Below are positions 1-64,000 of a stretch of DNA of 64,000 nt, piece by piece (the stretch's first letter is position 1; each line of letters begins with the position of its first letter). Both the position numbers and the translations under genes were made by a program. The notes beneath the pieces are model-generated. The model had not been told where the DNA came from, ran no database searches, and saw nothing but the letters and a program-made list of their open reading frames with translations. This DNA comes from a bacterium (GTDB taxonomy: Bacteria; Armatimonadota; Fimbriimonadia; Fimbriimonadales; Fimbriimonadaceae), in the NCBI GenBank assembly GCA_013823945.1, contig PNMZ01000008.1:1-64000 (forward strand), given 5' to 3'.

Positions 1-2
1 GC

Positions 3-563
3 GTCGATGAAGCCGGACGCGGACCAATCGCCGGCCCCCTCGTTGTCGCCGCCGTCCTCCTCCCCCAAAACTTCAACCCCCAAGGCCTCAACGACTCAAA
101 AAAACTCACCGCCGAACAACGCGATACCCTCTTCCTCCGCATCACCGAATACGCAGAATACAGCATCGTCATCGTCGCTCCCGCCGAAGTAGACCGTCTC
201 AACATCCTCCGCGCCACTCTCCAAGCCATGAGCCAAGCGCTCCGAGAACTTCCTACCCAACCAAAACAAGCCCTCATTGACGGCAACCAACTCCCCCCCA
301 ATCCCCCCTGCCCCGTCGAAACACTCGTCAAAGGCGACTCAAAAAACGCCTCCATCGCCGCCGCTTCTATCCTCGCCAAAGTCACCCGCGACCGCCTCAT
401 GGTCGAAGCCGCTATCCAATTTCCCGGCTACGGGTTCGAATCCCACTTCGGCTACCACAACCCCACCCATATCCAAGCGATCAACAATCTCGGCCCAAGC
501 CCCATTCACCGCCGATCATTTGAACCCATCAAGTCCCTCGTCAACCAACCCATCCTCTTCTAA
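3..563 (+). CDS. rnhB: Ribonuclease HII, 5' end outside the window
   Basis: RNase HII cuts the RNA strand of RNA-DNA hybrids and starts removal of single ribonucleotides from DNA. The visible part opens with VDEAGRG, the family's first active-site block with catalytic Asp and Glu. It continues with LNDSKKL at about residue 30 and a C-terminal KGDSKNASIAAASILAKVTRD block, both typical. The end, with GFESHFGY, is also typical. Only the first residues are missing, lying left of base 1. The stop codon overlaps the start of the next gene (TAATG), so the two are probably cotranscribed; rnhB next to yraN is a common bacterial pairing. Very likely a normal, active gene. Confidence 0.95.
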   Translation, partial: VDEAGRGPIAGPLVVAAVLLPQNFNPQGLNDSKKLTAEQRDTLFLRITEYAEYSIVIVAPAEVDRLNILRATLQAMSQALRELPTQPKQALIDGNQLPPNPPCPVETLVKGDSKNASIAAASILAKVTRDRLMVEAAIQFPGYGFESHFGYHNPTHIQAINNLGPSPIHRRSFEPIKSLVNQPILF

Positions 564-910
564 TGGCAAAACGCCCCGGCACCTATTCCGAAGATCAAGC
601 CGCCCGATATCTCCTCAATCTGGGCTACACGATCGTTACCCGCCGACACCGAACCCCATCCGGTGAAATCGACATCATCGCCCTCGATCCCTCCACATCC
701 CCCAACACGCTCGTCTTTGTGGAAGTCAAATCGCGAACGAACACCGCCCTCACCCCCGAAGAAACCATCACTCCCCTCAAATCCCGAAGATTCCATGCCG
801 CCGTCGCAGAATACTTCTCCCAAGCCGACCAACCAGAACTACCAGCCCGATACGACCTGATCGCAATCACCCCCAATCGACTCACTCATCACAAGGATGC
901 GATTCCGTAA
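563..910 (+). CDS. yraN: UPF0102 / YraN family protein
   Basis: A 115-residue member of the YraN family, which has a restriction-endonuclease-like fold; its biological role is not settled. The diagnostic pattern is visible: an N-terminal GTYSEDQAARYLLNLGY helix, then RTPSGEIDIIA with the acidic pair, then VFVEVKSR, giving the D...EVK type nuclease signature. The ATG overlaps the rnhB stop by one base. Length is normal for the family. It ends five bases from the convergent SRPBCC gene. Confidence 0.9.
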   Translation: MAKRPGTYSEDQAARYLLNLGYTIVTRRHRTPSGEIDIIALDPSTSPNTLVFVEVKSRTNTALTPEETITPLKSRRFHAAVAEYFSQADQPELPARYDLIAITPNRLTHHKDAIP

Positions 911-914
911 ATCC

Positions 915-1406
915 TTACTTCATTAGTGCAACAAGCTGATCGAGCGCCGCTCCCCACCCATCGTGAAAACCCATCACCTCGTGCTTCCGGCATCCTTCAG
1001 CATCATCATGAATCGCAACCGCACGGTAAAGCGTGCCTCCATCCTTTGCTGCCATAGAAATCTCTGCCGTAAACAAAAACTCGCCTTCTGCCGCTGCCCT
1101 CTGACGATATCCAGGCATCATCCCCGAAGTCCAGACAAACTTCCGATTCTCAACCACCTCCAAAACACAACCCGGATCGTGATCCATCAACTCACCTTCC
1201 GGTGACTCCATGACCGTCTTAAACTTTCCCCCCGGCCAGAGTTCCAACTCAATCTTTGACGTTTTCCAAGGAGCTGGGGTGAACCACTGCACCATCAATT
1301 CAGGCTGAGTCCATGCCGCCCAAACTCGCTCCACCGCAACCTCAACAAACCGCTCCAAGACAAGATCTAACGACGGATCAGGGACGCACAACTTCAACTC
1401 ATTCAA
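915..1406 (-). CDS. SRPBCC / AHSA1-like domain protein
   Basis: A 163-residue START-fold protein of the Activator of Hsp90 ATPase homolog 1 (AHSA1) group, which binds small hydrophobic ligands; the ligand cannot be told. After about 14 extra residues it shows the usual opening VEVAVERVWAAWTQPELMVQWF, here interrupted as VWAAWTQPELMVQW, then a glycine turn in LWPGGKFKTVM and the G-x-hydrophobic strands near ENRKFVWTSGM. It overlaps the lipB stop by four bases, so it is probably translated from the same message. Single-domain AHSA1 proteins often work as lone enzymes or ligand carriers; no specific function is proposed. Confidence 0.8.
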   Translation of the reverse strand: MNELKLCVPDPSLDLVLERFVEVAVERVWAAWTQPELMVQWFTPAPWKTSKIELELWPGGKFKTVMESPEGELMDHDPGCVLEVVENRKFVWTSGMMPGYRQRAAAEGEFLFTAEISMAAKDGGTLYRAVAIHDDAEGCRKHEVMGFHDGWGAALDQLVALMK

Positions 1407-2047
1407 CTTCTTTCTCCTTCTGACTCCGCAAACACTTCTTCAAACGCTTTCACCACGACAGGCTTAACCTCCTCAATTCCCACTTCAGTTCCCACCTCTC
1501 GGCTCAAACTTGTGACCCCGTGCCCGATCACTCCACACGGAACAATCAAGTCAAAATCCCCCAAGTCATTCGAACAGTTAATCGCAATCCCATGCAAACT
1601 TACCCACCGCCGCACCTTCACCCCGATCGCCGCAATCTTCCGATTCCCCACCCAAGCCCCCGTATTCACATCACTCAGCCGACCTGCAGCAACCCCAAAC
1701 TCTCGGCAAGTCACAATCATCGTCTCTTCAAGATCACGCATCCATTTATGCAAATCTTTCCCATTCCGAGTCAAATCAAAAATCGGATAAATCACCAATT
1801 GGCCCGGTCCGTGGTAAGTCACGTCTCCTCCCCGATCCGTACGAATCACGTCAATCCCACGCTCCCCGTACTGCTCTCTTGTCAACAGCAAATTCTCTTC
1901 ATGAAAATTCGCCCCCAACGTCAAAACCGGATCGTGCTCCACAAAAATCAGACAATCTTCCCCCCCATCCAGCACCGCCTGATGAACCTCCAACTGTCGA
2001 TCCCAAGCCGCCTGATAGCCCAGTCGCCCCAAATCCAAAACCCGCAC
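1403..2047 (-). CDS. lipB: Lipoyl(octanoyl) transferase
   Basis: LipB moves octanoate from acyl carrier protein to the lipoyl domains of 2-oxoacid dehydrogenases and the glycine cleavage H protein, the first step of lipoate synthesis in the cytoplasm. The protein (214 residues) has the signature RGGDVTYHGPGQ at 72-83, the NRKIAAIG lysine motif (Lys137) and the acyl-carrying Cys171 in IVPCGVIG, matching the Lys/Cys dyad of the family. Length is normal. lipA is not in the window. It lies two bases from the upstream cyclase-like gene and four bases into the SRPBCC gene, suggesting one transcript. Confidence 0.95.
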   Translation of the reverse strand: MRVLDLGRLGYQAAWDRQLEVHQAVLDGGEDCLIFVEHDPVLTLGANFHEENLLLTREQYGERGIDVIRTDRGGDVTYHGPGQLVIYPIFDLTRNGKDLHKWMRDLEETMIVTCREFGVAAGRLSDVNTGAWVGNRKIAAIGVKVRRWVSLHGIAINCSNDLGDFDLIVPCGVIGHGVTSLSREVGTEVGIEEVKPVVVKAFEEVFAESEGERS

Positions 2048-2049
2048 GC

Positions 2050-3921
2050 TTAGGCCTCCACCGTCGGATTCAAAACCACAAATACAGCCTGACCGTCAAC
2101 TGTGCGAGCCATCTCCGCAAATTCAACTCCCTCAGTCACCGCCTCCCGAACAACTCCGCTCACTGCAATCCCTCCAATCGGCGCCACCCCCTCAATATGT
2201 GCCGCAATGTCAATCACCTCATTGAACGGAGCATCCGCCAAATTCGCTTCCGTCTGCCCTGCATGGATCCCAATCCTCAAACGGAACGGCGTATCCAATC
2301 GATTCCGCCGCATATTGAAACCAGGAAGCTCCGTCAATACCTCCCTAGCCGATTGCACCGCCGATTCTGGACGGGCAAAGCCCACAACCGCCCCGTCTCC
2401 AGCCGTTGAAAGCACCGTCCCACCATGCCGCGCACAAATCTCTTCCACCATCCCCTGATACTCCCGAAAACTAAACTCCACCTTCAACGGATCCTCATTC
2501 GACTTCATCAGTGTCGATTTCGCAACATCAACCACCAAAACCGTCGTGGCCTGCAATCCCAATCCCAGTCGCCATTGTAACTGAATTTGCTCCGCCAGAA
2601 GACTCGGCAAATCATCCGTGCTCAGCCTCTGATTCCGATAGTTCCGGTCCTCAACCAGAGCCAAATAACCCGTAAAAAGACCCGCCGTCACAACCCAAAA
2701 GGCATTCTCCAGCAGATTGGGAACCGACAGCATCCCCATCGCATACTTCGGCCCATACACCCCCAAAGGAAACCAAGTTGCCAGCCAACACCCCGCGAGC
2801 AATGCCAAAATCGCACTCATCGAGCGACCCGGTCGACCGCCCAAAAATCCGATCAAACCGCCCAATCCAATCTTGACCGCATACATCCCTAACGCCGACA
2901 AGATCAAAGGGATGCGCATCTGAGTGTTGATCTCAAATGCCCGACCCGTCACCTGAGAATAGGTTCCCAACAAGGAGACCTCAAGCATCCCCAAAGCCAC
3001 CCCAATCAATAGCGCATTCAAGAAAAACGTACGCGAAGTCCGGATGCGATCAACCCAACGGATGCGATTCCATCCTTCAACCATCCGCATTGTCTGCAAT
3101 CGCGAATCAACCATAAAAAGCCGATTCAACAATTCCTGGCGACTGACCTCAACCTCTTCCCGCGAAGCCCTCCGATACTGCGCATAGCTACCAAAAAATG
3201 TACTCGTCAATGCAAACACAAAATAAACTGCCGTCAAAATCGCAGACGCCATCGCCAAGAAAACCGGAATCGGCATCCCAATTTCACGAAGATCATTCGC
3301 TCCCGCGTCCGTCACCGCACTATTCAAGAATAAGAACCACCCCATCATGACCAAAGCCGAGGCCAAGAACGCATATCTCGCCCGCGCGTGGCGATAGTAA
3401 CAAACCGCCTGAGTTGAAATCGAAAAAACTGCGACCGCTCCAATCAATGCCCCTGCTGCACCCGTAAAAACAAAATTGGATCCCAATCCCAATGACTGAG
3501 CCGAAATCGCCAAAATCGTCAAAGTCCCAAACGCGACCACCAACGTCGAACACAAACAAAGCAATGGTCGAGCCGTCAATCCCGAAAACGTATCGCGAAT
3601 TATCGCACCAACGCGCTGAATACCCCCCTTAATCGTCCGCGCAAACACTTCCAAAAACGATTCTTGTTGAATCGGAGCCTGCATTGCTGCCAAAAAGCTC
3701 CGGACAAAATTTACTTCGAGATCAAATTGGGAGGCAAGTTCCTCTGCGGGCTTCGACAAACTGCTCGGATGCTTCCGAATATACTCGGCAAAATCCGACC
3801 AGTCAGCCGTAGTCGAAACCACCGCTGATCCAGAATCAATCGGACTCAAAACGTCTTCCAAGTGTTGCCCATCCTCAATGTACCAAACCCTGCCGGATTT
3901 AAGCACCAAAAAACCCCGCAC
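2050..3921 (-). CDS. Multi-pass membrane protein with a divergent class III nucleotidyl cyclase domain
   Basis: About 620 residues: a cytoplasmic N-terminal part (to about 110), several hydrophobic segments between about 120 and 430, then a C-terminal class III cyclase-like domain (about 455-620). In that domain the two metal-binding Asp positions are kept (VVDVAKST and TAGDG). The substrate-specifying Lys before GD is Ser, the transition-state Asn is Asp and the Arg is His (VIDIAAHIEG instead of VNxAARL), so catalysis is doubtful; it may act as a nucleotide-binding sensor. The leftmost start, GTG at 3921, lies inside a terminator stem-loop; GTG at 3906 or TTG at 3909 is as plausible. Function unknown. 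Confidence 0.75.
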   Translation of the reverse strand: MRGFLVLKSGRVWYIEDGQHLEDVLSPIDSGSAVVSTTADWSDFAEYIRKHPSSLSKPAEELASQFDLEVNFVRSFLAAMQAPIQQESFLEVFARTIKGGIQRVGAIIRDTFSGLTARPLLCLCSTLVVAFGTLTILAISAQSLGLGSNFVFTGAAGALIGAVAVFSISTQAVCYYRHARARYAFLASALVMMGWFLFLNSAVTDAGANDLREIGMPIPVFLAMASAILTAVYFVFALTSTFFGSYAQYRRASREEVEVSRQELLNRLFMVDSRLQTMRMVEGWNRIRWVDRIRTSRTFFLNALLIGVALGMLEVSLLGTYSQVTGRAFEINTQMRIPLILSALGMYAVKIGLGGLIGFLGGRPGRSMSAILALLAGCWLATWFPLGVYGPKYAMGMLSVPNLLENAFWVVTAGLFTGYLALVEDRNYRNQRLSTDDLPSLLAEQIQLQWRLGLGLQATTVLVVDVAKSTLMKSNEDPLKVEFSFREYQGMVEEICARHGGTVLSTAGDGAVVGFARPESAVQSAREVLTELPGFNMRRNRLDTPFRLRIGIHAGQTEANLADAPFNEVIDIAAHIEGVAPIGGIAVSGVVREAVTEGVEFAEMARTVDGQAVFVVLNPTVEA

Positions 3922-3944
3922 GCGTGTATTAACGCTGGCGGGGT
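3908..3944 (-). terminator. Rho-independent terminator of the basic-protein gene
   Basis: Read on the - strand, ACCCCGC and GCGGGGT form a seven-pair stem, extended by an inner GCG/CGC, directly followed by six T residues. It sits about 29 bases after the stop of the Lys/Ala-rich gene and overlaps the 5' end of the cyclase-like gene. Confidence 0.8.
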
Positions 3945-3972
3945 CACCAAGTTTCCCGTTTGAGACTCTTTC

Positions 3973-4284
3973 TTAACTTTCGGTGGTTTCAGCCGCTGGA
4001 GCGTCTTCCGCTTTCTTCTTTGCCGGAGCTTTTTTCTTCGCCGCTGGCTTCTTCGCCGGAGCTTCCGCTACCGCAGTTTCTTCAACCTTATCTTCTTTCG
4101 GAGCTGCTGACTTCTTGGCCGGAGCTTTCTTCGCCGGAGCTGCTTCCTTCTTCACTTCTGCCTTTGCGGTTGACTTCTTCTTTCCGCCTGCCTTCTTCTC
4201 CGCAATCGCTTCCTTGATGAGCTCCTTTACTCGCTCTTCTTTACGGTTGCGTCGGTTTCGCAATTCTTTGTTTCGTACTCGCAT
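3973..4284 (-). CDS. Small Lys/Ala/Pro-rich basic protein with a histone H1-like tail
   Basis: A 103-residue, very basic protein. Residues 1-32 are Arg/Lys/Glu-rich and look helical (MRVRNKELRNRRNRKEERV, then KELIKEAIAEK). Residues 33-95 are a low-complexity tail built on AKK, PAKK and APAKK units, as in bacterial histone H1-like, AlgP-like and some ribosomal-protein tails; the last residues are acidic. An in-frame stop lies three bases before the ATG plus one codon, so the start is secure. It has its own terminator. The likely role is binding nucleic acid or a ribosomal/nucleoid function. A distant likeness of the first 30 residues to ribosomal protein S20 was considered, but S20's C-terminal signature is absent. 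Confidence 0.75.
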   Translation of the reverse strand: MRVRNKELRNRRNRKEERVKELIKEAIAEKKAGGKKKSTAKAEVKKEAAPAKKAPAKKSAAPKEDKVEETAVAEAPAKKPAAKKKAPAKKKAEDAPAAETTES

Positions 4285-4333
4285 AACTTAAATCCGTCTG
4301 GTCGTCCGCATATGATACCAACCCCGAGACAAT

Positions 4334-5299
4334 CTAACTGAGGGACCGAATTGAATCCAAGTCCCGCTGGGTCGGTACCGCCACCCCAATATGCTGGACT
4401 ACCCGTGCCCCCATCTCTGCCCCAAGCTCAAAAACCTGATCGCAATACCCATGCCGAGCTAGCCCCATCCCAACGGTTGCGAGAACAGTATCCCCCGCCC
4501 CCGCCACATCATATGCCTCAACTTCCGGAGCCCGAACAACCGAACTGCCTCCCCTCCAACCTGCGCTCATTCCTGATTCACCCATTGTCACCAAGACCCC
4601 CTCCACGTGCAGTTTCACAAACAGCTCCTCGGCAATATCTTTCGCGTGGTTCAAATCCCTCGGACGTTCCCCAATCACCGCCGCTGCCTCACCACGGTTC
4701 AAAGTCACCAAATCGGCACCACCAAATAGACCCGCTGACTGAGGTTTCGCATTCACGACAACCGGTTTCCCCGCTTCTCGCGCCAGACCAATCACCCGGC
4801 TGACCAGCCCCTCCGTCAACATACCCTTCAAATAATCGCTTAAAACCACCAAATCCACGGCACTAAAATCCAATCCCTCCAAAATCCGATCCACCACGTC
4901 GGTCGAAACCGAGTCATTAACTTCTTCGTCAATCCGCAGCACCTGGTGCGAATGGTTCGCTACAACCCGGGTTTTTCGCGTCGTCACCCTCGTCCCATCA
5001 ACAACCAACCGAGATCGAAGCCCCCCTTGCTTCTCAATCGCTTCCTGAAGCCTCGCCCCTCCTTCATCGTCACCTACAACCCCAATGACCTCGACCTCGC
5101 CCCCCAAAGCCGCAATGTTCTTCGCAACGTTCGCGGCTCCGCCCGGAACCCAACGTGATTCCTTCTTCCGAACCACCATCACGGGAGCTTCCGGTGAAAT
5201 CCGATCTACACTCCCAACAATGTATTCATCAAGCATCACGTCCCCCAAAACCACCGCCCGCAAACCCTCAAGCGAATCGAGCATTTCCCCAAAGCCCAT
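4334..5299 (-). CDS. rfaE1: PfkB-family kinase, RfaE1/HldE kinase-domain type (heptose-7-phosphate kinase)
   Basis: A 321-residue ribokinase-fold enzyme, probably phosphorylating D-glycero-beta-D-manno-heptose 7-phosphate for the ADP-heptose of lipopolysaccharide. Visible: VLGDVMLDEYIVGSVDRISPEAP near 17-39 (shared with HldE kinases), PGGAANVAKN at 52-61, and the ATP/anion-hole motif DVAGAGDT near 270 with the catalytic Asp. The adenylyltransferase half of fused HldE is absent, so this is the separate RfaE1 form. The ATG overlaps the stop of the upstream lipoprotein gene (TAATG). Another sugar substrate cannot be excluded. Confidence 0.88.
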   Translation of the reverse strand: MGFGEMLDSLEGLRAVVLGDVMLDEYIVGSVDRISPEAPVMVVRKKESRWVPGGAANVAKNIAALGGEVEVIGVVGDDEGGARLQEAIEKQGGLRSRLVVDGTRVTTRKTRVVANHSHQVLRIDEEVNDSVSTDVVDRILEGLDFSAVDLVVLSDYLKGMLTEGLVSRVIGLAREAGKPVVVNAKPQSAGLFGGADLVTLNRGEAAAVIGERPRDLNHAKDIAEELFVKLHVEGVLVTMGESGMSAGWRGGSSVVRAPEVEAYDVAGAGDTVLATVGMGLARHGYCDQVFELGAEMGARVVQHIGVAVPTQRDLDSIRSLS

Positions 5300-6069
5300 T
5301 AAACTTTCCCTACTTTTTCGTCCTGCTCCGACCGGCGACTGATCGCTGCCCTCAGCAAATCATCCCGGCCCGCCTTCGAATAAAGCCGAAAAACTTGATC
5401 CCAGGCTTTCTCAACATGAACCCCCACCGATGCCATAAATGCTTTCCCTGCTTCAGTTTGAGGGTCAACCTCTACAAGCAAATGCTGTCCAATCGCATCC
5501 TCCAAAAGCTGAGCAAGCACTATCCAATCATCTTTCGATTTCGAGTTCAAACCCGCCGGAACAATTTCATAAAGAGCTGACATCAAAATCGGGGCTTTCT
5601 CTGCCGGAGGTGTATCAAATGTCTTCCTCGCTGTCTCAACGGCAAACTTGATATCCCCTTGCATCGCCATCACTCGGGCCAATTGCATCGTATCATTCAC
5701 CCGGCGATCTTCAGAGGGCGCCACCTGAACCGCCTGCTCCAACAAACCCCGAGCCGTCTCCAAATCCCCAGCCTGGCGGTACAAATCCGCAAATCGCCAA
5801 GCTTCGTCCTCTGGAATCTGATCCAACTTCACATAGCTGACAATCCCTTCGACCATCCGTTTGATCTCGGCATCTTTCTGCGCCGGCGAAATCATCCCCT
5901 TCCGAATCTGCTCATCCAATTTCTGATGCGTCATCGCAATATTCCGCTGCATGATCTCGGCGTCAACTTGGGCCATCCCCTGAATTTCGTTCGGATCCGG
6001 CAATTGGGCAAAATAGCACCCGCCCAAAAACACTGACAGCCCCGCCAGGCTAAGGCAACGCCAACTCAT
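5299..6069 (-). CDS. Lipoprotein with tetratricopeptide-like helices
   Basis: The chosen start (ATG at 6069) gives a clean lipoprotein signal: a short basic region, a hydrophobic run and the lipobox LGGC with Cys18. An upstream ATG at 6114 would add 15 residues that spoil the signal peptide. The mature part (about 256 residues) is helical with TPR-like spacing (for example DLYRQAGDLETARGLLEQAV). The protein should sit on a membrane facing the periplasm. It overlaps pyrC by 20 bases and the heptose kinase by one, so it is embedded in the same transcript. Its role is unknown; an envelope-assembly scaffold is a guess from the context. Confidence 0.8.
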   Translation of the reverse strand: MSWRCLSLAGLSVFLGGCYFAQLPDPNEIQGMAQVDAEIMQRNIAMTHQKLDEQIRKGMISPAQKDAEIKRMVEGIVSYVKLDQIPEDEAWRFADLYRQAGDLETARGLLEQAVQVAPSEDRRVNDTMQLARVMAMQGDIKFAVETARKTFDTPPAEKAPILMSALYEIVPAGLNSKSKDDWIVLAQLLEDAIGQHLLVEVDPQTEAGKAFMASVGVHVEKAWDQVFRLYSKAGRDDLLRAAISRRSEQDEKVGKV

Positions 6070-7375
6070 ACCGCTCCTCGTCGAAGTGCGCACATCGATA
6101 AACCTCACTTCCACAAAACGTCAAAACCGCCTTCCCCGTCATGCTCCACCCATGATAAGGGGAATTCTTACCCTGGGAAAACGTTCGCGTCGCATCAAAA
6201 ACCCACTCTAAATTAGGATCAATTACCGTAATCTGAGCCACCGGAGTATGACCCGGCATCAAACTCCCCGCGTCCAGTCCCAAAATCTCCGCCGGAGCCG
6301 TACTCAATTTCCGAATCGTCTCCATTGGACTCAACCGACCCTTGTGCGTCACATGGGTCAACGTCACCGCGAGTGTCGATTCCAATGTCGACATCCCCAT
6401 CGGTGCCTCATCAAATGGAACCTCAACTTCATAAGGAGCATAAGGCGAGTGATCGCTCGCGATCGCATCAATCGTTCCATCCGCCAACCCTTGCATCAAA
6501 ATATCAATGTCAATCTCCGTCCGGAGTGGCGGAGTGGTCTTGAAAACAGGATCAAATTCACCCACATGCTCGTCGGTCAAAGTCAAATAAGGAGGGCAAA
6601 CTTCACAAGTCACCGGAGCGCCTAAATATTTGAACTGCCGGATCATCTCCACCCCGCCCCAAGTCGAAATGCGCATAAAGTGAATGCGGCATCCCGTATT
6701 CAGTGCCAAAACCCCGTTTCGCATTATCATGATTTCCTCCGCACTCCGAGGAATCCCCGTCAAGCCAAGCATCGCACTTGTCGGACCATCATTCATGCAA
6801 CCCCCTTCACTCAGATTCAAATCTTCCGAATGAACCATAATCGGCAAGTCCAGTTGAAGGCAGAACTCCATCGCCCGCATCATCACGCTCGCATCCTGAA
6901 TTGGCCCCCCTTCGTCACTCACAGCTGCAACCCCCGCCTTCTTGAGTGCCGCCAAATCCGCCAACTCTAAACCGCGCTGACCCTTGGTCAAAGCCCCGAT
7001 CGGTTGAACAAAAATCCCGCCCGCCTCCGGACTCGCTGCCTTGTCCAATATAAAATCAACCAAACTCGGCGAATCCAGAGCCGGACTCGTATTTGGCATA
7101 CAACAGATCGTCGTGAACCCCCCCGCCGCCGCTGCTTGGGTGCCGCTCTTGATCGTCTCCCGACGCTCTTCACCCGGCTCCCGCAAATGAGCATGCAAAT
7201 CGACCAAACCCGGCGTTATCCAAAGCCCCTCACAATCGTAAAGCTCGTCGTATTCCCCAATCTCGATATCCTCTCCGAGATCAACCACTTGACCATCCTC
7301 GACTATCACCGAGCCCACAACATCCAACTCCTGCGAAGGATCAATAATCCGACCGTTCTTAAACACCGTTCTCAT
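6050..7375 (-). CDS. pyrC: Dihydroorotase, class I
   Basis: Closes N-carbamoyl-aspartate to dihydroorotate, the third step of pyrimidine synthesis, in the cytoplasm. The 441-residue amidohydrolase has the zinc motif HAHLREPG (HAH at 61-63), a central Lys/His-rich metal region, and DHSPY carrying the catalytic Asp. The length (about 430) and the LREPG sequence mark the class I type that is often paired with aspartate carbamoyltransferase. Its start abuts the pyrB stop (shared base 7375), consistent with a pyrR-pyrB-pyrC operon. Confidence 0.95.
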   Translation of the reverse strand: MRTVFKNGRIIDPSQELDVVGSVIVEDGQVVDLGEDIEIGEYDELYDCEGLWITPGLVDLHAHLREPGEERRETIKSGTQAAAAGGFTTICCMPNTSPALDSPSLVDFILDKAASPEAGGIFVQPIGALTKGQRGLELADLAALKKAGVAAVSDEGGPIQDASVMMRAMEFCLQLDLPIMVHSEDLNLSEGGCMNDGPTSAMLGLTGIPRSAEEIMIMRNGVLALNTGCRIHFMRISTWGGVEMIRQFKYLGAPVTCEVCPPYLTLTDEHVGEFDPVFKTTPPLRTEIDIDILMQGLADGTIDAIASDHSPYAPYEVEVPFDEAPMGMSTLESTLAVTLTHVTHKGRLSPMETIRKLSTAPAEILGLDAGSLMPGHTPVAQITVIDPNLEWVFDATRTFSQGKNSPYHGWSMTGKAVLTFCGSEVYRCAHFDEERYELALP

Positions 7376-8295
7376 CAGTTCGTCTCCTCCCCGTCAAACA
7401 ACCACTTCAACGCCGCCATCCGCACAAAAACCCCGTTCGACACCTGATCCAAAATCACACTATCCGGCCCATCCGCCGTCAAGTCGTCAAGCTCAACCCC
7501 CCGGTTCATCGGCCCCGGATGCATCACAATCGCATCATCCGCCGCCCACTTCAAAGTCTGGCGATTCACCTGATACAACCTCCGATATTCACCCATTGAG
7601 CTCAGTCGCCCATCCGTCATCCGCTCTTTTTGTAACCGCAAACACATCACAACATCCGCTCCGCTAATTCCGGTTCTCAAATCATAAAACACCTCACCCG
7701 GCAACATCGCCATAGAACTTGGCATCAGCGTCCTCGGCCCAACAAACCGAACCTCGCTCCCCATCTTAGAAAACATCCAAGAGTTACTCCGCGCCACGCG
7801 GCTATGCATCACATCCCCAACGATCGCAATCTTCAATCCATCCAAGCGACCCTTCCGTTCCAACACCGTCAACGCATCCCCGAGTGCCTGAGTCGGGTGC
7901 TCGTGTTGTCCATCCCCCGCGTTGATCAGCGGCCCACCAAAATAGCCCTGTCCCAACTGCGCACTCCCACTCGCCTTGTGCCGCATCACAACCGCTTCCA
8001 GCAATTCATGTTTCAAAGTCAAAATCGTATCTTTCAGGCTCTCGCCTTTATTCATCGAACTACCACTCCCCGCAAAATTCACTACGCGATAACCCAAGTA
8101 GTTGCAAGCCTGCTCAAAGCTCACTCGTGTCCGAGTCGAATTCTCAAAGAACAGCAATCCGATTGTCCTGGCCCGACCCCCATCAATCTTACGCCCCGCC
8201 TGAACATCCGCCTTCATCGCCACCGCAAGATCGATCAACTCCCGAATCTGTCCCGGCTCCATGTGCCGAATCGCAATCAAACTCCGCTTGTTCAA
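7375..8295 (-). CDS. pyrB: Aspartate carbamoyltransferase catalytic subunit
   Basis: Joins carbamoyl phosphate and aspartate, the committed step of pyrimidine synthesis. The 306-residue protein shows the carbamoyl-phosphate motif STRTR at 53-57, SSMNKGESLKDT near 80 with the active-site Lys, HPTQALGD near 135, and a typical HPGPMNRG end. No regulatory subunit gene (pyrI) is nearby, so control is probably by the upstream PyrR. It overlaps pyrR by four bases and pyrC by one. Confidence 0.97.
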   Translation of the reverse strand: MNKRSLIAIRHMEPGQIRELIDLAVAMKADVQAGRKIDGGRARTIGLLFFENSTRTRVSFEQACNYLGYRVVNFAGSGSSMNKGESLKDTILTLKHELLEAVVMRHKASGSAQLGQGYFGGPLINAGDGQHEHPTQALGDALTVLERKGRLDGLKIAIVGDVMHSRVARSNSWMFSKMGSEVRFVGPRTLMPSSMAMLPGEVFYDLRTGISGADVVMCLRLQKERMTDGRLSSMGEYRRLYQVNRQTLKWAADDAIVMHPGPMNRGVELDDLTADGPDSVILDQVSNGVFVRMAALKWLFDGEETN

Positions 8296-8840
8296 ACCGT
8301 TGCCTCCATTTCACTCTCCGCCAACAACATCACAACATCCTCCCCATCAAACTCATTCAACTTAACCGATATAAAGTCACTCCGCTGAGTCTCCACCCGC
8401 CGACCAACATAATCCGCCTGGATCGGCAACTCCCGGTGACCCCGGTCGATCAGCGTTGCAAATTGAACCACATTCGGTCGTCCCAACCGCATAATCCCCT
8501 CCAAAGCCGCACGGACCGTCCGACCCGTAAACAACACCTCATCCACCAAAACCACCCGCCGATCATTTATCTGGAACGGTATCTCCGTTAAATCTTCGCC
8601 CGAATCCTTAACATCATCTCGGTATCCCCGCGCATCCAACTTCCCACAAGGAACCGTGACCCCTTCCGCCTGAGTCATCAAAAATGCTAGCTGCTTTGCC
8701 ACCGGATAGCCCCGCCGCATAATCCCCACAACAACCAAATCATCTGCCCCCCCATTGCCATCCAAAATCTCATGAGCCAAACGCGATAACGTCCGTCGCA
8801 TCCCCGCCGAATCGAGCAAAACCTCAGGCATCAGCCCCAT
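8292..8840 (-). CDS. pyrR: Bifunctional pyrimidine regulator / uracil phosphoribosyltransferase
   Basis: PyrR binds pyr-operon mRNA in response to UMP and also makes UMP from uracil and PRPP. The PRPP-binding motif VVLVDEVLFTGRT and the family sequence LIDRGHRELPIQADYVG are present. With the ATG at 8840 the protein is 182 residues, matching the usual 180. The reading frame stays open to 8921, but those 27 extra residues have no family counterpart and contain a hairpin sequence, so I chose the inner start. First gene of the pyrRBC operon, divergent from the small gene at 8964. Confidence 0.93.
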   Translation of the reverse strand: MGLMPEVLLDSAGMRRTLSRLAHEILDGNGGADDLVVVGIMRRGYPVAKQLAFLMTQAEGVTVPCGKLDARGYRDDVKDSGEDLTEIPFQINDRRVVLVDEVLFTGRTVRAALEGIMRLGRPNVVQFATLIDRGHRELPIQADYVGRRVETQRSDFISVKLNEFDGEDVVMLLAESEMEATV

Positions 8841-8878
8841 TATGACGCCAATTGACAAAACCTTTGGCCCACTGACAC

Positions 8879-8902
8879 GTTCCTTCACATAACTCAAGGA
8901 AC
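8879..8902 (-). promoter_or_regulatory. Hairpin in the pyrR leader
   Basis: GTTCCTT (8879-8885) and AAGGAAC (8896-8902) form a perfect seven-pair inverted repeat with a ten-base loop, 39 bases ahead of the chosen pyrR start. PyrR is known in other bacteria to bind leader-RNA hairpins; this loop does not match the Bacillus consensus and no T-tract follows, so a regulatory role is only inferred. Confidence 0.35.
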
Positions 8903-8963
8903 TGATCACTACCGAGGGCAAATATCAAACGGTAAGCATCATTCCAAAAGGAGAAAGAACAAA

Positions 8964-9197
8964 ATGGGCAACTTCATTAAATCCGTCGTCGAGATCGTCG
9001 CCCTGGCGGCAAAAGCAGTATTCGTATCACTCACGACTCCCGCAACCGTCACACCGCCTATCCCAAGCGTCGCGGAACTCCCAACCCCCGCTGCCGTCAT
9101 CTCCCAACCCTGCACCAACCCAAAACGAATCCAGGTCTTTGAAACTGAAAATGGTCAAGTCATTATCTTTACCGATTCCCGTTCAATCATCCTCTAA
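8964..9197 (+). CDS. Small protein with one N-terminal hydrophobic segment
   Basis: 77 residues, preceded by a strong ribosome-binding sequence (AAAGGAG, 12 bases before the ATG), which is the main argument that it is real. Residues 6-24 are hydrophobic and could be a membrane anchor or signal; residues 25-48 are Pro/Ala/Thr-rich with one Cys; the last 25 are a short beta-type stretch (KRIQVFETENGQVIIFTDS). I do not recognise a family. It is divergent from pyrR and ends six bases from the convergent fucosidase gene. Confidence 0.6.
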   Translation: MGNFIKSVVEIVALAAKAVFVSLTTPATVTPPIPSVAELPTPAAVISQPCTNPKRIQVFETENGQVIIFTDSRSIIL

Positions 9198-9203
9198 TTC
9201 AAC

Positions 9204-10565
9204 TCAGTAACCCCGAAACGCCCGAATCTCTGAAATCATCGGCGTACTCTGAGCCCCCGTCACCTCAAAAACTACCTTCCGCACCGTCACCCTCCCAAAC
9301 CCAATTACCCGCCGCCAACCCACCGTCGTCCCCTGCGCAACCTCATACCACCCATCCTGACCCTCCACCAAGACCCGCCACCCCGAAACCCGCTGACCCA
9401 ACTGCAAATACTCCCGAACATCAATTCCCGTCACCTCTTCATAACCCCCAAAATCCAAAGTCAATCGCCAATCACCATCCGGATTCCCTGCCCAAAATGT
9501 CCTCGCATCTCCATCCCCCGCCCGAAAACTCTCATGACCAACTCGACGTGAAAATCCCCGCACCGCTGCTTCAACTGACTCACCCAAGAACTCCTCCCGC
9601 GCCCTGCGGAAATCCATCAACGCCTTCACATCAACATCCGAAATCAAACCCCGGTCATCCGGTGGCACATTGAGCAATAAATTTGACCCCCTCCCAACCG
9701 AACCACGCCAAATCTCCATCAACCGTTCGGTGGATTTCACCGTACTATCCTCACTCCCCCGCCAAAACCACCCTTTCCGAATCGATACATCACACTCCGC
9801 CGGAACCCAATGCGTTCCCCCCATCTTCCCTTCCGTCAATTCCTTATAAAAAGGCGTCCCCGGAACATAACGATCCCGATCAATCGTCCCCCAGTTCGTC
9901 TCACCCGAAAAACCATCCTCATTCCCCACCCACCGAATGTCCGGCCCCGCATCACTAAAAATCACCGCATTGGGCTGCAAATTCCTCACCGTTTGGTTGA
10001 ATCGTGCAAAGTCATACACCTGCTTCTTCCCATTCGGCCCCTCTCCATTTGCCCCGTCAAACCACACCTCAAATACATCTCCATAATTTGTCAAAACCTC
10101 CTCCAACATCGCAACAAAAACATCGTTGTAATCCTCGGTACCGTATTGCGGATGGTTCCGATCCCAAGGCGACAAATACACCCCAAACTTCAAACCATAC
10201 TTCCGGCAACTCTTCGCCACCTTCGCCACTACATCGCCATCAAATCCCGCCTCACGAACTGTATGCGTCGAAAACTGACTCGGCCACAAGCAGAACCCAT
10301 CGTGATGCTTCGCCGTCAAAATCACCCCCGTCATCCCCGCATCCCGAAAAACCCGGCACCACTGATCCGTATCCAACTCCTTGGGCGCAAAAATCTTCGG
10401 ATCCTCTCGCCCATCCCCCCATTCTTTCCCCGAAAAAGTATTCGGACCAAAATGAACAAAACCGTAATACTCCCGCTCATGCCAAGCCAACTGACGCGCA
10501 CTCGGAACCGCTCCCAAAGGCTTCAAATCATCCATCATCGTCACCGCCAGCAGAAAACTCCACAC
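9204..10565 (-). CDS. Alpha-L-fucosidase, glycoside hydrolase family 29
   Basis: Releases alpha-linked L-fucose from glycans by a retaining mechanism. The 453-residue protein shows FVHFGPNTFSGKEWG near 36, TAKHHDGFCLWPS near 100 (the HHDGF motif) and EVWFDGANG near 165 with the nucleophile Asp. The C-terminal 130 residues form a beta-rich extra domain, probably carbohydrate binding, as in many GH29 enzymes. The N-terminus (MWSFLLAVTMM) is hydrophobic but too short for a clear signal peptide, so export is uncertain. The organism also carries gmd and fcl at 31284-33298, so it can make GDP-fucose as well as cut fucose. Confidence 0.9.
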   Translation of the reverse strand: MWSFLLAVTMMDDLKPLGAVPSARQLAWHEREYYGFVHFGPNTFSGKEWGDGREDPKIFAPKELDTDQWCRVFRDAGMTGVILTAKHHDGFCLWPSQFSTHTVREAGFDGDVVAKVAKSCRKYGLKFGVYLSPWDRNHPQYGTEDYNDVFVAMLEEVLTNYGDVFEVWFDGANGEGPNGKKQVYDFARFNQTVRNLQPNAVIFSDAGPDIRWVGNEDGFSGETNWGTIDRDRYVPGTPFYKELTEGKMGGTHWVPAECDVSIRKGWFWRGSEDSTVKSTERLMEIWRGSVGRGSNLLLNVPPDDRGLISDVDVKALMDFRRAREEFLGESVEAAVRGFSRRVGHESFRAGDGDARTFWAGNPDGDWRLTLDFGGYEEVTGIDVREYLQLGQRVSGWRVLVEGQDGWYEVAQGTTVGWRRVIGFGRVTVRKVVFEVTGAQSTPMISEIRAFRGY

Positions 10566-10617
10566 CTCAACAATTTAGCCCAAAACCCCCTCCCATTCCC
10601 ACCCCAAATTCAAGAGG

Positions 10618-10623
10618 TAAAAT
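10618..10623 (+). promoter_or_regulatory. Candidate -10 box for tRNA-Ser
   Basis: TAAAAT lies 17 bases before the tRNA-Ser gene. No clear -35 box is visible upstream. Confidence 0.35.
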
Positions 10624-10639
10624 CCTGATCGCAAACACC

Positions 10640-10727
10640 GGAGAGATGGCAGAGTGGTCGATTGCGACGGTCTTGAAAACCGTTAAGGTGAAAGCCTTCA
10701 GGGGTTCGAATCCCCTTCTCTCCTCCA
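10640..10727 (+). tRNA. trnS-UGA: tRNA-Ser (anticodon UGA)
   Basis: An 88-base class II tRNA. Acceptor arms GGAGAGA and TCTCTCC pair perfectly. The anticodon stem ACGGT/ACCGT closes the loop CTTGAAA with anticodon TGA at 10674-10676. A long variable arm follows (as expected for serine), and the T arm AGGGG-TTCGAAT-CCCCT is intact. CCA is encoded at 10725-10727. Confidence 0.96.
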
Positions 10728-10912
10728 CAGTTGCTCTGTGTAATTCCTGTGAAATAGCGACTTAAGTAAAATAACCAGACCATAATCAAGTGTAATCTCT
10801 TGAGCCCACATTGCATCGCACCCGCAGTCCCCTCTGGTGGATTCTCACCTATTCACCTAACCCAAAAGCCCATATCAACAAATCTTAGTCTGAATTTCAT
10901 GGAAATCCTCAC

Positions 10913-11530
10913 ATGAACCACCTCCACCCCAACCAACTCGAACTCCAAGTTCTCACCCCCAAGCATCTCGAAGTGCTCGCCTCCTACGCCGCTGCCGAAG
11001 TCTTCGCCGAAATGGGTCCCTACAAGCCAAGAGCAATAAGGGAAGTCGCCGCTAACATTGGCAAAACCTCCGCCTCCGTCGGTGAACACGTCAAAAAACT
11101 CGTCGAAGTCGGACTCCTCATGCAAGTCGGCACCCAAAAAAGACGATCCCGAATCGAAGCTCTCTACGTCCACGGAGCCATCGACTACCGACTCGAACCC
11201 GCCGGATACCCCGAACCCGAGCGCAGACTCTACATCGAACGTTTCCTCGGCCAAATGAGGCTCCTCGGAAGACAGCACTCCGCTTTCCAAAATGCCGCCC
11301 ATACCGATGAAGTATTCAGCAAATTCTTTGCCTTCAACACCCAATACGTTTTCCTGTCCCCTGAAAAAATGGAACTCGTCCGAGATAAATTTCAAGAATT
11401 CATCCAGTTCGCCCTCGACCACAACGAACTCGATCCCGAACGAAGAGACTCTGACCAATGCGTCCGCGTCAACGTCTGCGCAACGATTGTCCCCACCCAA
11501 GTTGAGAGCCGAAACCGAACAACCTCCTGA
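10913..11530 (+). CDS. ArsR-like winged-helix regulator
   Basis: A 205-residue protein. Residues 12-75 form a winged helix-turn-helix: HLEVLASYAAAEVF, then a helix-turn-helix in AIREVAANIGKTSASVGEH followed by VKKLVEVGLLMQVG, the usual wing of ArsR/MarR-like repressors. The remainder (about 76-205) is alpha-helical with no Cys ligand cluster I can assign, so the signal is unknown. It stands alone after tRNA-Ser. Its TGA stop directly touches the TCA (stop) of convergent lnt, leaving no space between the genes. Confidence 0.78.
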   Translation: MNHLHPNQLELQVLTPKHLEVLASYAAAEVFAEMGPYKPRAIREVAANIGKTSASVGEHVKKLVEVGLLMQVGTQKRRSRIEALYVHGAIDYRLEPAGYPEPERRLYIERFLGQMRLLGRQHSAFQNAAHTDEVFSKFFAFNTQYVFLSPEKMELVRDKFQEFIQFALDHNELDPERRDSDQCVRVNVCATIVPTQVESRNRTTS

Positions 11531-13003
11531 TCACTCCGGAGTCCGGCGGAGCAATCCAAAAATCCCAACACCCGCACAAACCGCCCAGCTCAGCCAAATA
11601 AACCAAAACCGACCCCCAAAAGCATCACTGCCCTCCGGAACAACCACCTTCGCCATCGCCGGGATACGTTTCCCCACCGGTACATCCACCAAGACATTCC
11701 CCCGCGCATCCGTCGCCAAACTCTTCCCCCGCCCCCCCACTCGCAGAATTGGAAGCCCACTCTCGATTGAACGCCAAACCGTACTCATCCACAACTGATC
11801 ATGCGCTGGCGTCGCCTCATACCAATCATCAATCGACATCTGCACCAAAACCTGAGCCCCTTGATTCGAGTGCCCCACCGCCAAATCCGGGAAAACTCCC
11901 TCAAAACAAATCAGCGGACCAACTTTCATCCCCGCCACCTCCATCGTGATCAAAGTGTCCCCCTCCACCAAATCCCCCGCCGGCAAGTTAAAATTCCTCA
12001 AAAACGGCAACTGATCTCTCAGTGGCACATACTCCCCAAATACCACCAGCCGAGTCTTATCGGCATGACTCCATTCCGCTCCATCCCACGCATAAGCCGT
12101 CTGAAAAACCCGACCATCCTCCGCCTCTCTCTGACCTCCCATAATCACTTTCACTGAAGGCTCAAGTCCAAGCGGAGTCTGGGGAAAGTCATAAACCCGA
12201 CCCGCATACCCCTCTGGCAAAATCAACAGATCACTTTTCTGCAATTCCGCCCCCAAAACCAAATCCCCCGTCGCATTCAACAGCGCCTGTCTCTCCTCAT
12301 CCGGGGTCAAAAATGCCATATCCACCCCCGGCTGCCCCAAAGTAAATGTCTTCGCATCGCCCTCCGGCGTATTCGAGTAACGAAATGCACTCAAAACCGC
12401 TAACCCCACCGCCGCAATCCCATACCACCGGACAAGCCGCTTCTCCACCCCCGATTCTTTCGGGAAAAACACTTCCAAAATAATCAGATTCACCAAGACA
12501 ACCCACGCACTTACCAAGAAAATTGTCCCCCACGCTCCCGCCTGTGCTAAAACCGGCACCTGCCACAACGGCAAAGCGGCAATCCCCCACGGAAACGCTA
12601 ACCCCGGCACATAAGCCCGCACCGCCTCACTTCCCGCCCAAATCACTGGCACCAAAAAAGCCAGTCGCAAAGCAAACGCCCGAGCCATCAACCATCCCGT
12701 CACCCCATAAAACACCCCCGCCAAAATCCCGCAAACCAGCCACGGCAAAGCCGCCATCCCGTAACTCCCCGTCCATTTCCCCACAAACGGCATCAACCAA
12801 AACATCTGAAACAAGAAGTAGAAAAACCCAAACCCATACCCCGCCCAAAATCCTTTCTTTCCATCCCCGTCGCGCAGAACCCGAAGCCAAGGAACCAACG
12901 CCACAAAAACCAACAAAAACACGTTCAACGGCGGAAACGCCAAACTCAATAACACAAAACTAGCAAACCAAGGCCAATTCCGCTCAAGAACCTGTTTCAT
13001 CAC
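11531..13003 (-). CDS. lnt: Apolipoprotein N-acyltransferase
   Basis: Adds the third acyl chain to lipoproteins at the inner membrane, a step typical of diderm bacteria. About seven hydrophobic segments occupy residues 1-215, followed by a nitrilase-type domain. The catalytic triad is visible: Glu in LLILPEGYAG, Lys in HADKTRLVVFGEYVP, Cys in GPLICFEGVFP. A last membrane helix lies near 465-485. Length (490) is normal. It overlaps the upstream histidine-phosphatase gene by 20 bases. Several predicted lipoproteins in this window would be its substrates. Confidence 0.95.
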   Translation of the reverse strand: MMKQVLERNWPWFASFVLLSLAFPPLNVFLLVFVALVPWLRVLRDGDGKKGFWAGYGFGFFYFLFQMFWLMPFVGKWTGSYGMAALPWLVCGILAGVFYGVTGWLMARAFALRLAFLVPVIWAGSEAVRAYVPGLAFPWGIAALPLWQVPVLAQAGAWGTIFLVSAWVVLVNLIILEVFFPKESGVEKRLVRWYGIAAVGLAVLSAFRYSNTPEGDAKTFTLGQPGVDMAFLTPDEERQALLNATGDLVLGAELQKSDLLILPEGYAGRVYDFPQTPLGLEPSVKVIMGGQREAEDGRVFQTAYAWDGAEWSHADKTRLVVFGEYVPLRDQLPFLRNFNLPAGDLVEGDTLITMEVAGMKVGPLICFEGVFPDLAVGHSNQGAQVLVQMSIDDWYEATPAHDQLWMSTVWRSIESGLPILRVGGRGKSLATDARGNVLVDVPVGKRIPAMAKVVVPEGSDAFGGRFWFIWLSWAVCAGVGIFGLLRRTPE

Positions 13004-13601
13004 TTCTCAAGTGCCGCGTATCTGTGAACCGCAACAATTGCCAATAACCATCGGGCCGCCGAATCAGTTCCGTAATCCCCGTATTCTCCAGCCGAAAACT
13101 CTTCGCTGTTTGCACCGTCCCCCGCATCAACCGCGCCATCAAGAGTCCTCCAGTTCCCCCGTGCGTCACGACTAGAACGTTTTCGCGGCTTCGGTCAATC
13201 AATCGGTTGAACTTTGCGAGCCTATTCCAAACATCCTTCAGCGATTCCCCCCCATCCGGTCGAATCTCATGCTCCCCCAAACCCCTCTGCCGACTCTCGC
13301 CATTAAACCAAGCCCGAATCTCTGTGTAGTGCGCCCCCTCCAACTGTCCAAATGTCCGCTCGCGCAAATCTTCCCGCGCCTCCACCATCATTCCAAGCGG
13401 TCCCGCAAAAGCATCCGCCGTCTCCACACAACGTCGCAAATCACTCGAATAAACCTTACTAATCCGGCAATCCATCAATGCCTTCGCCATTGCCGCCGCC
13501 TGCGTTCGCCCCGTCTCGTCAAGCTCAATATCAGAATGCCCCTGGGCGAACCCACTGGCATTCCATTCCGTTTGACCATGACGAACGATATATAACCGCA
13601 T
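12984..13601 (-). CDS. Histidine phosphatase family protein (phosphoglycerate mutase-like)
   Basis: A 205-residue branch-1 histidine phosphatase. The catalytic block YIVRHGQTEWN is at 4-14, with His8 as the phosphate acceptor; SSDLRRCVETAD (Arg), RERTFGQLEG (Glu) and the second His in LVVTHGGTGGLL complete the site. Such proteins include cobalamin ribazole phosphatases and broad sugar phosphatases; the sequence does not decide between them. It lies in the Ycf46-Clp1-like-phosphatase-lnt gene string. Confidence 0.9.
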   Translation of the reverse strand: MRLYIVRHGQTEWNASGFAQGHSDIELDETGRTQAAAMAKALMDCRISKVYSSDLRRCVETADAFAGPLGMMVEAREDLRERTFGQLEGAHYTEIRAWFNGESRQRGLGEHEIRPDGGESLKDVWNRLAKFNRLIDRSRENVLVVTHGGTGGLLMARLMRGTVQTAKSFRLENTGITELIRRPDGYWQLLRFTDTRHLRSDETGS

Positions 13602-13613
13602 TCAGACCCTACG

Positions 13614-14495
13614 TTATACCGCCCAAGGCGCGTGCTCCCCAATCTCCCGGCCCTGACTATCCACCCGCAAACTCCCCACCTTCAATATTCGAACCGGAGC
13701 CGGAACCACTGCCGGACTCAAAATCTCCACAACCCCCCGGCCTTCGTCAAATCGTTTCACCACTCCCATCGCAAAATCCCGACCGTCCTCATGCGCAAAG
13801 CTACAAACCGTCCCGTGATAGCTCCTTGGATCAACCAAGTTCACCCGCCCCACATGAAACTCGTTCACCAGTCCTGCAATCCGGTCCTCCCCCACCTCTT
13901 CTCGCGTCACCCAATGCAAAACTCCACCCCCCACCTCCGCCAAACCACAACCCAAATCCACTCGCCGACCACTCCCGAGCCGAGCCCCCATCACCCGAAC
14001 ATCCGCCAAAACAACCTCGTGTAACCCAGAATCCTCCAGCAAACTCAGCCACCGTGCGCGCCGTTGCGCATCCTTGACAATCACCGGAAAATCCGTACTC
14101 ACCGCCACTTCTTCCGGCCCCACCGGCCACCCCCATCCCGCAAAACCACACCCCTCTGGCATCACAATTCTCTCGACTCCCATCGCTTGCGCCAAACTAA
14201 TCAACATCTGCCGCGACGCCGGAGAATCCCTCCCCTCTGGCCCCAAAATCACCCCCTCTTCCCACCCCCGAACTAAATCCAAACAACCCAATATTAACCC
14301 CAGCGGATTACGCGTCCCTTCCAGCGAGCCAACGAACCGCCATTCAACAATCTTGCCATCCACCAATTCCCCCACCCGCCCTGGATATCCAAAATCACCC
14401 AAATGCGGATCAGCCACACACACGCGACCGTTATAACCCTCAAGCCAAGACCGCCAACTGTGGCCGGTCGCACCAACGAGAAGGGTCAAACCCAA
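13614..14495 (-). CDS. Clp1/Grc3-like protein lacking the P-loop lysine
   Basis: A 293-residue protein whose plan follows Clp1/Grc3/Nol9 polynucleotide 5'-kinases. Visible parallels: a strand-loop start TLLVGATGHS at 4-13; VCVADPHLGDFGYPG near 25-39, where kinases have DxGQxxxxxPG; RFVGSLEGTRNP near 53, where kinases have FVGSxxP; and a C-terminal beta domain with GVVKRFDEGRGVVEILSPA and VRILKVGSLRVDSQG. The phosphate-binding loop is GATGHSWRS instead of GxxxxGKS/T, so the invariant Lys is Trp and kinase activity is unlikely. The start is TTG at 14495, in the same frame as the upstream ATPase and one codon after its TAG stop. Function unknown; the family call is by motif only. Confidence 0.6.
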   Translation of the reverse strand: MGLTLLVGATGHSWRSWLEGYNGRVCVADPHLGDFGYPGRVGELVDGKIVEWRFVGSLEGTRNPLGLILGCLDLVRGWEEGVILGPEGRDSPASRQMLISLAQAMGVERIVMPEGCGFAGWGWPVGPEEVAVSTDFPVIVKDAQRRARWLSLLEDSGLHEVVLADVRVMGARLGSGRRVDLGCGLAEVGGGVLHWVTREEVGEDRIAGLVNEFHVGRVNLVDPRSYHGTVCSFAHEDGRDFAMGVVKRFDEGRGVVEILSPAVVPAPVRILKVGSLRVDSQGREIGEHAPWAV

Positions 14496-14498
14496 TGC

Positions 14499-15998
14499 CT
14501 AACCCTCGCCGTAAGTCGCACTCGGACGAGCCCGAAGCCGCGCCCACTCCCGCAACTCCGCAATATCCTCGCTCATCATCCGGCTGAGCGGCACCTGATT
14601 ATCCGCCTCGAACTTAATATCCTTAAATGTCACTTCCCGATCCTGGAAAAACGCCGCGTTCAAAGCCCCCACCACCAACTGTTCTATTTCCGCCCCGCTA
14701 AACCCATCCGTAATCGACGCGAGCTCCCCAATCTTGAACTTCTTGGGATCGCGTTTCCGCTTTTTCAAGTGAATACTGAAAATCTCCTCCCGCTCCTTCG
14801 TGTCCGGCAAATCAACAAAGAAAATCTCGTCAAATCGCCCTTTCCGCATCAATTCCGGTGGTAACTGCGCCACATTGTTCCCGGTTGCAATCAAGAAAAC
14901 AGGCTTCGTCTTCTCCTGCATCCATGTCAAAAAGGTCGAAAACACCCGCGCCGTCGTCCCGCTATCACTCACCCCACCATTCATCCCCGCAAAACCTTTC
15001 TCCAACTCATCTATCCACAAAATACAGGGCGACAAACTCTCCGCAATCGAAATCGCTCGCCGCATATTCTGCTCACTCTGCCCCACCAAGCTCCCAAAAA
15101 TTCTCCCGACATCCATCTTCAACATCGGCAACCCATAGGCACTGCTGACCGCCTTCGCCACAAGCGACTTTCCACAACCTTGAACCCCAATTATCAAAAT
15201 CCCCTTCGGATAAGGAATCCCAAAATCACGCGCCGCATCCGTAAAACTCTTGCTCCGCTTCTCCAACCAATCCTTGAGCAAATCATGCCCACCAACATCC
15301 TTCATTGAACTCGAACTCGGATAAAACTCAAGCATCCCCGTCTTCCGGACAATCTGCTTCTTCTCCTCAATAATCTTATCCACCGTAAGCTTCCGCTCTT
15401 CAACCAAACTCCGCGCCAATGCACTCTCGATCTCGTCCGCCGTCAAACCTTGCGCACTCCGGACAATCGACTCCCGCAATTCATCCGTAAGCGACATGTC
15501 AACACTCGGCGTGTCCACCATCGCCGTAATCACGTCCGTCAATTGCGTCTCAATGTCATCACGCTCCGGCAACGGATATTCCAAAACCGTCACGTCCTTC
15601 TCCAATTCCGTCGGCAAAGTCAACTGAGGGCTCAAAAGAATCAATGTCTGCGCTTTCCCTCGGAGCCGTGCTGCCAAATCTCGAAGCAAACGAACCACCC
15701 GCGTGTCCTTCATATAAGGGTGGAAATCCTTCAACAAAAACACCGTGAATTCCGCACTCTCATGAATCTGAGCCAACGCCTCCAATTCACCCGGCAAAGA
15801 ACTCGCCTTCACTGGCCCACTCGCTCTTCGCACCGCTGGTTGCATCCCCTGCGTCACGCTCCACGTATGCATCTGCCGGTTCAATCCCAGTGCAACATCC
15901 CGCACTGCCTGCTCAACCCTCCGCTCTTCCCAACTTGTAATGTAAAGAATCGGGTACTTCGCCCGCACTAAAACTTCAATCTCTTTCTTCGCATCCAT
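14499..15998 (-). CDS. AAA ATPase of the Ycf46 type
   Basis: A 499-residue ATPase resembling chloroplast/cyanobacterial Ycf46. Residues 1-215 are a divergent, non-ATPase N-terminal region starting with VRAKYPILYITSWEERRV, typical of the family. The AAA module follows: Walker A GVQGCGKS at 271-278, Walker B CILWIDELEKGF near 325, an Asn sensor (IATGNN) and a GRFDEIFFVDLP second region of homology. AAA proteins of this kind remodel other proteins; Ycf46 has been linked to carbon-supply regulation in cyanobacteria, but the role here is unknown. It heads a run of four - genes ending with lnt. Confidence 0.88.
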   Translation of the reverse strand: MDAKKEIEVLVRAKYPILYITSWEERRVEQAVRDVALGLNRQMHTWSVTQGMQPAVRRASGPVKASSLPGELEALAQIHESAEFTVFLLKDFHPYMKDTRVVRLLRDLAARLRGKAQTLILLSPQLTLPTELEKDVTVLEYPLPERDDIETQLTDVITAMVDTPSVDMSLTDELRESIVRSAQGLTADEIESALARSLVEERKLTVDKIIEEKKQIVRKTGMLEFYPSSSSMKDVGGHDLLKDWLEKRSKSFTDAARDFGIPYPKGILIIGVQGCGKSLVAKAVSSAYGLPMLKMDVGRIFGSLVGQSEQNMRRAISIAESLSPCILWIDELEKGFAGMNGGVSDSGTTARVFSTFLTWMQEKTKPVFLIATGNNVAQLPPELMRKGRFDEIFFVDLPDTKEREEIFSIHLKKRKRDPKKFKIGELASITDGFSGAEIEQLVVGALNAAFFQDREVTFKDIKFEADNQVPLSRMMSEDIAELREWARLRARPSATYGEG

Positions 15999-16073
15999 GA
16001 ACCCAATCTACCACTCTCTCCTTCGATCCGTTGCACTAAGCAGACTCTCTTCTCAACCCTGAAACCGAACGCT

Positions 16074-17876
16074 CTATAGAATAGCCTCTTGACCAGCGCA
16101 GTTCTCCTGAACCCGCCGCAGCAACTTGATCAGGAATCCCATCACGACTCGATATTCTTCGTCCTCTCTAATCTGAAGTTCCCCGCCTTGAAACTCATGC
16201 AAACCCAAACTGTCGTAATAGCGAAGCTCGGATACCGAACGAGAATGCAACGTCCGAATCCGCCACAAATTGATCCAACCCATAACGTTCCATGCCTCCG
16301 CCCGAAATCCTCCCAATACCAAAAGCCCACATGCCCATTCCATATTGAGATGAGCTTCTCGGCTCGAACCTCGCCAGTACGTAAGCTTTAATCCCTCAAT
16401 CGCAAAATCAACCCCTCGATTGACTTCACCACAACGTCCATATACAACTCCCATGAAAGAGAGCAAATTCGGCATCGTTCGCTCAAAATTAAAGTTCTTA
16501 CGCGCCGCATATGCTGCATCAACATAGCTCCGAGCCTCCCTGATGTCGCCAAAAATTAACTCCACAACTCCGTAATTTAACTGAGTAATGGCTCGATTAG
16601 TGCCATATAGAAAGGACGATTCGTTCGCAGATTTTTCCAGGAATTGATTGTAGATGTGCTTTGCTTCCGCAACTTGTCCCAAGTGCCACAAAAAGGCTGC
16701 CTCGGTGGTTCGCAACATTTCATACCGCTCATTTGATTCGATACGCTGTGCCACCACCTGCCCTGATCGAACCGCCGCCAACGCCTCATCCCACCGTCGA
16801 TGATGAAACAAACTAAAGGAATAAATCATCCAGGCGTTCGCCGCTTGGTTATCAGTCAATTCAAAAGAAAACAGTGACTGACTGATTTCAATAACCTTCT
16901 TCGAATCATATAGCGAGCTGTACGCCGAAACCCGGGCCACCTCAATCGCAACCCAACTTATACTTCCAATCTCCAAATGACCCTGAACTACCTCCAAAAT
17001 CTGCAAGTATTCCGACGGTGACGACTGCATGTAAAACTGAATCTCCGGTTTGACCACTAAGTCAACCAACATTGGGGCTGAACTACTTAAAGCACTCAAC
17101 AAAGCACCACCTAAGAGTTGCGAGTGCGTGACCTGAAACCCGCGATCACCTTGTCCGACCTCTTTCAGTTTTTTCCAATAACCCCCCAGCGACTTAAACA
17201 ACTCACCTTCCAAGTCAACATCGAGATCGCTCGCCGCCTGCCTCAATAGCCGAAATCCCTCGTCCAAACTTCTCAACGCATCATGCGCGTCCAAAAACCG
17301 TTCACATATTTCACGATCAAAGTCCCGGCGGCTACGCATCAGATTCCAAGCAAAGTCAATTGAATTCCAGTCAGAATTCTTCACCGCTGTGGCCGTTATC
17401 CGCCGCAAAGACTGACGACAGACCTCATCCCACCGAGCCAACGTCCCTTCAGTATCTAAGTCCGCAAATTCGCGCCAATCCTTAGAACCGATTGCATCCG
17501 CTGAGGCCATCAGAACCTCAAGCTGATAATCAAGATCAACTTCATCCAACGCGACGCGCAATCGCTTCTCTTCCTCCCAAACATCAACCGAGGAAGAAAT
17601 TCCCGATAAACGAACACTCAAACGATCAGATTCCAAAGCCCGACCAATCAAATTCTTCACCCTATTCAATGACACTCGTAGACGATTCGCAACCACTTCA
17701 TCCGGCTCCCCGGGCCAAAGCAAGCGAGCCATCTCTTCTCGGCTGATACTCGCCCCACGCAAAAATACTAGAAATATAACGACCCGACCCAAGCTCCTCA
17801 CGCTCACTGGCTTGGTCTGCCCCGTCACCAAAACCGCCGGATCACTCAAAATTTGAACCGAAATCTCCATCATCAC
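16074..17876 (-). CDS. SARP/BTAD-type regulator with TPR-like C-terminus
   Basis: A 600-residue protein. Residues 20-100 form an OmpR-like winged helix in SARP style (SISREEMARLLWPGEPDEV, then ANRLRVSLNRVKNLIG). Residues about 155-245 resemble the bacterial transcriptional activation domain (BTAD). The rest is TPR-like helices that usually sense or bind partners. Such proteins are activators that bind short direct repeats spaced about one helical turn apart; a perfect 11-bp tandem repeat lies 54 bases ahead of this gene. It is divergent from the PEP-CTERM gene at 17977. Its coding strand is less skewed in base use than its neighbours. Confidence 0.82.
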   Translation of the reverse strand: MMMEISVQILSDPAVLVTGQTKPVSVRSLGRVVIFLVFLRGASISREEMARLLWPGEPDEVVANRLRVSLNRVKNLIGRALESDRLSVRLSGISSSVDVWEEEKRLRVALDEVDLDYQLEVLMASADAIGSKDWREFADLDTEGTLARWDEVCRQSLRRITATAVKNSDWNSIDFAWNLMRSRRDFDREICERFLDAHDALRSLDEGFRLLRQAASDLDVDLEGELFKSLGGYWKKLKEVGQGDRGFQVTHSQLLGGALLSALSSSAPMLVDLVVKPEIQFYMQSSPSEYLQILEVVQGHLEIGSISWVAIEVARVSAYSSLYDSKKVIEISQSLFSFELTDNQAANAWMIYSFSLFHHRRWDEALAAVRSGQVVAQRIESNERYEMLRTTEAAFLWHLGQVAEAKHIYNQFLEKSANESSFLYGTNRAITQLNYGVVELIFGDIREARSYVDAAYAARKNFNFERTMPNLLSFMGVVYGRCGEVNRGVDFAIEGLKLTYWRGSSREAHLNMEWACGLLVLGGFRAEAWNVMGWINLWRIRTLHSRSVSELRYYDSLGLHEFQGGELQIREDEEYRVVMGFLIKLLRRVQENCAGQEAIL

Positions 17877-17930
17877 CAGTCTAAACCGTTCCGTACAACA
17901 AATGGCCCACTTTTTTCATCTGAAATGTTT

Positions 17931-17952
17931 TGTAATGGTCGTGTAATGGTCG
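17931..17952 (+). promoter_or_regulatory. Tandem 11-bp direct repeat, candidate SARP operator
   Basis: TGTAATGGTCG occurs twice without a gap (17931-17941 and 17942-17952). A weaker copy TGAAATG starts at 17921. The repeat lies between a SARP-like regulator and a divergent PEP-CTERM gene, ending 24 bases before the latter's ATG. SARP proteins are known to bind heptamer repeats with an 11-bp period. Confidence 0.6.
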
Positions 17953-17976
17953 ACTTGTTACCATGAACGAATTGCT

Positions 17977-18855
17977 ATGAAATTCGCCACCGCTTTCACA
18001 ACCATTGCCCTGCTTGCAATCACGACCATCTCATCCGCTCAATCCCTCACTTCCTATGTCGCAGTCGGGGCCGGAAATACTGGTTTCGAAAACTTCGGGA
18101 TCAACGCCTTCGCCTCGGATTTCAGTGGCATCGGTACTACCATTGTTGCCGCCGGGAATGAGACCTTCTCAGGAATTGATGGCAACGGTGATTCACAAAC
18201 GATGAGTTTTGCCGGAACCGCATTGGCAAGCGCCCAGTACGGCATCCTCCGAACATATGCGACGGGCAATGTTACAAACTCCTTTTACAACTCAAACAAC
18301 CCTTGGTACTACAACTCAGACACTGGCTCAGTGAACCACAACGGCACCCCCGACTACCTCATCTCATTTGGTCAAGCACAATACAACGATGTCTTCACCT
18401 ACACTAACATCGGGCCCGCGGTCACTGTCAATTTCTTCTATCAAATCACCGGAACCTTCAGTGGAGGAGCCGTTTACCATTCCATCCTAGTTGAGAATGA
18501 CGAAGACTTCGACAGCATCATCCTCACCCCCAACGACGGAAACACGATAAACCAAACCTTCGTCACCAAGAACTTCTCTATCGGCGATGGCATTCTGAAC
18601 CACTCCACCAATATCCTTAGCCAATTCGATCATCGCACCGAATTCTCACCCGATGGAACCAATATCTCTGGAGTCGCCGACTTTGACAGCACTGTCATCC
18701 TGACCGGAATGGTGCTCAAGGACGCAAACGGTGCCGTAGTCAACGGCTGGTCATTCAATAGCGGATCCGGAGCCGACTACGGCGCCGTTCCCGAACCCGC
18801 AACCATGACCATCCTCGCCCTCGCCGCCCTCATCGCCAAAAATCGAAAGAAATAA
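17977..18855 (+). CDS. PEP-CTERM protein
   Basis: A 292-residue exported protein. Residues 1-21 are a signal peptide (MKFATAFTTIALLAITTISSA). The C-terminus has VPEPATM followed by a hydrophobic run and a KNRKK end, the PEP-CTERM sorting signal recognised by exosortase in other bacteria. No exosortase gene is in the window. The body is beta-rich, Asn/Gly/Thr-rich and of unknown function. No ribosome-binding sequence is clear before the ATG. A five-codon frame (ATG at 17963) ends in ATGA across the start, possibly by chance. A good terminator follows. Confidence 0.88.
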   Translation: MKFATAFTTIALLAITTISSAQSLTSYVAVGAGNTGFENFGINAFASDFSGIGTTIVAAGNETFSGIDGNGDSQTMSFAGTALASAQYGILRTYATGNVTNSFYNSNNPWYYNSDTGSVNHNGTPDYLISFGQAQYNDVFTYTNIGPAVTVNFFYQITGTFSGGAVYHSILVENDEDFDSIILTPNDGNTINQTFVTKNFSIGDGILNHSTNILSQFDHRTEFSPDGTNISGVADFDSTVILTGMVLKDANGAVVNGWSFNSGSGADYGAVPEPATMTILALAALIAKNRKK

Positions 18856-18891
18856 CCCACCAAATTTTTTGTGCCCACATGAGGTTCGTTC

Positions 18892-18922
18892 AGCCTGTTG
18901 CTTCCCCAGCAGGCTATTTTTT
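18892..18922 (+). terminator. Rho-independent terminator after the PEP-CTERM gene
   Basis: AGCCTG (18892-18897) pairs with CAGGCT (18910-18915), followed by ATTTTTT. It overlaps the last codons of the convergent epimerase gene. Confidence 0.8.
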
Positions 18923-20011
18923 GACTTCAATCATCGAAAGCCCCGCCAAAAACTCCGCCTTCGGCCTCGCTCCAAGCCCCGGCTCATCCCCGATCCGCAC
19001 CGTCCCCCCCACGATCTCCAAACCACCCTCAATCACATCCTCCGTGTGACCCGTGTGAGCATCCAAATCAAAATACTCAATCGCCGAATCACTGCATCCC
19101 AAATGCGCACTCGCCGTCACCCCCAGTCGGGTCTCCGCCATCCCCCCTACCATGCACCGGCCATGACCACTCCGCACCACAGCCGCAATTTCTCGAGCCC
19201 CAATCAACCCCGAACTCTTACACAACTTGATATTCACCAAACTACAACAACCCCCCGAAATCAATCCAAATGCGTCCTCCGCATCAAAGCAGCTCTCATC
19301 CGCCATAACCGCAACCCCTGCATGCTCGTGAAGCCACTTCAACCCCGCCCAATCTTTCCGCCGCACCGGCTGCTCACAAAACTCCACACCAAACTCCGCG
19401 ATTTCGTTCAAAACCACTAAAGCCGTCTCCCGGTCATAAGCCTGGTTCGCATCGACCCGGATCAACGCCTCCGGAGCCCCCTCCCGAACCGCCGAAACCC
19501 GAGCTACGTCATTCTCAACCCCATCTCCCAACTTCACTTTGATCCGCCCAAAACCTTCCGCAACAATCTCCCCCGCTCGAACTCCCGCCACATCTGGCTC
19601 CACAATCCCAATCGTCAGATCTGTCGGCAACTCTCGATTTGTTCCACCAAACAGTTGATAAATCGGCACCCCCAACTTCTGCCCAACCAAGTCGTGTAAT
19701 GCCACATCAATCGCCCCCACCGCCGTCGTCATCGTTGGTAACAATCCCTTTAGCTCCGCAACCAAACTCCCAACCGCCATAAAATCACGGCCCACCAAAA
19801 ACTGACCCAAAAATCTCAACGCCTCAACGCAAGTCTCCCGCGTCTCGCCATTGATCGAATGAAACGGTAGCGCCTCCCCCCAACCCGTCAAATCCCCCCC
19901 ATCAATTGCTACAAAAACTCCATCCACGGAATAAGATGTCATCGTCGCAATCCGGAACGGAGATAGCCGGCCAATCGAATAAGGATACAACCGGACGCGA
20001 TCAATCACCAT
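18914..20011 (-). CDS. Enolase-superfamily enzyme, probable dipeptide epimerase
   Basis: A 365-residue member of the muconate-lactonizing/mandelate-racemase group. Catalytic features: IKVKLG with the K-x-K pair near 166, metal ligands in RVDANQAY, the Glu of EQPV and the Asp of MADESCF, and the second-side Lys in NIKLCKSSG. The pattern fits L-Ala-D/L-Glu-type dipeptide epimerases (muropeptide recycling) better than muconate cycloisomerases, but substrate cannot be fixed from sequence. It shares the junction base 20011 with the stop of the upstream secreted-protein gene. Confidence 0.85.
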   Translation of the reverse strand: MVIDRVRLYPYSIGRLSPFRIATMTSYSVDGVFVAIDGGDLTGWGEALPFHSINGETRETCVEALRFLGQFLVGRDFMAVGSLVAELKGLLPTMTTAVGAIDVALHDLVGQKLGVPIYQLFGGTNRELPTDLTIGIVEPDVAGVRAGEIVAEGFGRIKVKLGDGVENDVARVSAVREGAPEALIRVDANQAYDRETALVVLNEIAEFGVEFCEQPVRRKDWAGLKWLHEHAGVAVMADESCFDAEDAFGLISGGCCSLVNIKLCKSSGLIGAREIAAVVRSGHGRCMVGGMAETRLGVTASAHLGCSDSAIEYFDLDAHTGHTEDVIEGGLEIVGGTVRIGDEPGLGARPKAEFLAGLSMIEVKK

Positions 20012-20718
20012 CAGGGAACCATGTATACCCGGTCAATCAAAACGTGAACCGTGTAATGCTGATCCAAACCACTAAACGCCAAATGCTCCAACGTATATCC
20101 ACCCGGCGCATTCAAAATATTGTTCCCCCCCGCAAAGTTCAAAACTCGACCCGGAGCCAAAACCCCTTTAGGAATCGCCCCCAAATCAATCTCCACCGTC
20201 TGCCAAACCCCACCCGTCAAAAGCTGACCATTAGGTTGACCTCCCGGCCCACCCAAACCCGAATTCGCCACCCACTCAATGCTCCCGGTCGTTCCTCCAT
20301 TCGCACCAATCGCCCCCACACCCCCCACTTCTCGCAACCCCGCCGCCAAATAAACTGGAGCGTTCACCCACAAATCGATCCGCAATTTCCGCGTCACATC
20401 AACAAAAGGGTTCGGTGTCCCCGCCGTATTAAATGTCGTCAAACGGCACCACTTCGCCGCACGATTCCACTTGAACTCAAATTGCGCTTCAAAGCACTGC
20501 TGACCCGCCCCCGCCAAATTAGATGCCGGTGCCCCCATCCGCACAACCCGACCCAGGTTGAACTGATTCTCCAACAATCCCGAAGTTGAACCGCTGTACC
20601 GAGGCTGACGAAACAGCGTTCCACTTTCCAACGCCGCCGTCTCAAAATCCTGAATCACCGTCTGACCAAACCCCATTCCCGGCAAAACCCCCATCATAAT
20701 CAAAGGCCAAACGCGCAT
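20011..20718 (-). CDS. Secreted beta-rich protein, unknown
   Basis: A 235-residue protein with a signal peptide (residues 1-19, ending GFGQ). The mature part looks like a jelly-roll or carbohydrate-binding type fold: alternating strands, Gly/Asn-rich loops, a VWQTVEIDLGAIP segment and an LEHLAFSGLDQ-HYTVHVLIDRV end, as seen in lectin-like domains. I do not recognise a named family. It is the upstream partner of the epimerase, with which it overlaps. Confidence 0.7.
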   Translation of the reverse strand: MRVWPLIMMGVLPGMGFGQTVIQDFETAALESGTLFRQPRYSGSTSGLLENQFNLGRVVRMGAPASNLAGAGQQCFEAQFEFKWNRAAKWCRLTTFNTAGTPNPFVDVTRKLRIDLWVNAPVYLAAGLREVGGVGAIGANGGTTGSIEWVANSGLGGPGGQPNGQLLTGGVWQTVEIDLGAIPKGVLAPGRVLNFAGGNNILNAPGGYTLEHLAFSGLDQHYTVHVLIDRVYMVP

Positions 20719-20833
20719 TCCCCTATCCTAGCGAAAAAACCTGCTCCCATGCAACTCCACTTTCCCGAACCCCGCATTCTCACTAGTAAGTCCCACCCCC
20801 ATCACCACCTGAATGCCAGACTCTAGGTAAGCG

Positions 20834-21247
20834 ATGAAACGGATCATCTGGCAAGGTGTCTCCGAAGTTGCAAGATTAGTCCTTGCAACGATCATCTGTT
20901 TTATACATTGCGCCCCCCAAATTTATGTCCCTCGAAGCGTGGCCGGACTCCACTGTCCAACAGCCTTTGTCCAGAAAATCCAATCTGACAACGGGGATTT
21001 CAAAACTCCCCAACCCGGAGATAAAGAATTCAAACAATGTCTGTGCGCCGATAAAGAAAATATCGAACAACGTTCAGAACTAGAAACGATCAATCTCTCT
21101 AGTCTTGTGCCGACCCCCACGCTTTGCGATCCAACCTATCATCTACAAATTTTGGCCCATCCGTTCCCCTACCAAGCTTTTTCGCGGCAACCATCTCGTT
21201 TACATTCAACTCCGAATATTCCCCCCATCCCTCCACCAAACGCATAG
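20834..21247 (+). CDS. Small Cys-containing exported protein, unknown
   Basis: A 137-residue frame preceded by AGGTAAG. Residues 10-26 are hydrophobic and could be a signal or anchor. Cysteines at 22, 26, 41, 68, 70 and 98 occur in HCAPQ, HCPTAF, QCLCADK and TLCDP contexts. The last 40 residues are Pro/Ser/His-rich. Product unknown; the frame has no competitor on either strand and stands directly ahead of the pseudopilin-redox cluster, 83 bases upstream, so it may be its first gene. Confidence is moderate because no family is recognised. Confidence 0.55.
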   Translation: MKRIIWQGVSEVARLVLATIICFIHCAPQIYVPRSVAGLHCPTAFVQKIQSDNGDFKTPQPGDKEFKQCLCADKENIEQRSELETINLSSLVPTPTLCDPTYHLQILAHPFPYQAFSRQPSRLHSTPNIPPIPPPNA

Positions 21248-21330
21248 TCATTAAACCCGTGTTTCGTTAGCATTCCCAACTTATGTTGGGGTCTGTCACA
21301 GGTGCCAAATTCACCTGAAATTCTCAAAAA

Positions 21331-22155
21331 ATGAAAAACAAAATCACGCGTGCTTTCACGCTCATCGAACTACTCGTCGTCATTGCGATCATCGCAATCC
21401 TCGCTGCAATCCTGTTCCCCGTCTTCGCGCAAGCGAAAGGCGCAGCCAAACGAACCCAAGATCTGAGCAACCTCAAACAACTCGGACTTTCATTCCAACT
21501 TTATGCAGGAGACTACGATGATATGTCCGTTGCCTCCGGCATGAAGGATTTTTCTCTCACCGGGAAAAACTACCTTTGGTATGGCTCAATCACGGGCGGC
21601 CTCATGGCTGGAGGAGCAGGGGCCAATCCCAAAGAATCGCCTCTGTACCCCTATCAAAAAAACGTCGACATTATGGGAGATCCCACCGCAAAGGGAATAC
21701 CCGAGCAAGGACAATGGGGATACACCGACTACGGCTACAACTACTTCTACCTTGGTGGATATGGCGACTTTTACGGTCCCGGACCTCAGTCGTTTTTGGC
21801 TCGCTACACCTACGATCCAAGGTCATTAACGAGCTTCGAAAGACCAGCCGAAACCCTCGTGTTTACGGACTCCGCTTACGAGGACTCTATAACACCAATG
21901 CCACTTCAAAAATATGCCTGGGTTACACCCCCGTCATGCGGAGACCTATTTGGTGAAGATCAGTATTGTGAAACGACCCACGGTCGTCACAATGGCGGAA
22001 TCGCCAACGTAGTCTGGCTCGACGGACATGCGAAAGGTTTCAAACCTGTCGTCCGATCAACTGGTGCAAGACGAAAGCAACTCAATATCGGGTATGTCAT
22101 GAAGGGAACGACAACGAACGACTACTTTTACGGTGGCCCGGAGGAACAACCATGA
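21331..22155 (+). CDS. H-X9-DG type pseudopilin
   Basis: A 274-residue protein with a type IV prepilin signal: basic start MKNKITRA, then [24 protein letters not shown] with Phe+1 and Glu+5. The C-terminal part carries [17 protein letters not shown], the H-X9-DG element seen in large paralogous families of Planctomycetes and Armatimonadota. Such proteins sit at the membrane after prepilin peptidase cleavage; their roles are mostly unknown. Its stop overlaps the start of the DJ-1/PfpI gene by four bases, so it is translated with the redox genes. A small CCCAAC/GTTGGG hairpin lies at 21275-21290. Confidence 0.9.
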
Positions 22156-22991
22156 ACCGAAGAGATGTTCTCAAAGCGGGACTCTCTCTGACGGCACTCA
22201 CCCCAGCAATGGGGTGGATGAACCTTCTTGCTCATCAACAGCAAGAATTTAACAACGGGGATGGTCAATTAGACCACCCAGATCGATACAAGAATTTGCC
22301 CGCGGATGCCCCAACTATCGCAATGGTGATTTATGAAGGGTTCACCGTTCTCGATCTCATCGGACCCTATCAGTTCTTATGGGCACTGATGGACAGAAGA
22401 GTCCGAATCGTAGCCAAAAAGAAAGGACCAATCACCGCCGACACTGGTATTCAAATCATAGCCGACACCACCTTTGAAGAATGTCCCAAAGATTTGGATG
22501 TTTTATTCGTCGGTGGTGGAACTGAAGGCACCCTCCTTGCGATGCAAGATGAAGAAACGCGGAAGTTCTTTGCCGATCGAGGAAAAAGAGCAAACCACAT
22601 CGTTTCTGTCTGTACCGGAAGCCTCATCCTTGGCGCCGCCGGACTCCTCAAAGGAAAAGAAGCAACAGGTCATTTCGCTGCCCGCGATCTTCTGAGTGAA
22701 TTTGGAGCCAAACCTGTCAACAAAAGAACTGTAGAAGACGGCAATATCATGACGGGAGCCGGGGTGAGTGCAGGGTTAGATCTCGGCCTAGCTCTTCTTG
22801 CAAAGTTAGGAGGTGAAGACTACGCAAAACTCTGTCAACTCTTCTTCGAATACGATCCAAATCCCATGTTTGACTACGGATCACCTGAGAAAGCAAAGAA
22901 AGAGGACGTAGATATGAGTATCCAAATGGTCGAACCATTCAGAGAAGCCGTCAAGAAATTTGCCCGGGAGATAAGACATGAAAAAGAGTAA
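22152..22991 (+). CDS. DJ-1/PfpI family protein with Tat-like signal
   Basis: A 279-residue class I glutamine-amidotransferase-fold protein. The N-terminus [16 protein letters not shown] is twin-arginine-like, so export is probable. The domain (about 54-230) has [13 protein letters not shown] with Asp68, a GGG turn and the nucleophile elbow [15 protein letters not shown] with Cys154. This layout resembles isonitrile hydratase and related PfpI proteins. It overlaps the pseudopilin by four bases and the next gene by 14. A chemical or redox role for Cys154 is likely; the substrate is unknown. Confidence 0.85.
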
Positions 22992-23721
22992 CGCAATCAC
23001 CCTTCAGACTGCGTTTGTAATTGCAGCTGGAATAACGATGGGAGCATTTATGTGGCCAAACCAAAACCATCCGCTAATACCAATCGAATCTCAGCTAGAC
23101 CCCAACCTCGGAGTCGAAGACCCGTCTGCCATCGAAGAAGCCGGACTCATTCAACAAGAAGATCACCCCGTCACCGACGAAATGATCAAGACGGCCGAAG
23201 AACTTGAGTCAAAGATTGCTCCTGATTTCAGCCTCCCCGACGAAACCGGCAAGCTTCACAACCTCGATTCCCTCACCCAAGGCAAAAAACCACTCCTCAT
23301 TTTTTTCATCGAAAAGAAATGTCCGTGCTGTCTCGGTGCCAAACATTTCGTCGACACCCTGACCGACAAATACGAAAAGGAAGCGACGGTCATCGGTGTC
23401 ATCAACGCTTCAGGAAAAGAAGCGGAAACATGGCGAAAACTCACCCAACCCCACTTCCTCGTCCTTGAAGACCCCGGTCAAAAGGCAATCCGAGCGTATT
23501 CCGCCGAACGAGGAGTCTATACAACTCTCATCAGCCCTGACAAAAAAATTGTCAAAGCCTATCCCGGATATTCCCTTGAAACCCTCAAAGAAATATCCGC
23601 AAAAATCGCTGACCTTGCGGGAATTCCTGACAAAGGCTTCGATTCAATCGCCGCTCCGAAGAAGCTCACTTCCGGATGTCTCTTCCCCGATCCTGAACCA
23701 ATTTCGAACGAAACACCATGA
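22978..23721 (+). CDS. Exported thioredoxin-fold protein with CPCC motif and Ser-Gly-Cys tail
   Basis: A 247-residue protein with an N-terminal hydrophobic segment (about 9-26) that anchors or exports it. The redoxin domain (about 78-230) opens with APDFSLPDETGK as in AhpC/TSA and thioredoxin-like proteins, and its active site reads KKCPCC (Cys115, 117, 118), one Cys more than usual. A further Cys234 sits in a C-terminal SGCLF tail. The last residues are acidic. Overlaps: 14 bases with the DJ-1 gene, four with the next redoxin. Disulfide exchange or peroxide reduction in the periplasm is the likely role. Confidence 0.85.
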   Translation: MKKSNAITLQTAFVIAAGITMGAFMWPNQNHPLIPIESQLDPNLGVEDPSAIEEAGLIQQEDHPVTDEMIKTAEELESKIAPDFSLPDETGKLHNLDSLTQGKKPLLIFFIEKKCPCCLGAKHFVDTLTDKYEKEATVIGVINASGKEAETWRKLTQPHFLVLEDPGQKAIRAYSAERGVYTTLISPDKKIVKAYPGYSLETLKEISAKIADLAGIPDKGFDSIAAPKKLTSGCLFPDPEPISNETP

Positions 23722-24227
23722 TCACCACCATTATTACCACCACAATCCTCACCGCCCCAAAGTCCGTCCCCGCCTTCAACCTCAAAGGCATTGACGGACT
23801 CACATACACTCAAGCGAGCCTCACCAAACGACCGACCATCGTCGTCTTTTGGAACAAAGGATGCCCCCACAATCCATCCTCAGCACCCATCTTTAACCGA
23901 CTCCAAAAAGATCATGCGGGCAAAGTCTCTGTCGTTGGATTTATCAATGCCCCCGCGGCCGAAGCCAAAACCTATGCCAAAACAATTAAACTCACAATCC
24001 CCCTCATCACGGATCCAACGGGCAAGACAATCGAAAAAATGGGGGCAACCCATAGCCTCGATATCGCCCTGATCAACCCCAAAAGCAAGAAAATTGAAGA
24101 GTACAGCAATGGATACAAACAGTCCATTGTATCCAACTACCTGACCAAAGCCCGAAGTTGGAGCACAGTTCCCAACCTTAAACTCGACTACATCCCGGCG
24201 AAAATGCAATCGGGCTGCGGATTCTAA
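23718..24227 (+). CDS. Thioredoxin-fold protein with CPHN motif and Ser-Gly-Cys tail
   Basis: A 169-residue paralogue of the preceding protein. The active site is KGCPHN with only one Cys (Cys49), so it cannot act as a classical CxxC oxidoreductase by itself. The C-terminus is QSGCGF (Cys167). Shared features with its neighbour are VGFINA and EAKT segments, an LINP-KKI strand, the GY turn and the tail. No clear signal peptide; residues 1-12 (MITTIITTTILT) are only mildly hydrophobic, so the location is uncertain. The ATG overlaps the preceding stop by four bases. Confidence 0.8.
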   Translation: MITTIITTTILTAPKSVPAFNLKGIDGLTYTQASLTKRPTIVVFWNKGCPHNPSSAPIFNRLQKDHAGKVSVVGFINAPAAEAKTYAKTIKLTIPLITDPTGKTIEKMGATHSLDIALINPKSKKIEEYSNGYKQSIVSNYLTKARSWSTVPNLKLDYIPAKMQSGCGF

Positions 24228-24273
24228 TCCGAAAAGCCCGAACACCAAACCCGAGTTTTGCGTCTAACAAACC

Positions 24274-25053
24274 GTGAAACTCGGGCAACTTCTCACCACA
24301 ACTCTCATGGCAACCGCCGCCATGTCCCAAGCGCAACTTCCCGCCGCCAAAACCCTCATGGGCGATGTCCTCACCGACCTCGGATCCGAACCCGTCTACT
24401 CCCTCTACAAATCCGGCACCGAAGACATCAACGGCACTATCACCAATATCGACTCTGGCCTCATCGTCCGAGATGTCTCAACCAACCCCGGCGAAGTCCA
24501 CTACCGTATCGAATACGTCGCCCGTCGAAACGGTGTCTACACCCATCGGGGCGTCGTTGACGGCAGCCGAATCTGGTTCTACACCGTCGCTACAAATTCT
24601 TACAGCACCTACACCTACAACCAGCTCAATATCGCAGACCAACCTGCTACCATTTTCCGCACTCTGCGCAAATTCATAAGCGGAGAAGACCAATTCCTCG
24701 TCCAACTCGCCCAAGAAGCCTACGAAGCCCGGATCAGCGGATCCGCCGTGGCCGCCAACAAATGGCTCCCCTGGATGCCCATGTACAGCTCACTCGTGGT
24801 CTCTTCTGGAGTCATCGAAGCGGTTTCTCAAGTCCCCAACTACCGCTATCTCGCCTACGAAACAAGCTCCCTCGCCGGCGTAGATATCCTCTCCCGAATC
24901 GTCGGACGCACCGAAAAAATCCGCGGAGCCACCACCACCATAAACGACTGGAACATCAACGCCTATAAATACGAGCTAGCAAGCGCAGACTACACGTTCG
25001 TCCCGCCCGCCGGCTCCCGCGCTACCGCCTCAGGTCTCGCCCAAGGCGGCTAA
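24274..25053 (+). CDS. Secreted protein, possible LolA/LolB-like fold
   Basis: A 259-residue protein beginning with GTG at 24274 and a signal peptide ending near SQAQ (residue 21). The body is a succession of beta strands with Tyr/Thr/Asn-rich turns and ends in SADYTFVPPAGSRA, the kind of C-terminal strand seen in outer-membrane lipoprotein-carrier-like proteins. That resemblance is weak and no function is claimed. It follows the redox cluster after 46 bases and is followed by two G-rich repeats. Confidence 0.7.
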   Translation: MKLGQLLTTTLMATAAMSQAQLPAAKTLMGDVLTDLGSEPVYSLYKSGTEDINGTITNIDSGLIVRDVSTNPGEVHYRIEYVARRNGVYTHRGVVDGSRIWFYTVATNSYSTYTYNQLNIADQPATIFRTLRKFISGEDQFLVQLAQEAYEARISGSAVAANKWLPWMPMYSSLVVSSGVIEAVSQVPNYRYLAYETSSLAGVDILSRIVGRTEKIRGATTTINDWNINAYKYELASADYTFVPPAGSRATASGLAQGG

Positions 25054-25075
25054 GAAAGATTCATCGTCGTCGTTA

Positions 25076-25114
25076 TCTCCCTCCCCTGATGGGGAGGGAT
25101 CGAGGGTGGGGAGA
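25076..25114 (+). repeat. G-rich intergenic repeat, type 1, copy A
   Basis: C-rich arm TCTCCCTCCCC, four bases, then GGGGAGGG and further G-runs at 25104-25111. Arms pair as a hairpin. This copy has an altered middle (ATCGA between G-runs). Confidence 0.8.
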
Positions 25115-25159
25115 CCGTTATTAAAAACACCTAGAGCACAAAGCTGCCATTGTCTAAAT

Positions 25160-25198
25160 CCCCTCCCCAAAAACTGGGGAGGGGAAGGGGTGGGGAGA
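25160..25198 (+). repeat. G-rich intergenic repeat, type 1, copy B
   Basis: CCCCTCCCC, a seven-base spacer, then four G4 runs at 25176-25195 (loops A, AA, T). The + strand can form a hairpin or a four-tetrad G-quadruplex. Confidence 0.85.
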
Positions 25199-25226
25199 CG
25201 GTCTCAAGAACGACTAATACTAAAGA

Positions 25227-25290
25227 TGAAACTCCCCTACCCCTATGGATAAGAGCCTGCCCTGGTCTTGAACTGGGGACTTCGAAGGGG
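25227..25290 (+). repeat. Degenerate type 2 repeat (AGAGCCTGCCC)
   Basis: CCCCTACCCC followed by ATAAGAGCCTGCCCTGG and a G-rich end. Shares the GAGCCTGCCC core with the copies at 29907 and 51048, but is decayed. Confidence 0.55.
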
Positions 25291-25337
25291 GCCAACGAAA
25301 AACAAACTTCGCAAAAAGAAACTCGAGAACAACCTTC

Positions 25338-25727
25338 TCAACCACAACTCCCCCGAATAACCTCCGCAAACTCCTCCCATGCATCTTCCGTCGGCGGACC
25401 CACCATCAAAACCCCCGCGCCAACACAAAAACAAAACTCCCGCTCAACCCCCCAATCGCCATCCACCGCAACCACTCGCCGCAAACGACTCCCCGGCAAA
25501 ACATCCTCCAAATCCACCCCAAAACTCAAAATCCCCCAGTCCAGATCCGGAAAATCTTTATCCAACAGTTTCATCCAAAGCTCTCCGTCCGTCACCTGAC
25601 CAACATCCGACAATCCAACCACAACCGGAACCGCCAATGGCACCGGAACAATAAACCCATCCACCCGCCGAGTCGAATACCCCTTCCGCCAAAGCATTAC
25701 TGATCCATTGCCAATAAGTTCCGACAT
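25338..25727 (-). CDS. Hypothetical protein
   Basis: A frame of about 129 residues when started at the inner ATG (25727, MSELIGNGSVMLWRKG). The open frame extends to 25769, but that start lies inside a type 1 G-rich repeat, so an inner ATG is more credible. The composition is strand-typical for a - gene (G/T-rich codons, many Val and Gly), and the protein reads as alternating strands and helices without a recognisable motif. It is flanked by intergenic repeats on both sides, so it may be a small isolated gene. Support is moderate. Confidence 0.5.
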   Translation of the reverse strand: MSELIGNGSVMLWRKGYSTRRVDGFIVPVPLAVPVVVGLSDVGQVTDGELWMKLLDKDFPDLDWGILSFGVDLEDVLPGSRLRRVVAVDGDWGVEREFCFCVGAGVLMVGPPTEDAWEEFAEVIRGSCG

Positions 25728-25758
25728 CGACAAAATCGAGAGTGACTTCCGCGACATT

Positions 25759-25797
25759 TCCCTCCCCACGTTTGGGGAGGGTTGGGGAGGGGTTGCC
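25759..25797 (+). repeat. G-rich intergenic repeat, type 1, copy C
   Basis: TCCCTCCCC, a five-base spacer, then G-runs at 25774-25792 with loops A, TT, A. It lies at the 5' side of the - gene at 25338 and overlaps the outer possible start of that gene. Confidence 0.8.
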
Positions 25798-25913
25798 TAT
25801 CAATCCCACTCCGCCAATAACATCGCTCATGATTCATCATCGTGAAAATCAAGTGGCTTCACCTCGTCGAACTTGGACTCTCAGCCAAGAACGGTTTCAA
25901 TCCAAAACCCGAA

Positions 25914-26573
25914 CTAGCGACTCACCGGCATCATTGCAATCAACGCACTAATCGTCCGCGTTTGAGTATAAACAACCCCCGGACCAACCATCTCCGCAAC
26001 CACACCCTCGCCACTTGTTACCGTACCAAGCAGACTCTTAGTCGCCTTCCGCAAGTTGTAACCCATCCCCGCCGTAAACGCCACCAAGTGACCCGTATCC
26101 ACAATGTAAGGCTGACCCGGAGCAAGCTCAATCGGCATGATCGCCCCATAGCTGCTCAGCAGCAACAAACCAGGCCCGCTGATCTGAGTCATAAACAACC
26201 CTTCACCCCCAAAGAACCCCTTCATACTCGCCTGAGTCTGAAAATCCAACCGCGTGTCTCCCGCCAAAAACGCGCCGCTCGTCACCACAAGCGGTCGCTG
26301 ACTCACATCCACCGCCACAATATCCCCTGGCAAACCCGGGGCCAAGATCACTTCACCCGGTCCATTTTGAGCCGTGTAACTGGATTGAAAAGCCGACTCA
26401 CCCGTCAGCATCCGACCAAACATCTTGCCCAATCCCCCACTGATTTTAGAGTCAAGCTGAACATTCGCCGTCATGCTCATCATCGCTCCGCTTTCCGCGC
26501 GGATCGATTCCCCCGCCTCCAACATCACTTTCACAACGGCAAACTCAGGCTGAAACAAAATCTCATGTCGCAT
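25914..26573 (-). CDS. AIM24 / TIGR00266 family protein
   Basis: A 219-residue protein of the AIM24-like family, a double-psi-like beta fold common in bacteria and present in mitochondria of eukaryotes; its molecular role is not established. Characteristic pieces are visible: EAGESIRAESGAMMSMT near 19-35, a Gly-rich FFGGEGLFMTQISGPGLLLLSSYG block near 118-142 (in pieces) and HLVAFTAGMGYNLRKA near 162. Length is typical. It is preceded by only 53 bases of spacer from the larger secreted-protein gene on the same strand. Confidence 0.88.
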   Translation of the reverse strand: MRHEILFQPEFAVVKVMLEAGESIRAESGAMMSMTANVQLDSKISGGLGKMFGRMLTGESAFQSSYTAQNGPGEVILAPGLPGDIVAVDVSQRPLVVTSGAFLAGDTRLDFQTQASMKGFFGGEGLFMTQISGPGLLLLSSYGAIMPIELAPGQPYIVDTGHLVAFTAGMGYNLRKATKSLLGTVTSGEGVVAEMVGPGVVYTQTRTISALIAMMPVSR

Positions 26574-26626
26574 CCCGCAATATTACATCTCGGCAACACT
26601 GAAATGTTCGTCCGATACACAAATTC

Positions 26627-28291
26627 TTAACGCTCTTCGCGAGGTAAGAAAATTTGAACCGGACCAATTCGATCAAGTAACTTGTTGCCGTCCTTCAAAA
26701 TCAACAACACAACCAATCCCTCAACTTTTCCTGCTTCTAACGCATTTTCAGGGTCACTAAACTCCACCAATCCTCGATCAACAACCAACCAGTAATCCCC
26801 GCGCCTGTGCTTCATAGGGAAAAACGAAGACGAGTCCCCCAACGCACCAAACCAAACCGCCCCAATGTCGCGAGCGCTCTCGTCTTTCAAGAATTTGACC
26901 TGCTTCTCAACTCGCTTTTCGCCACTTGCTAAATACTCGCGCAATCCCGCGCGAACCATTCGCCCGTTCCGAGCTATCCCCTCAACGTAATCCATCACAC
27001 GAGAATCCTCCCAACCCCATCCTGCAATCCTAGTGACCGTTTGCATCCCATCCAGCTCGTCGCTCGGCATTTCGGACAAAACCCTGAATACATCTTGCGC
27101 CGTCGCCCCATTTGGCTTCAACCCTGCATACAGCCGCTCAACGCCTCGCCAATCTCCTGCAAGCATTGGAAACTCGTCGCCAGTTCGATTTACGGATAAC
27201 CATCCGTCCTCCGAAATTGCCAAGTTCACGAAGTCTTTTTGATGCTGCCGAACGTTACCCCGGGACTCGGGCCAAGTCCACATCGAATCAAACCACCCAA
27301 CACTATTCAAGTCGTTCTCAATTGCGTAACTTTGCCATGCATTAACATTGAAAAGCCCCCAAAAAACTTGATCCTTCCGCTGTGGAATAAAGTTCAAGAG
27401 ACTGTCCGGGATATCCTTCGCACTTGGGTGAGATTCAGAAGCGGGTTGGAATATCGGCACCGCCAAAGTTGCAACGAGAGATATGGGACGATCAATCTCC
27501 GTAACAAGCAATTCAAGGATCACGATCTTCCCCTCCACAATCTTATGCCGAATCCAGAACTCCATGCCCCTCCCGGTAAATCCCTTGACCGCATCAACCC
27601 GCTTCTTGAATGCTTCGGGAGACTCCAATTCCCCTTGCACTTGATGAGCAGCAAATTCTCCCGACCCCACATATTTCAATACCTGTCGCAGACCCCATTC
27701 CATGAGCGGCAACCGATTCTTTGAACTGTAATCTCCAACCACGCTTCGAGAAAAAAGATCATCATTCAAGCCCGTAACCAGCGACCCAAACAGACGACCC
27801 GCCTTCGTTTTCAGAGCCTCAATCGCAGATTGCCTGAGTAGTAATTCTTGCTTTTCGATGTCACTTAGAGAATCAACGGATTCCGTATCAATCACTCCAA
27901 GTTGCTCCAATTCATCCGGACTCATCCGCGACAACGCCCCAAAAACCTTGCAGAACCTCGAGAACGAGTCAGATATGCGTCCCTTGAGCCCACTTCCGGT
28001 TGCCGCTGAATGGCCCGAGATGAAAATTCGTTTCCGCTCCTGATCAATATCAAAATTCAAATATAACTCACTGCAACTCCGTTTCAATAGCTCAATCGAA
28101 CCGTGCTCACTCTTCTTTCCAAAGTACCAAACCACCGGTCGTCGACCAATCTCCCAGTCATACTCCAACTCATATCCACTACCATCATTCAATTTTTCAG
28201 CAAACTCAGCAAAAGGTGCAAACTCCAACCGTTTCACTGCTTGAGACTCTGACGGTATAGCTATTACAAGTCCCAAAAATGCACTAACCAT
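26627..28291 (-). CDS. Large exported protein, unknown
   Basis: A 554-residue protein. The N-terminus MVSAFLGLVIAIPSESQA is a short signal-like segment without a basic start; an in-frame TGA lies just two codons before the ATG, so no longer start exists. The rest mixes charged helices (about 60-260) with a more beta-like middle and a C-terminal segment rich in Arg/Glu. No family is recognised. Its base use is less C/G-skewed than the neighbours, suggesting a different history or expression level. It is divergent from the MATE gene. Confidence 0.7.
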   Translation of the reverse strand: MVSAFLGLVIAIPSESQAVKRLEFAPFAEFAEKLNDGSGYELEYDWEIGRRPVVWYFGKKSEHGSIELLKRSCSELYLNFDIDQERKRIFISGHSAATGSGLKGRISDSFSRFCKVFGALSRMSPDELEQLGVIDTESVDSLSDIEKQELLLRQSAIEALKTKAGRLFGSLVTGLNDDLFSRSVVGDYSSKNRLPLMEWGLRQVLKYVGSGEFAAHQVQGELESPEAFKKRVDAVKGFTGRGMEFWIRHKIVEGKIVILELLVTEIDRPISLVATLAVPIFQPASESHPSAKDIPDSLLNFIPQRKDQVFWGLFNVNAWQSYAIENDLNSVGWFDSMWTWPESRGNVRQHQKDFVNLAISEDGWLSVNRTGDEFPMLAGDWRGVERLYAGLKPNGATAQDVFRVLSEMPSDELDGMQTVTRIAGWGWEDSRVMDYVEGIARNGRMVRAGLREYLASGEKRVEKQVKFLKDESARDIGAVWFGALGDSSSFFPMKHRRGDYWLVVDRGLVEFSDPENALEAGKVEGLVVLLILKDGNKLLDRIGPVQIFLPREER

Positions 28292-28364
28292 AATTCAACC
28301 GACGCACTCACCCTCACGAAAGTCACAATTCAAAAAACCCCAAACCACGTAGACTCAAAACCGA

Positions 28365-29789
28365 GTGGCGAACAACCCCAAACCAATCCCCGAAAACGAA
28401 AACCCCCTCGCCACCGTCTGGATCCTCGCCTGGCCCGCCGTCGCCCTCAACGCCCTCCAAACCATAAACTCCCTCCTCGACAGCTACTTTGTCCAGCACC
28501 TCAGCGGAGATGCTCTCACCGCCATCGGAGCCGCCACCACCACCCTCTGGCTCCTCGTCAGCCTCAGCATGGCCGTCGGAGTCGCCGCCACCGCCATGGT
28601 CAGCCGAGCCTTTGGCGAAAACGACCCCGACAAATACCGCGAAGCCAACCGAAAATGCCTCGGGTTCGCCGTCCTCTTTGGATTTCTCCTCACTGGATTC
28701 GCCGTCCCACTCAGCAACCCCGCAACCCAATTCGTCATCCCCCCCGACGCTCCCGGAGCCGCCAAACTCATGCTCCAGTACCTCACCATCGTCGCCTTCG
28801 TGCTTCCCCCCAGCTTCATCATCCAAACCCTCGCCGGGTCGCTCCGAGGAATCGGCGACACCAAATCCCCGATGGTCATCTCTGGCCTCCAAATCATCCT
28901 CCACATCATCTTTAATTACCTCCTCATCTTCCCCGCTCACGACCTCGGCTGGATCGTCATCCCTGGTGCAAACCTCGGCCTCGCCGGTGCCGCCTGGGCT
29001 CTCGTCATTTCCGCATGGATCGCTGCCCTCATCTACCTTTGGTTCAGCACCCGAACCCCCCTCGGCGAAGTCTGGCGCATCAAACTCCCCGGCCTCGACT
29101 GGTCAAAACGCATCCTCCGCATCGCCGCCCCCGCCGGGCTTATGTCCGTCGTCCGCGTCACCTCCCTCTTTGCCTTCTTCGCCGTCCTGCGTTGGGTCCC
29201 CGATGGCAAAATTGCCATCGGAGCCGTCCGCCCCGGCTTCAGCATCGAAGCCCTTGCCTTCATGCCCAGCTTCGGCCTCGCCGTTGCCGCATCCGCCCTC
29301 GTAGGCCAATCCCTCGGTATGAAGCGACCCGACCGCGCATCTGCACTTGGCTGGATGGCCGCCCACCAAGCCGGAATCGTGAGTGCCGTGGTCGCCTTGG
29401 GCCTCTTCATCTTCGCCGACCCAATCAGTCGCTTTGTCCTCGCCGATCAGCCCGAATTCGCCGCCTTCACCGCCCAATACCTCCGCTACGTCAGCACAAC
29501 CGAAGTCCTCTTCGGCTACGCCATGGTCCTCATCAGTGCCATGCAAGGGGCGGGGGACACCGTCCGCCCCTTCTGGATCACTCTCACCTGCATGTGGTTC
29601 ATCCGCGTCCCCCTCGCCGCGATCCTATCGCTAAAAACCCTCAGCCTCGGCCCCCTCGTCCTCCCCTTCCCCGGCTTCGGGATGGGCGCCGACGGCTGCT
29701 GGCTCACCCTCACCATCACCCAAGCCATCCAAGGCCTCGTCTGCATCTACTACTGGCGACAAGGGAAATGGAAACTCGCCAAAGTCTGA
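28365..29789 (+). CDS. MATE family efflux transporter
   Basis: A 474-residue inner-membrane protein with about 12 hydrophobic segments. It belongs to the MATE/NorM/DinF group, which exports drugs or metabolites using sodium or proton gradients. Typical elements are an early LATVWILAWPAVALNALQTI block, a SLRGIGDTKSPM motif in the middle and a second-half AMQGAGDTVRPF motif, the internal duplication of MATE proteins. The start is GTG at 28365. The cargo cannot be predicted. Three intergenic repeats follow. Confidence 0.93.
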   Translation: MANNPKPIPENENPLATVWILAWPAVALNALQTINSLLDSYFVQHLSGDALTAIGAATTTLWLLVSLSMAVGVAATAMVSRAFGENDPDKYREANRKCLGFAVLFGFLLTGFAVPLSNPATQFVIPPDAPGAAKLMLQYLTIVAFVLPPSFIIQTLAGSLRGIGDTKSPMVISGLQIILHIIFNYLLIFPAHDLGWIVIPGANLGLAGAAWALVISAWIAALIYLWFSTRTPLGEVWRIKLPGLDWSKRILRIAAPAGLMSVVRVTSLFAFFAVLRWVPDGKIAIGAVRPGFSIEALAFMPSFGLAVAASALVGQSLGMKRPDRASALGWMAAHQAGIVSAVVALGLFIFADPISRFVLADQPEFAAFTAQYLRYVSTTEVLFGYAMVLISAMQGAGDTVRPFWITLTCMWFIRVPLAAILSLKTLSLGPLVLPFPGFGMGADGCWLTLTITQAIQGLVCIYYWRQGKWKLAKV

Positions 29790-29793
29790 TTTA

Positions 29794-29858
29794 TTAGGTA
29801 CACCCCTCTACCTAAACTCCTTAAGGGAGAGAGCTTGCCCCAGATTTGATTTAGGTAC
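29794..29858 (+). repeat. TTAGGTA repeats around a decayed type 2 element
   Basis: TTAGGTAC (29794-29801), its inverted partner TACCTAA (29809-29815) and a second TTAGGTAC (29851-29858). Between them lies a GGGAGAGAGCTTGCCCC segment related to the type 2 repeat. The middle copy can pair with either outer copy. Confidence 0.6.
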
Positions 29859-29906
29859 GTTAAATAGGGTCAGTCTCGAAGAAATCAATAAGAATTTGAT
29901 AGTCGT

Positions 29907-29938
29907 CCCCCCTCCCCCTTTGGGGGAGAGCCTGCCCC
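29907..29938 (+). repeat. Type 2 intergenic repeat (GAGAGCCTGCCCC)
   Basis: CCCCCTCCCCC, TTT, GGGGGAG then AGCCTGCCCC. The C-rich and G-rich arms form a short strong hairpin. Lies in the convergent gap between the MATE gene and the glycosyltransferase gene. Confidence 0.75.
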
Positions 29939-29990
29939 GAACTCGATACAGTAGCAAGGAGGAAAGTCGGAGCTCAATGTGTATTGTTTC

Positions 29991-30028
29991 CTCCCTCCCC
30001 AGATGGGGAGGGGAAGGGGTGGGGAGAC
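29991..30028 (+). repeat. G-rich intergenic repeat, type 1, copy E
   Basis: CTCCCTCCCC, AGAT, then four G4 runs at 30005-30024 (loops A, AA, T), almost identical to copies B and G. With the two repeats before it, it fills the 301-base gap between convergent genes, in which no coding frame is credible. Confidence 0.85.
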
Positions 30029-30090
30029 CAAAAGTGCAACTGTACGTTTCTATCCAGAATTAAACTGAGAGGCTCAGAAGACGAAGAAAC

Positions 30091-31287
30091 CTACTCCGCC
30101 CCAGCCTCCCGAAACACTTCCAAGAACCGACCCGCAATCCCCGAAACATCAAACGTCCGCTCCGCATAGCCCCGCGCCGCCACCCCCATCTCATCCCGCA
30201 TCGCCGGATCTCCCATCAACCGTCGCGCCGCCGCAACAAACCCCACCTCATCCGTCGGGTCAACCACCAGCCCCGCCCCGTTCTCGTCCACAATCCGACT
30301 CGACAAATTCTCCAAAGGAACCCCCAACAAAAGCGACCGACCTGCACACAAGTAAGCCAAGACCTTACTCGGCACACTAAACACCCCCGCATCCGGCTCC
30401 AAAATCGCCACCAAAATATCGGCACTCGCCTGGATCTGCGGCACCACCTCAAATGACTGGAATCCCATCAAAACCAAATTCTCCAACCCCAACTCCTCCT
30501 TCCGCTTCACCAAAAAGTCCATCCCAATCCCTGCACTAATCACCACCATCCGCACATCCGACTCCTCCCGGAAGGCCTCCGCCACCTTCACCAAAAGCTC
30601 CGGATTGTGCTTCATCCCAATTGTCCCCGAGTAAATCAAATTCCGCGTCTCCGCAAAACCGTTCGCAATCGCCCACTCGTTCTTCCGTGGCAAAACTCCC
30701 TCTCCCAAACTCGGACCCCAATTTTCAATGACCTCGATTTGCCCCGAATACTTCCGAATATGCGGCTTGAACGCATCCGCAATCACAACCATCCCGTCCG
30801 ATTTCCCCAGAATCCACTGCTCGTGCCAATCCACCAACTTCGCCGCTAACGAACCCGCCGCCCCAAATTTCTTCGGCAAAATCGCATTCGCCGAATGCCC
30901 ATAAAGATCCTGAACCCAATAAACAAATGGAATCGCCAACTCCCAACAAGCCGACTGAACAAACTGATTCACCGTTGGAGAGCAGTTCCCGCTCAAAACG
31001 ACATCCGGCTGAAATTCGTGAATCGCCGACTGAACCCCCTTCCCATGGTCAGGGTCATCCTTCAGCAAAATCTTCACATAACTCTGCCGCCGAATCGTAC
31101 GCCCAATATCCACCGGCCGCAAATGAAAATGATCCGGATCATCCGGTAATCGCTCGTTCAAGCCCTGGGGTGTCGAAGTCAAATTCGCACTAAAAACGTG
31201 CATCACCTCGTGCCCCATCCGAGCAAATTCACGCGACAGCTGAACCGTAAAGGGATGCCCTGCGTAGTCGTGCACCAAGATTCTCAT
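30091..31287 (-). CDS. Family 4-type glycosyltransferase
   Basis: A 398-residue GT-B enzyme that probably adds a sugar during surface polysaccharide synthesis in the cytoplasm. N-terminal [21 protein letters not shown] and a C-terminal donor domain with [14 protein letters not shown] near 222 and [21 protein letters not shown] near 300 (in two parts), including the nucleotide-sugar Glu-x7-Glu-like region. The sequence around WVQDLYGHS resembles WbuB-type fucosaminyl or fucosyl transferases. It overlaps fcl by four bases, so GDP-fucose is a probable donor; this is inference from context. Confidence 0.85.
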
Positions 31288-32240
31288 CGCTCGCGCACTC
31301 CACCCGACTGAATCTCTGCTAAAAACTCACCATATGCCGAACGGATCCCTTCTTCCAAAGATATCTTAGGCTTCCAACCGGTCCCCCGCAAAACCGAACT
31401 ATCCATCAACTTCCGCATCGTCCCATCCGGCTTGCTCAAATCGTGCTCGATCCGGCCCTCAAATCCCACAACCTTCGCGACCAAATGCGCCAAGTCCCTA
31501 ATCGAAATCTCCTCCCCACTGCCCACGTTCACCAAGTCCGGTGGATTGTCCATGAGAAGCAAGTGGACGATCCCTTCCGCACAGTCATCCGCGTGCAAAA
31601 ACTCTCGTAATGGATTCCCCGTCCCCCACATCACCACCGATTCCGCCCCTGCAACCTTCGCCTCGTGGAACCGCCGAATCAACGCCGGCAACACATGAGA
31701 ATTCTCAGGATGATAATTGTCTCCTGTTCCATAAAGGTTCGTCGGCATCGCGCTGTGATAAACAACCCCATATTGCCGACGATAAAATTCACACAGCTTC
31801 AACCCCGCAATTTTAGCAATCGCATATGCCTCATTGGTTTCCTCCAACGGCCCCGTCAAAAGCGCATCCTCGCGCATCGGCTGAGCCGCTTCTTTAGGAT
31901 AAATACAACTGCTTCCCAAAAAACAAACCCGTTTGACACCCGCTCGATAACTCCCCTCCACTAAGTTCGCCTCCAACGCCAAATTCTCGTAGATAAACTC
32001 CGCCGGATAGGTGCTATTGGCGTGAATCCCCCCAACCTTTGCCGCCGCAATCACCACCGCCGCCGGGCGATGCTCTCCCAAAAAGCCAAATACCGCCGCC
32101 TGATCCGTCAAGTCCAACTCGGCTCTGGTCGAAGTCAAAATGTTCCCAAAACCGCGCCGCCCAAGCGCCCGCACAACCGCCGAGCCAACCATCCCCCTGT
32201 GCCCCGCAACATAAATCAAGCTCGACGAATCCAAAGCCAT
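31284..32240 (-). CDS. fcl: GDP-L-fucose synthase
   Basis: Converts GDP-4-keto-6-deoxymannose to GDP-L-fucose (epimerase and NADPH reductase). The 318-residue SDR-fold protein has the nucleotide motif [10 protein letters not shown] (13-22), [10 protein letters not shown] near 87, [15 protein letters not shown] with the Ser/Cys of the active site near 108, and the catalytic YAIAKIAG Tyr/Lys pair near 137. Its gene starts two bases after the gmd stop and overlaps the glycosyltransferase. Together gmd and fcl give the full path from GDP-mannose to GDP-fucose. Confidence 0.95.
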
Positions 32241-32242
32241 CC

Positions 32243-33298
32243 TTAACTAAATACGCCGCCCGTCTTCGCCGCCACGTCGTAGTCCGCTTTAGCCATCAGC
32301 CGCGCCAAGTCATCGAACTTAGTCTTCGCTTCCCAACCCAGCTTTTCCTTCGCCTTTGCTGGATTCCCGAGCAACTGCTCAACTTCCGCCGGTCGGAAAT
32401 ACCTTGGGTCAATCTTCACCAGCTCCCGGCCCGTGGCTTTTTCGATCCCCACCTCATTAAGCCCCTCTCCCCGAAACTCCAAGTCCATCCCCAACTCCTC
32501 GAAAGCCACCTCGATGAACCGCCGAACGGTATGCATCTCTCCCGTCGCCAAAACAAAATCCTCCGCCGTGCCATGCTGCAACATGCGCCACATCCCCTCC
32601 GTGTACTCCGGCGCATATCCCCAGTCCCGCAGCGAGTCAATATTCCCCATCGTCAAAACTCCTTGCAAACCAAGCTTGATACGCGCCGCCGCCTGAGTGA
32701 CCTTCCGGGTCACAAACGTTCCACCCCGTCGCGGACTCTCGTGATTAAACAAAATCCCATTCACCGCAAAAAGATCGTAACTCTCACGGTAATTCACCAC
32801 TATCCAATAACCATAGAGCTTCGCCACTCCATAAGGCGACCGAGGATAAAACGGCGTCGTCTCCGACTGTGGCACTTCTTGCACCTTCCCATAAAGCTCA
32901 CTTGTGCTCGCTTGATAAAACCGAGTCTTGTCCTTCAAACCGACTTCCTTAATCGCATCCAAAAATCGCAGCGTCCCAACCCCGTCAACCTCCGCCGTAT
33001 ACTCAGGAACCTCAAAGCTCACCTTCACATGGCTCTGTGCCGCCAAATTATAAATCTCATCCGGAGCCGTTTTCTCCAACAACCGGTTCAAATTGGAACT
33101 GTCCGTCAAATCTCCATAATGCAAAAACAGCCGCTCATCCAAAACTGCCTTATCGTTATACAAGTGGTCAATCCGTGCTGTATTAAAACTACTCGAACGT
33201 CGCATCATCCCATGAACGACATAACCCTTCTCTAAAAGCTGTTCCGCCAAGTAGGAGCCATCCTGACCCGTAATTCCCGTGATAAGCGCCGTCTTCAT
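32243..33298 (-). CDS. gmd: GDP-mannose 4,6-dehydratase
   Basis: Makes GDP-4-keto-6-deoxy-D-mannose, first step of GDP-fucose synthesis. The 351-residue SDR protein shows [20 protein letters not shown] near 6-25 (NADP loop), a [10 protein letters not shown] stretch, the catalytic Thr/Glu and the [15 protein letters not shown] motif (Tyr/Lys). Length and sequence are fully typical. Upstream of it is a 168-base gap to the lysC end; no terminator is evident there. Confidence 0.97.
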
Positions 33299-33466
33299 GC
33301 CAATTTCAATCCAATGTCCCGGTAATTCTAGCGGGGAATCCCGAGTCTACCAGCGCATAACATAACGCACTCGCAACTCGAACCGTGCCCGAAACCACTC
33401 TATATTTCGGCACCCGAATGTTAAATCGCCACCACAAACCAACCTGATTGCCCAAGCAAATACACC

Positions 33467-34816
33467 TTAACTCAACGTCGAAAGCCCAAACTCTTCATGC
33501 AAAGCCGCCACTGCCCGCCGAACCTCACTCTCCGGTATCAAACAACTCAACGAATAATCACTATCGTTTGTCTGCAAAACTGGAATCCCTGCCTCATCTA
33601 GCAGACTCAAAACCCTGTAAAACACCCCCGGCTGTTGCAAGAAATCATACGCCACTAAACTCACCATCGTGCATCCCTCATTTACACTAAACTTTAATTC
33701 CCGCACCTCACCAAGCGGCTCAAGCAACTTCCTTTGCGTCTCTAACGCTTTCGTTGGCTCGTTACTACTCTGCACCAAATACACGACCGCGTCATCGCCC
33801 CGCATCGGCAGAACCAACGCGTCCAACATATCCTGTACCTCCGCATAATCCGACCGGGCAACCGCAAATCCAATGCTCGTCGGCCCCAAGTTTGTCATAT
33901 AGACGTTAATCTCGTACCGAGCAAGAGCATCATAAATCCGCGCTTGCAAATCCCGAACGTGCCCCGCAACCGCGTCATTCAAGTCAACCTGCAAATAAAC
34001 CAATTTGCCTGAATGAGTCACCCCAGTCACCCTGCGCCCCGGCAATTCCCGACTCGGCACAATCTCCGTACCCGCATCTTCGCTAAACGTACTCTTCACC
34101 CACAGCGGAATATCAAACTTCATCGCAATTTCCGCTGCTCTCGGGTGCAAAACTTTTGCCCCTAAATGAGCAATCTCTGCAACTTCATCATAAGTCACCC
34201 GTCGCAGTGTCGGAGCCTCCCTGACAAAATCCGGATCCGCCGATTTCACCCCATCAACATCAGTGTAAATCTCAACCGCCTCCGCCCGTAATCCCGCCCC
34301 CAAAGCCGAAGCCGTTGTATCGCTCCCCCCTCGTCCAAGCGTCGTTAACTCCGCCCCCGGCAAGCCACCCTGAACCCAAACCCCCTGAAACCCACAAACG
34401 ACCGGTACAAACCCTCGCTCAATCGCCTCAATCACCCCCAGCGGCTGGATCCCCAAGATCCGAGCATTTCCATAAACTCCATCCGTCCGAATCCCTGCCT
34501 GCCCACCCCGCAAACTCATCGCCGGACAACCCAAACTCTTAAGCAACGTCGCAAACACACTCGCGCTCAAAATCTCCCCGCACGCCATCACCAAGTCCAT
34601 CTCTCGTGCATCTGGCTCCGTCGCCAAATCCACTTCCTCCAAGAACCCCTTCAATGTATCTGTCGCGTAAGGCTCACCACGGCGTCCAATCGCACTCACC
34701 ACAACCACGGGCGCAAACCCCTGCTCCCGGGCGGAAATCACCTTCAAAGCCGCCAAATGCCGAGCCTCCGGAGTCCGAACACTCGTCCCCCCAAACTTCA
34801 AAACCTTAATCCTCAC
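33467..34816 (-). CDS. lysC: Aspartate kinase
   Basis: Phosphorylates aspartate, the entry step to lysine, threonine and methionine and to diaminopimelate for the cell wall. The 449-residue protein has the amino-acid kinase start VLKFGGTSV (5-13), the substrate region TLGRGGSDTTASALGAGL near 164 and a C-terminal pair of ACT domains (about 275-445), in which allosteric control by end products normally takes place. It overlaps the upstream double-ACT gene by four bases. Which end product inhibits it cannot be read from sequence. Confidence 0.95.
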   Translation of the reverse strand: MRIKVLKFGGTSVRTPEARHLAALKVISAREQGFAPVVVVSAIGRRGEPYATDTLKGFLEEVDLATEPDAREMDLVMACGEILSASVFATLLKSLGCPAMSLRGGQAGIRTDGVYGNARILGIQPLGVIEAIERGFVPVVCGFQGVWVQGGLPGAELTTLGRGGSDTTASALGAGLRAEAVEIYTDVDGVKSADPDFVREAPTLRRVTYDEVAEIAHLGAKVLHPRAAEIAMKFDIPLWVKSTFSEDAGTEIVPSRELPGRRVTGVTHSGKLVYLQVDLNDAVAGHVRDLQARIYDALARYEINVYMTNLGPTSIGFAVARSDYAEVQDMLDALVLPMRGDDAVVYLVQSSNEPTKALETQRKLLEPLGEVRELKFSVNEGCTMVSLVAYDFLQQPGVFYRVLSLLDEAGIPVLQTNDSDYSLSCLIPESEVRRAVAALHEEFGLSTLS

Positions 34817-35367
34817 GACTCTGCCTCCGGATATGCCGCCAAAAGCATCGCCTTGGCCTTCGCCGCCCCACTCTCTCCCATCAGCATCAACAATCGATCA
34901 TGCATCTCGCCTAAGTGCTCAATGTTCGCCCCACTCTCAATCACCTGACTCACCACCTTCGCCACCAAACCCTCTTCATCCCGCATATTCACCGCGTGAA
35001 CACTCAGAACTGCCCGATCCCCCTTCACTTCAAACTCAACTCCCAACCCCCGCAAAACGGATTCCAACTTCTCTCGCATCTCAGAAGCCACAACAAAACT
35101 CATCCCATCCGCCGCAAATTTCAAAAAGTCAAAACTAATCTCAGAATCATAAACTGGCTTCAAAACCTTGAGCCGCTCTTTCTGAACGTCACCCGACAAC
35201 CCCCCAATCCGCGCACTCGCAAACCCCGATCGAATCTCCACGCGATTCACACCCCGCGCTTTCTCAAACGCCGTCTCGTTCGCCACCAAAGGCACATCAA
35301 CCTCCGAAGCCAAATGCTTCCCAAATGGTTGATTCCCTAAATTCAAACTGCTCGGATCCTGCGCCAA
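34813..35367 (-). CDS. Stand-alone double ACT-domain protein, aspartokinase beta-subunit-like
   Basis: A 184-residue protein made of two ACT-like repeats and no kinase domain. Residues about 40-95 resemble the first regulatory ACT of aspartokinases (ASARIGGLSGDVQKERLKVL, ending in MSFVVAS). Residues about 110-180 resemble the second (RAVLSVHAVNMRDEEGLVA, SGANIEHLGEMHDRLLMLMG). The start is TTG at 35367 with AGGA upstream. It precedes lysC with a four-base overlap although lysC already has its own ACT pair. Probably a regulatory partner of the kinase; this is inference. Confidence 0.72.
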   Translation of the reverse strand: MAQDPSSLNLGNQPFGKHLASEVDVPLVANETAFEKARGVNRVEIRSGFASARIGGLSGDVQKERLKVLKPVYDSEISFDFLKFAADGMSFVVASEMREKLESVLRGLGVEFEVKGDRAVLSVHAVNMRDEEGLVAKVVSQVIESGANIEHLGEMHDRLLMLMGESGAAKAKAMLLAAYPEAES

Positions 35368-35445
35368 TATCTTGTCCTGCCGCTAACCATCGATTATACG
35401 GCTCCACGCCAAGAAGTCTCAGTCCAAACTAATTTCATGAGTGGA

Positions 35446-36393
35446 TTACGCCAAAATTTCGTTGCATCGTTCGAAAACTTCTGCCGGAATCTCTAAATCC
35501 GAAGCCCCTGCGTTCTCCTCAAGCTGTTTAACCGAAGTTGCTCCAACAATCACCGAACTCACATTCGACTGCCGCAAACACCAAGCCAAAGCCAACTGGC
35601 CAACCGTGCAACCTTGCTCCTTCGCCACTGGCCCCAACGCTTTCACCTTGGCCAAAACCGCCTCCGATAAGTCATTAGCCATGAACATATTGCTCGACTC
35701 GTCCGCCCCCCTCGAGCCCGCCGGAGGTGCCTTCTTCGGCTCATATTTCCCCGTCAAAACCCCTTGCGCTAACGGCGAAAACACCACCTGACCCAACCCG
35801 TACTGCTCACTCGCCGGGATCACCCGAGCCTCAATTTTCCGATCCAACATATTGTATCGGGGTTGATTACTCACCGGTAAACAGCAATTCAATTCCTTAG
35901 CCACATGGCACACCCGCGTAATCTGAGCCGAACTCCACTCACTCACCCCCCAATACATCACCTTCCCCTGCCGAATCAAATCATCAATCGCCCGAACTGT
36001 TTCCTCCATCGGCGTCTCTGGATCAAATCTATGAAACTGCATCAAATCAACATAATCCATCCGCAATCTCTTCAAAGAATGGTGAACCGATTCAAAAATA
36101 TGCTTTCGACCCAACCCCCGGTCGTTTACACCAGGCGTCATCGGGAAAAAGCACTTCGTCCCAATCACCAAATCATCCCGGCGTAACCCCTTCACCGCCT
36201 TGGCCAAGCTGATCTCCGCTTCGCCATTGTTGTAAACATCCGCAGTATCAAAAAAATTGATCCCCAAGTCAAACGCACCTTTCACAATCGCTTCGGTCTG
36301 ATCATCCTCCAACGAACGACCATGCGTCAACCAACCCCCCAAGCTCACAGTGCTCACCCGAATCCCCCACTTGCCCAATTTCCGATACTGCAT
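35446..36393 (-). CDS. Aldo/keto reductase
   Basis: A 315-residue TIM-barrel NADPH-dependent reductase of the potassium-channel beta-subunit-like group. Catalytic residues: Asp and Tyr in NFFDTADVYNNGEAE near 47-61, Lys in LVIGTKCFF, and a His (QFHRFDPETP). The phosphate-binding end VGATSVKQLEENAGA is intact. Substrates of this group are diverse carbonyl compounds; none can be assigned. A lone gene 52 bases after the M20 gene. Confidence 0.92.
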   Translation of the reverse strand: MQYRKLGKWGIRVSTVSLGGWLTHGRSLEDDQTEAIVKGAFDLGINFFDTADVYNNGEAEISLAKAVKGLRRDDLVIGTKCFFPMTPGVNDRGLGRKHIFESVHHSLKRLRMDYVDLMQFHRFDPETPMEETVRAIDDLIRQGKVMYWGVSEWSSAQITRVCHVAKELNCCLPVSNQPRYNMLDRKIEARVIPASEQYGLGQVVFSPLAQGVLTGKYEPKKAPPAGSRGADESSNMFMANDLSEAVLAKVKALGPVAKEQGCTVGQLALAWCLRQSNVSSVIVGATSVKQLEENAGASDLEIPAEVFERCNEILA

Positions 36394-36430
36394 AGGTTTA
36401 GGTTACCTAGCTCATCACAAGAAACTTCCT

Positions 36431-37621
36431 CTACATCCGCTCCAACGCCAACCGACTCATGATCTCCACACAATCCGGAATCACCGCATCATTAAAGTCA
36501 AACCGAGGCGTATGCACACTTGGCATCTCATCAACCCCCTCCGGTCGTAATCCAACAAAGTAAAACGCCGCTGGGATCCTCTCCCCATAAAAACTAAAAT
36601 CTTCGCCCCCCATCACCGGTGCCGAAAGCTCGGCGACCTTCCCCTCCCCGACTACCGCCGAAGCAACTCGCCGAACATCATCCGTTGCCCCCGCCTCATT
36701 TGCCGTCACCGGATACCCCTCCCGCCACTCGATCTCCACCCGGCACCCCATCGCCGCCCCAATCCCTTCACTAATCGCAAAAATCCGTTCCTTACCCAGA
36801 ACTCGGGTCTCGGGCAATAAAGTCCGCATCGTCCCCCGCAACTCCACTAATTCCGGAATCACATTAAACGCCGTCCCCCCGTGCACACTCGTCACGCTCA
36901 CCACAATTGCGTCCAAAGGATCAACATTCCGACTCCCAATCGATTGCAATGCCGTGACTATCTGCGCCGCCGTCACCACAGGATCAACCGTTGTGTGCGG
37001 AGCCGCCGCATGTCCCCCCTTTCCATGAATCTGAATGATAAATTGGTTCGTCGCCGCCATCATCGGCCCCACCTTCCACCGAACCTCACCCACCGGCTCC
37101 TCTGGCCAACCGTGCAAACCATAAATCACATCTGCCTTACCTCCCAAAACTTTCCCATCCAAAACCCCATCTTCACACATCGCTCGGCCCCCTGCCCCCC
37201 CTTCTTCCGCTGGTTGAAACACAAACAAAACATCATTTGGTCGCTCCGGTTCCTGCGCCAAAGCCCGCGCAACCCCGACCAAAATCGCCGTATGACCATC
37301 ATGCCCACAGGCATGCATTTTCCCCGGAGTCTCACTCGCATAAGGCAATCCCGTTTCCTCATGGATCGGCAAAGCATCCATATCCGCCCGCAAAGCCACT
37401 GTCTTCCCGCCCGGCTTCGTCGCAGGTAAGTACCCCAAAACCCCTGTCCCCTTTGCAAGCCCCGCCTTGAACTCAACTCCCGCCTTCGCCAACTCCGTTT
37501 GAACCCGCCCACTTGTCTGGACCTCCTCATACATCAATTCCGGACAACGGTGAATATCATGCCGCAATTCCGCCAAATACCCCGCATCACCATCAATCCG
37601 CTGCCGCAACATAACCACCAC
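36431..37621 (-). CDS. M20 family metallo-amidohydrolase (hippurate/IAA-amino-acid hydrolase type)
   Basis: A 396-residue cytoplasmic hydrolase that removes acyl groups from N-acylated amino acids or dipeptides. Metal-site motifs are present: ALRADMDALPIHEE near 76-89 and ACGHDGHTAILVG near 107, with the catalytic Glu pair in AEEGGAGG and the last His in VMGGEDFSFY near 335 (Glu). A dimerisation insert (GKGGHAAAPH) lies near 195. The exact substrate is unknown. Likely cotranscribed with the aldo/keto reductase gene downstream. Confidence 0.92.
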   Translation of the reverse strand: MVVMLRQRIDGDAGYLAELRHDIHRCPELMYEEVQTSGRVQTELAKAGVEFKAGLAKGTGVLGYLPATKPGGKTVALRADMDALPIHEETGLPYASETPGKMHACGHDGHTAILVGVARALAQEPERPNDVLFVFQPAEEGGAGGRAMCEDGVLDGKVLGGKADVIYGLHGWPEEPVGEVRWKVGPMMAATNQFIIQIHGKGGHAAAPHTTVDPVVTAAQIVTALQSIGSRNVDPLDAIVVSVTSVHGGTAFNVIPELVELRGTMRTLLPETRVLGKERIFAISEGIGAAMGCRVEIEWREGYPVTANEAGATDDVRRVASAVVGEGKVAELSAPVMGGEDFSFYGERIPAAFYFVGLRPEGVDEMPSVHTPRFDFNDAVIPDCVEIMSRLALERM

Positions 37622-37806
37622 TTAACCCCAACCGCCCCCCACAATACAACCAATCCCCTTGTGCCATTGGTGAAACAAGTGCATTTAAACCCTTCAATCA
37701 CGCCATTTCGGGATGGACCCAGAACCTCAGCCTGGCTAACCAAGGCGGAGCCAAGACATTGCAAGAAACTAAACTGTTACATCAATTAGCTTCAAAACGA
37801 GTCTTG

Positions 37807-37838
37807 AAAAAAATGGGGTCGGCATTTTGCCGACCCCA
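37807..37838 (-). terminator. Strong Rho-independent terminator after the NHL-type lipoprotein gene
   Basis: An 11-pair perfect stem (TGGGGTCGGCA and TGCCGACCCCA) with a three-base loop. On the - strand it is followed by seven T residues, 21 bases after the lipoprotein stop. Confidence 0.92.
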
Positions 37839-37858
37839 AGTCTTCGAGTAACAAGTTC

Positions 37859-40384
37859 CTACGGCACGAGCGGCTCAAGCGAATAGATTGCCGATCCTTG
37901 TCCAACGAAAAGCCGACCCGTAGCCCGGTTCACCGCCATGTGCCGAGGACTAAATGAAAAGCCCTGAACGAACCCATCACCTGAATAAGCGCCGCCAATC
38001 AGCACTGTTCGGATCTGACCGTTGCGAATTACTCGAATCCGCCCTCCATTGGAACTACAGTAAACTGAGTCACTGTTATCCACCGCGATGAAGCGCATTG
38101 CACTCAAAGTTCCTGCCGTGTCGTCATCGCCGAAGGTACCAGTTCCCGCATGCGTGGTGACGTCTCGGTTCAACGCGATCTTACGAATCCGAGCATTGCT
38201 CGAATCTCCAACGTACAAGTTACCAAGACGATCTAATGCAAGTCCCTGGATACTGCTACTGAACTGCGCCGATGTTCCGTTGAGATCAGCAAAGCCACTA
38301 GTTCCCGAACCCGCATACACCGACGAAACCCAATTTGTCGGTGTAAAGATGCTGCCACCCTGATGACGAATCACCTCAACTTCTGCCTGGCTAAAGCATG
38401 TTGCGAAAATTGTCCGTTCGTCTTCCGAAAGTGCGAGCCCGGCGACGTCAGAATATCGGGCGGTGTCCCCGTCTCCATCAACGTCGCCCGTCGAACCATC
38501 AACTGATCCCGCAATACGGATAAAAGTCCATGACCCTGGATTCATAATGTCACTAATGGAGTTTCGGATTCCCATATAGATGGTTGAACTCGTCGAAATC
38601 ACAATTGTCGTACCTTCTTTGTTGCACGCCAACCCACGAATGATACTTCCCGCAAAAACAACCGACTCTCCCGAGCCGTTAACACTGTTACCAGATGCTT
38701 GGGCTTTATTCGCAATTGTCCGCACCGTTCCATCCGGAGCAACAACCCTGACCGCTTGACCGTCCCCAAAGAAGACGTAATCTGTATCAGTCGCCGCAAT
38801 CGCATTACTACTGTTAATGCGAGCAGCACCTCCAACGCCATCAATTCTTACCCCTCCTGACGTTGCCGAACCAGCCAGCAAGCGCAAGAAGACTCCTCTC
38901 GCATTGTCATTTACTGATCCATCCAGCGGCACCGTACCGTTGGTTCCTCCCGTCACCGTCACAAAAAACGTCATCGAAGCACCAAACTGAACCGTAAACG
39001 CAACATCTTTGGTCGTTGTCTGACCCGCCGCAAGCGTTCCAAGTTCATAAATGCCCTGGTTGCTCGGCGTAAACTTCTCCGTATTCGTGAACACGGCCGG
39101 CTGGGTCGAAAAACCACCCAAGAAGTTCGGCAATACGATTCGCCGTACCCGGTGGTTCGTACTGTCGCACATGTAAACATTGCTCGATCCACTACTCATC
39201 AACTGAGGTCCATTGAACAGAGCATTGATCCCGTCATCAAAGCCCGCTGCTCCACCTAATGTTCCTTCAACCTGCCAGCTCGAAGCCTCAAATGGACTCG
39301 CTCCAGAACCCGTTCGCAAAACTGTTATAACGTTGGTACTGGAAGCAACCAGCACGCGGTTCTCACGAATCGTCGCCCCGGTCAAGTTCGGCGTAAGTGT
39401 CCGAATAACCGACTTCGTTCCCGAGCTCGGATCAATTAAGAAAACCTGTCCAGATCCAGAACTCGTTGCCACCAAAAGCGGACGCCCATCGATGGTTCCA
39501 AAACCAACCCCTAAACAAAGTGGAATTCCCGTTGCCAAAGTCGATACCGAAGGACTCGTATCCGGATTACTAATCGCTTTCACTTTGCCGTTGACATAAT
39601 CAGCGACATAGAGAATTCCCGTATCAGGATTACTCGTCAAACCAATCGGAGTATTGAACCGAGCATTCGCCCCCGATCCATCCGCATCGCCCGGACTCCC
39701 ATTTCCAGCAACAACATTCCCTTGTTTCCCATCCTTCCGCAACCGAATAATCCGGTGAGAACCTGTCTCACAGAAGTAAAGAAAATCTGAACCGGGATTT
39801 CCAGTTATTCCCCGAGGTGAATTGTACAGGGTGTTCAACGTCGAAACCGAACCGTTCCGAACTGACCGAATCGCTCCATCAACCCCCTGACTAATAAACA
39901 TCGTTCCATCAACATCCTCCCAAACCCCACTCGGCGAACCAACCGCCGCCGAAGCAACCGAACCATCAGTTCTGGCCCCCGCACCGATCCCTGCCTCCGT
40001 ACTCGCTGTCAAACCCGGAGATGCCGCTCCAATCAAAAATCGTAGACCTCCATTTGCGCCAAAATCAACCTGAGAATTGTTCTTAAAGGACAAGCGAAGT
40101 GTACGGGCCGATGTGGAACTTCCCGTAACCCGAAAAACTTCTGCACTGCTCACCCCAATCGCCCCCGACCCAAAAACCGCCCGTGAAGTCGCCCCCAACG
40201 GCGTAATTTCCGTTTGACCAGTTTCCAAATTCACCGTCACCTTCGCCGTCGCACCCTGGGAATTGGAGTTATCCGAAAATGTCGGTACACCCCCACCACC
40301 AATCTCGGCCCCGCCACCCCCGCCGCAACCACTCATCAAAAGGCCAAGACCAATCGCCGGAAGGAACACATGCTTCATCCTCAT
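37859..40384 (-). CDS. Large lipoprotein with NHL-like repeats
   Basis: An 841-residue protein with a lipobox (LLMSGC, Cys20) followed by a run of Gly, so it should be lipid-anchored at an outer or inner membrane. The mature chain has many NHL/beta-propeller-like units (GNPGSDFLYFCETGSHRIIRL, DSSNARIRKIALNRDVTTHAGTGTFG in pieces), with DSTNHRVRRIVLPN-type repeats around 205-260, 410 and 690-790. A different, Ig-like segment lies near 455-515. NHL propellers bind proteins or ligands; the role here is unknown. Base use is less skewed than that of the neighbours. Terminator follows. Confidence 0.8.
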   Translation of the reverse strand: MRMKHVFLPAIGLGLLMSGCGGGGGAEIGGGGVPTFSDNSNSQGATAKVTVNLETGQTEITPLGATSRAVFGSGAIGVSSAEVFRVTGSSTSARTLRLSFKNNSQVDFGANGGLRFLIGAASPGLTASTEAGIGAGARTDGSVASAAVGSPSGVWEDVDGTMFISQGVDGAIRSVRNGSVSTLNTLYNSPRGITGNPGSDFLYFCETGSHRIIRLRKDGKQGNVVAGNGSPGDADGSGANARFNTPIGLTSNPDTGILYVADYVNGKVKAISNPDTSPSVSTLATGIPLCLGVGFGTIDGRPLLVATSSGSGQVFLIDPSSGTKSVIRTLTPNLTGATIRENRVLVASSTNVITVLRTGSGASPFEASSWQVEGTLGGAAGFDDGINALFNGPQLMSSGSSNVYMCDSTNHRVRRIVLPNFLGGFSTQPAVFTNTEKFTPSNQGIYELGTLAAGQTTTKDVAFTVQFGASMTFFVTVTGGTNGTVPLDGSVNDNARGVFLRLLAGSATSGGVRIDGVGGAARINSSNAIAATDTDYVFFGDGQAVRVVAPDGTVRTIANKAQASGNSVNGSGESVVFAGSIIRGLACNKEGTTIVISTSSTIYMGIRNSISDIMNPGSWTFIRIAGSVDGSTGDVDGDGDTARYSDVAGLALSEDERTIFATCFSQAEVEVIRHQGGSIFTPTNWVSSVYAGSGTSGFADLNGTSAQFSSSIQGLALDRLGNLYVGDSSNARIRKIALNRDVTTHAGTGTFGDDDTAGTLSAMRFIAVDNSDSVYCSSNGGRIRVIRNGQIRTVLIGGAYSGDGFVQGFSFSPRHMAVNRATGRLFVGQGSAIYSLEPLVP

Positions 40385-40502
40385 CGTATAAGGAACGTTA
40401 CCTGGGAAAATTACCGAATGAGTAAATATATTTTTCTAACCCTGACCAATGTTAACACCATGTCCGACCCAGACTAGCGAAACCCCCAAACCCCTCAAAA
40501 AA

Positions 40503-41837
40503 TCACCGCCTCTTCCGCAACAACTCCACCGCACTCGCCCCCTCCAATCCCAACCTGACCTCACCCGAAACCTCCAACTCCCGAACCGTCCGCCACCGAC
40601 CGTCAAACCGCCCGATCACCCGATAATCCCCCGCCTCTTTAACCCGTCCCACCCATTCCGACCCCGACTTCCGCAAAACCACCGGTGCCGGACGCCAACC
40701 CGCACCAAACCGAGGATGCGGAGCATGACCATTCCGCTTCACATCATAAATCGCCGCCACCTCCTTCGGAAACACATCCAAAACCCCCCGGCTAAACCAC
40801 CAACAATGCCCGCCCGCCGCCGTCTCCCGCACCAAATCCACATGCGGAGCAATCTCCTCCGGCTTCAAATCCGGCCCATCCCCCACCATCCGAATCCCCG
40901 CAATCAAGTCCTTCTTCCGATCACCCATAAACCCCACCTGCTGAACCCAATCCCGCGCAAACGCACCGTAATTCATCCGGTAAACCTGCGGAATGTATTC
41001 ATCCCAAGTCGGCCCGTCCGTCCAACGTGACCAGCTCGGCCAATCAATCAAATAATTCTCCAATGCCCAAGGGTGCGGCCCCGGCGAAAGCGATATCATG
41101 AAGTTCGGCCCCGCCGCCTCTCGAATCTCCCGCACAAACCGCTTCGAAAACGCCTCAACTTTCTGCTTGCGCCACTCAACCCACTCCGAATCCAGATGGT
41201 CAAGCGGTGGCCGCCGACCTCCGTGCTCCGAAGCATACAGATTCTGCGTGAACTCGTCGTACCCCATGTCTATGTATGGCCACACAATCCGATCATCCAA
41301 CTGAATCCCATCTAAGTCGTACCTTTTGATTGCATCTTTAACAATTCCAAGCAATAATTCTTGCGCGTCGGGATGCAATGGATTGAGCCAAACAAACCCA
41401 TTCTTCGCAATTTCATTCCCATTTTTGTCCAAACTCAGCCAGTCTTTCCGCGCCTGCAACTCGTTCTTTGTCCCCTGATGCGCCGCCATAAATCCATATT
41501 CAAGCCATCCAACATATACTAATCCGTTTCGATGAGCTTCAACCATCGTCTCCTCCAGCAAATCACGCTGAATCGCCGGGCCACCCGGCGAAGGGTTCAC
41601 CCGCATCTCCACTCCCACCGCCCGCTTCATCGTCTCACTCGGAAACTCCGTGTACCCATTCTTCCAAACCTCCACATAAACCGTGTTCAAACCCATCTCC
41701 CGCAAGGTCCTCATTGTCCGCGCCGTCCGCTCCGGCGAACTAATCGCTTCATTCGCGGTCGTCGTAAGCCATGTCCCCCGCACTTCCGCCGTAGCTGAAC
41801 CAAATAGCAATCCTGCCACCACTGAGCTCACAATCAC
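40503..41837 (-). CDS. Glycosyl-hydrolase-like 10 (GHL10 / DUF187) family protein
   Basis: A 444-residue exported protein, signal peptide 1-18. The barrel domain shows VRGTWLTTTANEAISS near 19 and MRTLREMGLNTVYVEVW near 42, both typical of the GHL10 family of putative glycosidases (FenI-like). Later LDGIQLDDRIVWP carries an Asp pair at the expected position of a catalytic site. The C-terminus has a beta domain. Substrate unknown. It is divergent from the NlpC/P60-like gene at 41911. Confidence 0.85.
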   Translation of the reverse strand: MIVSSVVAGLLFGSATAEVRGTWLTTTANEAISSPERTARTMRTLREMGLNTVYVEVWKNGYTEFPSETMKRAVGVEMRVNPSPGGPAIQRDLLEETMVEAHRNGLVYVGWLEYGFMAAHQGTKNELQARKDWLSLDKNGNEIAKNGFVWLNPLHPDAQELLLGIVKDAIKRYDLDGIQLDDRIVWPYIDMGYDEFTQNLYASEHGGRRPPLDHLDSEWVEWRKQKVEAFSKRFVREIREAAGPNFMISLSPGPHPWALENYLIDWPSWSRWTDGPTWDEYIPQVYRMNYGAFARDWVQQVGFMGDRKKDLIAGIRMVGDGPDLKPEEIAPHVDLVRETAAGGHCWWFSRGVLDVFPKEVAAIYDVKRNGHAPHPRFGAGWRPAPVVLRKSGSEWVGRVKEAGDYRVIGRFDGRWRTVRELEVSGEVRLGLEGASAVELLRKRR

Positions 41838-41910
41838 ACTTAATCAAACGACTCAATCGTCACCCGCGATTCAAAGCAACTCCATCTTTCGCTCGAACGT
41901 CAGAAAGAAA

Positions 41911-42558
41911 ATGGCCACCAAGCCAAATCGCAAAAAAATAATCAAAGTCGTTTTCTTTCTCACAGCATTAGCGCCACTCGCTGTTTTTAGTCATATCGTC
42001 GTCCTCCACCATTTCAAAACTCTTCCCCTCAAACCATCACCTGCCCCAAAAACCGCGCTCATAATCCATCCTGAACTCATCTACCCCATCCACCAATATC
42101 AAAAACTCGGTAGCCGTTACAAGTGGGGCACCAACGACTGCAGCACCTTCGTCACCGATTACCTCCGGGCCTCCGGAAAACCGACTTTCAAACGCCTGGT
42201 GACCGCTGACCTCTACGACTCCAGAACCATGCGAATGCAAGGATTTGCCGAAACCTCGGAAGAAAAACTTCGACCCGGCGACATCATTGTCTTTCGCTAC
42301 ACTGGCCGATACAACACCATGCAGGGCCACGTCGGAATAGTGATTGATTCAGGCCGCGACAACCAAGTAATCCATAACTCACTTACCCATCGCGGACTCA
42401 AAGTCGAATCCGTCTCCTCCTTCCTCAATGTCGCCCATCGAGTCGCCGACCGACGAGGTGACGGCAAGATGGTCAAATTTTTCACCCGATCTGATTACGC
42501 CGTATGGGAGATCGGCTACAAGCATCGCAAAAGCAAAGCAACCGCTACCAATTCTTAA
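41911..42558 (+). CDS. NlpC/P60-like cysteine peptidase or amidase
   Basis: A 215-residue protein whose first 30 residues contain a membrane segment (VVFFLTALAPLAVFSHIVVL). The catalytic Cys is in WGTNDCSTFVTDYL (about residue 75), a His in QGHVGIVID and a second His in QVIHNSL, the usual triad of this fold. It probably cuts peptidoglycan stem peptides at the cell surface. The frame is open further upstream to 41683, but the inner ATG is the only start consistent with a membrane signal; the upstream part is antisense to the GHL10 gene. Confidence 0.82.
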   Translation: MATKPNRKKIIKVVFFLTALAPLAVFSHIVVLHHFKTLPLKPSPAPKTALIIHPELIYPIHQYQKLGSRYKWGTNDCSTFVTDYLRASGKPTFKRLVTADLYDSRTMRMQGFAETSEEKLRPGDIIVFRYTGRYNTMQGHVGIVIDSGRDNQVIHNSLTHRGLKVESVSSFLNVAHRVADRRGDGKMVKFFTRSDYAVWEIGYKHRKSKATATNS

Positions 42559-42583
42559 CAATCGAAGAGGGTAGCCTCGCCAT

Positions 42584-43936
42584 ATGCGGCTGACCCTCTC
42601 CCTATCAACTCTCGCTTTCGCCTCCTTATCGCTCGCCCAATCACATCCCCTTCTCAGCAGTGGCCCCATGCTCGGCTACAGCGAAATGACCGAAGCATCC
42701 ATATGGGTTCAAACCACTCAAAAAGCCACCGTACAAATCATCTACAAACCCAAGAATTCTGAAACGTGGCTCAAGTCAAATCCAACTCCCACTACAACCG
42801 ATAACATAGCAACCGTCATCCTCCCAAACCTTCCCACCGGAACGAAGTTCGACTACAAACTAACGATCAATGATCAGGAAATCAAAAGGAATTACCCCCT
42901 CGAATTCCAGACCCAACCCCACTGGCGATGGGCATCCAATCCCCCGCTCCCCCCGCAACTCAAAATTGGACTAGGTTCGTGCGCCTATTTTAACGAATCA
43001 CGACCCGGATTCGACCGACCTGGAACACCCTACGGCGGTGACTATGAAATCTTTGATGCCCTCCACAAAACCCGACCTGATCTTATGCTCTGGCTCGGAG
43101 ACAACTTCTACCACCGAGAAATGGACTGGCTGACCGAACAAGCCATGCGCTACCGGTGGCGAACCGACCGCGCTCACCCCAGCATCCAACCCCTCCTCGC
43201 GTCTACCAACAACTACGCCACTTGGGACGACCACGATTACGGCCCAAACAACTCCGATACCAGCTTCCGCCTCAAAGACATTAGCCTTCAACTCCACAAA
43301 GAGTATTGGCCACAAGTCGTTTACGGCACCCCCGAAACCAAAGGCGTTTTCACCCGGTTCGAGTGGGGCGACGTCGAATTCTTTATGCTGGATAACCGCT
43401 ACCATCGCACTCCAAACGACTACCCCGGTGGCCCTGCAAAAACTATGCTCGGGAAAGGCCAACTCGAGTGGCTCAAACAATCCCTCATCAACAGCGATAA
43501 AACATTCAAAATCATCGCATGCGGCGGGCAGATGATCAACCCTCTCGTCCTGTTTGAAGCCTTCGGACAATTCCCTACCGAACAAAAAGAACTGTTCGAC
43601 TTTATTGCCCAAAACAATATCTCTGGGATCATGTTCCTCTCCGGCGACCGTCATCATACCGAACTGCTCAAAGTTCAATGGCCCGGCGCATCCTATCCCT
43701 GGGTGGAATACACCTCCAGTCCCCTTGGATCAGGCACCGGAACCCGCCCAAACGAACAGAATAATCCCGCCCGTGTCCCCGGAACCCTCGTCACCGAAAA
43801 GCGCAACTTCGGCCTCATTCAAGTCTCTGGCCCCTGGCGAGACCGCAAACTCACCCTTACTGCCCATGACAAAGACGGAGCCGAGCTTTGGAAGCACGAA
43901 GTCAAAGAATCCGAAATGAGAGCTCCCCGTAATTAG
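42584..43936 (+). CDS. Alkaline phosphatase D family phosphoesterase
   Basis: A 450-residue exported metallophosphoesterase of the PhoD group: signal peptide 1-19, an N-terminal fibronectin-like beta domain, then the phosphatase core with GLGSCAYF, LMLWLGDNFYHRE, YATWDDHDYGPNN and FLSGDRHHTEL metal-binding motifs. PhoD enzymes act on phosphodiesters and monoesters to release phosphate. The ATG follows GAGGG closely enough to be a ribosome site. It ends in a bidirectional terminator shared with the convergent PEP-CTERM gene. Confidence 0.93.
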   Translation: MRLTLSLSTLAFASLSLAQSHPLLSSGPMLGYSEMTEASIWVQTTQKATVQIIYKPKNSETWLKSNPTPTTTDNIATVILPNLPTGTKFDYKLTINDQEIKRNYPLEFQTQPHWRWASNPPLPPQLKIGLGSCAYFNESRPGFDRPGTPYGGDYEIFDALHKTRPDLMLWLGDNFYHREMDWLTEQAMRYRWRTDRAHPSIQPLLASTNNYATWDDHDYGPNNSDTSFRLKDISLQLHKEYWPQVVYGTPETKGVFTRFEWGDVEFFMLDNRYHRTPNDYPGGPAKTMLGKGQLEWLKQSLINSDKTFKIIACGGQMINPLVLFEAFGQFPTEQKELFDFIAQNNISGIMFLSGDRHHTELLKVQWPGASYPWVEYTSSPLGSGTGTRPNEQNNPARVPGTLVTEKRNFGLIQVSGPWRDRKLTLTAHDKDGAELWKHEVKESEMRAPRN

Positions 43937-43949
43937 TTGGAGCACGAAA

Positions 43950-43982
43950 AAGGGTCTGACTCTCACCCGAGAATCAGACCCT
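43950..43982. terminator. Bidirectional terminator between convergent genes
   Basis: AAGGGTCTGA (43950-43959) pairs perfectly with TCAGACCCTT (43973-43982) across a short loop. A-rich and T-rich flanks on either side let it serve both the PhoD gene and the convergent PEP-CTERM gene. Confidence 0.8.
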
Positions 43983-43993
43983 TAAACTCAAGT

Positions 43994-44794
43994 TTAGTTC
44001 TTTCGATTTCGACGAGCAATGGCAGCCGCCGCAAGACCAACTAACACCATGGTTGCTGGTTCTGGGACAGCCTCAATCGAGCTCGATGCAACTCCGAGGG
44101 CAAGTGCGTTTTCTGCCGACATCGCTCCACCATAGATTGCCAAATTGGCAAGCCTTGCGCGGGAAGCCATTTCAGCGCTATCGTCCGCCAAAATCAAAAC
44201 TGTCGGATCAAGCGAATGCCGACCATCGACTCCACCCAGGGTTTGAGTCCGAGCGAGAGAACCGTTCAAGTAGGTATTGATTGTTGATGTAGTCAAATCA
44301 ACTGACAAGATAATGCGATTCCATTGATCGCGAACAACTGGCGTACCAACATAGTTGCTGCTCACTCCGAATCGTGAATCGGTATTACGAATCCAATAGT
44401 CACCATCGTTGGTATTTGACGTATTTGTCTGGTAAAGCGAAACCCACTCATTGAGGGCCGGCAATTCAATATCCATCAAAATGGAATATTGATTGACAAA
44501 CGAGCCCCCACCATTTGCGGAAATCAAGTGGCTGACAACCAAAAAGTCGAACTGATTCAACGACAGAACGGTATCCATCGAACCATCGGCGAGAACAACC
44601 CCTGAATTGAAAGTCGCTGAAGCAGCGGAACCAAGACCGGACACTCCACCAGTATTCCGAAGCTGTGCGGCATTTCCGCCTCCAGCTACTTCCAACGTGT
44701 TGTTGAAATCATAGTGAACCGTCGGGTTAAGGAACTGAGCTTGACTAATCGAAGCGAGCGCGATCGCACCCATGAGCACAATGTTGTTTTTCAT
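43994..44794 (-). CDS. PEP-CTERM protein with LamG-like domain
   Basis: A 266-residue exported protein: signal peptide 1-19 (ending ISQAQ), a beta-sandwich body that reads like a concanavalin/LamG domain (HYDFNNTLEVAGGGN, SLDPTVLILADDS) and a C-terminal VPEPATM sorting signal followed by a hydrophobic helix and ARRNRKN. It should be processed by an exosortase-type enzyme and go to the extracellular matrix. Second PEP-CTERM protein in the window, unrelated in its body to the first. Confidence 0.9.
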   Translation of the reverse strand: MKNNIVLMGAIALASISQAQFLNPTVHYDFNNTLEVAGGGNAAQLRNTGGVSGLGSAASATFNSGVVLADGSMDTVLSLNQFDFLVVSHLISANGGGSFVNQYSILMDIELPALNEWVSLYQTNTSNTNDGDYWIRNTDSRFGVSSNYVGTPVVRDQWNRIILSVDLTTSTINTYLNGSLARTQTLGGVDGRHSLDPTVLILADDSAEMASRARLANLAIYGGAMSAENALALGVASSSIEAVPEPATMVLVGLAAAAIARRNRKN

Positions 44795-44958
44795 TTTTTC
44801 TCCAAAGCATTTGAAGCTGATTCCAACGAATCAGATCGAGCTCAGGATTTCAAACAAGCATCAACTAACGGTTAACCATAGTTCTTTGGGCTAGAAGCTT
44901 AATTCTCCGCTAACAAAGCCCGGCCGTCAATTCCGTGTGATAATCTGTCTAACACTAG

Positions 44959-45639
44959 GTGAAACTCCCCGACAACCCCTTCCCGGAACCCTACACCGTC
45001 CCAAACTGTGTAGACGACCAACCCTACCCAGACAAAATCCGCTTCATTAAACGAACCCTCGTCGGACACCTCGTCACCATTTTCCTGATCGCCCTTTCCG
45101 CCCAAGCCCTAACAATCCCGCTCACCGACCCCCAACTCCTCGTTCTGCTTGCAATCCTCATGCTGCTCATGACCATCGTCAGGCTAGTTCTCAAAACCGG
45201 CCGACTCGAACAGCTTCTTTCCCTTGTCGCCCTCGCCGCCGCTATTCCCCTCCTCGGTCAGCTCTGCAAAGATATTCACAATGCTGGCTACCCCATTTTT
45301 TCTCTCCTAATTGCCGCCGCCCTTACCGGGCTATACACCCTTCTCGCCGGAAGAGATTTTAATTTCAGCGGAATGGTCGCGGTCTGCAGTCTCGCCCTGA
45401 TCCCGATTCTTATCACTCTGCGCTACCAGCAAGTCGAATCGATCTCCTCGATCCCATTCGCCTGGCTCATCTCCACAATTTATCTTGCCTATGTGGCCTA
45501 TAACCTCTCAATGATCCTTAAACGCCGAAAGCCATCAGAGGTCCCCACTGCCGTCGCCGATTTCTACCGCGACGCCCTCAATTTCCTCACCTATCCCGTC
45601 CGCGTCTATTTCCACTGGCGAAACTACCAATTCCAATAA
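44959..45639 (+). CDS. Multi-pass membrane protein paired with a PII-like protein
   Basis: A 226-residue integral membrane protein beginning at GTG 44959. About six hydrophobic segments lie between residues 30 and 185, with a short soluble N-terminus and a basic C-terminal tail (RVYFHWRNY). I do not recognise a family; it is far too small for an ammonium channel. Its stop is four bases before the PII-like gene, a spacing like that of amtB-glnK and sbtA-sbtB pairs, which suggests that the two proteins interact. Confidence 0.7.
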   Translation: MKLPDNPFPEPYTVPNCVDDQPYPDKIRFIKRTLVGHLVTIFLIALSAQALTIPLTDPQLLVLLAILMLLMTIVRLVLKTGRLEQLLSLVALAAAIPLLGQLCKDIHNAGYPIFSLLIAAALTGLYTLLAGRDFNFSGMVAVCSLALIPILITLRYQQVESISSIPFAWLISTIYLAYVAYNLSMILKRRKPSEVPTAVADFYRDALNFLTYPVRVYFHWRNYQFQ

Positions 45640-45643
45640 GCCA

Positions 45644-45991
45644 ATGACCCAAATCGTCCGCATCTTCGCCTATATCCGCCCCCACCGACTCCAAGAGGTC
45701 AAATCCGCCCTCGCCCTCCTCCCTATCTCCGGTCTGACCGTGACCGACGCCCGAGGCTCGGGTAATCACCCCGAAAAATCCGTCAACTTCCTCGGCCAGG
45801 ATCGCATTGTTCCGCTCCCTATTCGCACCATGATCGAAGTCGTCGTTGCCAAACCACTTCAAGACGATGTAATTGATGCAATTACCCGAGCTGCCCACAC
45901 CGGAGAACCCGGAGACGGCAAAATTTTTGTGGAAAACATCGAAAATGCCATCAGAATTCGCACCGGAGAGCAAAACGACGAGGCCGTCTAG
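45644..45991 (+). CDS. PII-like signal protein with altered T-loop
   Basis: A 115-residue protein with the PII fold: MTQIVRIFAYIRPHRLQEV, the GLTVTDARG strand, and a C-terminal GDGKIFVENIENAIRIRTGE with nucleotide-binding Lys and Arg residues. The T-loop keeps the family length but not its key residues: by alignment Gln39 becomes His42, Tyr51 becomes Arg54 and Lys58 becomes Arg61. So 2-oxoglutarate binding and uridylylation are unlikely, while nucleotide binding seems kept. It is sandwiched between a membrane protein and a TPR protein. Confidence 0.85.
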   Translation: MTQIVRIFAYIRPHRLQEVKSALALLPISGLTVTDARGSGNHPEKSVNFLGQDRIVPLPIRTMIEVVVAKPLQDDVIDAITRAAHTGEPGDGKIFVENIENAIRIRTGEQNDEAV

Positions 45992-46046
45992 TTACCTCAA
46001 GCCAAATCATTCGTCATAATCCAACGCGAGGCCAAAAAAACCACCC

Positions 46047-47744
46047 ATGTTTGCGAAACGATTTCTCGGTGCCACCCTACTCAGTTCCATTGCCGCCCTC
46101 TCGATGGCGTCCCTCACCATGACCACAAACGTCAATGACGGACAGTCCATCAAAGGCAACTTCAAATTCGATATCCGCGTGACCAGTAGCGTCCTCGTCT
46201 CCAACGTCGAATTCTATGTCGGCGATGACCTCAAAGAAACCGACGACAGCACTCCCTACAATTTCCAACTGGACACAATCAACGAAGCCGAAGGGCCAAT
46301 CAAAGTAACCTTCGCCGCCTACAACACGAACGGTGAAAGCGTCAAAAAGGTCTATAACCTCACAATTGACAACGGAATCGCCAAGGGCGTGGATTTCCAC
46401 GTCGAGGAATCCACCAACTACACCCGAGATGGCAAATACAAAGAGGCCATCGACTCGGCCAGAATTGCTCTCAAAATTGACGGCACAAATGTTAAAGCCA
46501 AGATGGCAATGGCCCGCGCTAACTACGCTTCTGGCACCTTCGATATCGCCCAAAAATTCAGCGAAGATGTCCTCACCGCCGATCCTAACAACGCAGACGC
46601 TAAGTCACTTCTCAGCGCAATTAGTCTCCGACGGGCATTCTTTGCCGGCGGGAACAACCCTAACGAACGAAATCAAAACGTCGCCAACGCCCTGAAAGCC
46701 GCCGCCGAAAACTACTCCAGTATCTCCAAGGCCGCCGCTGATTCAACTCCCCTTACAACCGATCCCAAATCAATCGACGTCCACCTCAATGCACACCGAT
46801 ACGCCGCTGTTGCCGCACTTCTCCGTACCAACTGGGAAAAGAATATCGACAACCCTGTTCTCACCAACCGGTTTGTCTATGCTCTGACTATGGGGGGTCG
46901 ACTTGAAGAAGCGTCGAGAGCCCTCAGCACAGTCAAGCGTTACGGTTCACCCGATGCGTACACCTTTGCCCTCAATGCCATCGTCACCCAAATGCGCGGT
47001 GACAATGCAGGATCAGAAGCCGCAGAGAAGGAGGTCATCCTTGAAGATCCGAGCGGTAACACAACCAAGTACACCCAGCTCTACCTTGCCCTCAACCGAG
47101 GCAACTTCGCCAGTATGACGGGCTACATCTCTGACCTCGAAAAGTCAAACCCCAACAGCGTCGGGGTCAACTTCTATCGAAGCGCGACTCAATTCCTGAG
47201 CGGCAACTACAACAACGCAACTGAGCCCGCCCAAAATGCGCTCCTTGCCGACCCGTCAAACACCACCATCCTCGTTGAGCGTGGCTACCAAATCCTCCAA
47301 GGAGTTTTCGCCCAAAGCCTCACCGGGAACGATCTCAACAACCAAGTTGGACTAGCAATGGCTTATTTTGAAGCCGCACTCGCCGCAAACCCCAGCTCAA
47401 TCGAAGGACTCACTGCCGTCAGCACCGCCCACATGGTGAAAGGCGACTCAGCAAAAGCCCTCAGCTTTGCTCGCGCTGCCGTCGGAGCAGCACCCGAATA
47501 TGCCGGAGCCCACTTCGTGCTCGCTGGTGCCCTTCGACTCTCTCAAGTGGATGCCCTCAAGCAAGGCAACAACGCCCAAGCCACTGCGTTCCGCGACCAA
47601 ACCGAGGAAGCCCTACGAACCGCCGGAGTCCACGACTCACGACTCAAAGGGCGATTCGCGCCCGGTGCCGAACAAGCGTGGATTTACCTCTACCGCAACG
47701 GTCGGCTGCCCTTCATGCCCCTCCCTCCAGTAGATTCGTTCTAA
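46047..47744 (+). CDS. Exported protein with Ig-like and TPR domains
   Basis: A 565-residue protein: signal peptide 1-21, an Ig-like beta domain (about 24-105; GQSIKGNFKFDIRVTSSVLV) and then a long stretch of TPR-like helices (about 115-545) with units such as YKEAIDSARIALKIDGTNVK and ALSFARAAVGAAPEYAGAHF. These make protein-binding scaffolds. Function unknown. A terminator follows directly, ahead of tRNA-Pro. Confidence 0.83.
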   Translation: MFAKRFLGATLLSSIAALSMASLTMTTNVNDGQSIKGNFKFDIRVTSSVLVSNVEFYVGDDLKETDDSTPYNFQLDTINEAEGPIKVTFAAYNTNGESVKKVYNLTIDNGIAKGVDFHVEESTNYTRDGKYKEAIDSARIALKIDGTNVKAKMAMARANYASGTFDIAQKFSEDVLTADPNNADAKSLLSAISLRRAFFAGGNNPNERNQNVANALKAAAENYSSISKAAADSTPLTTDPKSIDVHLNAHRYAAVAALLRTNWEKNIDNPVLTNRFVYALTMGGRLEEASRALSTVKRYGSPDAYTFALNAIVTQMRGDNAGSEAAEKEVILEDPSGNTTKYTQLYLALNRGNFASMTGYISDLEKSNPNSVGVNFYRSATQFLSGNYNNATEPAQNALLADPSNTTILVERGYQILQGVFAQSLTGNDLNNQVGLAMAYFEAALAANPSSIEGLTAVSTAHMVKGDSAKALSFARAAVGAAPEYAGAHFVLAGALRLSQVDALKQGNNAQATAFRDQTEEALRTAGVHDSRLKGRFAPGAEQAWIYLYRNGRLPFMPLPPVDSF

Positions 47745-47766
47745 CCTGCGGGTCACCAACTTAACA

Positions 47767-47807
47767 AAACCTCCGGATTCACCCCAAAGGGACCCCGGAG
47801 GTTTTTT
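47767..47807 (+). terminator. Rho-independent terminator before tRNA-Pro
   Basis: AACCTCCGG pairs with CCGGAGGTT, followed by TTTT. Ends the TPR gene and lies just upstream of the tRNA-Pro promoter. Confidence 0.9.
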
Positions 47808-47820
47808 AACGCCAAAAGGC

Positions 47821-47826
47821 TATAAT
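47821..47826 (+). promoter_or_regulatory. -10 box of tRNA-Pro
   Basis: Perfect TATAAT, ten bases before the tRNA. No good -35 box is visible, and the expected position falls in the preceding terminator. Confidence 0.55.
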
Positions 47827-47836
47827 AACCGTGCGT

Positions 47837-47913
47837 CGGGGCATGGCTCAGCTTGGTAGAGCGCTTCTCTGGGGGGGAAGAGGTCGAGAGTTCGAATCTC
47901 TCTGCTCCGACCA
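47837..47913 (+). tRNA. trnP-GGG: tRNA-Pro (anticodon GGG)
   Basis: A 77-base tRNA. Acceptor CGGGGCA pairs with TGCTCCG (one G-T pair). The anticodon stem CTTCT/GGAAG surrounds CTGGGGG, giving anticodon GGG. The T arm GAGAG-TTCGAAT-CTCTC is perfect and CCA is encoded at 47911-47913. Confidence 0.95.
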
Positions 47914-47992
47914 TATCCTCTTATTAACGTCTCTCAGGTAACCAACCATACGCGGTGGTACAGTTCTTGCCAATAATCCAGGTGAATCAAGG

Positions 47993-48880
47993 ATGAAACA
48001 CATAATCAAAGTGATGAGGCCCAAACAGTGGGCCAAAAACCTCCTCGTATTCGCCGCCGTGATCTTCACCGGCAAACTCGCCGATCTCCCCTTTCTCACC
48101 GATACCCTCATCGCATTCGTAGCGATGTGTTTCATTAGTTCCGCTACTTACATTGTCAACGACATCTTCGACGCCCCTCGCGATCGACAACATCCTAAAA
48201 AGAAAGAACGCCCCATCGCATCCGGCAAACTTTCTGTCCCGATAGCCGCTACCATCGCCGCGCTTTTAACGATCTCCAGTTTCGCCCTGGCTCACATCGC
48301 CGGAACTTGGGGCTGTGTCACCATCATCGGCGTCTATATCCTCATCCAGGTTTTCTATAATCTCAAGCTCAAACATGTCGCCATCATAGACGTCTTTGCC
48401 ATCGCCGCCGGATTCGTCCTCCGCGCCGCTCTCGGCGCAGAAGCCATCAACGTCCCTATGTCCGGCTGGATGTTCATTGTTACGGGCGTCCTCGCACTCA
48501 CCCTCGGGTTTGCAAAACGGCGCAATGAATTCATCCTCATGGGCGAGGATCGCACAACCTCCCGCGCCGTCCTCAACGAATACAGTAAAGCCACACTCGA
48601 CATGCTCGTCCTTCTTTTCAGCGGAATGTCATGCATGGCCTACTGCATCTACACCATGGAATCCCAAACCGGAAAGGAACACCCTGCACTTGTTCTCACC
48701 GCACCAATGGTTCTCTACGGCGTTGCTCGCTACATCCAGCGCGTATTCAAAGATGATGAAGGCGGAGAACCCTCAGATCTCCTCTTCAAAGACCCCCACG
48801 TTCTTATCTCCGTCGTCCTCTTCATCATCGTCGCCGCATTCGCAATGACAACCGTCGCAACCGTCCCCATCATCGAATAA
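47993..48880 (+). CDS. Polyprenyl-phosphate phosphoribosyltransferase, UbiA fold
   Basis: A 295-residue membrane enzyme matching decaprenyl-phosphate phosphoribosyltransferases (Rv3806c type). It should join PRPP and polyprenyl phosphate to make polyprenylphosphoryl-5-phosphoribose. Eight to nine hydrophobic segments; the first Asp-rich motif reads NDIFDAPRD, followed by HPKKKERPIASG, the family signature, and a second Asp region lies near 125-150. It is followed within three to seven bases by the DprE2- and DprE1-like genes. The phosphatase that would remove the 5-phosphate is not in the window. Confidence 0.9.
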   Translation: MKHIIKVMRPKQWAKNLLVFAAVIFTGKLADLPFLTDTLIAFVAMCFISSATYIVNDIFDAPRDRQHPKKKERPIASGKLSVPIAATIAALLTISSFALAHIAGTWGCVTIIGVYILIQVFYNLKLKHVAIIDVFAIAAGFVLRAALGAEAINVPMSGWMFIVTGVLALTLGFAKRRNEFILMGEDRTTSRAVLNEYSKATLDMLVLLFSGMSCMAYCIYTMESQTGKEHPALVLTAPMVLYGVARYIQRVFKDDEGGEPSDLLFKDPHVLISVVLFIIVAAFAMTTVATVPIIE

Positions 48881-48882
48881 TC

Positions 48883-49614
48883 ATGCCCACAAAAGTCATT
48901 GGTCAAAAAGCCATTATCGTCGGCGCATCAAGCGGAATCGGTGCCGAACTCGCCCGACAAATCGCTGAAGGCGGAGGCCTTGTCGCCACCGTTGCCCGCC
49001 GAACCGATCGCCTCCAACCCCTTGCCGATAAATATCCCGAACGCGTATTCCCATTCACTCACGATGTCACCAATTACGCCGAAGCTCCTGAAGTGTTCCA
49101 AAAGTGCACTGACGCCCTCGGCGGACTGGATTTCATCATCTATTGTTCTGGAGTCATGCCGGAAGTCGGCCCCCACGAATACAACACCGAAAAAGACCTC
49201 GCCATGGTGGACGTCAATATTTCAGGCGCCATAGCCTGGCTCAACGCCGCCGCAACCCGCATGGAATCAACCGGACACGGCAGCATCATCGGCATTGGGA
49301 GCGTCGCCGGTGACCGGGGTCGGTGCGCCCAACCTGTTTACAACTCAAGCAAGGCCTTTCTCCACACCTACCTCGAAGCGCTCAGGAACCGCCTTGTCAA
49401 AAAGGGCGTTAAAGTGGTCACTATCAAACCTGGCCCCACCGAATCCGAAATGACTCAAGGCATGAAAGGCACTATGCCCGTCAATGATGCCGCCGCAAAA
49501 ATCATCAATCTCAAAGATCGTACGGGCGAGCACTACCTCAAACTCACCCACCGGATCGCATTCTTCATCATCAAACGCATACCGTCTCCCATTTTCCGCA
49601 AACTCAAAATATAA
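48883..49614 (+). CDS. dprE2: Short-chain dehydrogenase, DprE2-like
   Basis: A 243-residue SDR protein that should reduce the keto intermediate produced by DprE1 to polyprenylphosphoryl-arabinose. NAD(P) motif ASSGIGAELARQ near 14-25, an active-site Ser near GIGSVAGDRG and the YNSSKAF Tyr/Lys pair near 153-159; the Arg-rich, basic C-terminus (FIIKRIPSPIFRKLKI) is as in DprE2 proteins. The gene follows the UbiA gene by two bases and precedes dprE1 by six. Confidence 0.87.
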   Translation: MPTKVIGQKAIIVGASSGIGAELARQIAEGGGLVATVARRTDRLQPLADKYPERVFPFTHDVTNYAEAPEVFQKCTDALGGLDFIIYCSGVMPEVGPHEYNTEKDLAMVDVNISGAIAWLNAAATRMESTGHGSIIGIGSVAGDRGRCAQPVYNSSKAFLHTYLEALRNRLVKKGVKVVTIKPGPTESEMTQGMKGTMPVNDAAAKIINLKDRTGEHYLKLTHRIAFFIIKRIPSPIFRKLKI

Positions 49615-49620
49615 CTCCCT

Positions 49621-51033
49621 ATGCACCTTTCCCTCGACCGACTCGCCAACGTCACCGGTTTCGGAATGACCGCCGGAGCCGACGGGTATCTCTACCGCCC
49701 CACCCAAGTCGAAGAATTTCACCAAATCCTTGCCCTCGCCCAACAGACTGGGCGTCAAATCTCTCTCCGAGGTTCTGGTCGTAGCTACGGCGACGCGAAT
49801 ATTGGATCAGAATCAATCCTTCTCGACATCACACGCTTCAACCGCATCCTTGACTTTGATCCAACAACCGGACTGATCTACTGTGAAGCCGGAGTCACTC
49901 TCGAACAGCTTTGGCGCTACACCCTCGAATCCGGGTTCTGGCCCCCCGTTGTTAGCGGAACAATGTTCCCCACTCTCGGTGGTGCCCTTGGAATGAATCT
50001 CCACGGAAAAAATGCATTCAAAGCCGGCCCCATCGGCAACCACGTCACCGAAATCGAAGTCCTCTTCCCCAACGGAAATCAAGAGACTCTCACCCCCGAA
50101 CACCCTCTCTTCCACCAAGTGATCTCCACTGCCGGACTCCTCGGAATCATCCTCCGGGTTAAGCTCAAAATGAAGCGAATCTCCAGCGGCGATCTCCGAG
50201 TCCTTCCTATTTCGATCCCCAACTGGGACGGACAATTCCGCGTCTTCGAGCAAGAACGAGAGCAAGCTGATTACATGGTCAGTTGGATCGACTGCTTCGG
50301 TCGGGGCAAATCCGCCGGACGCGGTTTGTTTCACGCTGGATACTACACCGTTGACCCCAGCCCCAACCCGATCACGCTTCGCCCCGAACACCAAGATTTG
50401 CCCGACACGATTCTCACCTATTTCCCGAAATCAATCGTCTGGCGCTTCCTCAAAAAGCTGAACAACCGCCCGGGCATGAGCTTTGTCAACTGGGCAAAGT
50501 ACACATCAAGTCGTATCCTCGGCAACGGACGCCCCCATCCGCAATCCCTCGTCGGGTTCAGCTTCCTCCTCGATTACGTCCCTAATTGGCGACTCGCCTA
50601 CGGCTCATCCGGCTTCATTCAATACCAAACCTTCGTCCCCGCCGAACACGCGCCTCGAGTATTTGCCCGTCAACTCGAACTCCAACAAGCCGCTAAGCTT
50701 GAATCGTTCCTCGGCGTCATGAAACGTCACATACCGGATAATTTCCTCTTCTCCCATGCCGTAGATGGCTATTCCCTTGCCCTTGACTTCAAAATTACAG
50801 AGCGCAATAAAGACGCCGTCTGGCGACTCGCTCACCAAATGAACGAACTCGTTCTCCTAGCCGGTGGTCGCTTCTATCTCGCCAAAGATTCCACCCTCAC
50901 CCCCGAGCATTTCGCCCAGTCAATTGGTATGGACGCGCTCGAAACCTACGCCAAGCTCAAAACAACCCTCGATCCCCAAGCCATCCTCACCTCCGACCTC
51001 GCAAAACGACTCCACCTCGATCCCAGAGCCTGA
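49621..51033 (+). CDS. dprE1: FAD-dependent oxidase, DprE1-like
   Basis: A 470-residue flavoprotein of the VAO/PCMH fold, corresponding to decaprenylphosphoryl-beta-D-ribose 2'-oxidase. N-terminal FAD domain with SLRGSGRSYGDAN, the GGALGMNLHGKN motif with His128 as in DprE1, and a C-terminal AKDS motif (Lys422). Where Mycobacterium DprE1 has the Cys387 that covalently binds benzothiazinones, the aligned residue here is Ala387 (DGYSLALDF). Together with the two genes before it, it forms an arabinose-donor pathway, catalysing the first oxidation of the epimerisation. Confidence 0.92.
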   Translation: MHLSLDRLANVTGFGMTAGADGYLYRPTQVEEFHQILALAQQTGRQISLRGSGRSYGDANIGSESILLDITRFNRILDFDPTTGLIYCEAGVTLEQLWRYTLESGFWPPVVSGTMFPTLGGALGMNLHGKNAFKAGPIGNHVTEIEVLFPNGNQETLTPEHPLFHQVISTAGLLGIILRVKLKMKRISSGDLRVLPISIPNWDGQFRVFEQEREQADYMVSWIDCFGRGKSAGRGLFHAGYYTVDPSPNPITLRPEHQDLPDTILTYFPKSIVWRFLKKLNNRPGMSFVNWAKYTSSRILGNGRPHPQSLVGFSFLLDYVPNWRLAYGSSGFIQYQTFVPAEHAPRVFARQLELQQAAKLESFLGVMKRHIPDNFLFSHAVDGYSLALDFKITERNKDAVWRLAHQMNELVLLAGGRFYLAKDSTLTPEHFAQSIGMDALETYAKLKTTLDPQAILTSDLAKRLHLDPRA

Positions 51034-51047
51034 TATCCGCAGCTAAT

Positions 51048-51117
51048 TCCCTATCCCCCTCTCCGTGTAAATGGAGAGAGCCTGCCCCTGCGAAGGCAGG
51101 GAGGGTTAGGGGGTGAG
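51048..51117 (+). repeat. Type 2 intergenic repeat, longest copy
   Basis: CCCTATCCCC, then two hairpins: CTCTCC/GGAGAG (51059-51078) and CCTGCC/GGCAGG (51081-51100), ending in GGGAGGGTTAGGGGG. Lies in the convergent gap between dprE1 and pyk. Confidence 0.8.
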
Positions 51118-51198
51118 GTAATTCCTATATTTCAAAAGCCCAGGTGATGCAATCAAGAGCTCAATATCAAGTTCTGTCTCTTGATTTCAAAGTCGATC

Positions 51199-52584
51199 CT
51201 AAACCGTCAAAACCTGAATTAAGTTCGTATTCCCCGGTTGACCCACTGGAACCCCCGCCGTCACCACAACCTGATCCCCAATCCCAATCAACTTCCGCCG
51301 CAAAAACGCCGTAACCGTTGCCCGAATCGCATCATCCGTATTCAATGGCGGATCAACCACTAATGCAAAAACGCCTCGCACAACGCACAACTGACGCTGA
51401 ACCCGCTCCGACCAGCAAGCCACAAAGATCGGCTGATCCGGCCGATATTTGCTCACCATACAGGGAGTCTTGCCACTCGCACTAGTGGTCAAAATCGCCT
51501 TGGCTTTGACTCCCCTTGCAATCGCAACCGCTGATTCTGCGACGACGTCCGTCGCGACCCCCGTCTTGTTCTCACCCCCCGTATGAACCTTAACATGCGA
51601 TTCCGTTGCCCGAGCTATACTTGCCATCGTCCGAACTGCTTCCAGTGGGTATTCCCCGCTCGCTGTCTCCCCGCTCAGCATCACCGCATCCGTACCATCC
51701 AAAATCGCATTCGCAACGTCGCTCGCTTCAGCCCGAGTGGGACGGCTCGTCGTGATCATACTTTCCAGCATCTGAGTCGCCGTAATCACCGGAACCGCCG
51801 CCCGATTACACCGCGCAATAATTTTCTTCTGCGCCGCCGGAACATCCTGAACTTCCATCTGCAATCCCAAGTCCCCCCGGGCAACCATGATCACATCGCT
51901 CAATGAAATGATCGCATCAATCTCCTTCAGGGCCTCCCGAGTTTCGATCTTGGCAACTAGCTTCACGCTCGGGTCGAGCCGATCCACAATATCGCGTAGT
52001 TCCCGCATGTCCGCCGCGCTCCGAACATAACTCAAAGCAATATAGTCACATCCCGCCTCAATTGCCTGAGTAATATCACCCAAATCCTTTGTCGTCAAAG
52101 CCGGAATATCAAAAGAACGCCCTACAATTGTCACCCCTTGCTTGGTCTTCACTGTCCCCCCGGCAACAACTTTAGCCGTAAAACGTGTCCCTTCACCACT
52201 CAAAAGTTTGAGTTCAACTTGTCCATCTCCCAACAAAATCCGATCCCCCTTCCGCATCGATGCAACCAGCTCTGGTGACCCCACCGGGAGCTCCATCTCT
52301 TCTCCCAGCCCAATAGTTGTCGATGCCCCTGTATCAAAAGTTATCGCTCCCCCTGCCAAAACTCCGAGCCGAGTTTTCGGACCTTGCAAATCTGCCATGA
52401 TTCCGACTGGAGCCAAGTCTGGACTCTCCGCCTTGATCCACTCAATGAACTTGCGCTTCCCCTCCCAGTCCCCATGCGAGCAGTTCAATCGGGCCAAATT
52501 CATACCTTCTTTGATCAAGCCCGCGACCATCTTCTGGCTCTCAACCGCCGGACCCAATGTACACACAATCTTCGTCTGCCGCAT
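51199..52584 (-). CDS. pyk: Pyruvate kinase
   Basis: Last step of glycolysis, phosphoenolpyruvate plus ADP to pyruvate plus ATP. The chosen ATG (52584, MRQTKIVCTLGPA) follows GAGG; the frame extends 20 residues further, but they do not fit the family. Visible: TKIVCTLGPA, RLNCSHGD, MADLQGPKTR, KIETREAL, MVARGDLG and MLSGETASGEYP with substrate and metal ligands. C-terminal allosteric domain present (about 345-460). Length after trimming about 461 residues, as usual. Confidence 0.95.
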   Translation of the reverse strand: MRQTKIVCTLGPAVESQKMVAGLIKEGMNLARLNCSHGDWEGKRKFIEWIKAESPDLAPVGIMADLQGPKTRLGVLAGGAITFDTGASTTIGLGEEMELPVGSPELVASMRKGDRILLGDGQVELKLLSGEGTRFTAKVVAGGTVKTKQGVTIVGRSFDIPALTTKDLGDITQAIEAGCDYIALSYVRSAADMRELRDIVDRLDPSVKLVAKIETREALKEIDAIISLSDVIMVARGDLGLQMEVQDVPAAQKKIIARCNRAAVPVITATQMLESMITTSRPTRAEASDVANAILDGTDAVMLSGETASGEYPLEAVRTMASIARATESHVKVHTGGENKTGVATDVVAESAVAIARGVKAKAILTTSASGKTPCMVSKYRPDQPIFVACWSERVQRQLCVVRGVFALVVDPPLNTDDAIRATVTAFLRRKLIGIGDQVVVTAGVPVGQPGNTNLIQVLTV

Positions 52585-52650
52585 TCTTTCCCTTACCTCA
52601 ATATCGGGACGACCAATTGAATTCAAAAGGAGTCGCGTAAGCAAAAGAAA

Positions 52651-53247
52651 CTAGGCTGTTCGAACGAGCCGGTTCCAATACATCATTTCCACCCGGCTTA
52701 AACCCGCAAATCGAAAAATTGCCAAAAAGCCTTTCCCCCGCGGGTGGCAAACCGTTACATACCCCTCTGTCGTGATCTGGCGTTCATCTTCAATCACCGT
52801 AATCGCCATCTTCGTCTGAGCCGGAATCGCCTCTGTCAGCTCAACCGCCATACCCCCCTCTCCACCCGCAACCGCAAATGTCTTCACCGTGCGGTAATTC
52901 AACTTAAATTCAACGGGAACCTTAGCCAGAAAAATATTGAGGTCAGTATCAGTCGCATGCTCAACCACCGAACCAATCCCTCTAACACTCACCGTATCGG
53001 GCCGAAGAGCCGCGCCCACCTGCGCAGGGAAAAGAAGATGACGATTAGCCGAAAACATCTCAACGATCAATTTGCCGTGCGGAGGAGCTGAATCCCGAAG
53101 CTCTAAATTAAAAACCATGTCGTCTTCAACCACATTCAATAGCTTAGCCGGAACAATCGCACCGGTCTCTATAACCGTGAGCCTTGCCCGCTTTCCCGTG
53201 AGTTTCTCCAGCATTCTCCCTCTAACCGATTGAATCTTGCGCTCCAA
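52651..53247 (-). CDS. PilZ-like domain protein
   Basis: A 198-residue protein. Its second half (about 100-195) looks like a PilZ domain: a strand with Tyr-Arg (LNYRTVKTF), an AGGEGGMAVEL turn in place of DxSxxG and a GFLAIFRFAGLSRVEM ending. PilZ domains bind cyclic di-GMP, but the RxxxR and DxSxxG ligands are imperfect, so binding is uncertain. Upstream of pyk by 66 bases on the same strand and divergent from the YbjN-like gene. Confidence 0.65.
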   Translation of the reverse strand: MERKIQSVRGRMLEKLTGKRARLTVIETGAIVPAKLLNVVEDDMVFNLELRDSAPPHGKLIVEMFSANRHLLFPAQVGAALRPDTVSVRGIGSVVEHATDTDLNIFLAKVPVEFKLNYRTVKTFAVAGGEGGMAVELTEAIPAQTKMAITVIEDERQITTEGYVTVCHPRGKGFLAIFRFAGLSRVEMMYWNRLVRTA

Positions 53248-53323
53248 ATCGCAATATCTTTACCCTCAATGAGACGTGTGGCACCATCAAGAAGGTTTCG
53301 ACCGTCTAAATTTTAGGTATCTC

Positions 53324-53833
53324 ATGAGACGATCTTTCGCCACTTTTGCACTTTTCTTGACCATTGCTGCCATTCCCGCGATCGGGCAAGAAAACTCAAC
53401 CCCCAACCCACTCCAAGTCGTCTCATCCCTTAACGACAACCAAATTAGGGAACTCATCACGAGTGCCAACATCCCCGGTCAAAAAATCACAATCCGCGAA
53501 GAACAAGATGCCGAAGGGCTCACCGCATTTTACGTCTATGACGGTGAATCTATTCTCCTCGCCCTGTACCAATACACCGACCAACCTGCCGGGCAAGTCA
53601 CAAGCCTTGGCCTCAACGTGGGCAACCGAATCGCCCGAGGCGCTGACCTACGCAAAATCAACGACTGGAACGCCCGCACGCGGTACGTCAAAGCATATGT
53701 CGATTCAGAAGGCGACGCAATGCTCAGCACCGATCTTCTCCTGAGCCCAGGTGTAACCCGACTCTCCATTCAAGAATGGATCAGGATGTTCGCCAAATTC
53801 TCCGGTGAGTTCACAGACTATCTGAAAAAATAG
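53324..53833 (+). CDS. Exported YbjN-like domain protein
   Basis: A 169-residue protein with a signal peptide (residues 1-20, ending AIGQ), then a domain of the YbjN/bacterial sensory transduction regulator kind, with strands VSSLNDNQIRELITSA, DGESILLALYQYTD and NDWNARTRYVKAYVDSEGD. The function of the family is unknown, often chaperone- or regulator-like. The inner ATG was preferred because it gives the signal peptide. Neighbours give no hint. Confidence 0.75.
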   Translation: MRRSFATFALFLTIAAIPAIGQENSTPNPLQVVSSLNDNQIRELITSANIPGQKITIREEQDAEGLTAFYVYDGESILLALYQYTDQPAGQVTSLGLNVGNRIARGADLRKINDWNARTRYVKAYVDSEGDAMLSTDLLLSPGVTRLSIQEWIRMFAKFSGEFTDYLKK

Positions 53834-53858
53834 CCAGCCAAGGGCTAAAATTCCGGCG

Positions 53859-54773
53859 ATGCTCAAAATCACCGGCACGTTCCTTGACGAAATTACTCAC
53901 GATATCCCCAGCCAAAACTGGGGAGAAAAAGAATGGCGACGAGAATTTGCCCTCTACCAAAAAATTGGCATCGACACCGTCATCATCATCCGTGCCGGAT
54001 ACCAAAACAAATGCATCTTTCCCGCTAAATCAGTCCCAAACCTCCTGCCCCTCAAATCTGACCTTGCCCAAATGTTTCTCGACCTTGCCGGGGAACATAA
54101 CCTTCAGCTCTTCTTTGGCACCTTCGACAGCGGCTCCCACTGGTACCGTCGATCCTATTGGAAAGAAGTCGATCTTAACAAAGCCTTTCTCGATGAAGTT
54201 GGTCAAAAGTACGGAAATCACCCCGCTCTCGCCGGGTGGTACCTCTGCCACGAAACCAGCAAGAACGAAGCCCACATCATCGAACTCCACAATCAAATCG
54301 GCGCTCACTGCAAATCAATCAAGGATGTTCCCGTCCTCATCAGCCCATTCCCTCAAGGTACAAAACAGTTCGTAACCGGAGACGCCTTCACACTTGAAGA
54401 ATCCCTCGATCACTGGAATCGCATCTTCGATGAAACCAAAGACGTCGTTGACATCTGCGCTTTCCAAGATGGACAAATCCAATATCACGAACTACCAGAA
54501 TTTCTGCATGGAGTGAAATCCATCGCTGACAACCATGGAATCTCCACATGGTCGAATGTCGAGACGTTTGACCGTGATATGCCGATCAAATTTCCCCCGG
54601 CTGACTGGCGGTACCTCGAACTCAAAATGGAAGCTGCTACCCAAACCGCAGAAAAAATCATCACGTTCGAGTTCGCCCACTTCATGTCTCCCTACTCCTG
54701 CTATGCCAGCGCGCACAACCTGTTTAAGCGATACTGCGAAGCCCATAATCTCAACTACGAAGAAATGGCCTAG
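53859..54773 (+). CDS. DUF4434-like TIM-barrel protein, unknown
   Basis: A 304-residue soluble protein with no signal peptide. Its opening ITGTFLDEITHDIPSQNWG and a regular alternation of strands (TVIIIRAGYQNK, LQLFFGTFD, GWYLCHETSKNEAH, VLISPFPQG) suggest a TIM barrel like the DUF4434 putative glycosidases. Glu/Asp residues at strand ends (HETS, FQDGQIQ) could be catalytic. Substrate and pathway unknown. Confidence 0.75.
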   Translation: MLKITGTFLDEITHDIPSQNWGEKEWRREFALYQKIGIDTVIIIRAGYQNKCIFPAKSVPNLLPLKSDLAQMFLDLAGEHNLQLFFGTFDSGSHWYRRSYWKEVDLNKAFLDEVGQKYGNHPALAGWYLCHETSKNEAHIIELHNQIGAHCKSIKDVPVLISPFPQGTKQFVTGDAFTLEESLDHWNRIFDETKDVVDICAFQDGQIQYHELPEFLHGVKSIADNHGISTWSNVETFDRDMPIKFPPADWRYLELKMEAATQTAEKIITFEFAHFMSPYSCYASAHNLFKRYCEAHNLNYEEMA

Positions 54774-54890
54774 CTTAAACAGTAGGACCAGAAAAAATTG
54801 CGGAACCTTCAACATTCTATTCCGGTATTCCTCTTCAACTGAAGCAATTCCTCCCGGGAAGATGATCAAGCGAACAGTTGAAGGCAAGAA

Positions 54891-55220
54891 ATGAAACCAT
54901 TAAACAAAAGAGTTGCCGGATCAATCACGATCCTCGCTGCGCTTGCTCTCACCGCAATCGCGTACTTCCCTCTTATTAACGATCAAACTCGAACTGCAAA
55001 GCAGCTCACTCCAATGATTGAGATGCCACCGGCGAACAATAATACTTCGGCTATCGCTATCCAAGGAGATGAGGTTTTTGTATTGCAAAATCAAAAGCTG
55101 TTAAAGATTGATCGTAATTCGTTAAAGGTTAAGCAATCTCAAGAATTAACCGCTAACGATCACGCTCCAATTCAACCTATCCAAAAGCCCGTAAGGGACA
55201 CAATTCGCACCGTGCGATAA
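54891..55220 (+). CDS. Small membrane-anchored or exported protein, unknown
   Basis: A 109-residue protein: hydrophobic residues 8-28, Asn/Gln/Pro-rich residues 40-55, then one or two strands (AIAIQGDEVFVLQNQKLLKI). AAAGG-like upstream bases (GGCAAGAA) precede the ATG. The second half is richer in A and T than its neighbours. No family recognised. Confidence 0.5.
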   Translation: MKPLNKRVAGSITILAALALTAIAYFPLINDQTRTAKQLTPMIEMPPANNNTSAIAIQGDEVFVLQNQKLLKIDRNSLKVKQSQELTANDHAPIQPIQKPVRDTIRTVR

Positions 55221-55243
55221 ATTCACAAGGTAATCTGCCTGCA

Positions 55244-56344
55244 ATGCCAAAGCGGGCAATTCTCATCGTTCTCGACGGGTGTGGTGCCGGAGCCGCACCC
55301 GATTCTCTTGAGTACGGCGACCAACCCACAGTCGCAACTGTCAAAAATGTGTTCAATCATGTCAAAGGCTTTCACGCCCCCAACCTGCAACGCATCGGAT
55401 TCCTCGCTGCGTGCGGAATCGGCGACCCGCAGTCTAACTCGGGCCGACTCCAACCAACCGGGAAAGGGAAAGATTCAGTAACCGGACATTGGGAAATGAT
55501 GGGTATTGACATCCTCAATCCCTTCCCAACGTACCCAAACGGATTCCCGAAAAACCTAATTCAAGAATTCGAGTCCAGAATCGGACGAATATCAATCGGC
55601 AACAAACCCGCATCCGGCACCGCAATCATCGAAGAACTCGGCCCCGAACACATCAAATCCGGTCACCCCATCCTCTATACCTCCGCAGACTCCGTTTTCC
55701 AAATCGCAACCCACGAAGATGTCGTGCCCATCGAATCCCTCTACGAGTGGTGCCGTATCGCTCGCGAGATCTGCACCGAACCGAACAACCTCCAACGCGT
55801 CATCGCTCGGCCCTTCACCGGTACCCCTGGTAATTTCACCCGTACCGAACGGCGAAAAGACTTCCCCGTAGTGCCACCTCCAAACATCATTGATGAAATT
55901 GCCGCAATCCACGGCCCCATCTTGGGAATTGGTGTCGTCCCTGAGTTGTTCAACGGCCGAGGCTTCCTAGCAACTTCAAGAACCCAAAGCAATCCCGAGC
56001 ATTTCCGCGCCCTTCTCGATGCCATGCAAGATGATCACTCATTCATCTTTGCTAACTTCGAAGATTTCGATATGCTCTACGGCCATCGAAGCAATCCGAC
56101 CGGATTTGCTGAATGCCTCGAAGAATTCGATGTCTATCTTGGCAAAATCATCGCCGAATTAGACGAGGAAGACCTCCTCATCATCACCGCCGACCACGGC
56201 AACGACCCCACCGACGCATCAACCGACCACACCCGAGAATACATTCCCTGGGCCATCGTATCATCAGGATCTGATACCTGGCTCGGAGACCAAATTGGAT
56301 TCCGGATCATCGGCAACAAAATCAAGTCTTGGCTTGCAGAATAG
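55244..56344 (+). CDS. deoB: Phosphopentomutase
   Basis: Interconverts ribose-1-phosphate and ribose-5-phosphate in nucleoside salvage. A 366-residue alkaline-phosphatase-superfamily enzyme. Metal and active-site motifs: LIVLDGCGAGAAPD near 7-20, KGKDSVTGHWEMMG near 73-86 (phosphothreonine loop), FANFEDFDMLYGHRSNP and IITADHGNDP with the ligand Asp/His. It is a typical DeoB in length. Confidence 0.95.
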   Translation: MPKRAILIVLDGCGAGAAPDSLEYGDQPTVATVKNVFNHVKGFHAPNLQRIGFLAACGIGDPQSNSGRLQPTGKGKDSVTGHWEMMGIDILNPFPTYPNGFPKNLIQEFESRIGRISIGNKPASGTAIIEELGPEHIKSGHPILYTSADSVFQIATHEDVVPIESLYEWCRIAREICTEPNNLQRVIARPFTGTPGNFTRTERRKDFPVVPPPNIIDEIAAIHGPILGIGVVPELFNGRGFLATSRTQSNPEHFRALLDAMQDDHSFIFANFEDFDMLYGHRSNPTGFAECLEEFDVYLGKIIAELDEEDLLIITADHGNDPTDASTDHTREYIPWAIVSSGSDTWLGDQIGFRIIGNKIKSWLAE

Positions 56345-56364
56345 AAGTTTTAAAAGAACCCCGG

Positions 56365-56370
56365 TATAAT
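56365..56370 (+). promoter_or_regulatory. -10 box before the FtsB-like gene
   Basis: TATAAT, about 30 bases upstream of the start. No convincing -35 box; the promoter call rests on the -10 element alone. Confidence 0.4.
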
Positions 56371-56399
56371 CACTAGCATCCTGCCAAGGAAGGCAACCC

Positions 56400-56660
56400 A
56401 TGAAGCGTCCAGTCATCATCGCCCTCACAATCACTTGCGCCATCACTACCGGGCTCCTACTCTCAAAATCCTCTTGGGAAACCCTCCAAACCCAACGCCA
56501 AGCCTACAACGATAAAATCCAGGCATCGCGCAAAATCGAAACAGATCGAGCTGAACTCCTCAAAAAAACCGCCCAACTCGACTCACCCTACGGCAAAGAG
56601 CAACGTGCCCGCGAACTCGGATACCGCAAGCCATACGAAAAACCCCTCACTCTTGACTGA
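56400..56660 (+). CDS. FtsB/DivIC-like septum protein
   Basis: An 86-residue protein: one membrane helix (about 5-22), then a coiled-coil (about 28-60; TLQTQRQAYNDKIQ, KIETDRAELLKKTAQL), ending in the RARELGYRKPYEKPL region. This is the plan of FtsB/DivIC, small divisome proteins that link FtsL and FtsQ. The ribosome site AAGGAAGG lies just upstream. Call by architecture; no other division gene is nearby. Confidence 0.7.
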   Translation: MKRPVIIALTITCAITTGLLLSKSSWETLQTQRQAYNDKIQASRKIETDRAELLKKTAQLDSPYGKEQRARELGYRKPYEKPLTLD

Positions 56661-56697
56661 GCCAGAACCACCCTCATCTGGGTAACCTCAATCGAAT

Positions 56698-58206
56698 ATG
56701 GTTGCCCAGGCCCACGCCGCCACTCTAAACGGAATAGATGCCCTCCCGATAATTGTCGAAGTCGATCTCCGCGGCGGACAAGCTAAACTCCTCATCGTCG
56801 GTCTCCCTGACAAAGCCGTACAAGAATCCTCCGAACGAGTCGCCACCGCAATCCGAAACTCCGGACTCACCTTCCCCAACGGACTCCTCGTCTGCAATCT
56901 CGCCCCCTCCGATGTCCGTAAAGAAGGCTCAGGATTCGACCTCCCCATCGCCATCGCAATCCTTGCCGTCTCCGGGCAAGTCGCATCTCAAACCCTCCGA
57001 GAAACCCTCATCATCGGCGAACTTGGACTGGACGGAAATCTACGCCGCATTGATGGAGCCGTCAACATCGCCATCATGGCTCACCAACAAGGATTCAAAC
57101 GCCTCATCGTCCCCGAATCAAACGCCCCCGAAGCCGCCATCATCCCCGAGCTCGAAGTCTACGGCCTAAAATCCCTTCTCGACGTCGTTGAACTTCTCAA
57201 CGGCTCAATCCTCCATCAGCCTCATGTTCTCCAAATTCAACCAACTGGTCAAGCCGATGAATACCCTATCGATTTCAGCGACGTAAAAGGTCAATCTCAA
57301 GCCATCCGAGCCCTCGAGATCGCCGCTGCCGGTGGTCACAACATCCTCATGACTGGCCCCCCCGGATCGGGAAAAACCATGCTCGCCCGTCGTCTCCCCA
57401 CCATACTTCCCCCCCTCACCCTTGAAGAAGCTATCGAAGTCACCCGCGTCTACTCGTCCGCCGGGGAACCTCGCGACACCAACGGCCTTGTCTGGCGACG
57501 CCCATTCCGCTCACCCCACCACGCTACCAGCTACGCCGCAATCGTCGGCGGAGGCAAAACCCCGAAGCCCGGAGAAGTCTCTCTCGCCCACAACGGTGTG
57601 CTATTCCTCGACGAAATGCCCGAATTCGGTCGCGATGTCCTCGAAGCCCTTCGCCAACCGCTCGAAGATGCCGTCGTCACCGTCGCCCGCGTCCAATCCA
57701 CCCTCACCTTCCCCGCCGCATGTATGCTCGTCGGAGCGATGAACCCCTGCCCCTGCGGGTTCAAAGGCTATCCCGAGGCCAACTGCATCGGGGCCGCCCA
57801 ATGCCTCAAATATGGTGCCAAAATCTCCGGCCCCCTTCTCGACCGCATCGACCTCCACGTCAACGTCCCCCGCCTCAAACCGGAAGAACTCACCGCCATC
57901 CCCGCCGGTGCCCCTAGCGCAACTATTCGCGAACGGGTCATTACCGCCCGATCCGCCCAAGCTCAACGTCTCGGATCTGCCCGCACCAATGCAAGCATGA
58001 CCCCCCGCGATCTCAAAAGCCTCATCCAAATGGATGACGAATCCAAGTCCTTCATGCAATCCGCCGCTCACAAACTTAACCTTTCCGCCCGAGTCTTTGA
58101 CCGCCTCCTCAAAGTCGCCCAAACCATCGCCGACCTCGACCATTCCCCAAAAATCACCCGCTCCCACCTCGCCGAAGCCGTCCAATACCGCTCCACCAAC
58201 GAGTAA
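56698..58206 (+). CDS. comM: Mg-chelatase-like AAA ATPase, ComM/YifB family
   Basis: A 502-residue ATPase. An N-terminal S5-fold domain (about 1-170), then the chelatase-type AAA module with Walker A GPPGSGKT near 220, Walker B LFLDEMPEFG near 300, a MNPCPCGF motif near 344 with the pair of Cys typical of YifB/ComM, and the C-terminal helical lid. ComM is a branch-migration helicase used in natural transformation in other bacteria. It probably follows the FtsB-like gene as an independent unit. Confidence 0.93.
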   Translation: MVAQAHAATLNGIDALPIIVEVDLRGGQAKLLIVGLPDKAVQESSERVATAIRNSGLTFPNGLLVCNLAPSDVRKEGSGFDLPIAIAILAVSGQVASQTLRETLIIGELGLDGNLRRIDGAVNIAIMAHQQGFKRLIVPESNAPEAAIIPELEVYGLKSLLDVVELLNGSILHQPHVLQIQPTGQADEYPIDFSDVKGQSQAIRALEIAAAGGHNILMTGPPGSGKTMLARRLPTILPPLTLEEAIEVTRVYSSAGEPRDTNGLVWRRPFRSPHHATSYAAIVGGGKTPKPGEVSLAHNGVLFLDEMPEFGRDVLEALRQPLEDAVVTVARVQSTLTFPAACMLVGAMNPCPCGFKGYPEANCIGAAQCLKYGAKISGPLLDRIDLHVNVPRLKPEELTAIPAGAPSATIRERVITARSAQAQRLGSARTNASMTPRDLKSLIQMDDESKSFMQSAAHKLNLSARVFDRLLKVAQTIADLDHSPKITRSHLAEAVQYRSTNE

Positions 58207-58236
58207 CGAAAAAAACTCATAACGGGGTAAATCCCG

Positions 58237-58242
58237 TATAAT
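58237..58242 (+). promoter_or_regulatory. -10 box before the secreted protein at 58252
   Basis: TATAAT ten bases before the ATG, after an ACGGG/CCCGT hairpin (58221-58236). No clear -35 box; the transcript would be nearly leaderless. Confidence 0.4.
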
Positions 58243-58251
58243 AGCCTAATT

Positions 58252-59724
58252 ATGATGCAGATTAAGTCACTTCCCCTGCTGGCTGCGGTGCTTTTAGCAG
58301 GAACTGCATTGGCCGGTCCAAACACAACGAGAATTCTGAGCTTCGAATTCTCAAAATATGAATCTCTTGTTCCAAGCCGATCGGATTTCGGTCTTTCAAT
58401 ACAATACGGCGGAGATGGCATCATTGCAGAATCCCCACGAGATAGTCGCGAGCGGCCCCATCCTAACTTTCTCCGGAATACAACTTTAGCCGTTATCGAA
58501 AAAACAAACGGCGAGATCGTCACCGCCCCGCTCACTCAAGGAGGACGCCGAGGCTTTGGGATTACCGCAACCGCAGTTTTTCCATCATTCGAGATTGACC
58601 AAGTAAGACATATTGGCATTAAAGAGGCGAGCCCGGGCTCTTCCCCCTCCATTAACGATTTTAACGGAATCAAGGTTATTGCAATTACTGAATCTGGCGC
58701 CAAACTAATCGTCCGGCGATTGCCGCAAATCCACCCGCTTGGAACGGTTGTCCGCAGTGGTTATCGAGCATTCCCTCAACTTGGCACGATTGAAGCGCTC
58801 CCTCAAGTCTCTAAATACAAGGCTGTGATGGGCTTTGGAGATGGCATCAATGATGATCGAACTCTTGAAATTGAATTAGAAGACATCCACGGCTTCGTGA
58901 GCGGAGTAACCTTTGTTCGGGCCGCGGATAACCGAACGAGAGAAGTTGTTGGTTATTTTCCAATGACAATGAACCCTCAACTATTGCATAAAGTCAATCT
59001 CCATCGGGGATACACTTCATACGGCCCGGGCAATGACGAGTGTGAGCTAAGGTCAATCGCTTTAACTGGCGGGGATCCTGATCTTCCAGCAATCCCCATT
59101 TATGAATCGGGACGTATGTCAGCCAAATTAGTGGATAAGCAATCTTGGCAAACTCCCGTTGTAAATCTCAGAACTCTGCCTCTCAACATAAACGTGCAGA
59201 CAGTTACTTTGACTATTTTTACAGGTGCAGACGACTTGCGTACGGAGTCAGGCGAAGTCTCCGAGACAAGCAGAATCATTTTGGGACTTGCCGGAACCCC
59301 AAATGATGAGGCAAGGGTTGTGATCTCGCAAACAGCACCGGACGAAAATGATATCAGAAGAGGAGCATTTAGAACCCGAACGGCTTGGAGTACGAATTTT
59401 GCATTTCAATCGCCAACTTTCATTCAGAACATCCATGCATTGTCGCTAGAGACAGTCATGGGTCGAGCAGCCAGTGGAGTTGTTCTCTTTGAGACCTTAT
59501 TGCAACGAGATCAATGGACCCTTGACGGCATGAAAATTCAATTCAGAGATAGGCAAGGCAGGACAAGAAACCTCTACTCAAACTACCTAAGTGAAAAAAT
59601 CGGCAGGAACATCACGAAGTATGTAAACTTTAGTGAGTTCAACAGATATGTGAATACCCCGCTTACGGATGCAAGGCTCATCTCACCCATCGAACTACCC
59701 GCATTCCGCCCCGACGGGCGATAA
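58252..59724 (+). CDS. Large secreted protein, unknown; atypical base use
   Basis: A 490-residue protein with a signal peptide (MMQIKSLPLLAAVLLAGTALA). The body is a long series of beta strands and has Arg/Thr/Asn-rich segments; no family recognised. Its codons are much less C-biased than other + genes here, with many A/T third positions, suggesting recent transfer or a gene under different selection. Neither neighbour gives a functional clue. Confidence 0.65.
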   Translation: MMQIKSLPLLAAVLLAGTALAGPNTTRILSFEFSKYESLVPSRSDFGLSIQYGGDGIIAESPRDSRERPHPNFLRNTTLAVIEKTNGEIVTAPLTQGGRRGFGITATAVFPSFEIDQVRHIGIKEASPGSSPSINDFNGIKVIAITESGAKLIVRRLPQIHPLGTVVRSGYRAFPQLGTIEALPQVSKYKAVMGFGDGINDDRTLEIELEDIHGFVSGVTFVRAADNRTREVVGYFPMTMNPQLLHKVNLHRGYTSYGPGNDECELRSIALTGGDPDLPAIPIYESGRMSAKLVDKQSWQTPVVNLRTLPLNINVQTVTLTIFTGADDLRTESGEVSETSRIILGLAGTPNDEARVVISQTAPDENDIRRGAFRTRTAWSTNFAFQSPTFIQNIHALSLETVMGRAASGVVLFETLLQRDQWTLDGMKIQFRDRQGRTRNLYSNYLSEKIGRNITKYVNFSEFNRYVNTPLTDARLISPIELPAFRPDGR

Positions 59725-59892
59725 CGTTCAATGCCTGGGCTCAGAGTCTAATTGACTACTAAAGCAACCAAAAGATGCCACCCTCACCCGCCCCGAAAAC
59801 AACGGATTAGCGGGTGATCAGGCAGTGCCCTCGCTCCAAAAAGTAAAGTATCAATATCCCCTCGAACAACCAGATATGCCAGACTTCTCTCT

Positions 59893-60582
59893 ATGCTCCT
59901 CGCCGTCCTGACCCTCCTTCCCCCCACCCCCATCCTCGTCTTCTCAAAAACCGCCGGATTCCGCCACGACTCCATCCCCGTTGCCATCCAAACTCTCCAA
60001 TCCCTCGCTCCCGACCACAACCTGACCATCAGCGCCACCGAAGACGCCAACGAATTCACCCCCGATAACCTCAAGAAATTCCGCACTGTCATCTTCCTCT
60101 CCACCACTGGCGACATCCTCAACTCCGAGCAAGAACAAGCCTTCGAAGCCTATATCAAGCAAGGCGGAGGCTTCGTCGGCATCCACGCCGCCGCCGATAC
60201 CGAATACAATTGGCCGTTCTACGGCGAACTTGTCGGCGCATACTTCAAATCTCACCCCCACATTCAAAAAGCTACCATAAACGTCATCGACCGTAACCAT
60301 CCCAGCACCACCCATCTCCCCACCAATTGGTCAAGAACGGACGAGTGGTACTGCTACAAATCCCTCCCCCCAACCACTGCCCGCATCCTCGCCAAACTCG
60401 ACCCCACCACTTATCAAGGCTCAACCATGGGCGAAAATCACCCCATCGCCTGGTGCCAAACCATCGCAAAAGGCCGCTCCTGGTACACCGGAGGCGGACA
60501 TACCAAAGAATCATTCGCCGAACCCGAATTCCGCCAACACCTCATCGGCGGAATCCTCTGGGCCGCTGGTATCAAGAACTAA
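59893..60582 (+). CDS. ThuA-like domain protein
   Basis: A 229-residue exported or soluble protein of the ThuA-like (class I glutamine-amidotransferase fold) family, tied to sugar use in other bacteria. Family features: ILVFSKTAGFRHDSIPVA near 15-32, TTGDILNSEQEQAF and GGGFVGIHAAADTEYNWP near 91-108, then WYTGGGHTKESF at the end. The N-terminal ten residues are hydrophobic. Its stop overlaps the phosphatase stop on the other strand by four bases. Confidence 0.88.
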   Translation: MLLAVLTLLPPTPILVFSKTAGFRHDSIPVAIQTLQSLAPDHNLTISATEDANEFTPDNLKKFRTVIFLSTTGDILNSEQEQAFEAYIKQGGGFVGIHAAADTEYNWPFYGELVGAYFKSHPHIQKATINVIDRNHPSTTHLPTNWSRTDEWYCYKSLPPTTARILAKLDPTTYQGSTMGENHPIAWCQTIAKGRSWYTGGGHTKESFAEPEFRQHLIGGILWAAGIKN

Positions 60583-62069
60583 ATCCAATGCAAATCTGAT
60601 TCCAACTCAAACCCCCCGCCCTCGGCCCGCTGAGCTTCTTCCAAAGTCATCGAAGGATTTTTGAACTCAATGCCTCGCACACTCAGCAGCTTGCCAAAAA
60701 TCTCGTAATTCCGAACCATCCCGTGGAACAACTCTGCCCCTGGCCCGAATGCACTCACCAAAGTCCAATCACTCGTGTGATTCCCGCTACTCCAACCAAC
60801 CCCCGTCGCTGTCCCGACCGCCATCGAGAGAGCCGCCGTTGCAAACTTGTAATTCCCAAATTGCTGCATCGGTGAATCGTCTCCGCCCTTCAAACCAGAC
60901 ACAACCATCGCCGCTTGATCCGCCGAAATCTCAACTCCCAACTTTGCTTCAGCCAACCCCTGAACTCCCGCCGCATCCGCTGCCCGCAACTCCGGCAGCA
61001 TCCGCTCATAACTGCTTGTCATTTTCATCAAACGAGACAAACCGTTAGCATCGCCATATCCCGCTGGACCATTACTGATCCCCGGATTGGCATTCCCGTG
61101 GTCGCTAGTCACCACAACAAGAGTATCGCCATCCTCTTCCGCAAATCGCACCGCAACATCAACTGCCGCCTCAAACGCCAATTGGTCATAAATCAAACCC
61201 GCCAGATCATTTGGGTGAGCCGCATGGTCAATCCGTGCTCCCTCCACCTGCAAAACAAATCCCTCGCTGCCCCCTTTCAGTCGGTCAATTGCCGATTTCG
61301 TCATCTCCGCCAGACTGGGAACTGCCATTTCGATATCTTCGTTATGCATCCGATCAACCGAGAACGGCAACTGACCTTTTCCATAAATCCCCAAGAAGCG
61401 GCGGGAATCATTCGCCCACATCTCATCCCGATTCTTCGCCACCCCGTACCCCTTGGCCGCAAACTCTCCGTAAACATCAATCTTGTCCGCCCTGAGTTCT
61501 GCCGAGAAAAACTCATCCCCGCCCCCCATGAGCACTTCAACTCCCCTCGCCAAATACTGCCGTGCAATCTCAGGCTCCGCCGACCGCTTCGCCGAACTCA
61601 CCGCAAACCCACTCGGCGTAGCATGAGTAATTGTCGCCGTTGTCACCAAACCACGCCGCATCCCCGCCTTCCCGAGCAAGTCATAGAGCGGCGTCAATTC
61701 CCCAATCCCTGGCAAATAGTTGATCGCCCCATTCAAAACCAGACTTCCACTCCCCCAACTCGTCGCTGCCGCTGCCGAATCCGTCATGAGCGAATTCAAA
61801 CTCCGAGTATCCATCACCCCCTGCACAACTTCTGGTCGCCGCATCAAATCACACCACACTCCCCGCTCCCCAAAGTTGACATCCTTAAACTGGTCGGCCA
61901 TGCTCGGCACCCCTGCACTCATCCCGTCACTCACACAAAAAATAATGTTCTTCGCGCGTTTCTCAACTGGGCGAACAAAACTCGCCATCCCCGGCAAACT
62001 CACAACCGTTGAACCAACAACCGCCCCTGCCCCCGCCAAAATCGAACGCCGCGAAATCTTGTTTGACAT
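60579..62069 (-). CDS. Alkaline phosphatase (PhoA-type), Tat-exported
   Basis: A 496-residue enzyme. N-terminus MSNKISRRSILAGAGAVVG is a twin-arginine signal. Active-site motifs: FCVSDGMSAG (Asp), the nucleophile Ser in LMTDSAAAATSWG, metal ligands in EGARIDHAAHPND, VVTSDHGNAN and the His of SSGNHTSDW. It should release phosphate from many esters in the periplasm. Divergent from the DUF4127-like gene by 71 bases. Confidence 0.93.
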   Translation of the reverse strand: MSNKISRRSILAGAGAVVGSTVVSLPGMASFVRPVEKRAKNIIFCVSDGMSAGVPSMADQFKDVNFGERGVWCDLMRRPEVVQGVMDTRSLNSLMTDSAAAATSWGSGSLVLNGAINYLPGIGELTPLYDLLGKAGMRRGLVTTATITHATPSGFAVSSAKRSAEPEIARQYLARGVEVLMGGGDEFFSAELRADKIDVYGEFAAKGYGVAKNRDEMWANDSRRFLGIYGKGQLPFSVDRMHNEDIEMAVPSLAEMTKSAIDRLKGGSEGFVLQVEGARIDHAAHPNDLAGLIYDQLAFEAAVDVAVRFAEEDGDTLVVVTSDHGNANPGISNGPAGYGDANGLSRLMKMTSSYERMLPELRAADAAGVQGLAEAKLGVEISADQAAMVVSGLKGGDDSPMQQFGNYKFATAALSMAVGTATGVGWSSGNHTSDWTLVSAFGPGAELFHGMVRNYEIFGKLLSVRGIEFKNPSMTLEEAQRAEGGGFELESDLHWI

Positions 62070-62140
62070 GACCTCATTCTACATGAGCCCACTAATCACC
62101 ACCAAAACTTAACCATCCCAGGTACCTTAATCCTATTCCT

Positions 62141-63748
62141 GTGAAGTTCGCCCTCACCCTTCTCTCCGCCTCTCTTGCTTCTACTCTTCTCGCCCAAACC
62201 CCTACCCGAAAAATACTCCTCATCCCCGTGGATGACCGCCCCGCCGTACACCATTTCGCCGCCATGATCGGCGACATCGCCGGAGTAGAAGTTGTCACCC
62301 CACCCCTCCCGTTCCTCGGCAAATTCAAGCAACCCGGCTCCCCACCATCCATCCTCGACTGGTTGAGTAAACAAAACCTCAGCGAATTCGAATCAGTCAT
62401 CGTCTCTGCCGACATGATTGCCTACGGCGGGCTTATCGCCTCCCGAACCGACCGATCCTCAGAAACCCTGGCCAAATCCCGACTCCGCGAACTCTGGCGA
62501 ATCCGCAAAACCAATTTCAAAACCCCCTTCTATGTCTTCAGCACCCTCACTCGAATTGCCCCTACCGCCGTCGCCGAAAACCGAACCTGGCGCCAAGATC
62601 TCTATTATTGGGCCATCGCCCGCGAGCAAGCAAAACTCTACAACGACCCCGAAGCAAAGCGCAAAACCGCCACTCTCGCCTCGAAAATCCCACCCGCCGA
62701 ACTGACCCGCTACGATTCCATTCGATCCCGCAACGTCAACATCCAAATTGAGCTTCTCAAGATGACCTTTCACGGAGCGTTTAATCACCTCACTCTCGGG
62801 CAAGACGACGCCGCTCCCGTTGGGCCTCACACCCGGGAAATCGCTTCCCTCAACCAAGAAGTCGATCGGCTCAAGCTCAAACCTCGAACTCAATTCTGCA
62901 TGGGAATCGACCAAATTTCCAACTGCCTGGTCAGCCGCGCCCTCTCCGATCAAGCCAAATGGAAACCCACCGTCGCAATCCGATCTTCTGACCCCACTGG
63001 TCTTGATCAAGTCGCTGCCTACGAAACTGAACCCATCCGCGAATCCCTCCAAGATCAATTTGAAACAAGCGGCGCAACCGTCACCAGTGACCCCACCAAA
63101 GCCGACTATATCCTCTACCTCAACACTCCCAAACGCGACCCCAACCAGTTCGATGCTTTCGTTCGCGAGTTGTCCGCGTCCATCACCGCAGGCAAAAGAA
63201 TCGCCATCGCAGACACTAATCTCGGCTGGTCCGGAACCGCCGACCCCGAATTGTTCGATGCCCTCACCGCCACTCGGCAAGGTCCCCAACTCGTGAGCTA
63301 TGCCGGTTGGAACACCGCCGGTAACACCATGGGAACAACAATCCCCGCCGCCAACGCATATCTGATCGCCCTTCAAACCAGCGTCCCTGGTCTCCGCCGA
63401 GAAACCGCCGCCCGGAAATTCGTCCTCCACCGTTTGGTTACCGACTACTTCTACAACCGGTATGTCCGCCCCGAAGCCTATCGCATGATCGAAAGAATGC
63501 AAGACGGCAACCGAGAAGAAATCTCCGCCGAAGAAAACGTCGAAATCGTCGAATCATATGTCAAAAAGGACATGACTGAACGACTCAATAAAACATTTCT
63601 TGACCAAATGGTTGCCAACCCCTTCCGTGTCCAAGAAAAAACCTATAACGTTGTCGCCCTCCGCAATATCGTCGTCGAACTCCCCTGGCCCCGCGCCTAT
63701 GAAGTCCATATCGACTTCGACCTCGACGTCCGTGAGATATCCAACTAA
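62141..63748 (+). CDS. DUF4127-like exported protein
   Basis: A 535-residue protein with a GTG start at 62141 and a signal peptide ending SLLAQ. It follows the DUF4127 family in its opening (RKILLIPVDDRPAVHHFA near 23-40) and IVSADMIAYGGLIASR near 87. Family function unknown. Later segments contain Asn/Asp loops (GTADPELFDALTATRQGPQL) and a helical end. Followed by a type 1 repeat and then an alpha/beta hydrolase. Confidence 0.85.
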   Translation: MKFALTLLSASLASTLLAQTPTRKILLIPVDDRPAVHHFAAMIGDIAGVEVVTPPLPFLGKFKQPGSPPSILDWLSKQNLSEFESVIVSADMIAYGGLIASRTDRSSETLAKSRLRELWRIRKTNFKTPFYVFSTLTRIAPTAVAENRTWRQDLYYWAIAREQAKLYNDPEAKRKTATLASKIPPAELTRYDSIRSRNVNIQIELLKMTFHGAFNHLTLGQDDAAPVGPHTREIASLNQEVDRLKLKPRTQFCMGIDQISNCLVSRALSDQAKWKPTVAIRSSDPTGLDQVAAYETEPIRESLQDQFETSGATVTSDPTKADYILYLNTPKRDPNQFDAFVRELSASITAGKRIAIADTNLGWSGTADPELFDALTATRQGPQLVSYAGWNTAGNTMGTTIPAANAYLIALQTSVPGLRRETAARKFVLHRLVTDYFYNRYVRPEAYRMIERMQDGNREEISAEENVEIVESYVKKDMTERLNKTFLDQMVANPFRVQEKTYNVVALRNIVVELPWPRAYEVHIDFDLDVREISN

Positions 63749-63764
63749 CAATTAAGGAGATTTC

Positions 63765-63804
63765 GCCCCCCTCCCCTGGATGGGGAGGGGAAGGGGTGGG
63801 GAGA
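63765..63804 (+). repeat. G-rich intergenic repeat, type 1, copy G
   Basis: CCCCCCTCCCC, TGGAT, then four G4 runs at 63782-63801 (loops A, AA, T), nearly identical to copies B and E. Lies between two + genes. Confidence 0.85.
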
Positions 63805-63880
63805 TTGTGAAATATCTAAGTGCCTAGTACGAAGCAATTTTTTTGAACCCAATTTTGATTTCGATAAGTACACTAACGCC

Positions 63881-64000
63881 ATGCCCGCGGGATTCATCTC
63901 TCACTCAATCGAAGGCAACGACTTCGTGATCTACACACCTCGAAAAATTGAATCCCCTGCCCCTGCCATCCTCTTTCTCCACGGACGTGGCGAATCCGGC
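63881..64000 (+). CDS. Alpha/beta hydrolase, 3' end outside the window
   Basis: Forty codons are visible from the ATG. They encode a short lead, YTPRKIESP, then PAILFLHGRGESG, the oxyanion-side HG turn of alpha/beta hydrolases of the esterase or dienelactone-hydrolase kind. The catalytic residues lie beyond the window. No signal peptide is evident. Confidence 0.75.
   Translation, partial: MPAGFISHSIEGNDFVIYTPRKIESPAPAILFLHGRGESG

Follow-up and report, generated by a model that had tools for sequence, protein, structure and literature searches.

A conserved 11-bp tandem repeat as the probable site of a SARP-type activator at a PEP-CTERM gene promoter in a member of the Armatimonadota

The closest described counterpart of the locus reported here is AfsR with the afs box of the afsS promoter in Streptomyces coelicolor (PMC10936776; PDB 8HVR, 8JKE, 8K60). 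The afs box spans positions -40 to -19, with its centre at -29.5, and in SARP promoters generally the repeats lie 11 or 22 bp apart at -35, with 8 bp between the 3' repeat and the -10 element (PMC10936776). Residue R92 of AfsR contacts T-38 and the matching T-27, alteration of that T preventing binding, and R87 makes a backbone contact (PMC10936776). EmbR of Mycobacterium tuberculosis (PDB 2FEZ, 2FF4) has the same SARP module fold as the regulator described below (P0001), but it carries a C-terminal FHA domain in place of the TPR part and its targets differ.

GSU1771 of Geobacter sulfurreducens belongs to the SARP family and regulates biofilm and extracellular electron transfer; the exosortase gene epsH changes in its mutant (PMC10599522, PMC12325454). 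Like P0001 it is a SARP-type regulator outside the Actinobacteria, whereas it has an N-terminal receiver domain, no described box of the TGTAATG type and, as far as PMC10599522 and PMC12325454 state, no adjacent PEP-CTERM gene. Dedicated regulation of PEP-CTERM genes, as proposed here for P0001, is known from PrsK/PrsR and RpoN (PMC9850573), although that system combines a sigma-54 promoter (-24/-12) with a Fis-type response regulator, and the present one a -10-type promoter with a SARP-type protein.

Here, we analysed a 64-kb stretch of DNA (the window), at the beginning of contig C8 in the 3.16-Mb genome (19 contigs) of a member of the Fimbriimonadaceae (Armatimonadota), in which a regulator gene and a PEP-CTERM gene diverge from either side of a 22-bp tandem repeat. 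Judging from the DNA and the proteins it encodes, this box is likely to be an operator for the divergently encoded SARP-type activator, placed at the promoter of its PEP-CTERM target. P0001 shares with AfsR the winged helix, the BTAD module and a C-terminal TPR part, and differs from it in the lack of a NOD/ATPase domain separating BTAD from TPR and in its host, a member of the Armatimonadota; the box differs from the afs box in its repeat, TGTAATG, and in preceding a PEP-CTERM gene rather than an antibiotic regulator gene.

The box and the promoter of the PEP-CTERM gene

The box occupies positions 17931-17952 of the forward strand and consists of two perfect 11-bp direct repeats of TGTAATGGTCG, the full 22 bp reading TGTAATGGTCGTGTAATGGTCG; its heptamers lie at 17931-17937 and 17942-17948. 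It is intergenic, between the start of the divergent regulator gene (about 17870-17876) and that of the PEP-CTERM ORF at 17977. An exact head-to-tail 11-bp repeat between these two genes is what the sequence-only reading had described, and it is indeed there; of the interval 17921-17952 given for it, the end is right and the first 10 nt lie outside the repeat. No other perfect 11-bp tandem duplication exists in the 64-kb window, where 0.017 would be expected under a first-order Markov model, and no further copy of the box was found in the window even with three mismatches allowed.

The proposed target, P0002 (17977-18855, forward strand), encodes a protein of 292 amino acids with a signal peptide and a C-terminus of the form VPEPATM...RKK, in which the PEP motif, hydrophobic stretch and basic end expected of PEP-CTERM proteins are present (VPEPATMTILALAALIAKNRKK). 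Its PEP-CTERM score was 22.0 bits in the genome search, above the Pfam cut-off, and 19.1 bits with hmmscan, slightly below it. The same genome encodes an exosortase (C1:51720-52475, 144.5 bits to PF09721) and about 55 PEP-CTERM genes above the Pfam cut-off.

Downstream of the box, a -10-like hexamer, TACCAT (17959-17964, forward strand), ends 16 nt after heptamer 2, and the transcription start of P0002 is predicted at about 17971. The same distance holds in all 12 promoters compared, each with an xAxxxT hexamer ending exactly 16 nt after heptamer 2 (TACCAT, TAGAAT, CATCAT, TACGAT, TAAACT, CATAGT, TATATT, CACACT and CATATT were seen); the search pattern imposed only the last T of the hexamer, and the A at position 2, also present in 12/12, was not imposed. 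If the hexamer is taken as -12 to -7, which is an assumption, the box spans -40 to -19. The arrangement thus resembles that of the afs box, with two 11-bp direct repeats at the same positions, a weak -10 element and no good -35 element. It also follows the general geometry of SARP promoters, the heptamers being 11 bp apart and separated from the -10-like hexamer by 10 nt, a figure whose two-base difference from the described 8 bp depends on how the repeat is framed.

The divergent regulator

P0001 (16074-17876, reverse strand; 600 amino acids) starts at GTG 17876 or, as in the closest relative (G006), at ATG 17870. Profile, fold and model divide it into a winged helix (residues ~1-97), BTAD-type helices (~98-246) and a TPR superhelix (~247-566). 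By itself the P0001 sequence matches only TPR models in Pfam, the Pfam BTAD match being below threshold. Among the 13 members of the regulator family, Trans_reg_C matches in six, identifying the OmpR-type winged helix of SARP proteins, and BTAD matches in four, P0001 not among them. A search of the PDB with the full-family profile matches AfsR over positions 8-251 (E 1.3e-6). In profile comparisons of the DNA-binding domain, AfsR was matched and OmpR-type domains ranked next. Named relatives of P0001, four of which were found by a contig profile search with close alignment, come from Fimbriimonadaceae and other Armatimonadetes bins.

Structure models agree with the family profile. The AlphaFold2 model of the whole protein had a pLDDT of 90.9; since fold searches with it returned mostly TPR proteins, residues 1-246 (the SARP module) were folded separately, reaching a pLDDT of 94.3. 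Foldseek searches with this part gave AfsR and EmbR as the only matches under an E-value of 1e-3. With VIA-align, whose scores call for caution with helical repeats, AfsR obtained Z 13.7 (rmsd 4.5 over 235 residues) and EmbR Z 11.6, the next rows, unrelated and helical, being at 9.0; the AfsR match still spans the entire winged helix and BTAD. Fold and family profile therefore both place a BTAD directly after the winged helix, and the label "SARP/BTAD-like" of the sequence-only reading is borne out by them rather than by a Pfam match of P0001 itself. The NOD/STAND ATPase that large SARPs of the AfsR type carry between the SARP module and the TPR part is missing from P0001: no NB-ARC/AAA match was found with Pfam, and the TPR superhelix follows the SARP module directly.

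The residues that read the afs box have counterparts here. In the HMMER alignment, AfsR R92 aligns with R72 of P0001 and AfsR R87 with R67; all 15 aligned domains have R67, and most have R72. T stands at the third position of 11 of 12 first heptamers and of equally many second heptamers (11 of 12), so that, as in AfsR, a key T at the third repeat position would face the aligned arginine, a pattern that is consistent with an AfsR-like contact as far as the alignment indicates.

An AAA ATPase gene (14499-15998, reverse strand) adjoins the regulator gene in the window and may belong to the locus, since its homologue in G003 is divergent from a boxed PEP-CTERM gene. The regulator gene of G006 is split into two overlapping frames (~residues 1-146 and 144-592; L050, G006:C1:166822-168593), which could reflect a frameshift, a sequencing error or a pseudogene; the box and the PEP-CTERM gene are kept in this genome despite the split.

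Occurrence of the box in relatives and in the genome

Eight other genomes (G002, G003, G005, G006, G007, G008, G010 and G029) have a regulator/PEP-CTERM locus with the box, which precedes each PEP-CTERM gene adjoining the regulator gene or one gene away from it. The sequence-only reading had counted absence of the repeat from orthologous loci as evidence against its proposal; on examination, the repeat proved to be kept in these eight genomes. Across several genera the common pattern is two NSWAAYG heptamers 11 bp apart (variants TGTAATG, GCTAATG, TCTAATG, CGTAATG, TGAAATG, TGAAACG and TGTAACG), separated by spacer letters that drift. Heptamer 1 begins with TG in the clade of P0001 and with GC or TC in the clade of G003, G005 and G007. 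The close pair G003 (GCTAATG-GTGA-TGTAATG-GTTGCCAGTG-CATATT) and G005 (GCTAATG-ATGA-TGTAATG-ATACGGAAAG-CATAGT) illustrates this conservation: the heptamers survive, and the letters between them and between box and -10 element differ. As this arrangement recurs in related bacteria, the box is very probably the landing site of the regulator and an on-switch of the neighbouring PEP-CTERM gene.

A script found the degenerate pattern in 12 of 14 upstream regions of SARP/PEP-CTERM loci; the two exceptions (G008, G029) do have the box, but there the mechanical ORF call began inside or upstream of it. Dinucleotide shuffles of these regions gave 0.001 on average, a figure that overstates the significance because the pattern was derived from the same promoters in which it was then counted. 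Less biased is the count of TGTAATG-N4-TGTAATG, which had been fixed before the relatives were examined; 291 phylum genomes contain 16 occurrences of it and two of a reversed control pattern. Many of these sites sit directly before PEP-CTERM genes, several of them in unrelated loci (G003, G010 C56, G051, G168). In four of the relatives (G003, G005, G006 and G007; L052, L053, L054 and L050), two tandem paralogues of the P0002 family each have their own box; the window has a single gene of this family. A site in G012 (C2:811669; L065:1500-1533) has three consecutive CTAATG heptamers with 11-bp spacing and could bind three protomers.

When the flanks of 30 pattern matches were scanned with the SARP profile, a SARP-type gene was found next to the box or within its gene run in G051, G033, G023, G067 and G069, whose boxes had been located by DNA pattern alone, and 3.8 kb away in G005; for several matches in other genomes, no SARP lies within 7 kb. 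In G031, whose SARP is 19% identical to P0001, TCTAATG-CCTA-TCTAATG precedes the PEP-CTERM neighbour; the box candidate of G013 points away from its PEP-CTERM gene. In the G067 and G069 runs (L225, L226), from another family of the order, one or two boxes accompany a PEP-CTERM gene, a prepilin-like gene and a gene for a SARP-type protein of 1132-1161 amino acids.

Within its own 3.16-Mb genome the box is nearly unique. The pair TGTAATG-N4-TGTAATG, which the sequence-only reading had suggested looking for upstream of other PEP-CTERM genes, occurs twice; P0002 is the only one of 59 PEP-CTERM ORFs to carry the box. We further scored, on both strands, about 0.39 Mb around PEP-CTERM and SARP genes with a matrix built from twelve SARP-linked sites; the window site (in the matrix) obtained 35.1, C4:187638 (not in the matrix) 32.2 and the next best place 19.0. 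A general PEP-CTERM promoter function was rejected on the 1/59 count. With two strong genomic sites and a single boxed PEP-CTERM gene, the box would mark a small regulon, consisting of P0002 and perhaps also the lipoprotein gene at C4:187638. When two mismatches were allowed, a search of the whole genome yielded one further site, C2:300177, which lies inside a potassium-transporter-like ORF and was taken as a chance match.

The second strong box (G000:C4:187638-187671; L001:1501-1534) precedes a lipoprotein gene with beta-propeller-like repeats, and its predicted transcription start falls on the lipoprotein ATG, implying a leaderless message. No SARP-type gene was found within about 7 kb of it, and a divergently oriented PEP-CTERM gene is about 0.3 kb away. 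No boxes of this type were found near the SARP paralogues of the genome (C5, C2:404k, C2:9k), and the SARP-profile scan detected no SARP-type gene at those PEP-CTERM loci of the genome that had not been selected for SARP; the overlapping loci L161/L198 had been chosen for a SARP-like match and so stand outside that comparison.

Alternative readings, proposed mechanism and significance

Geometry alone does not name the binding protein, because OmpR/PhoB-type regulators share it. Pho boxes are likewise direct repeats of heptamers spaced by 11 bp, one turn apart, and they replace the -35 element. The DNA-binding domain of PhoB is related to that of P0001. Tandem binding of PhoB to its repeats has been described (PMC3348028). 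PhoB is a response regulator with a receiver domain, unlike P0001, and the Pho repeat differs in sequence. The box might thus be Pho-box-like and belong to a response regulator of the PhoB/OmpR type, the SARP-type gene being there incidentally; this would also fit the OmpR-type domains that rank next in the sequence matches of the DNA-binding domain of P0001. We consider such a site unlikely. A Pho regulon would have the same box before phosphate-starvation genes, of which one was examined, a PstS-like gene scoring below the family cut-off, and its locus is without the box. The genome, moreover, has only two strong sites, and across genera the box accompanies SARP-type genes that share little identity with one another. 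In keeping with this, the congener G001, in which the P0001 orthologue is absent, has a PEP-CTERM homologue (48% identical) without the box.

A second alternative accepts P0001 as the binding protein and has it repress, or has the box serve mainly for autoregulation of the divergent regulator gene. Only about 55-60 bp separate the box from the start of the regulator gene, and self-control is common among divergent regulators. It seems an improbable account all the same, given the fixed distance from box to -10 element in the PEP-CTERM direction and the boxes before the second genes of the tandem PEP-CTERM pairs in G003, G005, G006 and G007, away from the regulator start; for both reasons an activator that replaces the -35 element fits better. 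That the box arose by chance or by recent tandem duplication and has no function, short perfect tandem repeats being known to occur, is hardly credible in view of its conservation across genera with drifting spacers at orthologous loci, the fixed -10 spacing and the enrichment over the reversed control pattern.

Under the favoured reading, an operator for a SARP-type activator, each 11-bp repeat would be occupied by one P0001 winged-helix domain, the two lying head to tail along one face of the helix. Bound at about -40 to -19, where a -35 element would otherwise be, the protein would bring RNA polymerase to TACCAT, the weak -10 element, and thereby allow transcription of the PEP-CTERM gene. 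P0001 activity is probably set by its C-terminal TPR superhelix, acting as the sensor. Structurally, this superhelix (residues 247-566) comes closest to Rap, NprR and MalT domain III (Z 21-24), with other TPR proteins ranking closely behind, and for that reason we claim no ligand class for this half. As the nearest folds include Rap, NprR and other peptide-binding TPR proteins of quorum sensing, the TPR half might conceivably be a peptide receptor, whereby cell-cell signalling would switch on a surface PEP-CTERM protein through a SARP-type activator; we hold this to be distinctly unlikely.

The sequence-only reading had also proposed a link between a SARP-type protein and surface-protein control outside the Actinobacteria. 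The linkage of SARP-type and PEP-CTERM genes is supported, whereas its position outside the Actinobacteria is less new, GSU1771 of Geobacter sulfurreducens having already been described. In the literature searched, no paper on the regulation of PEP-CTERM genes in Armatimonadota was found, and what is new is the combination of a SARP-plus-TPR layout without NOD, a TGTAATG-type box and a PEP-CTERM target. The locus offers a testable trio of regulator, site and target in Armatimonadota and suggests that transcription starts of the SARP/afs-box kind occur outside the Actinobacteria, with the same geometry, for exosortase-sorted surface proteins. The promoter code NSWAAYG-N4-NSWAAYG-N10-xAxxxT could reveal, from sequence, the targets of many unstudied SARP-type proteins of the Armatimonadota.
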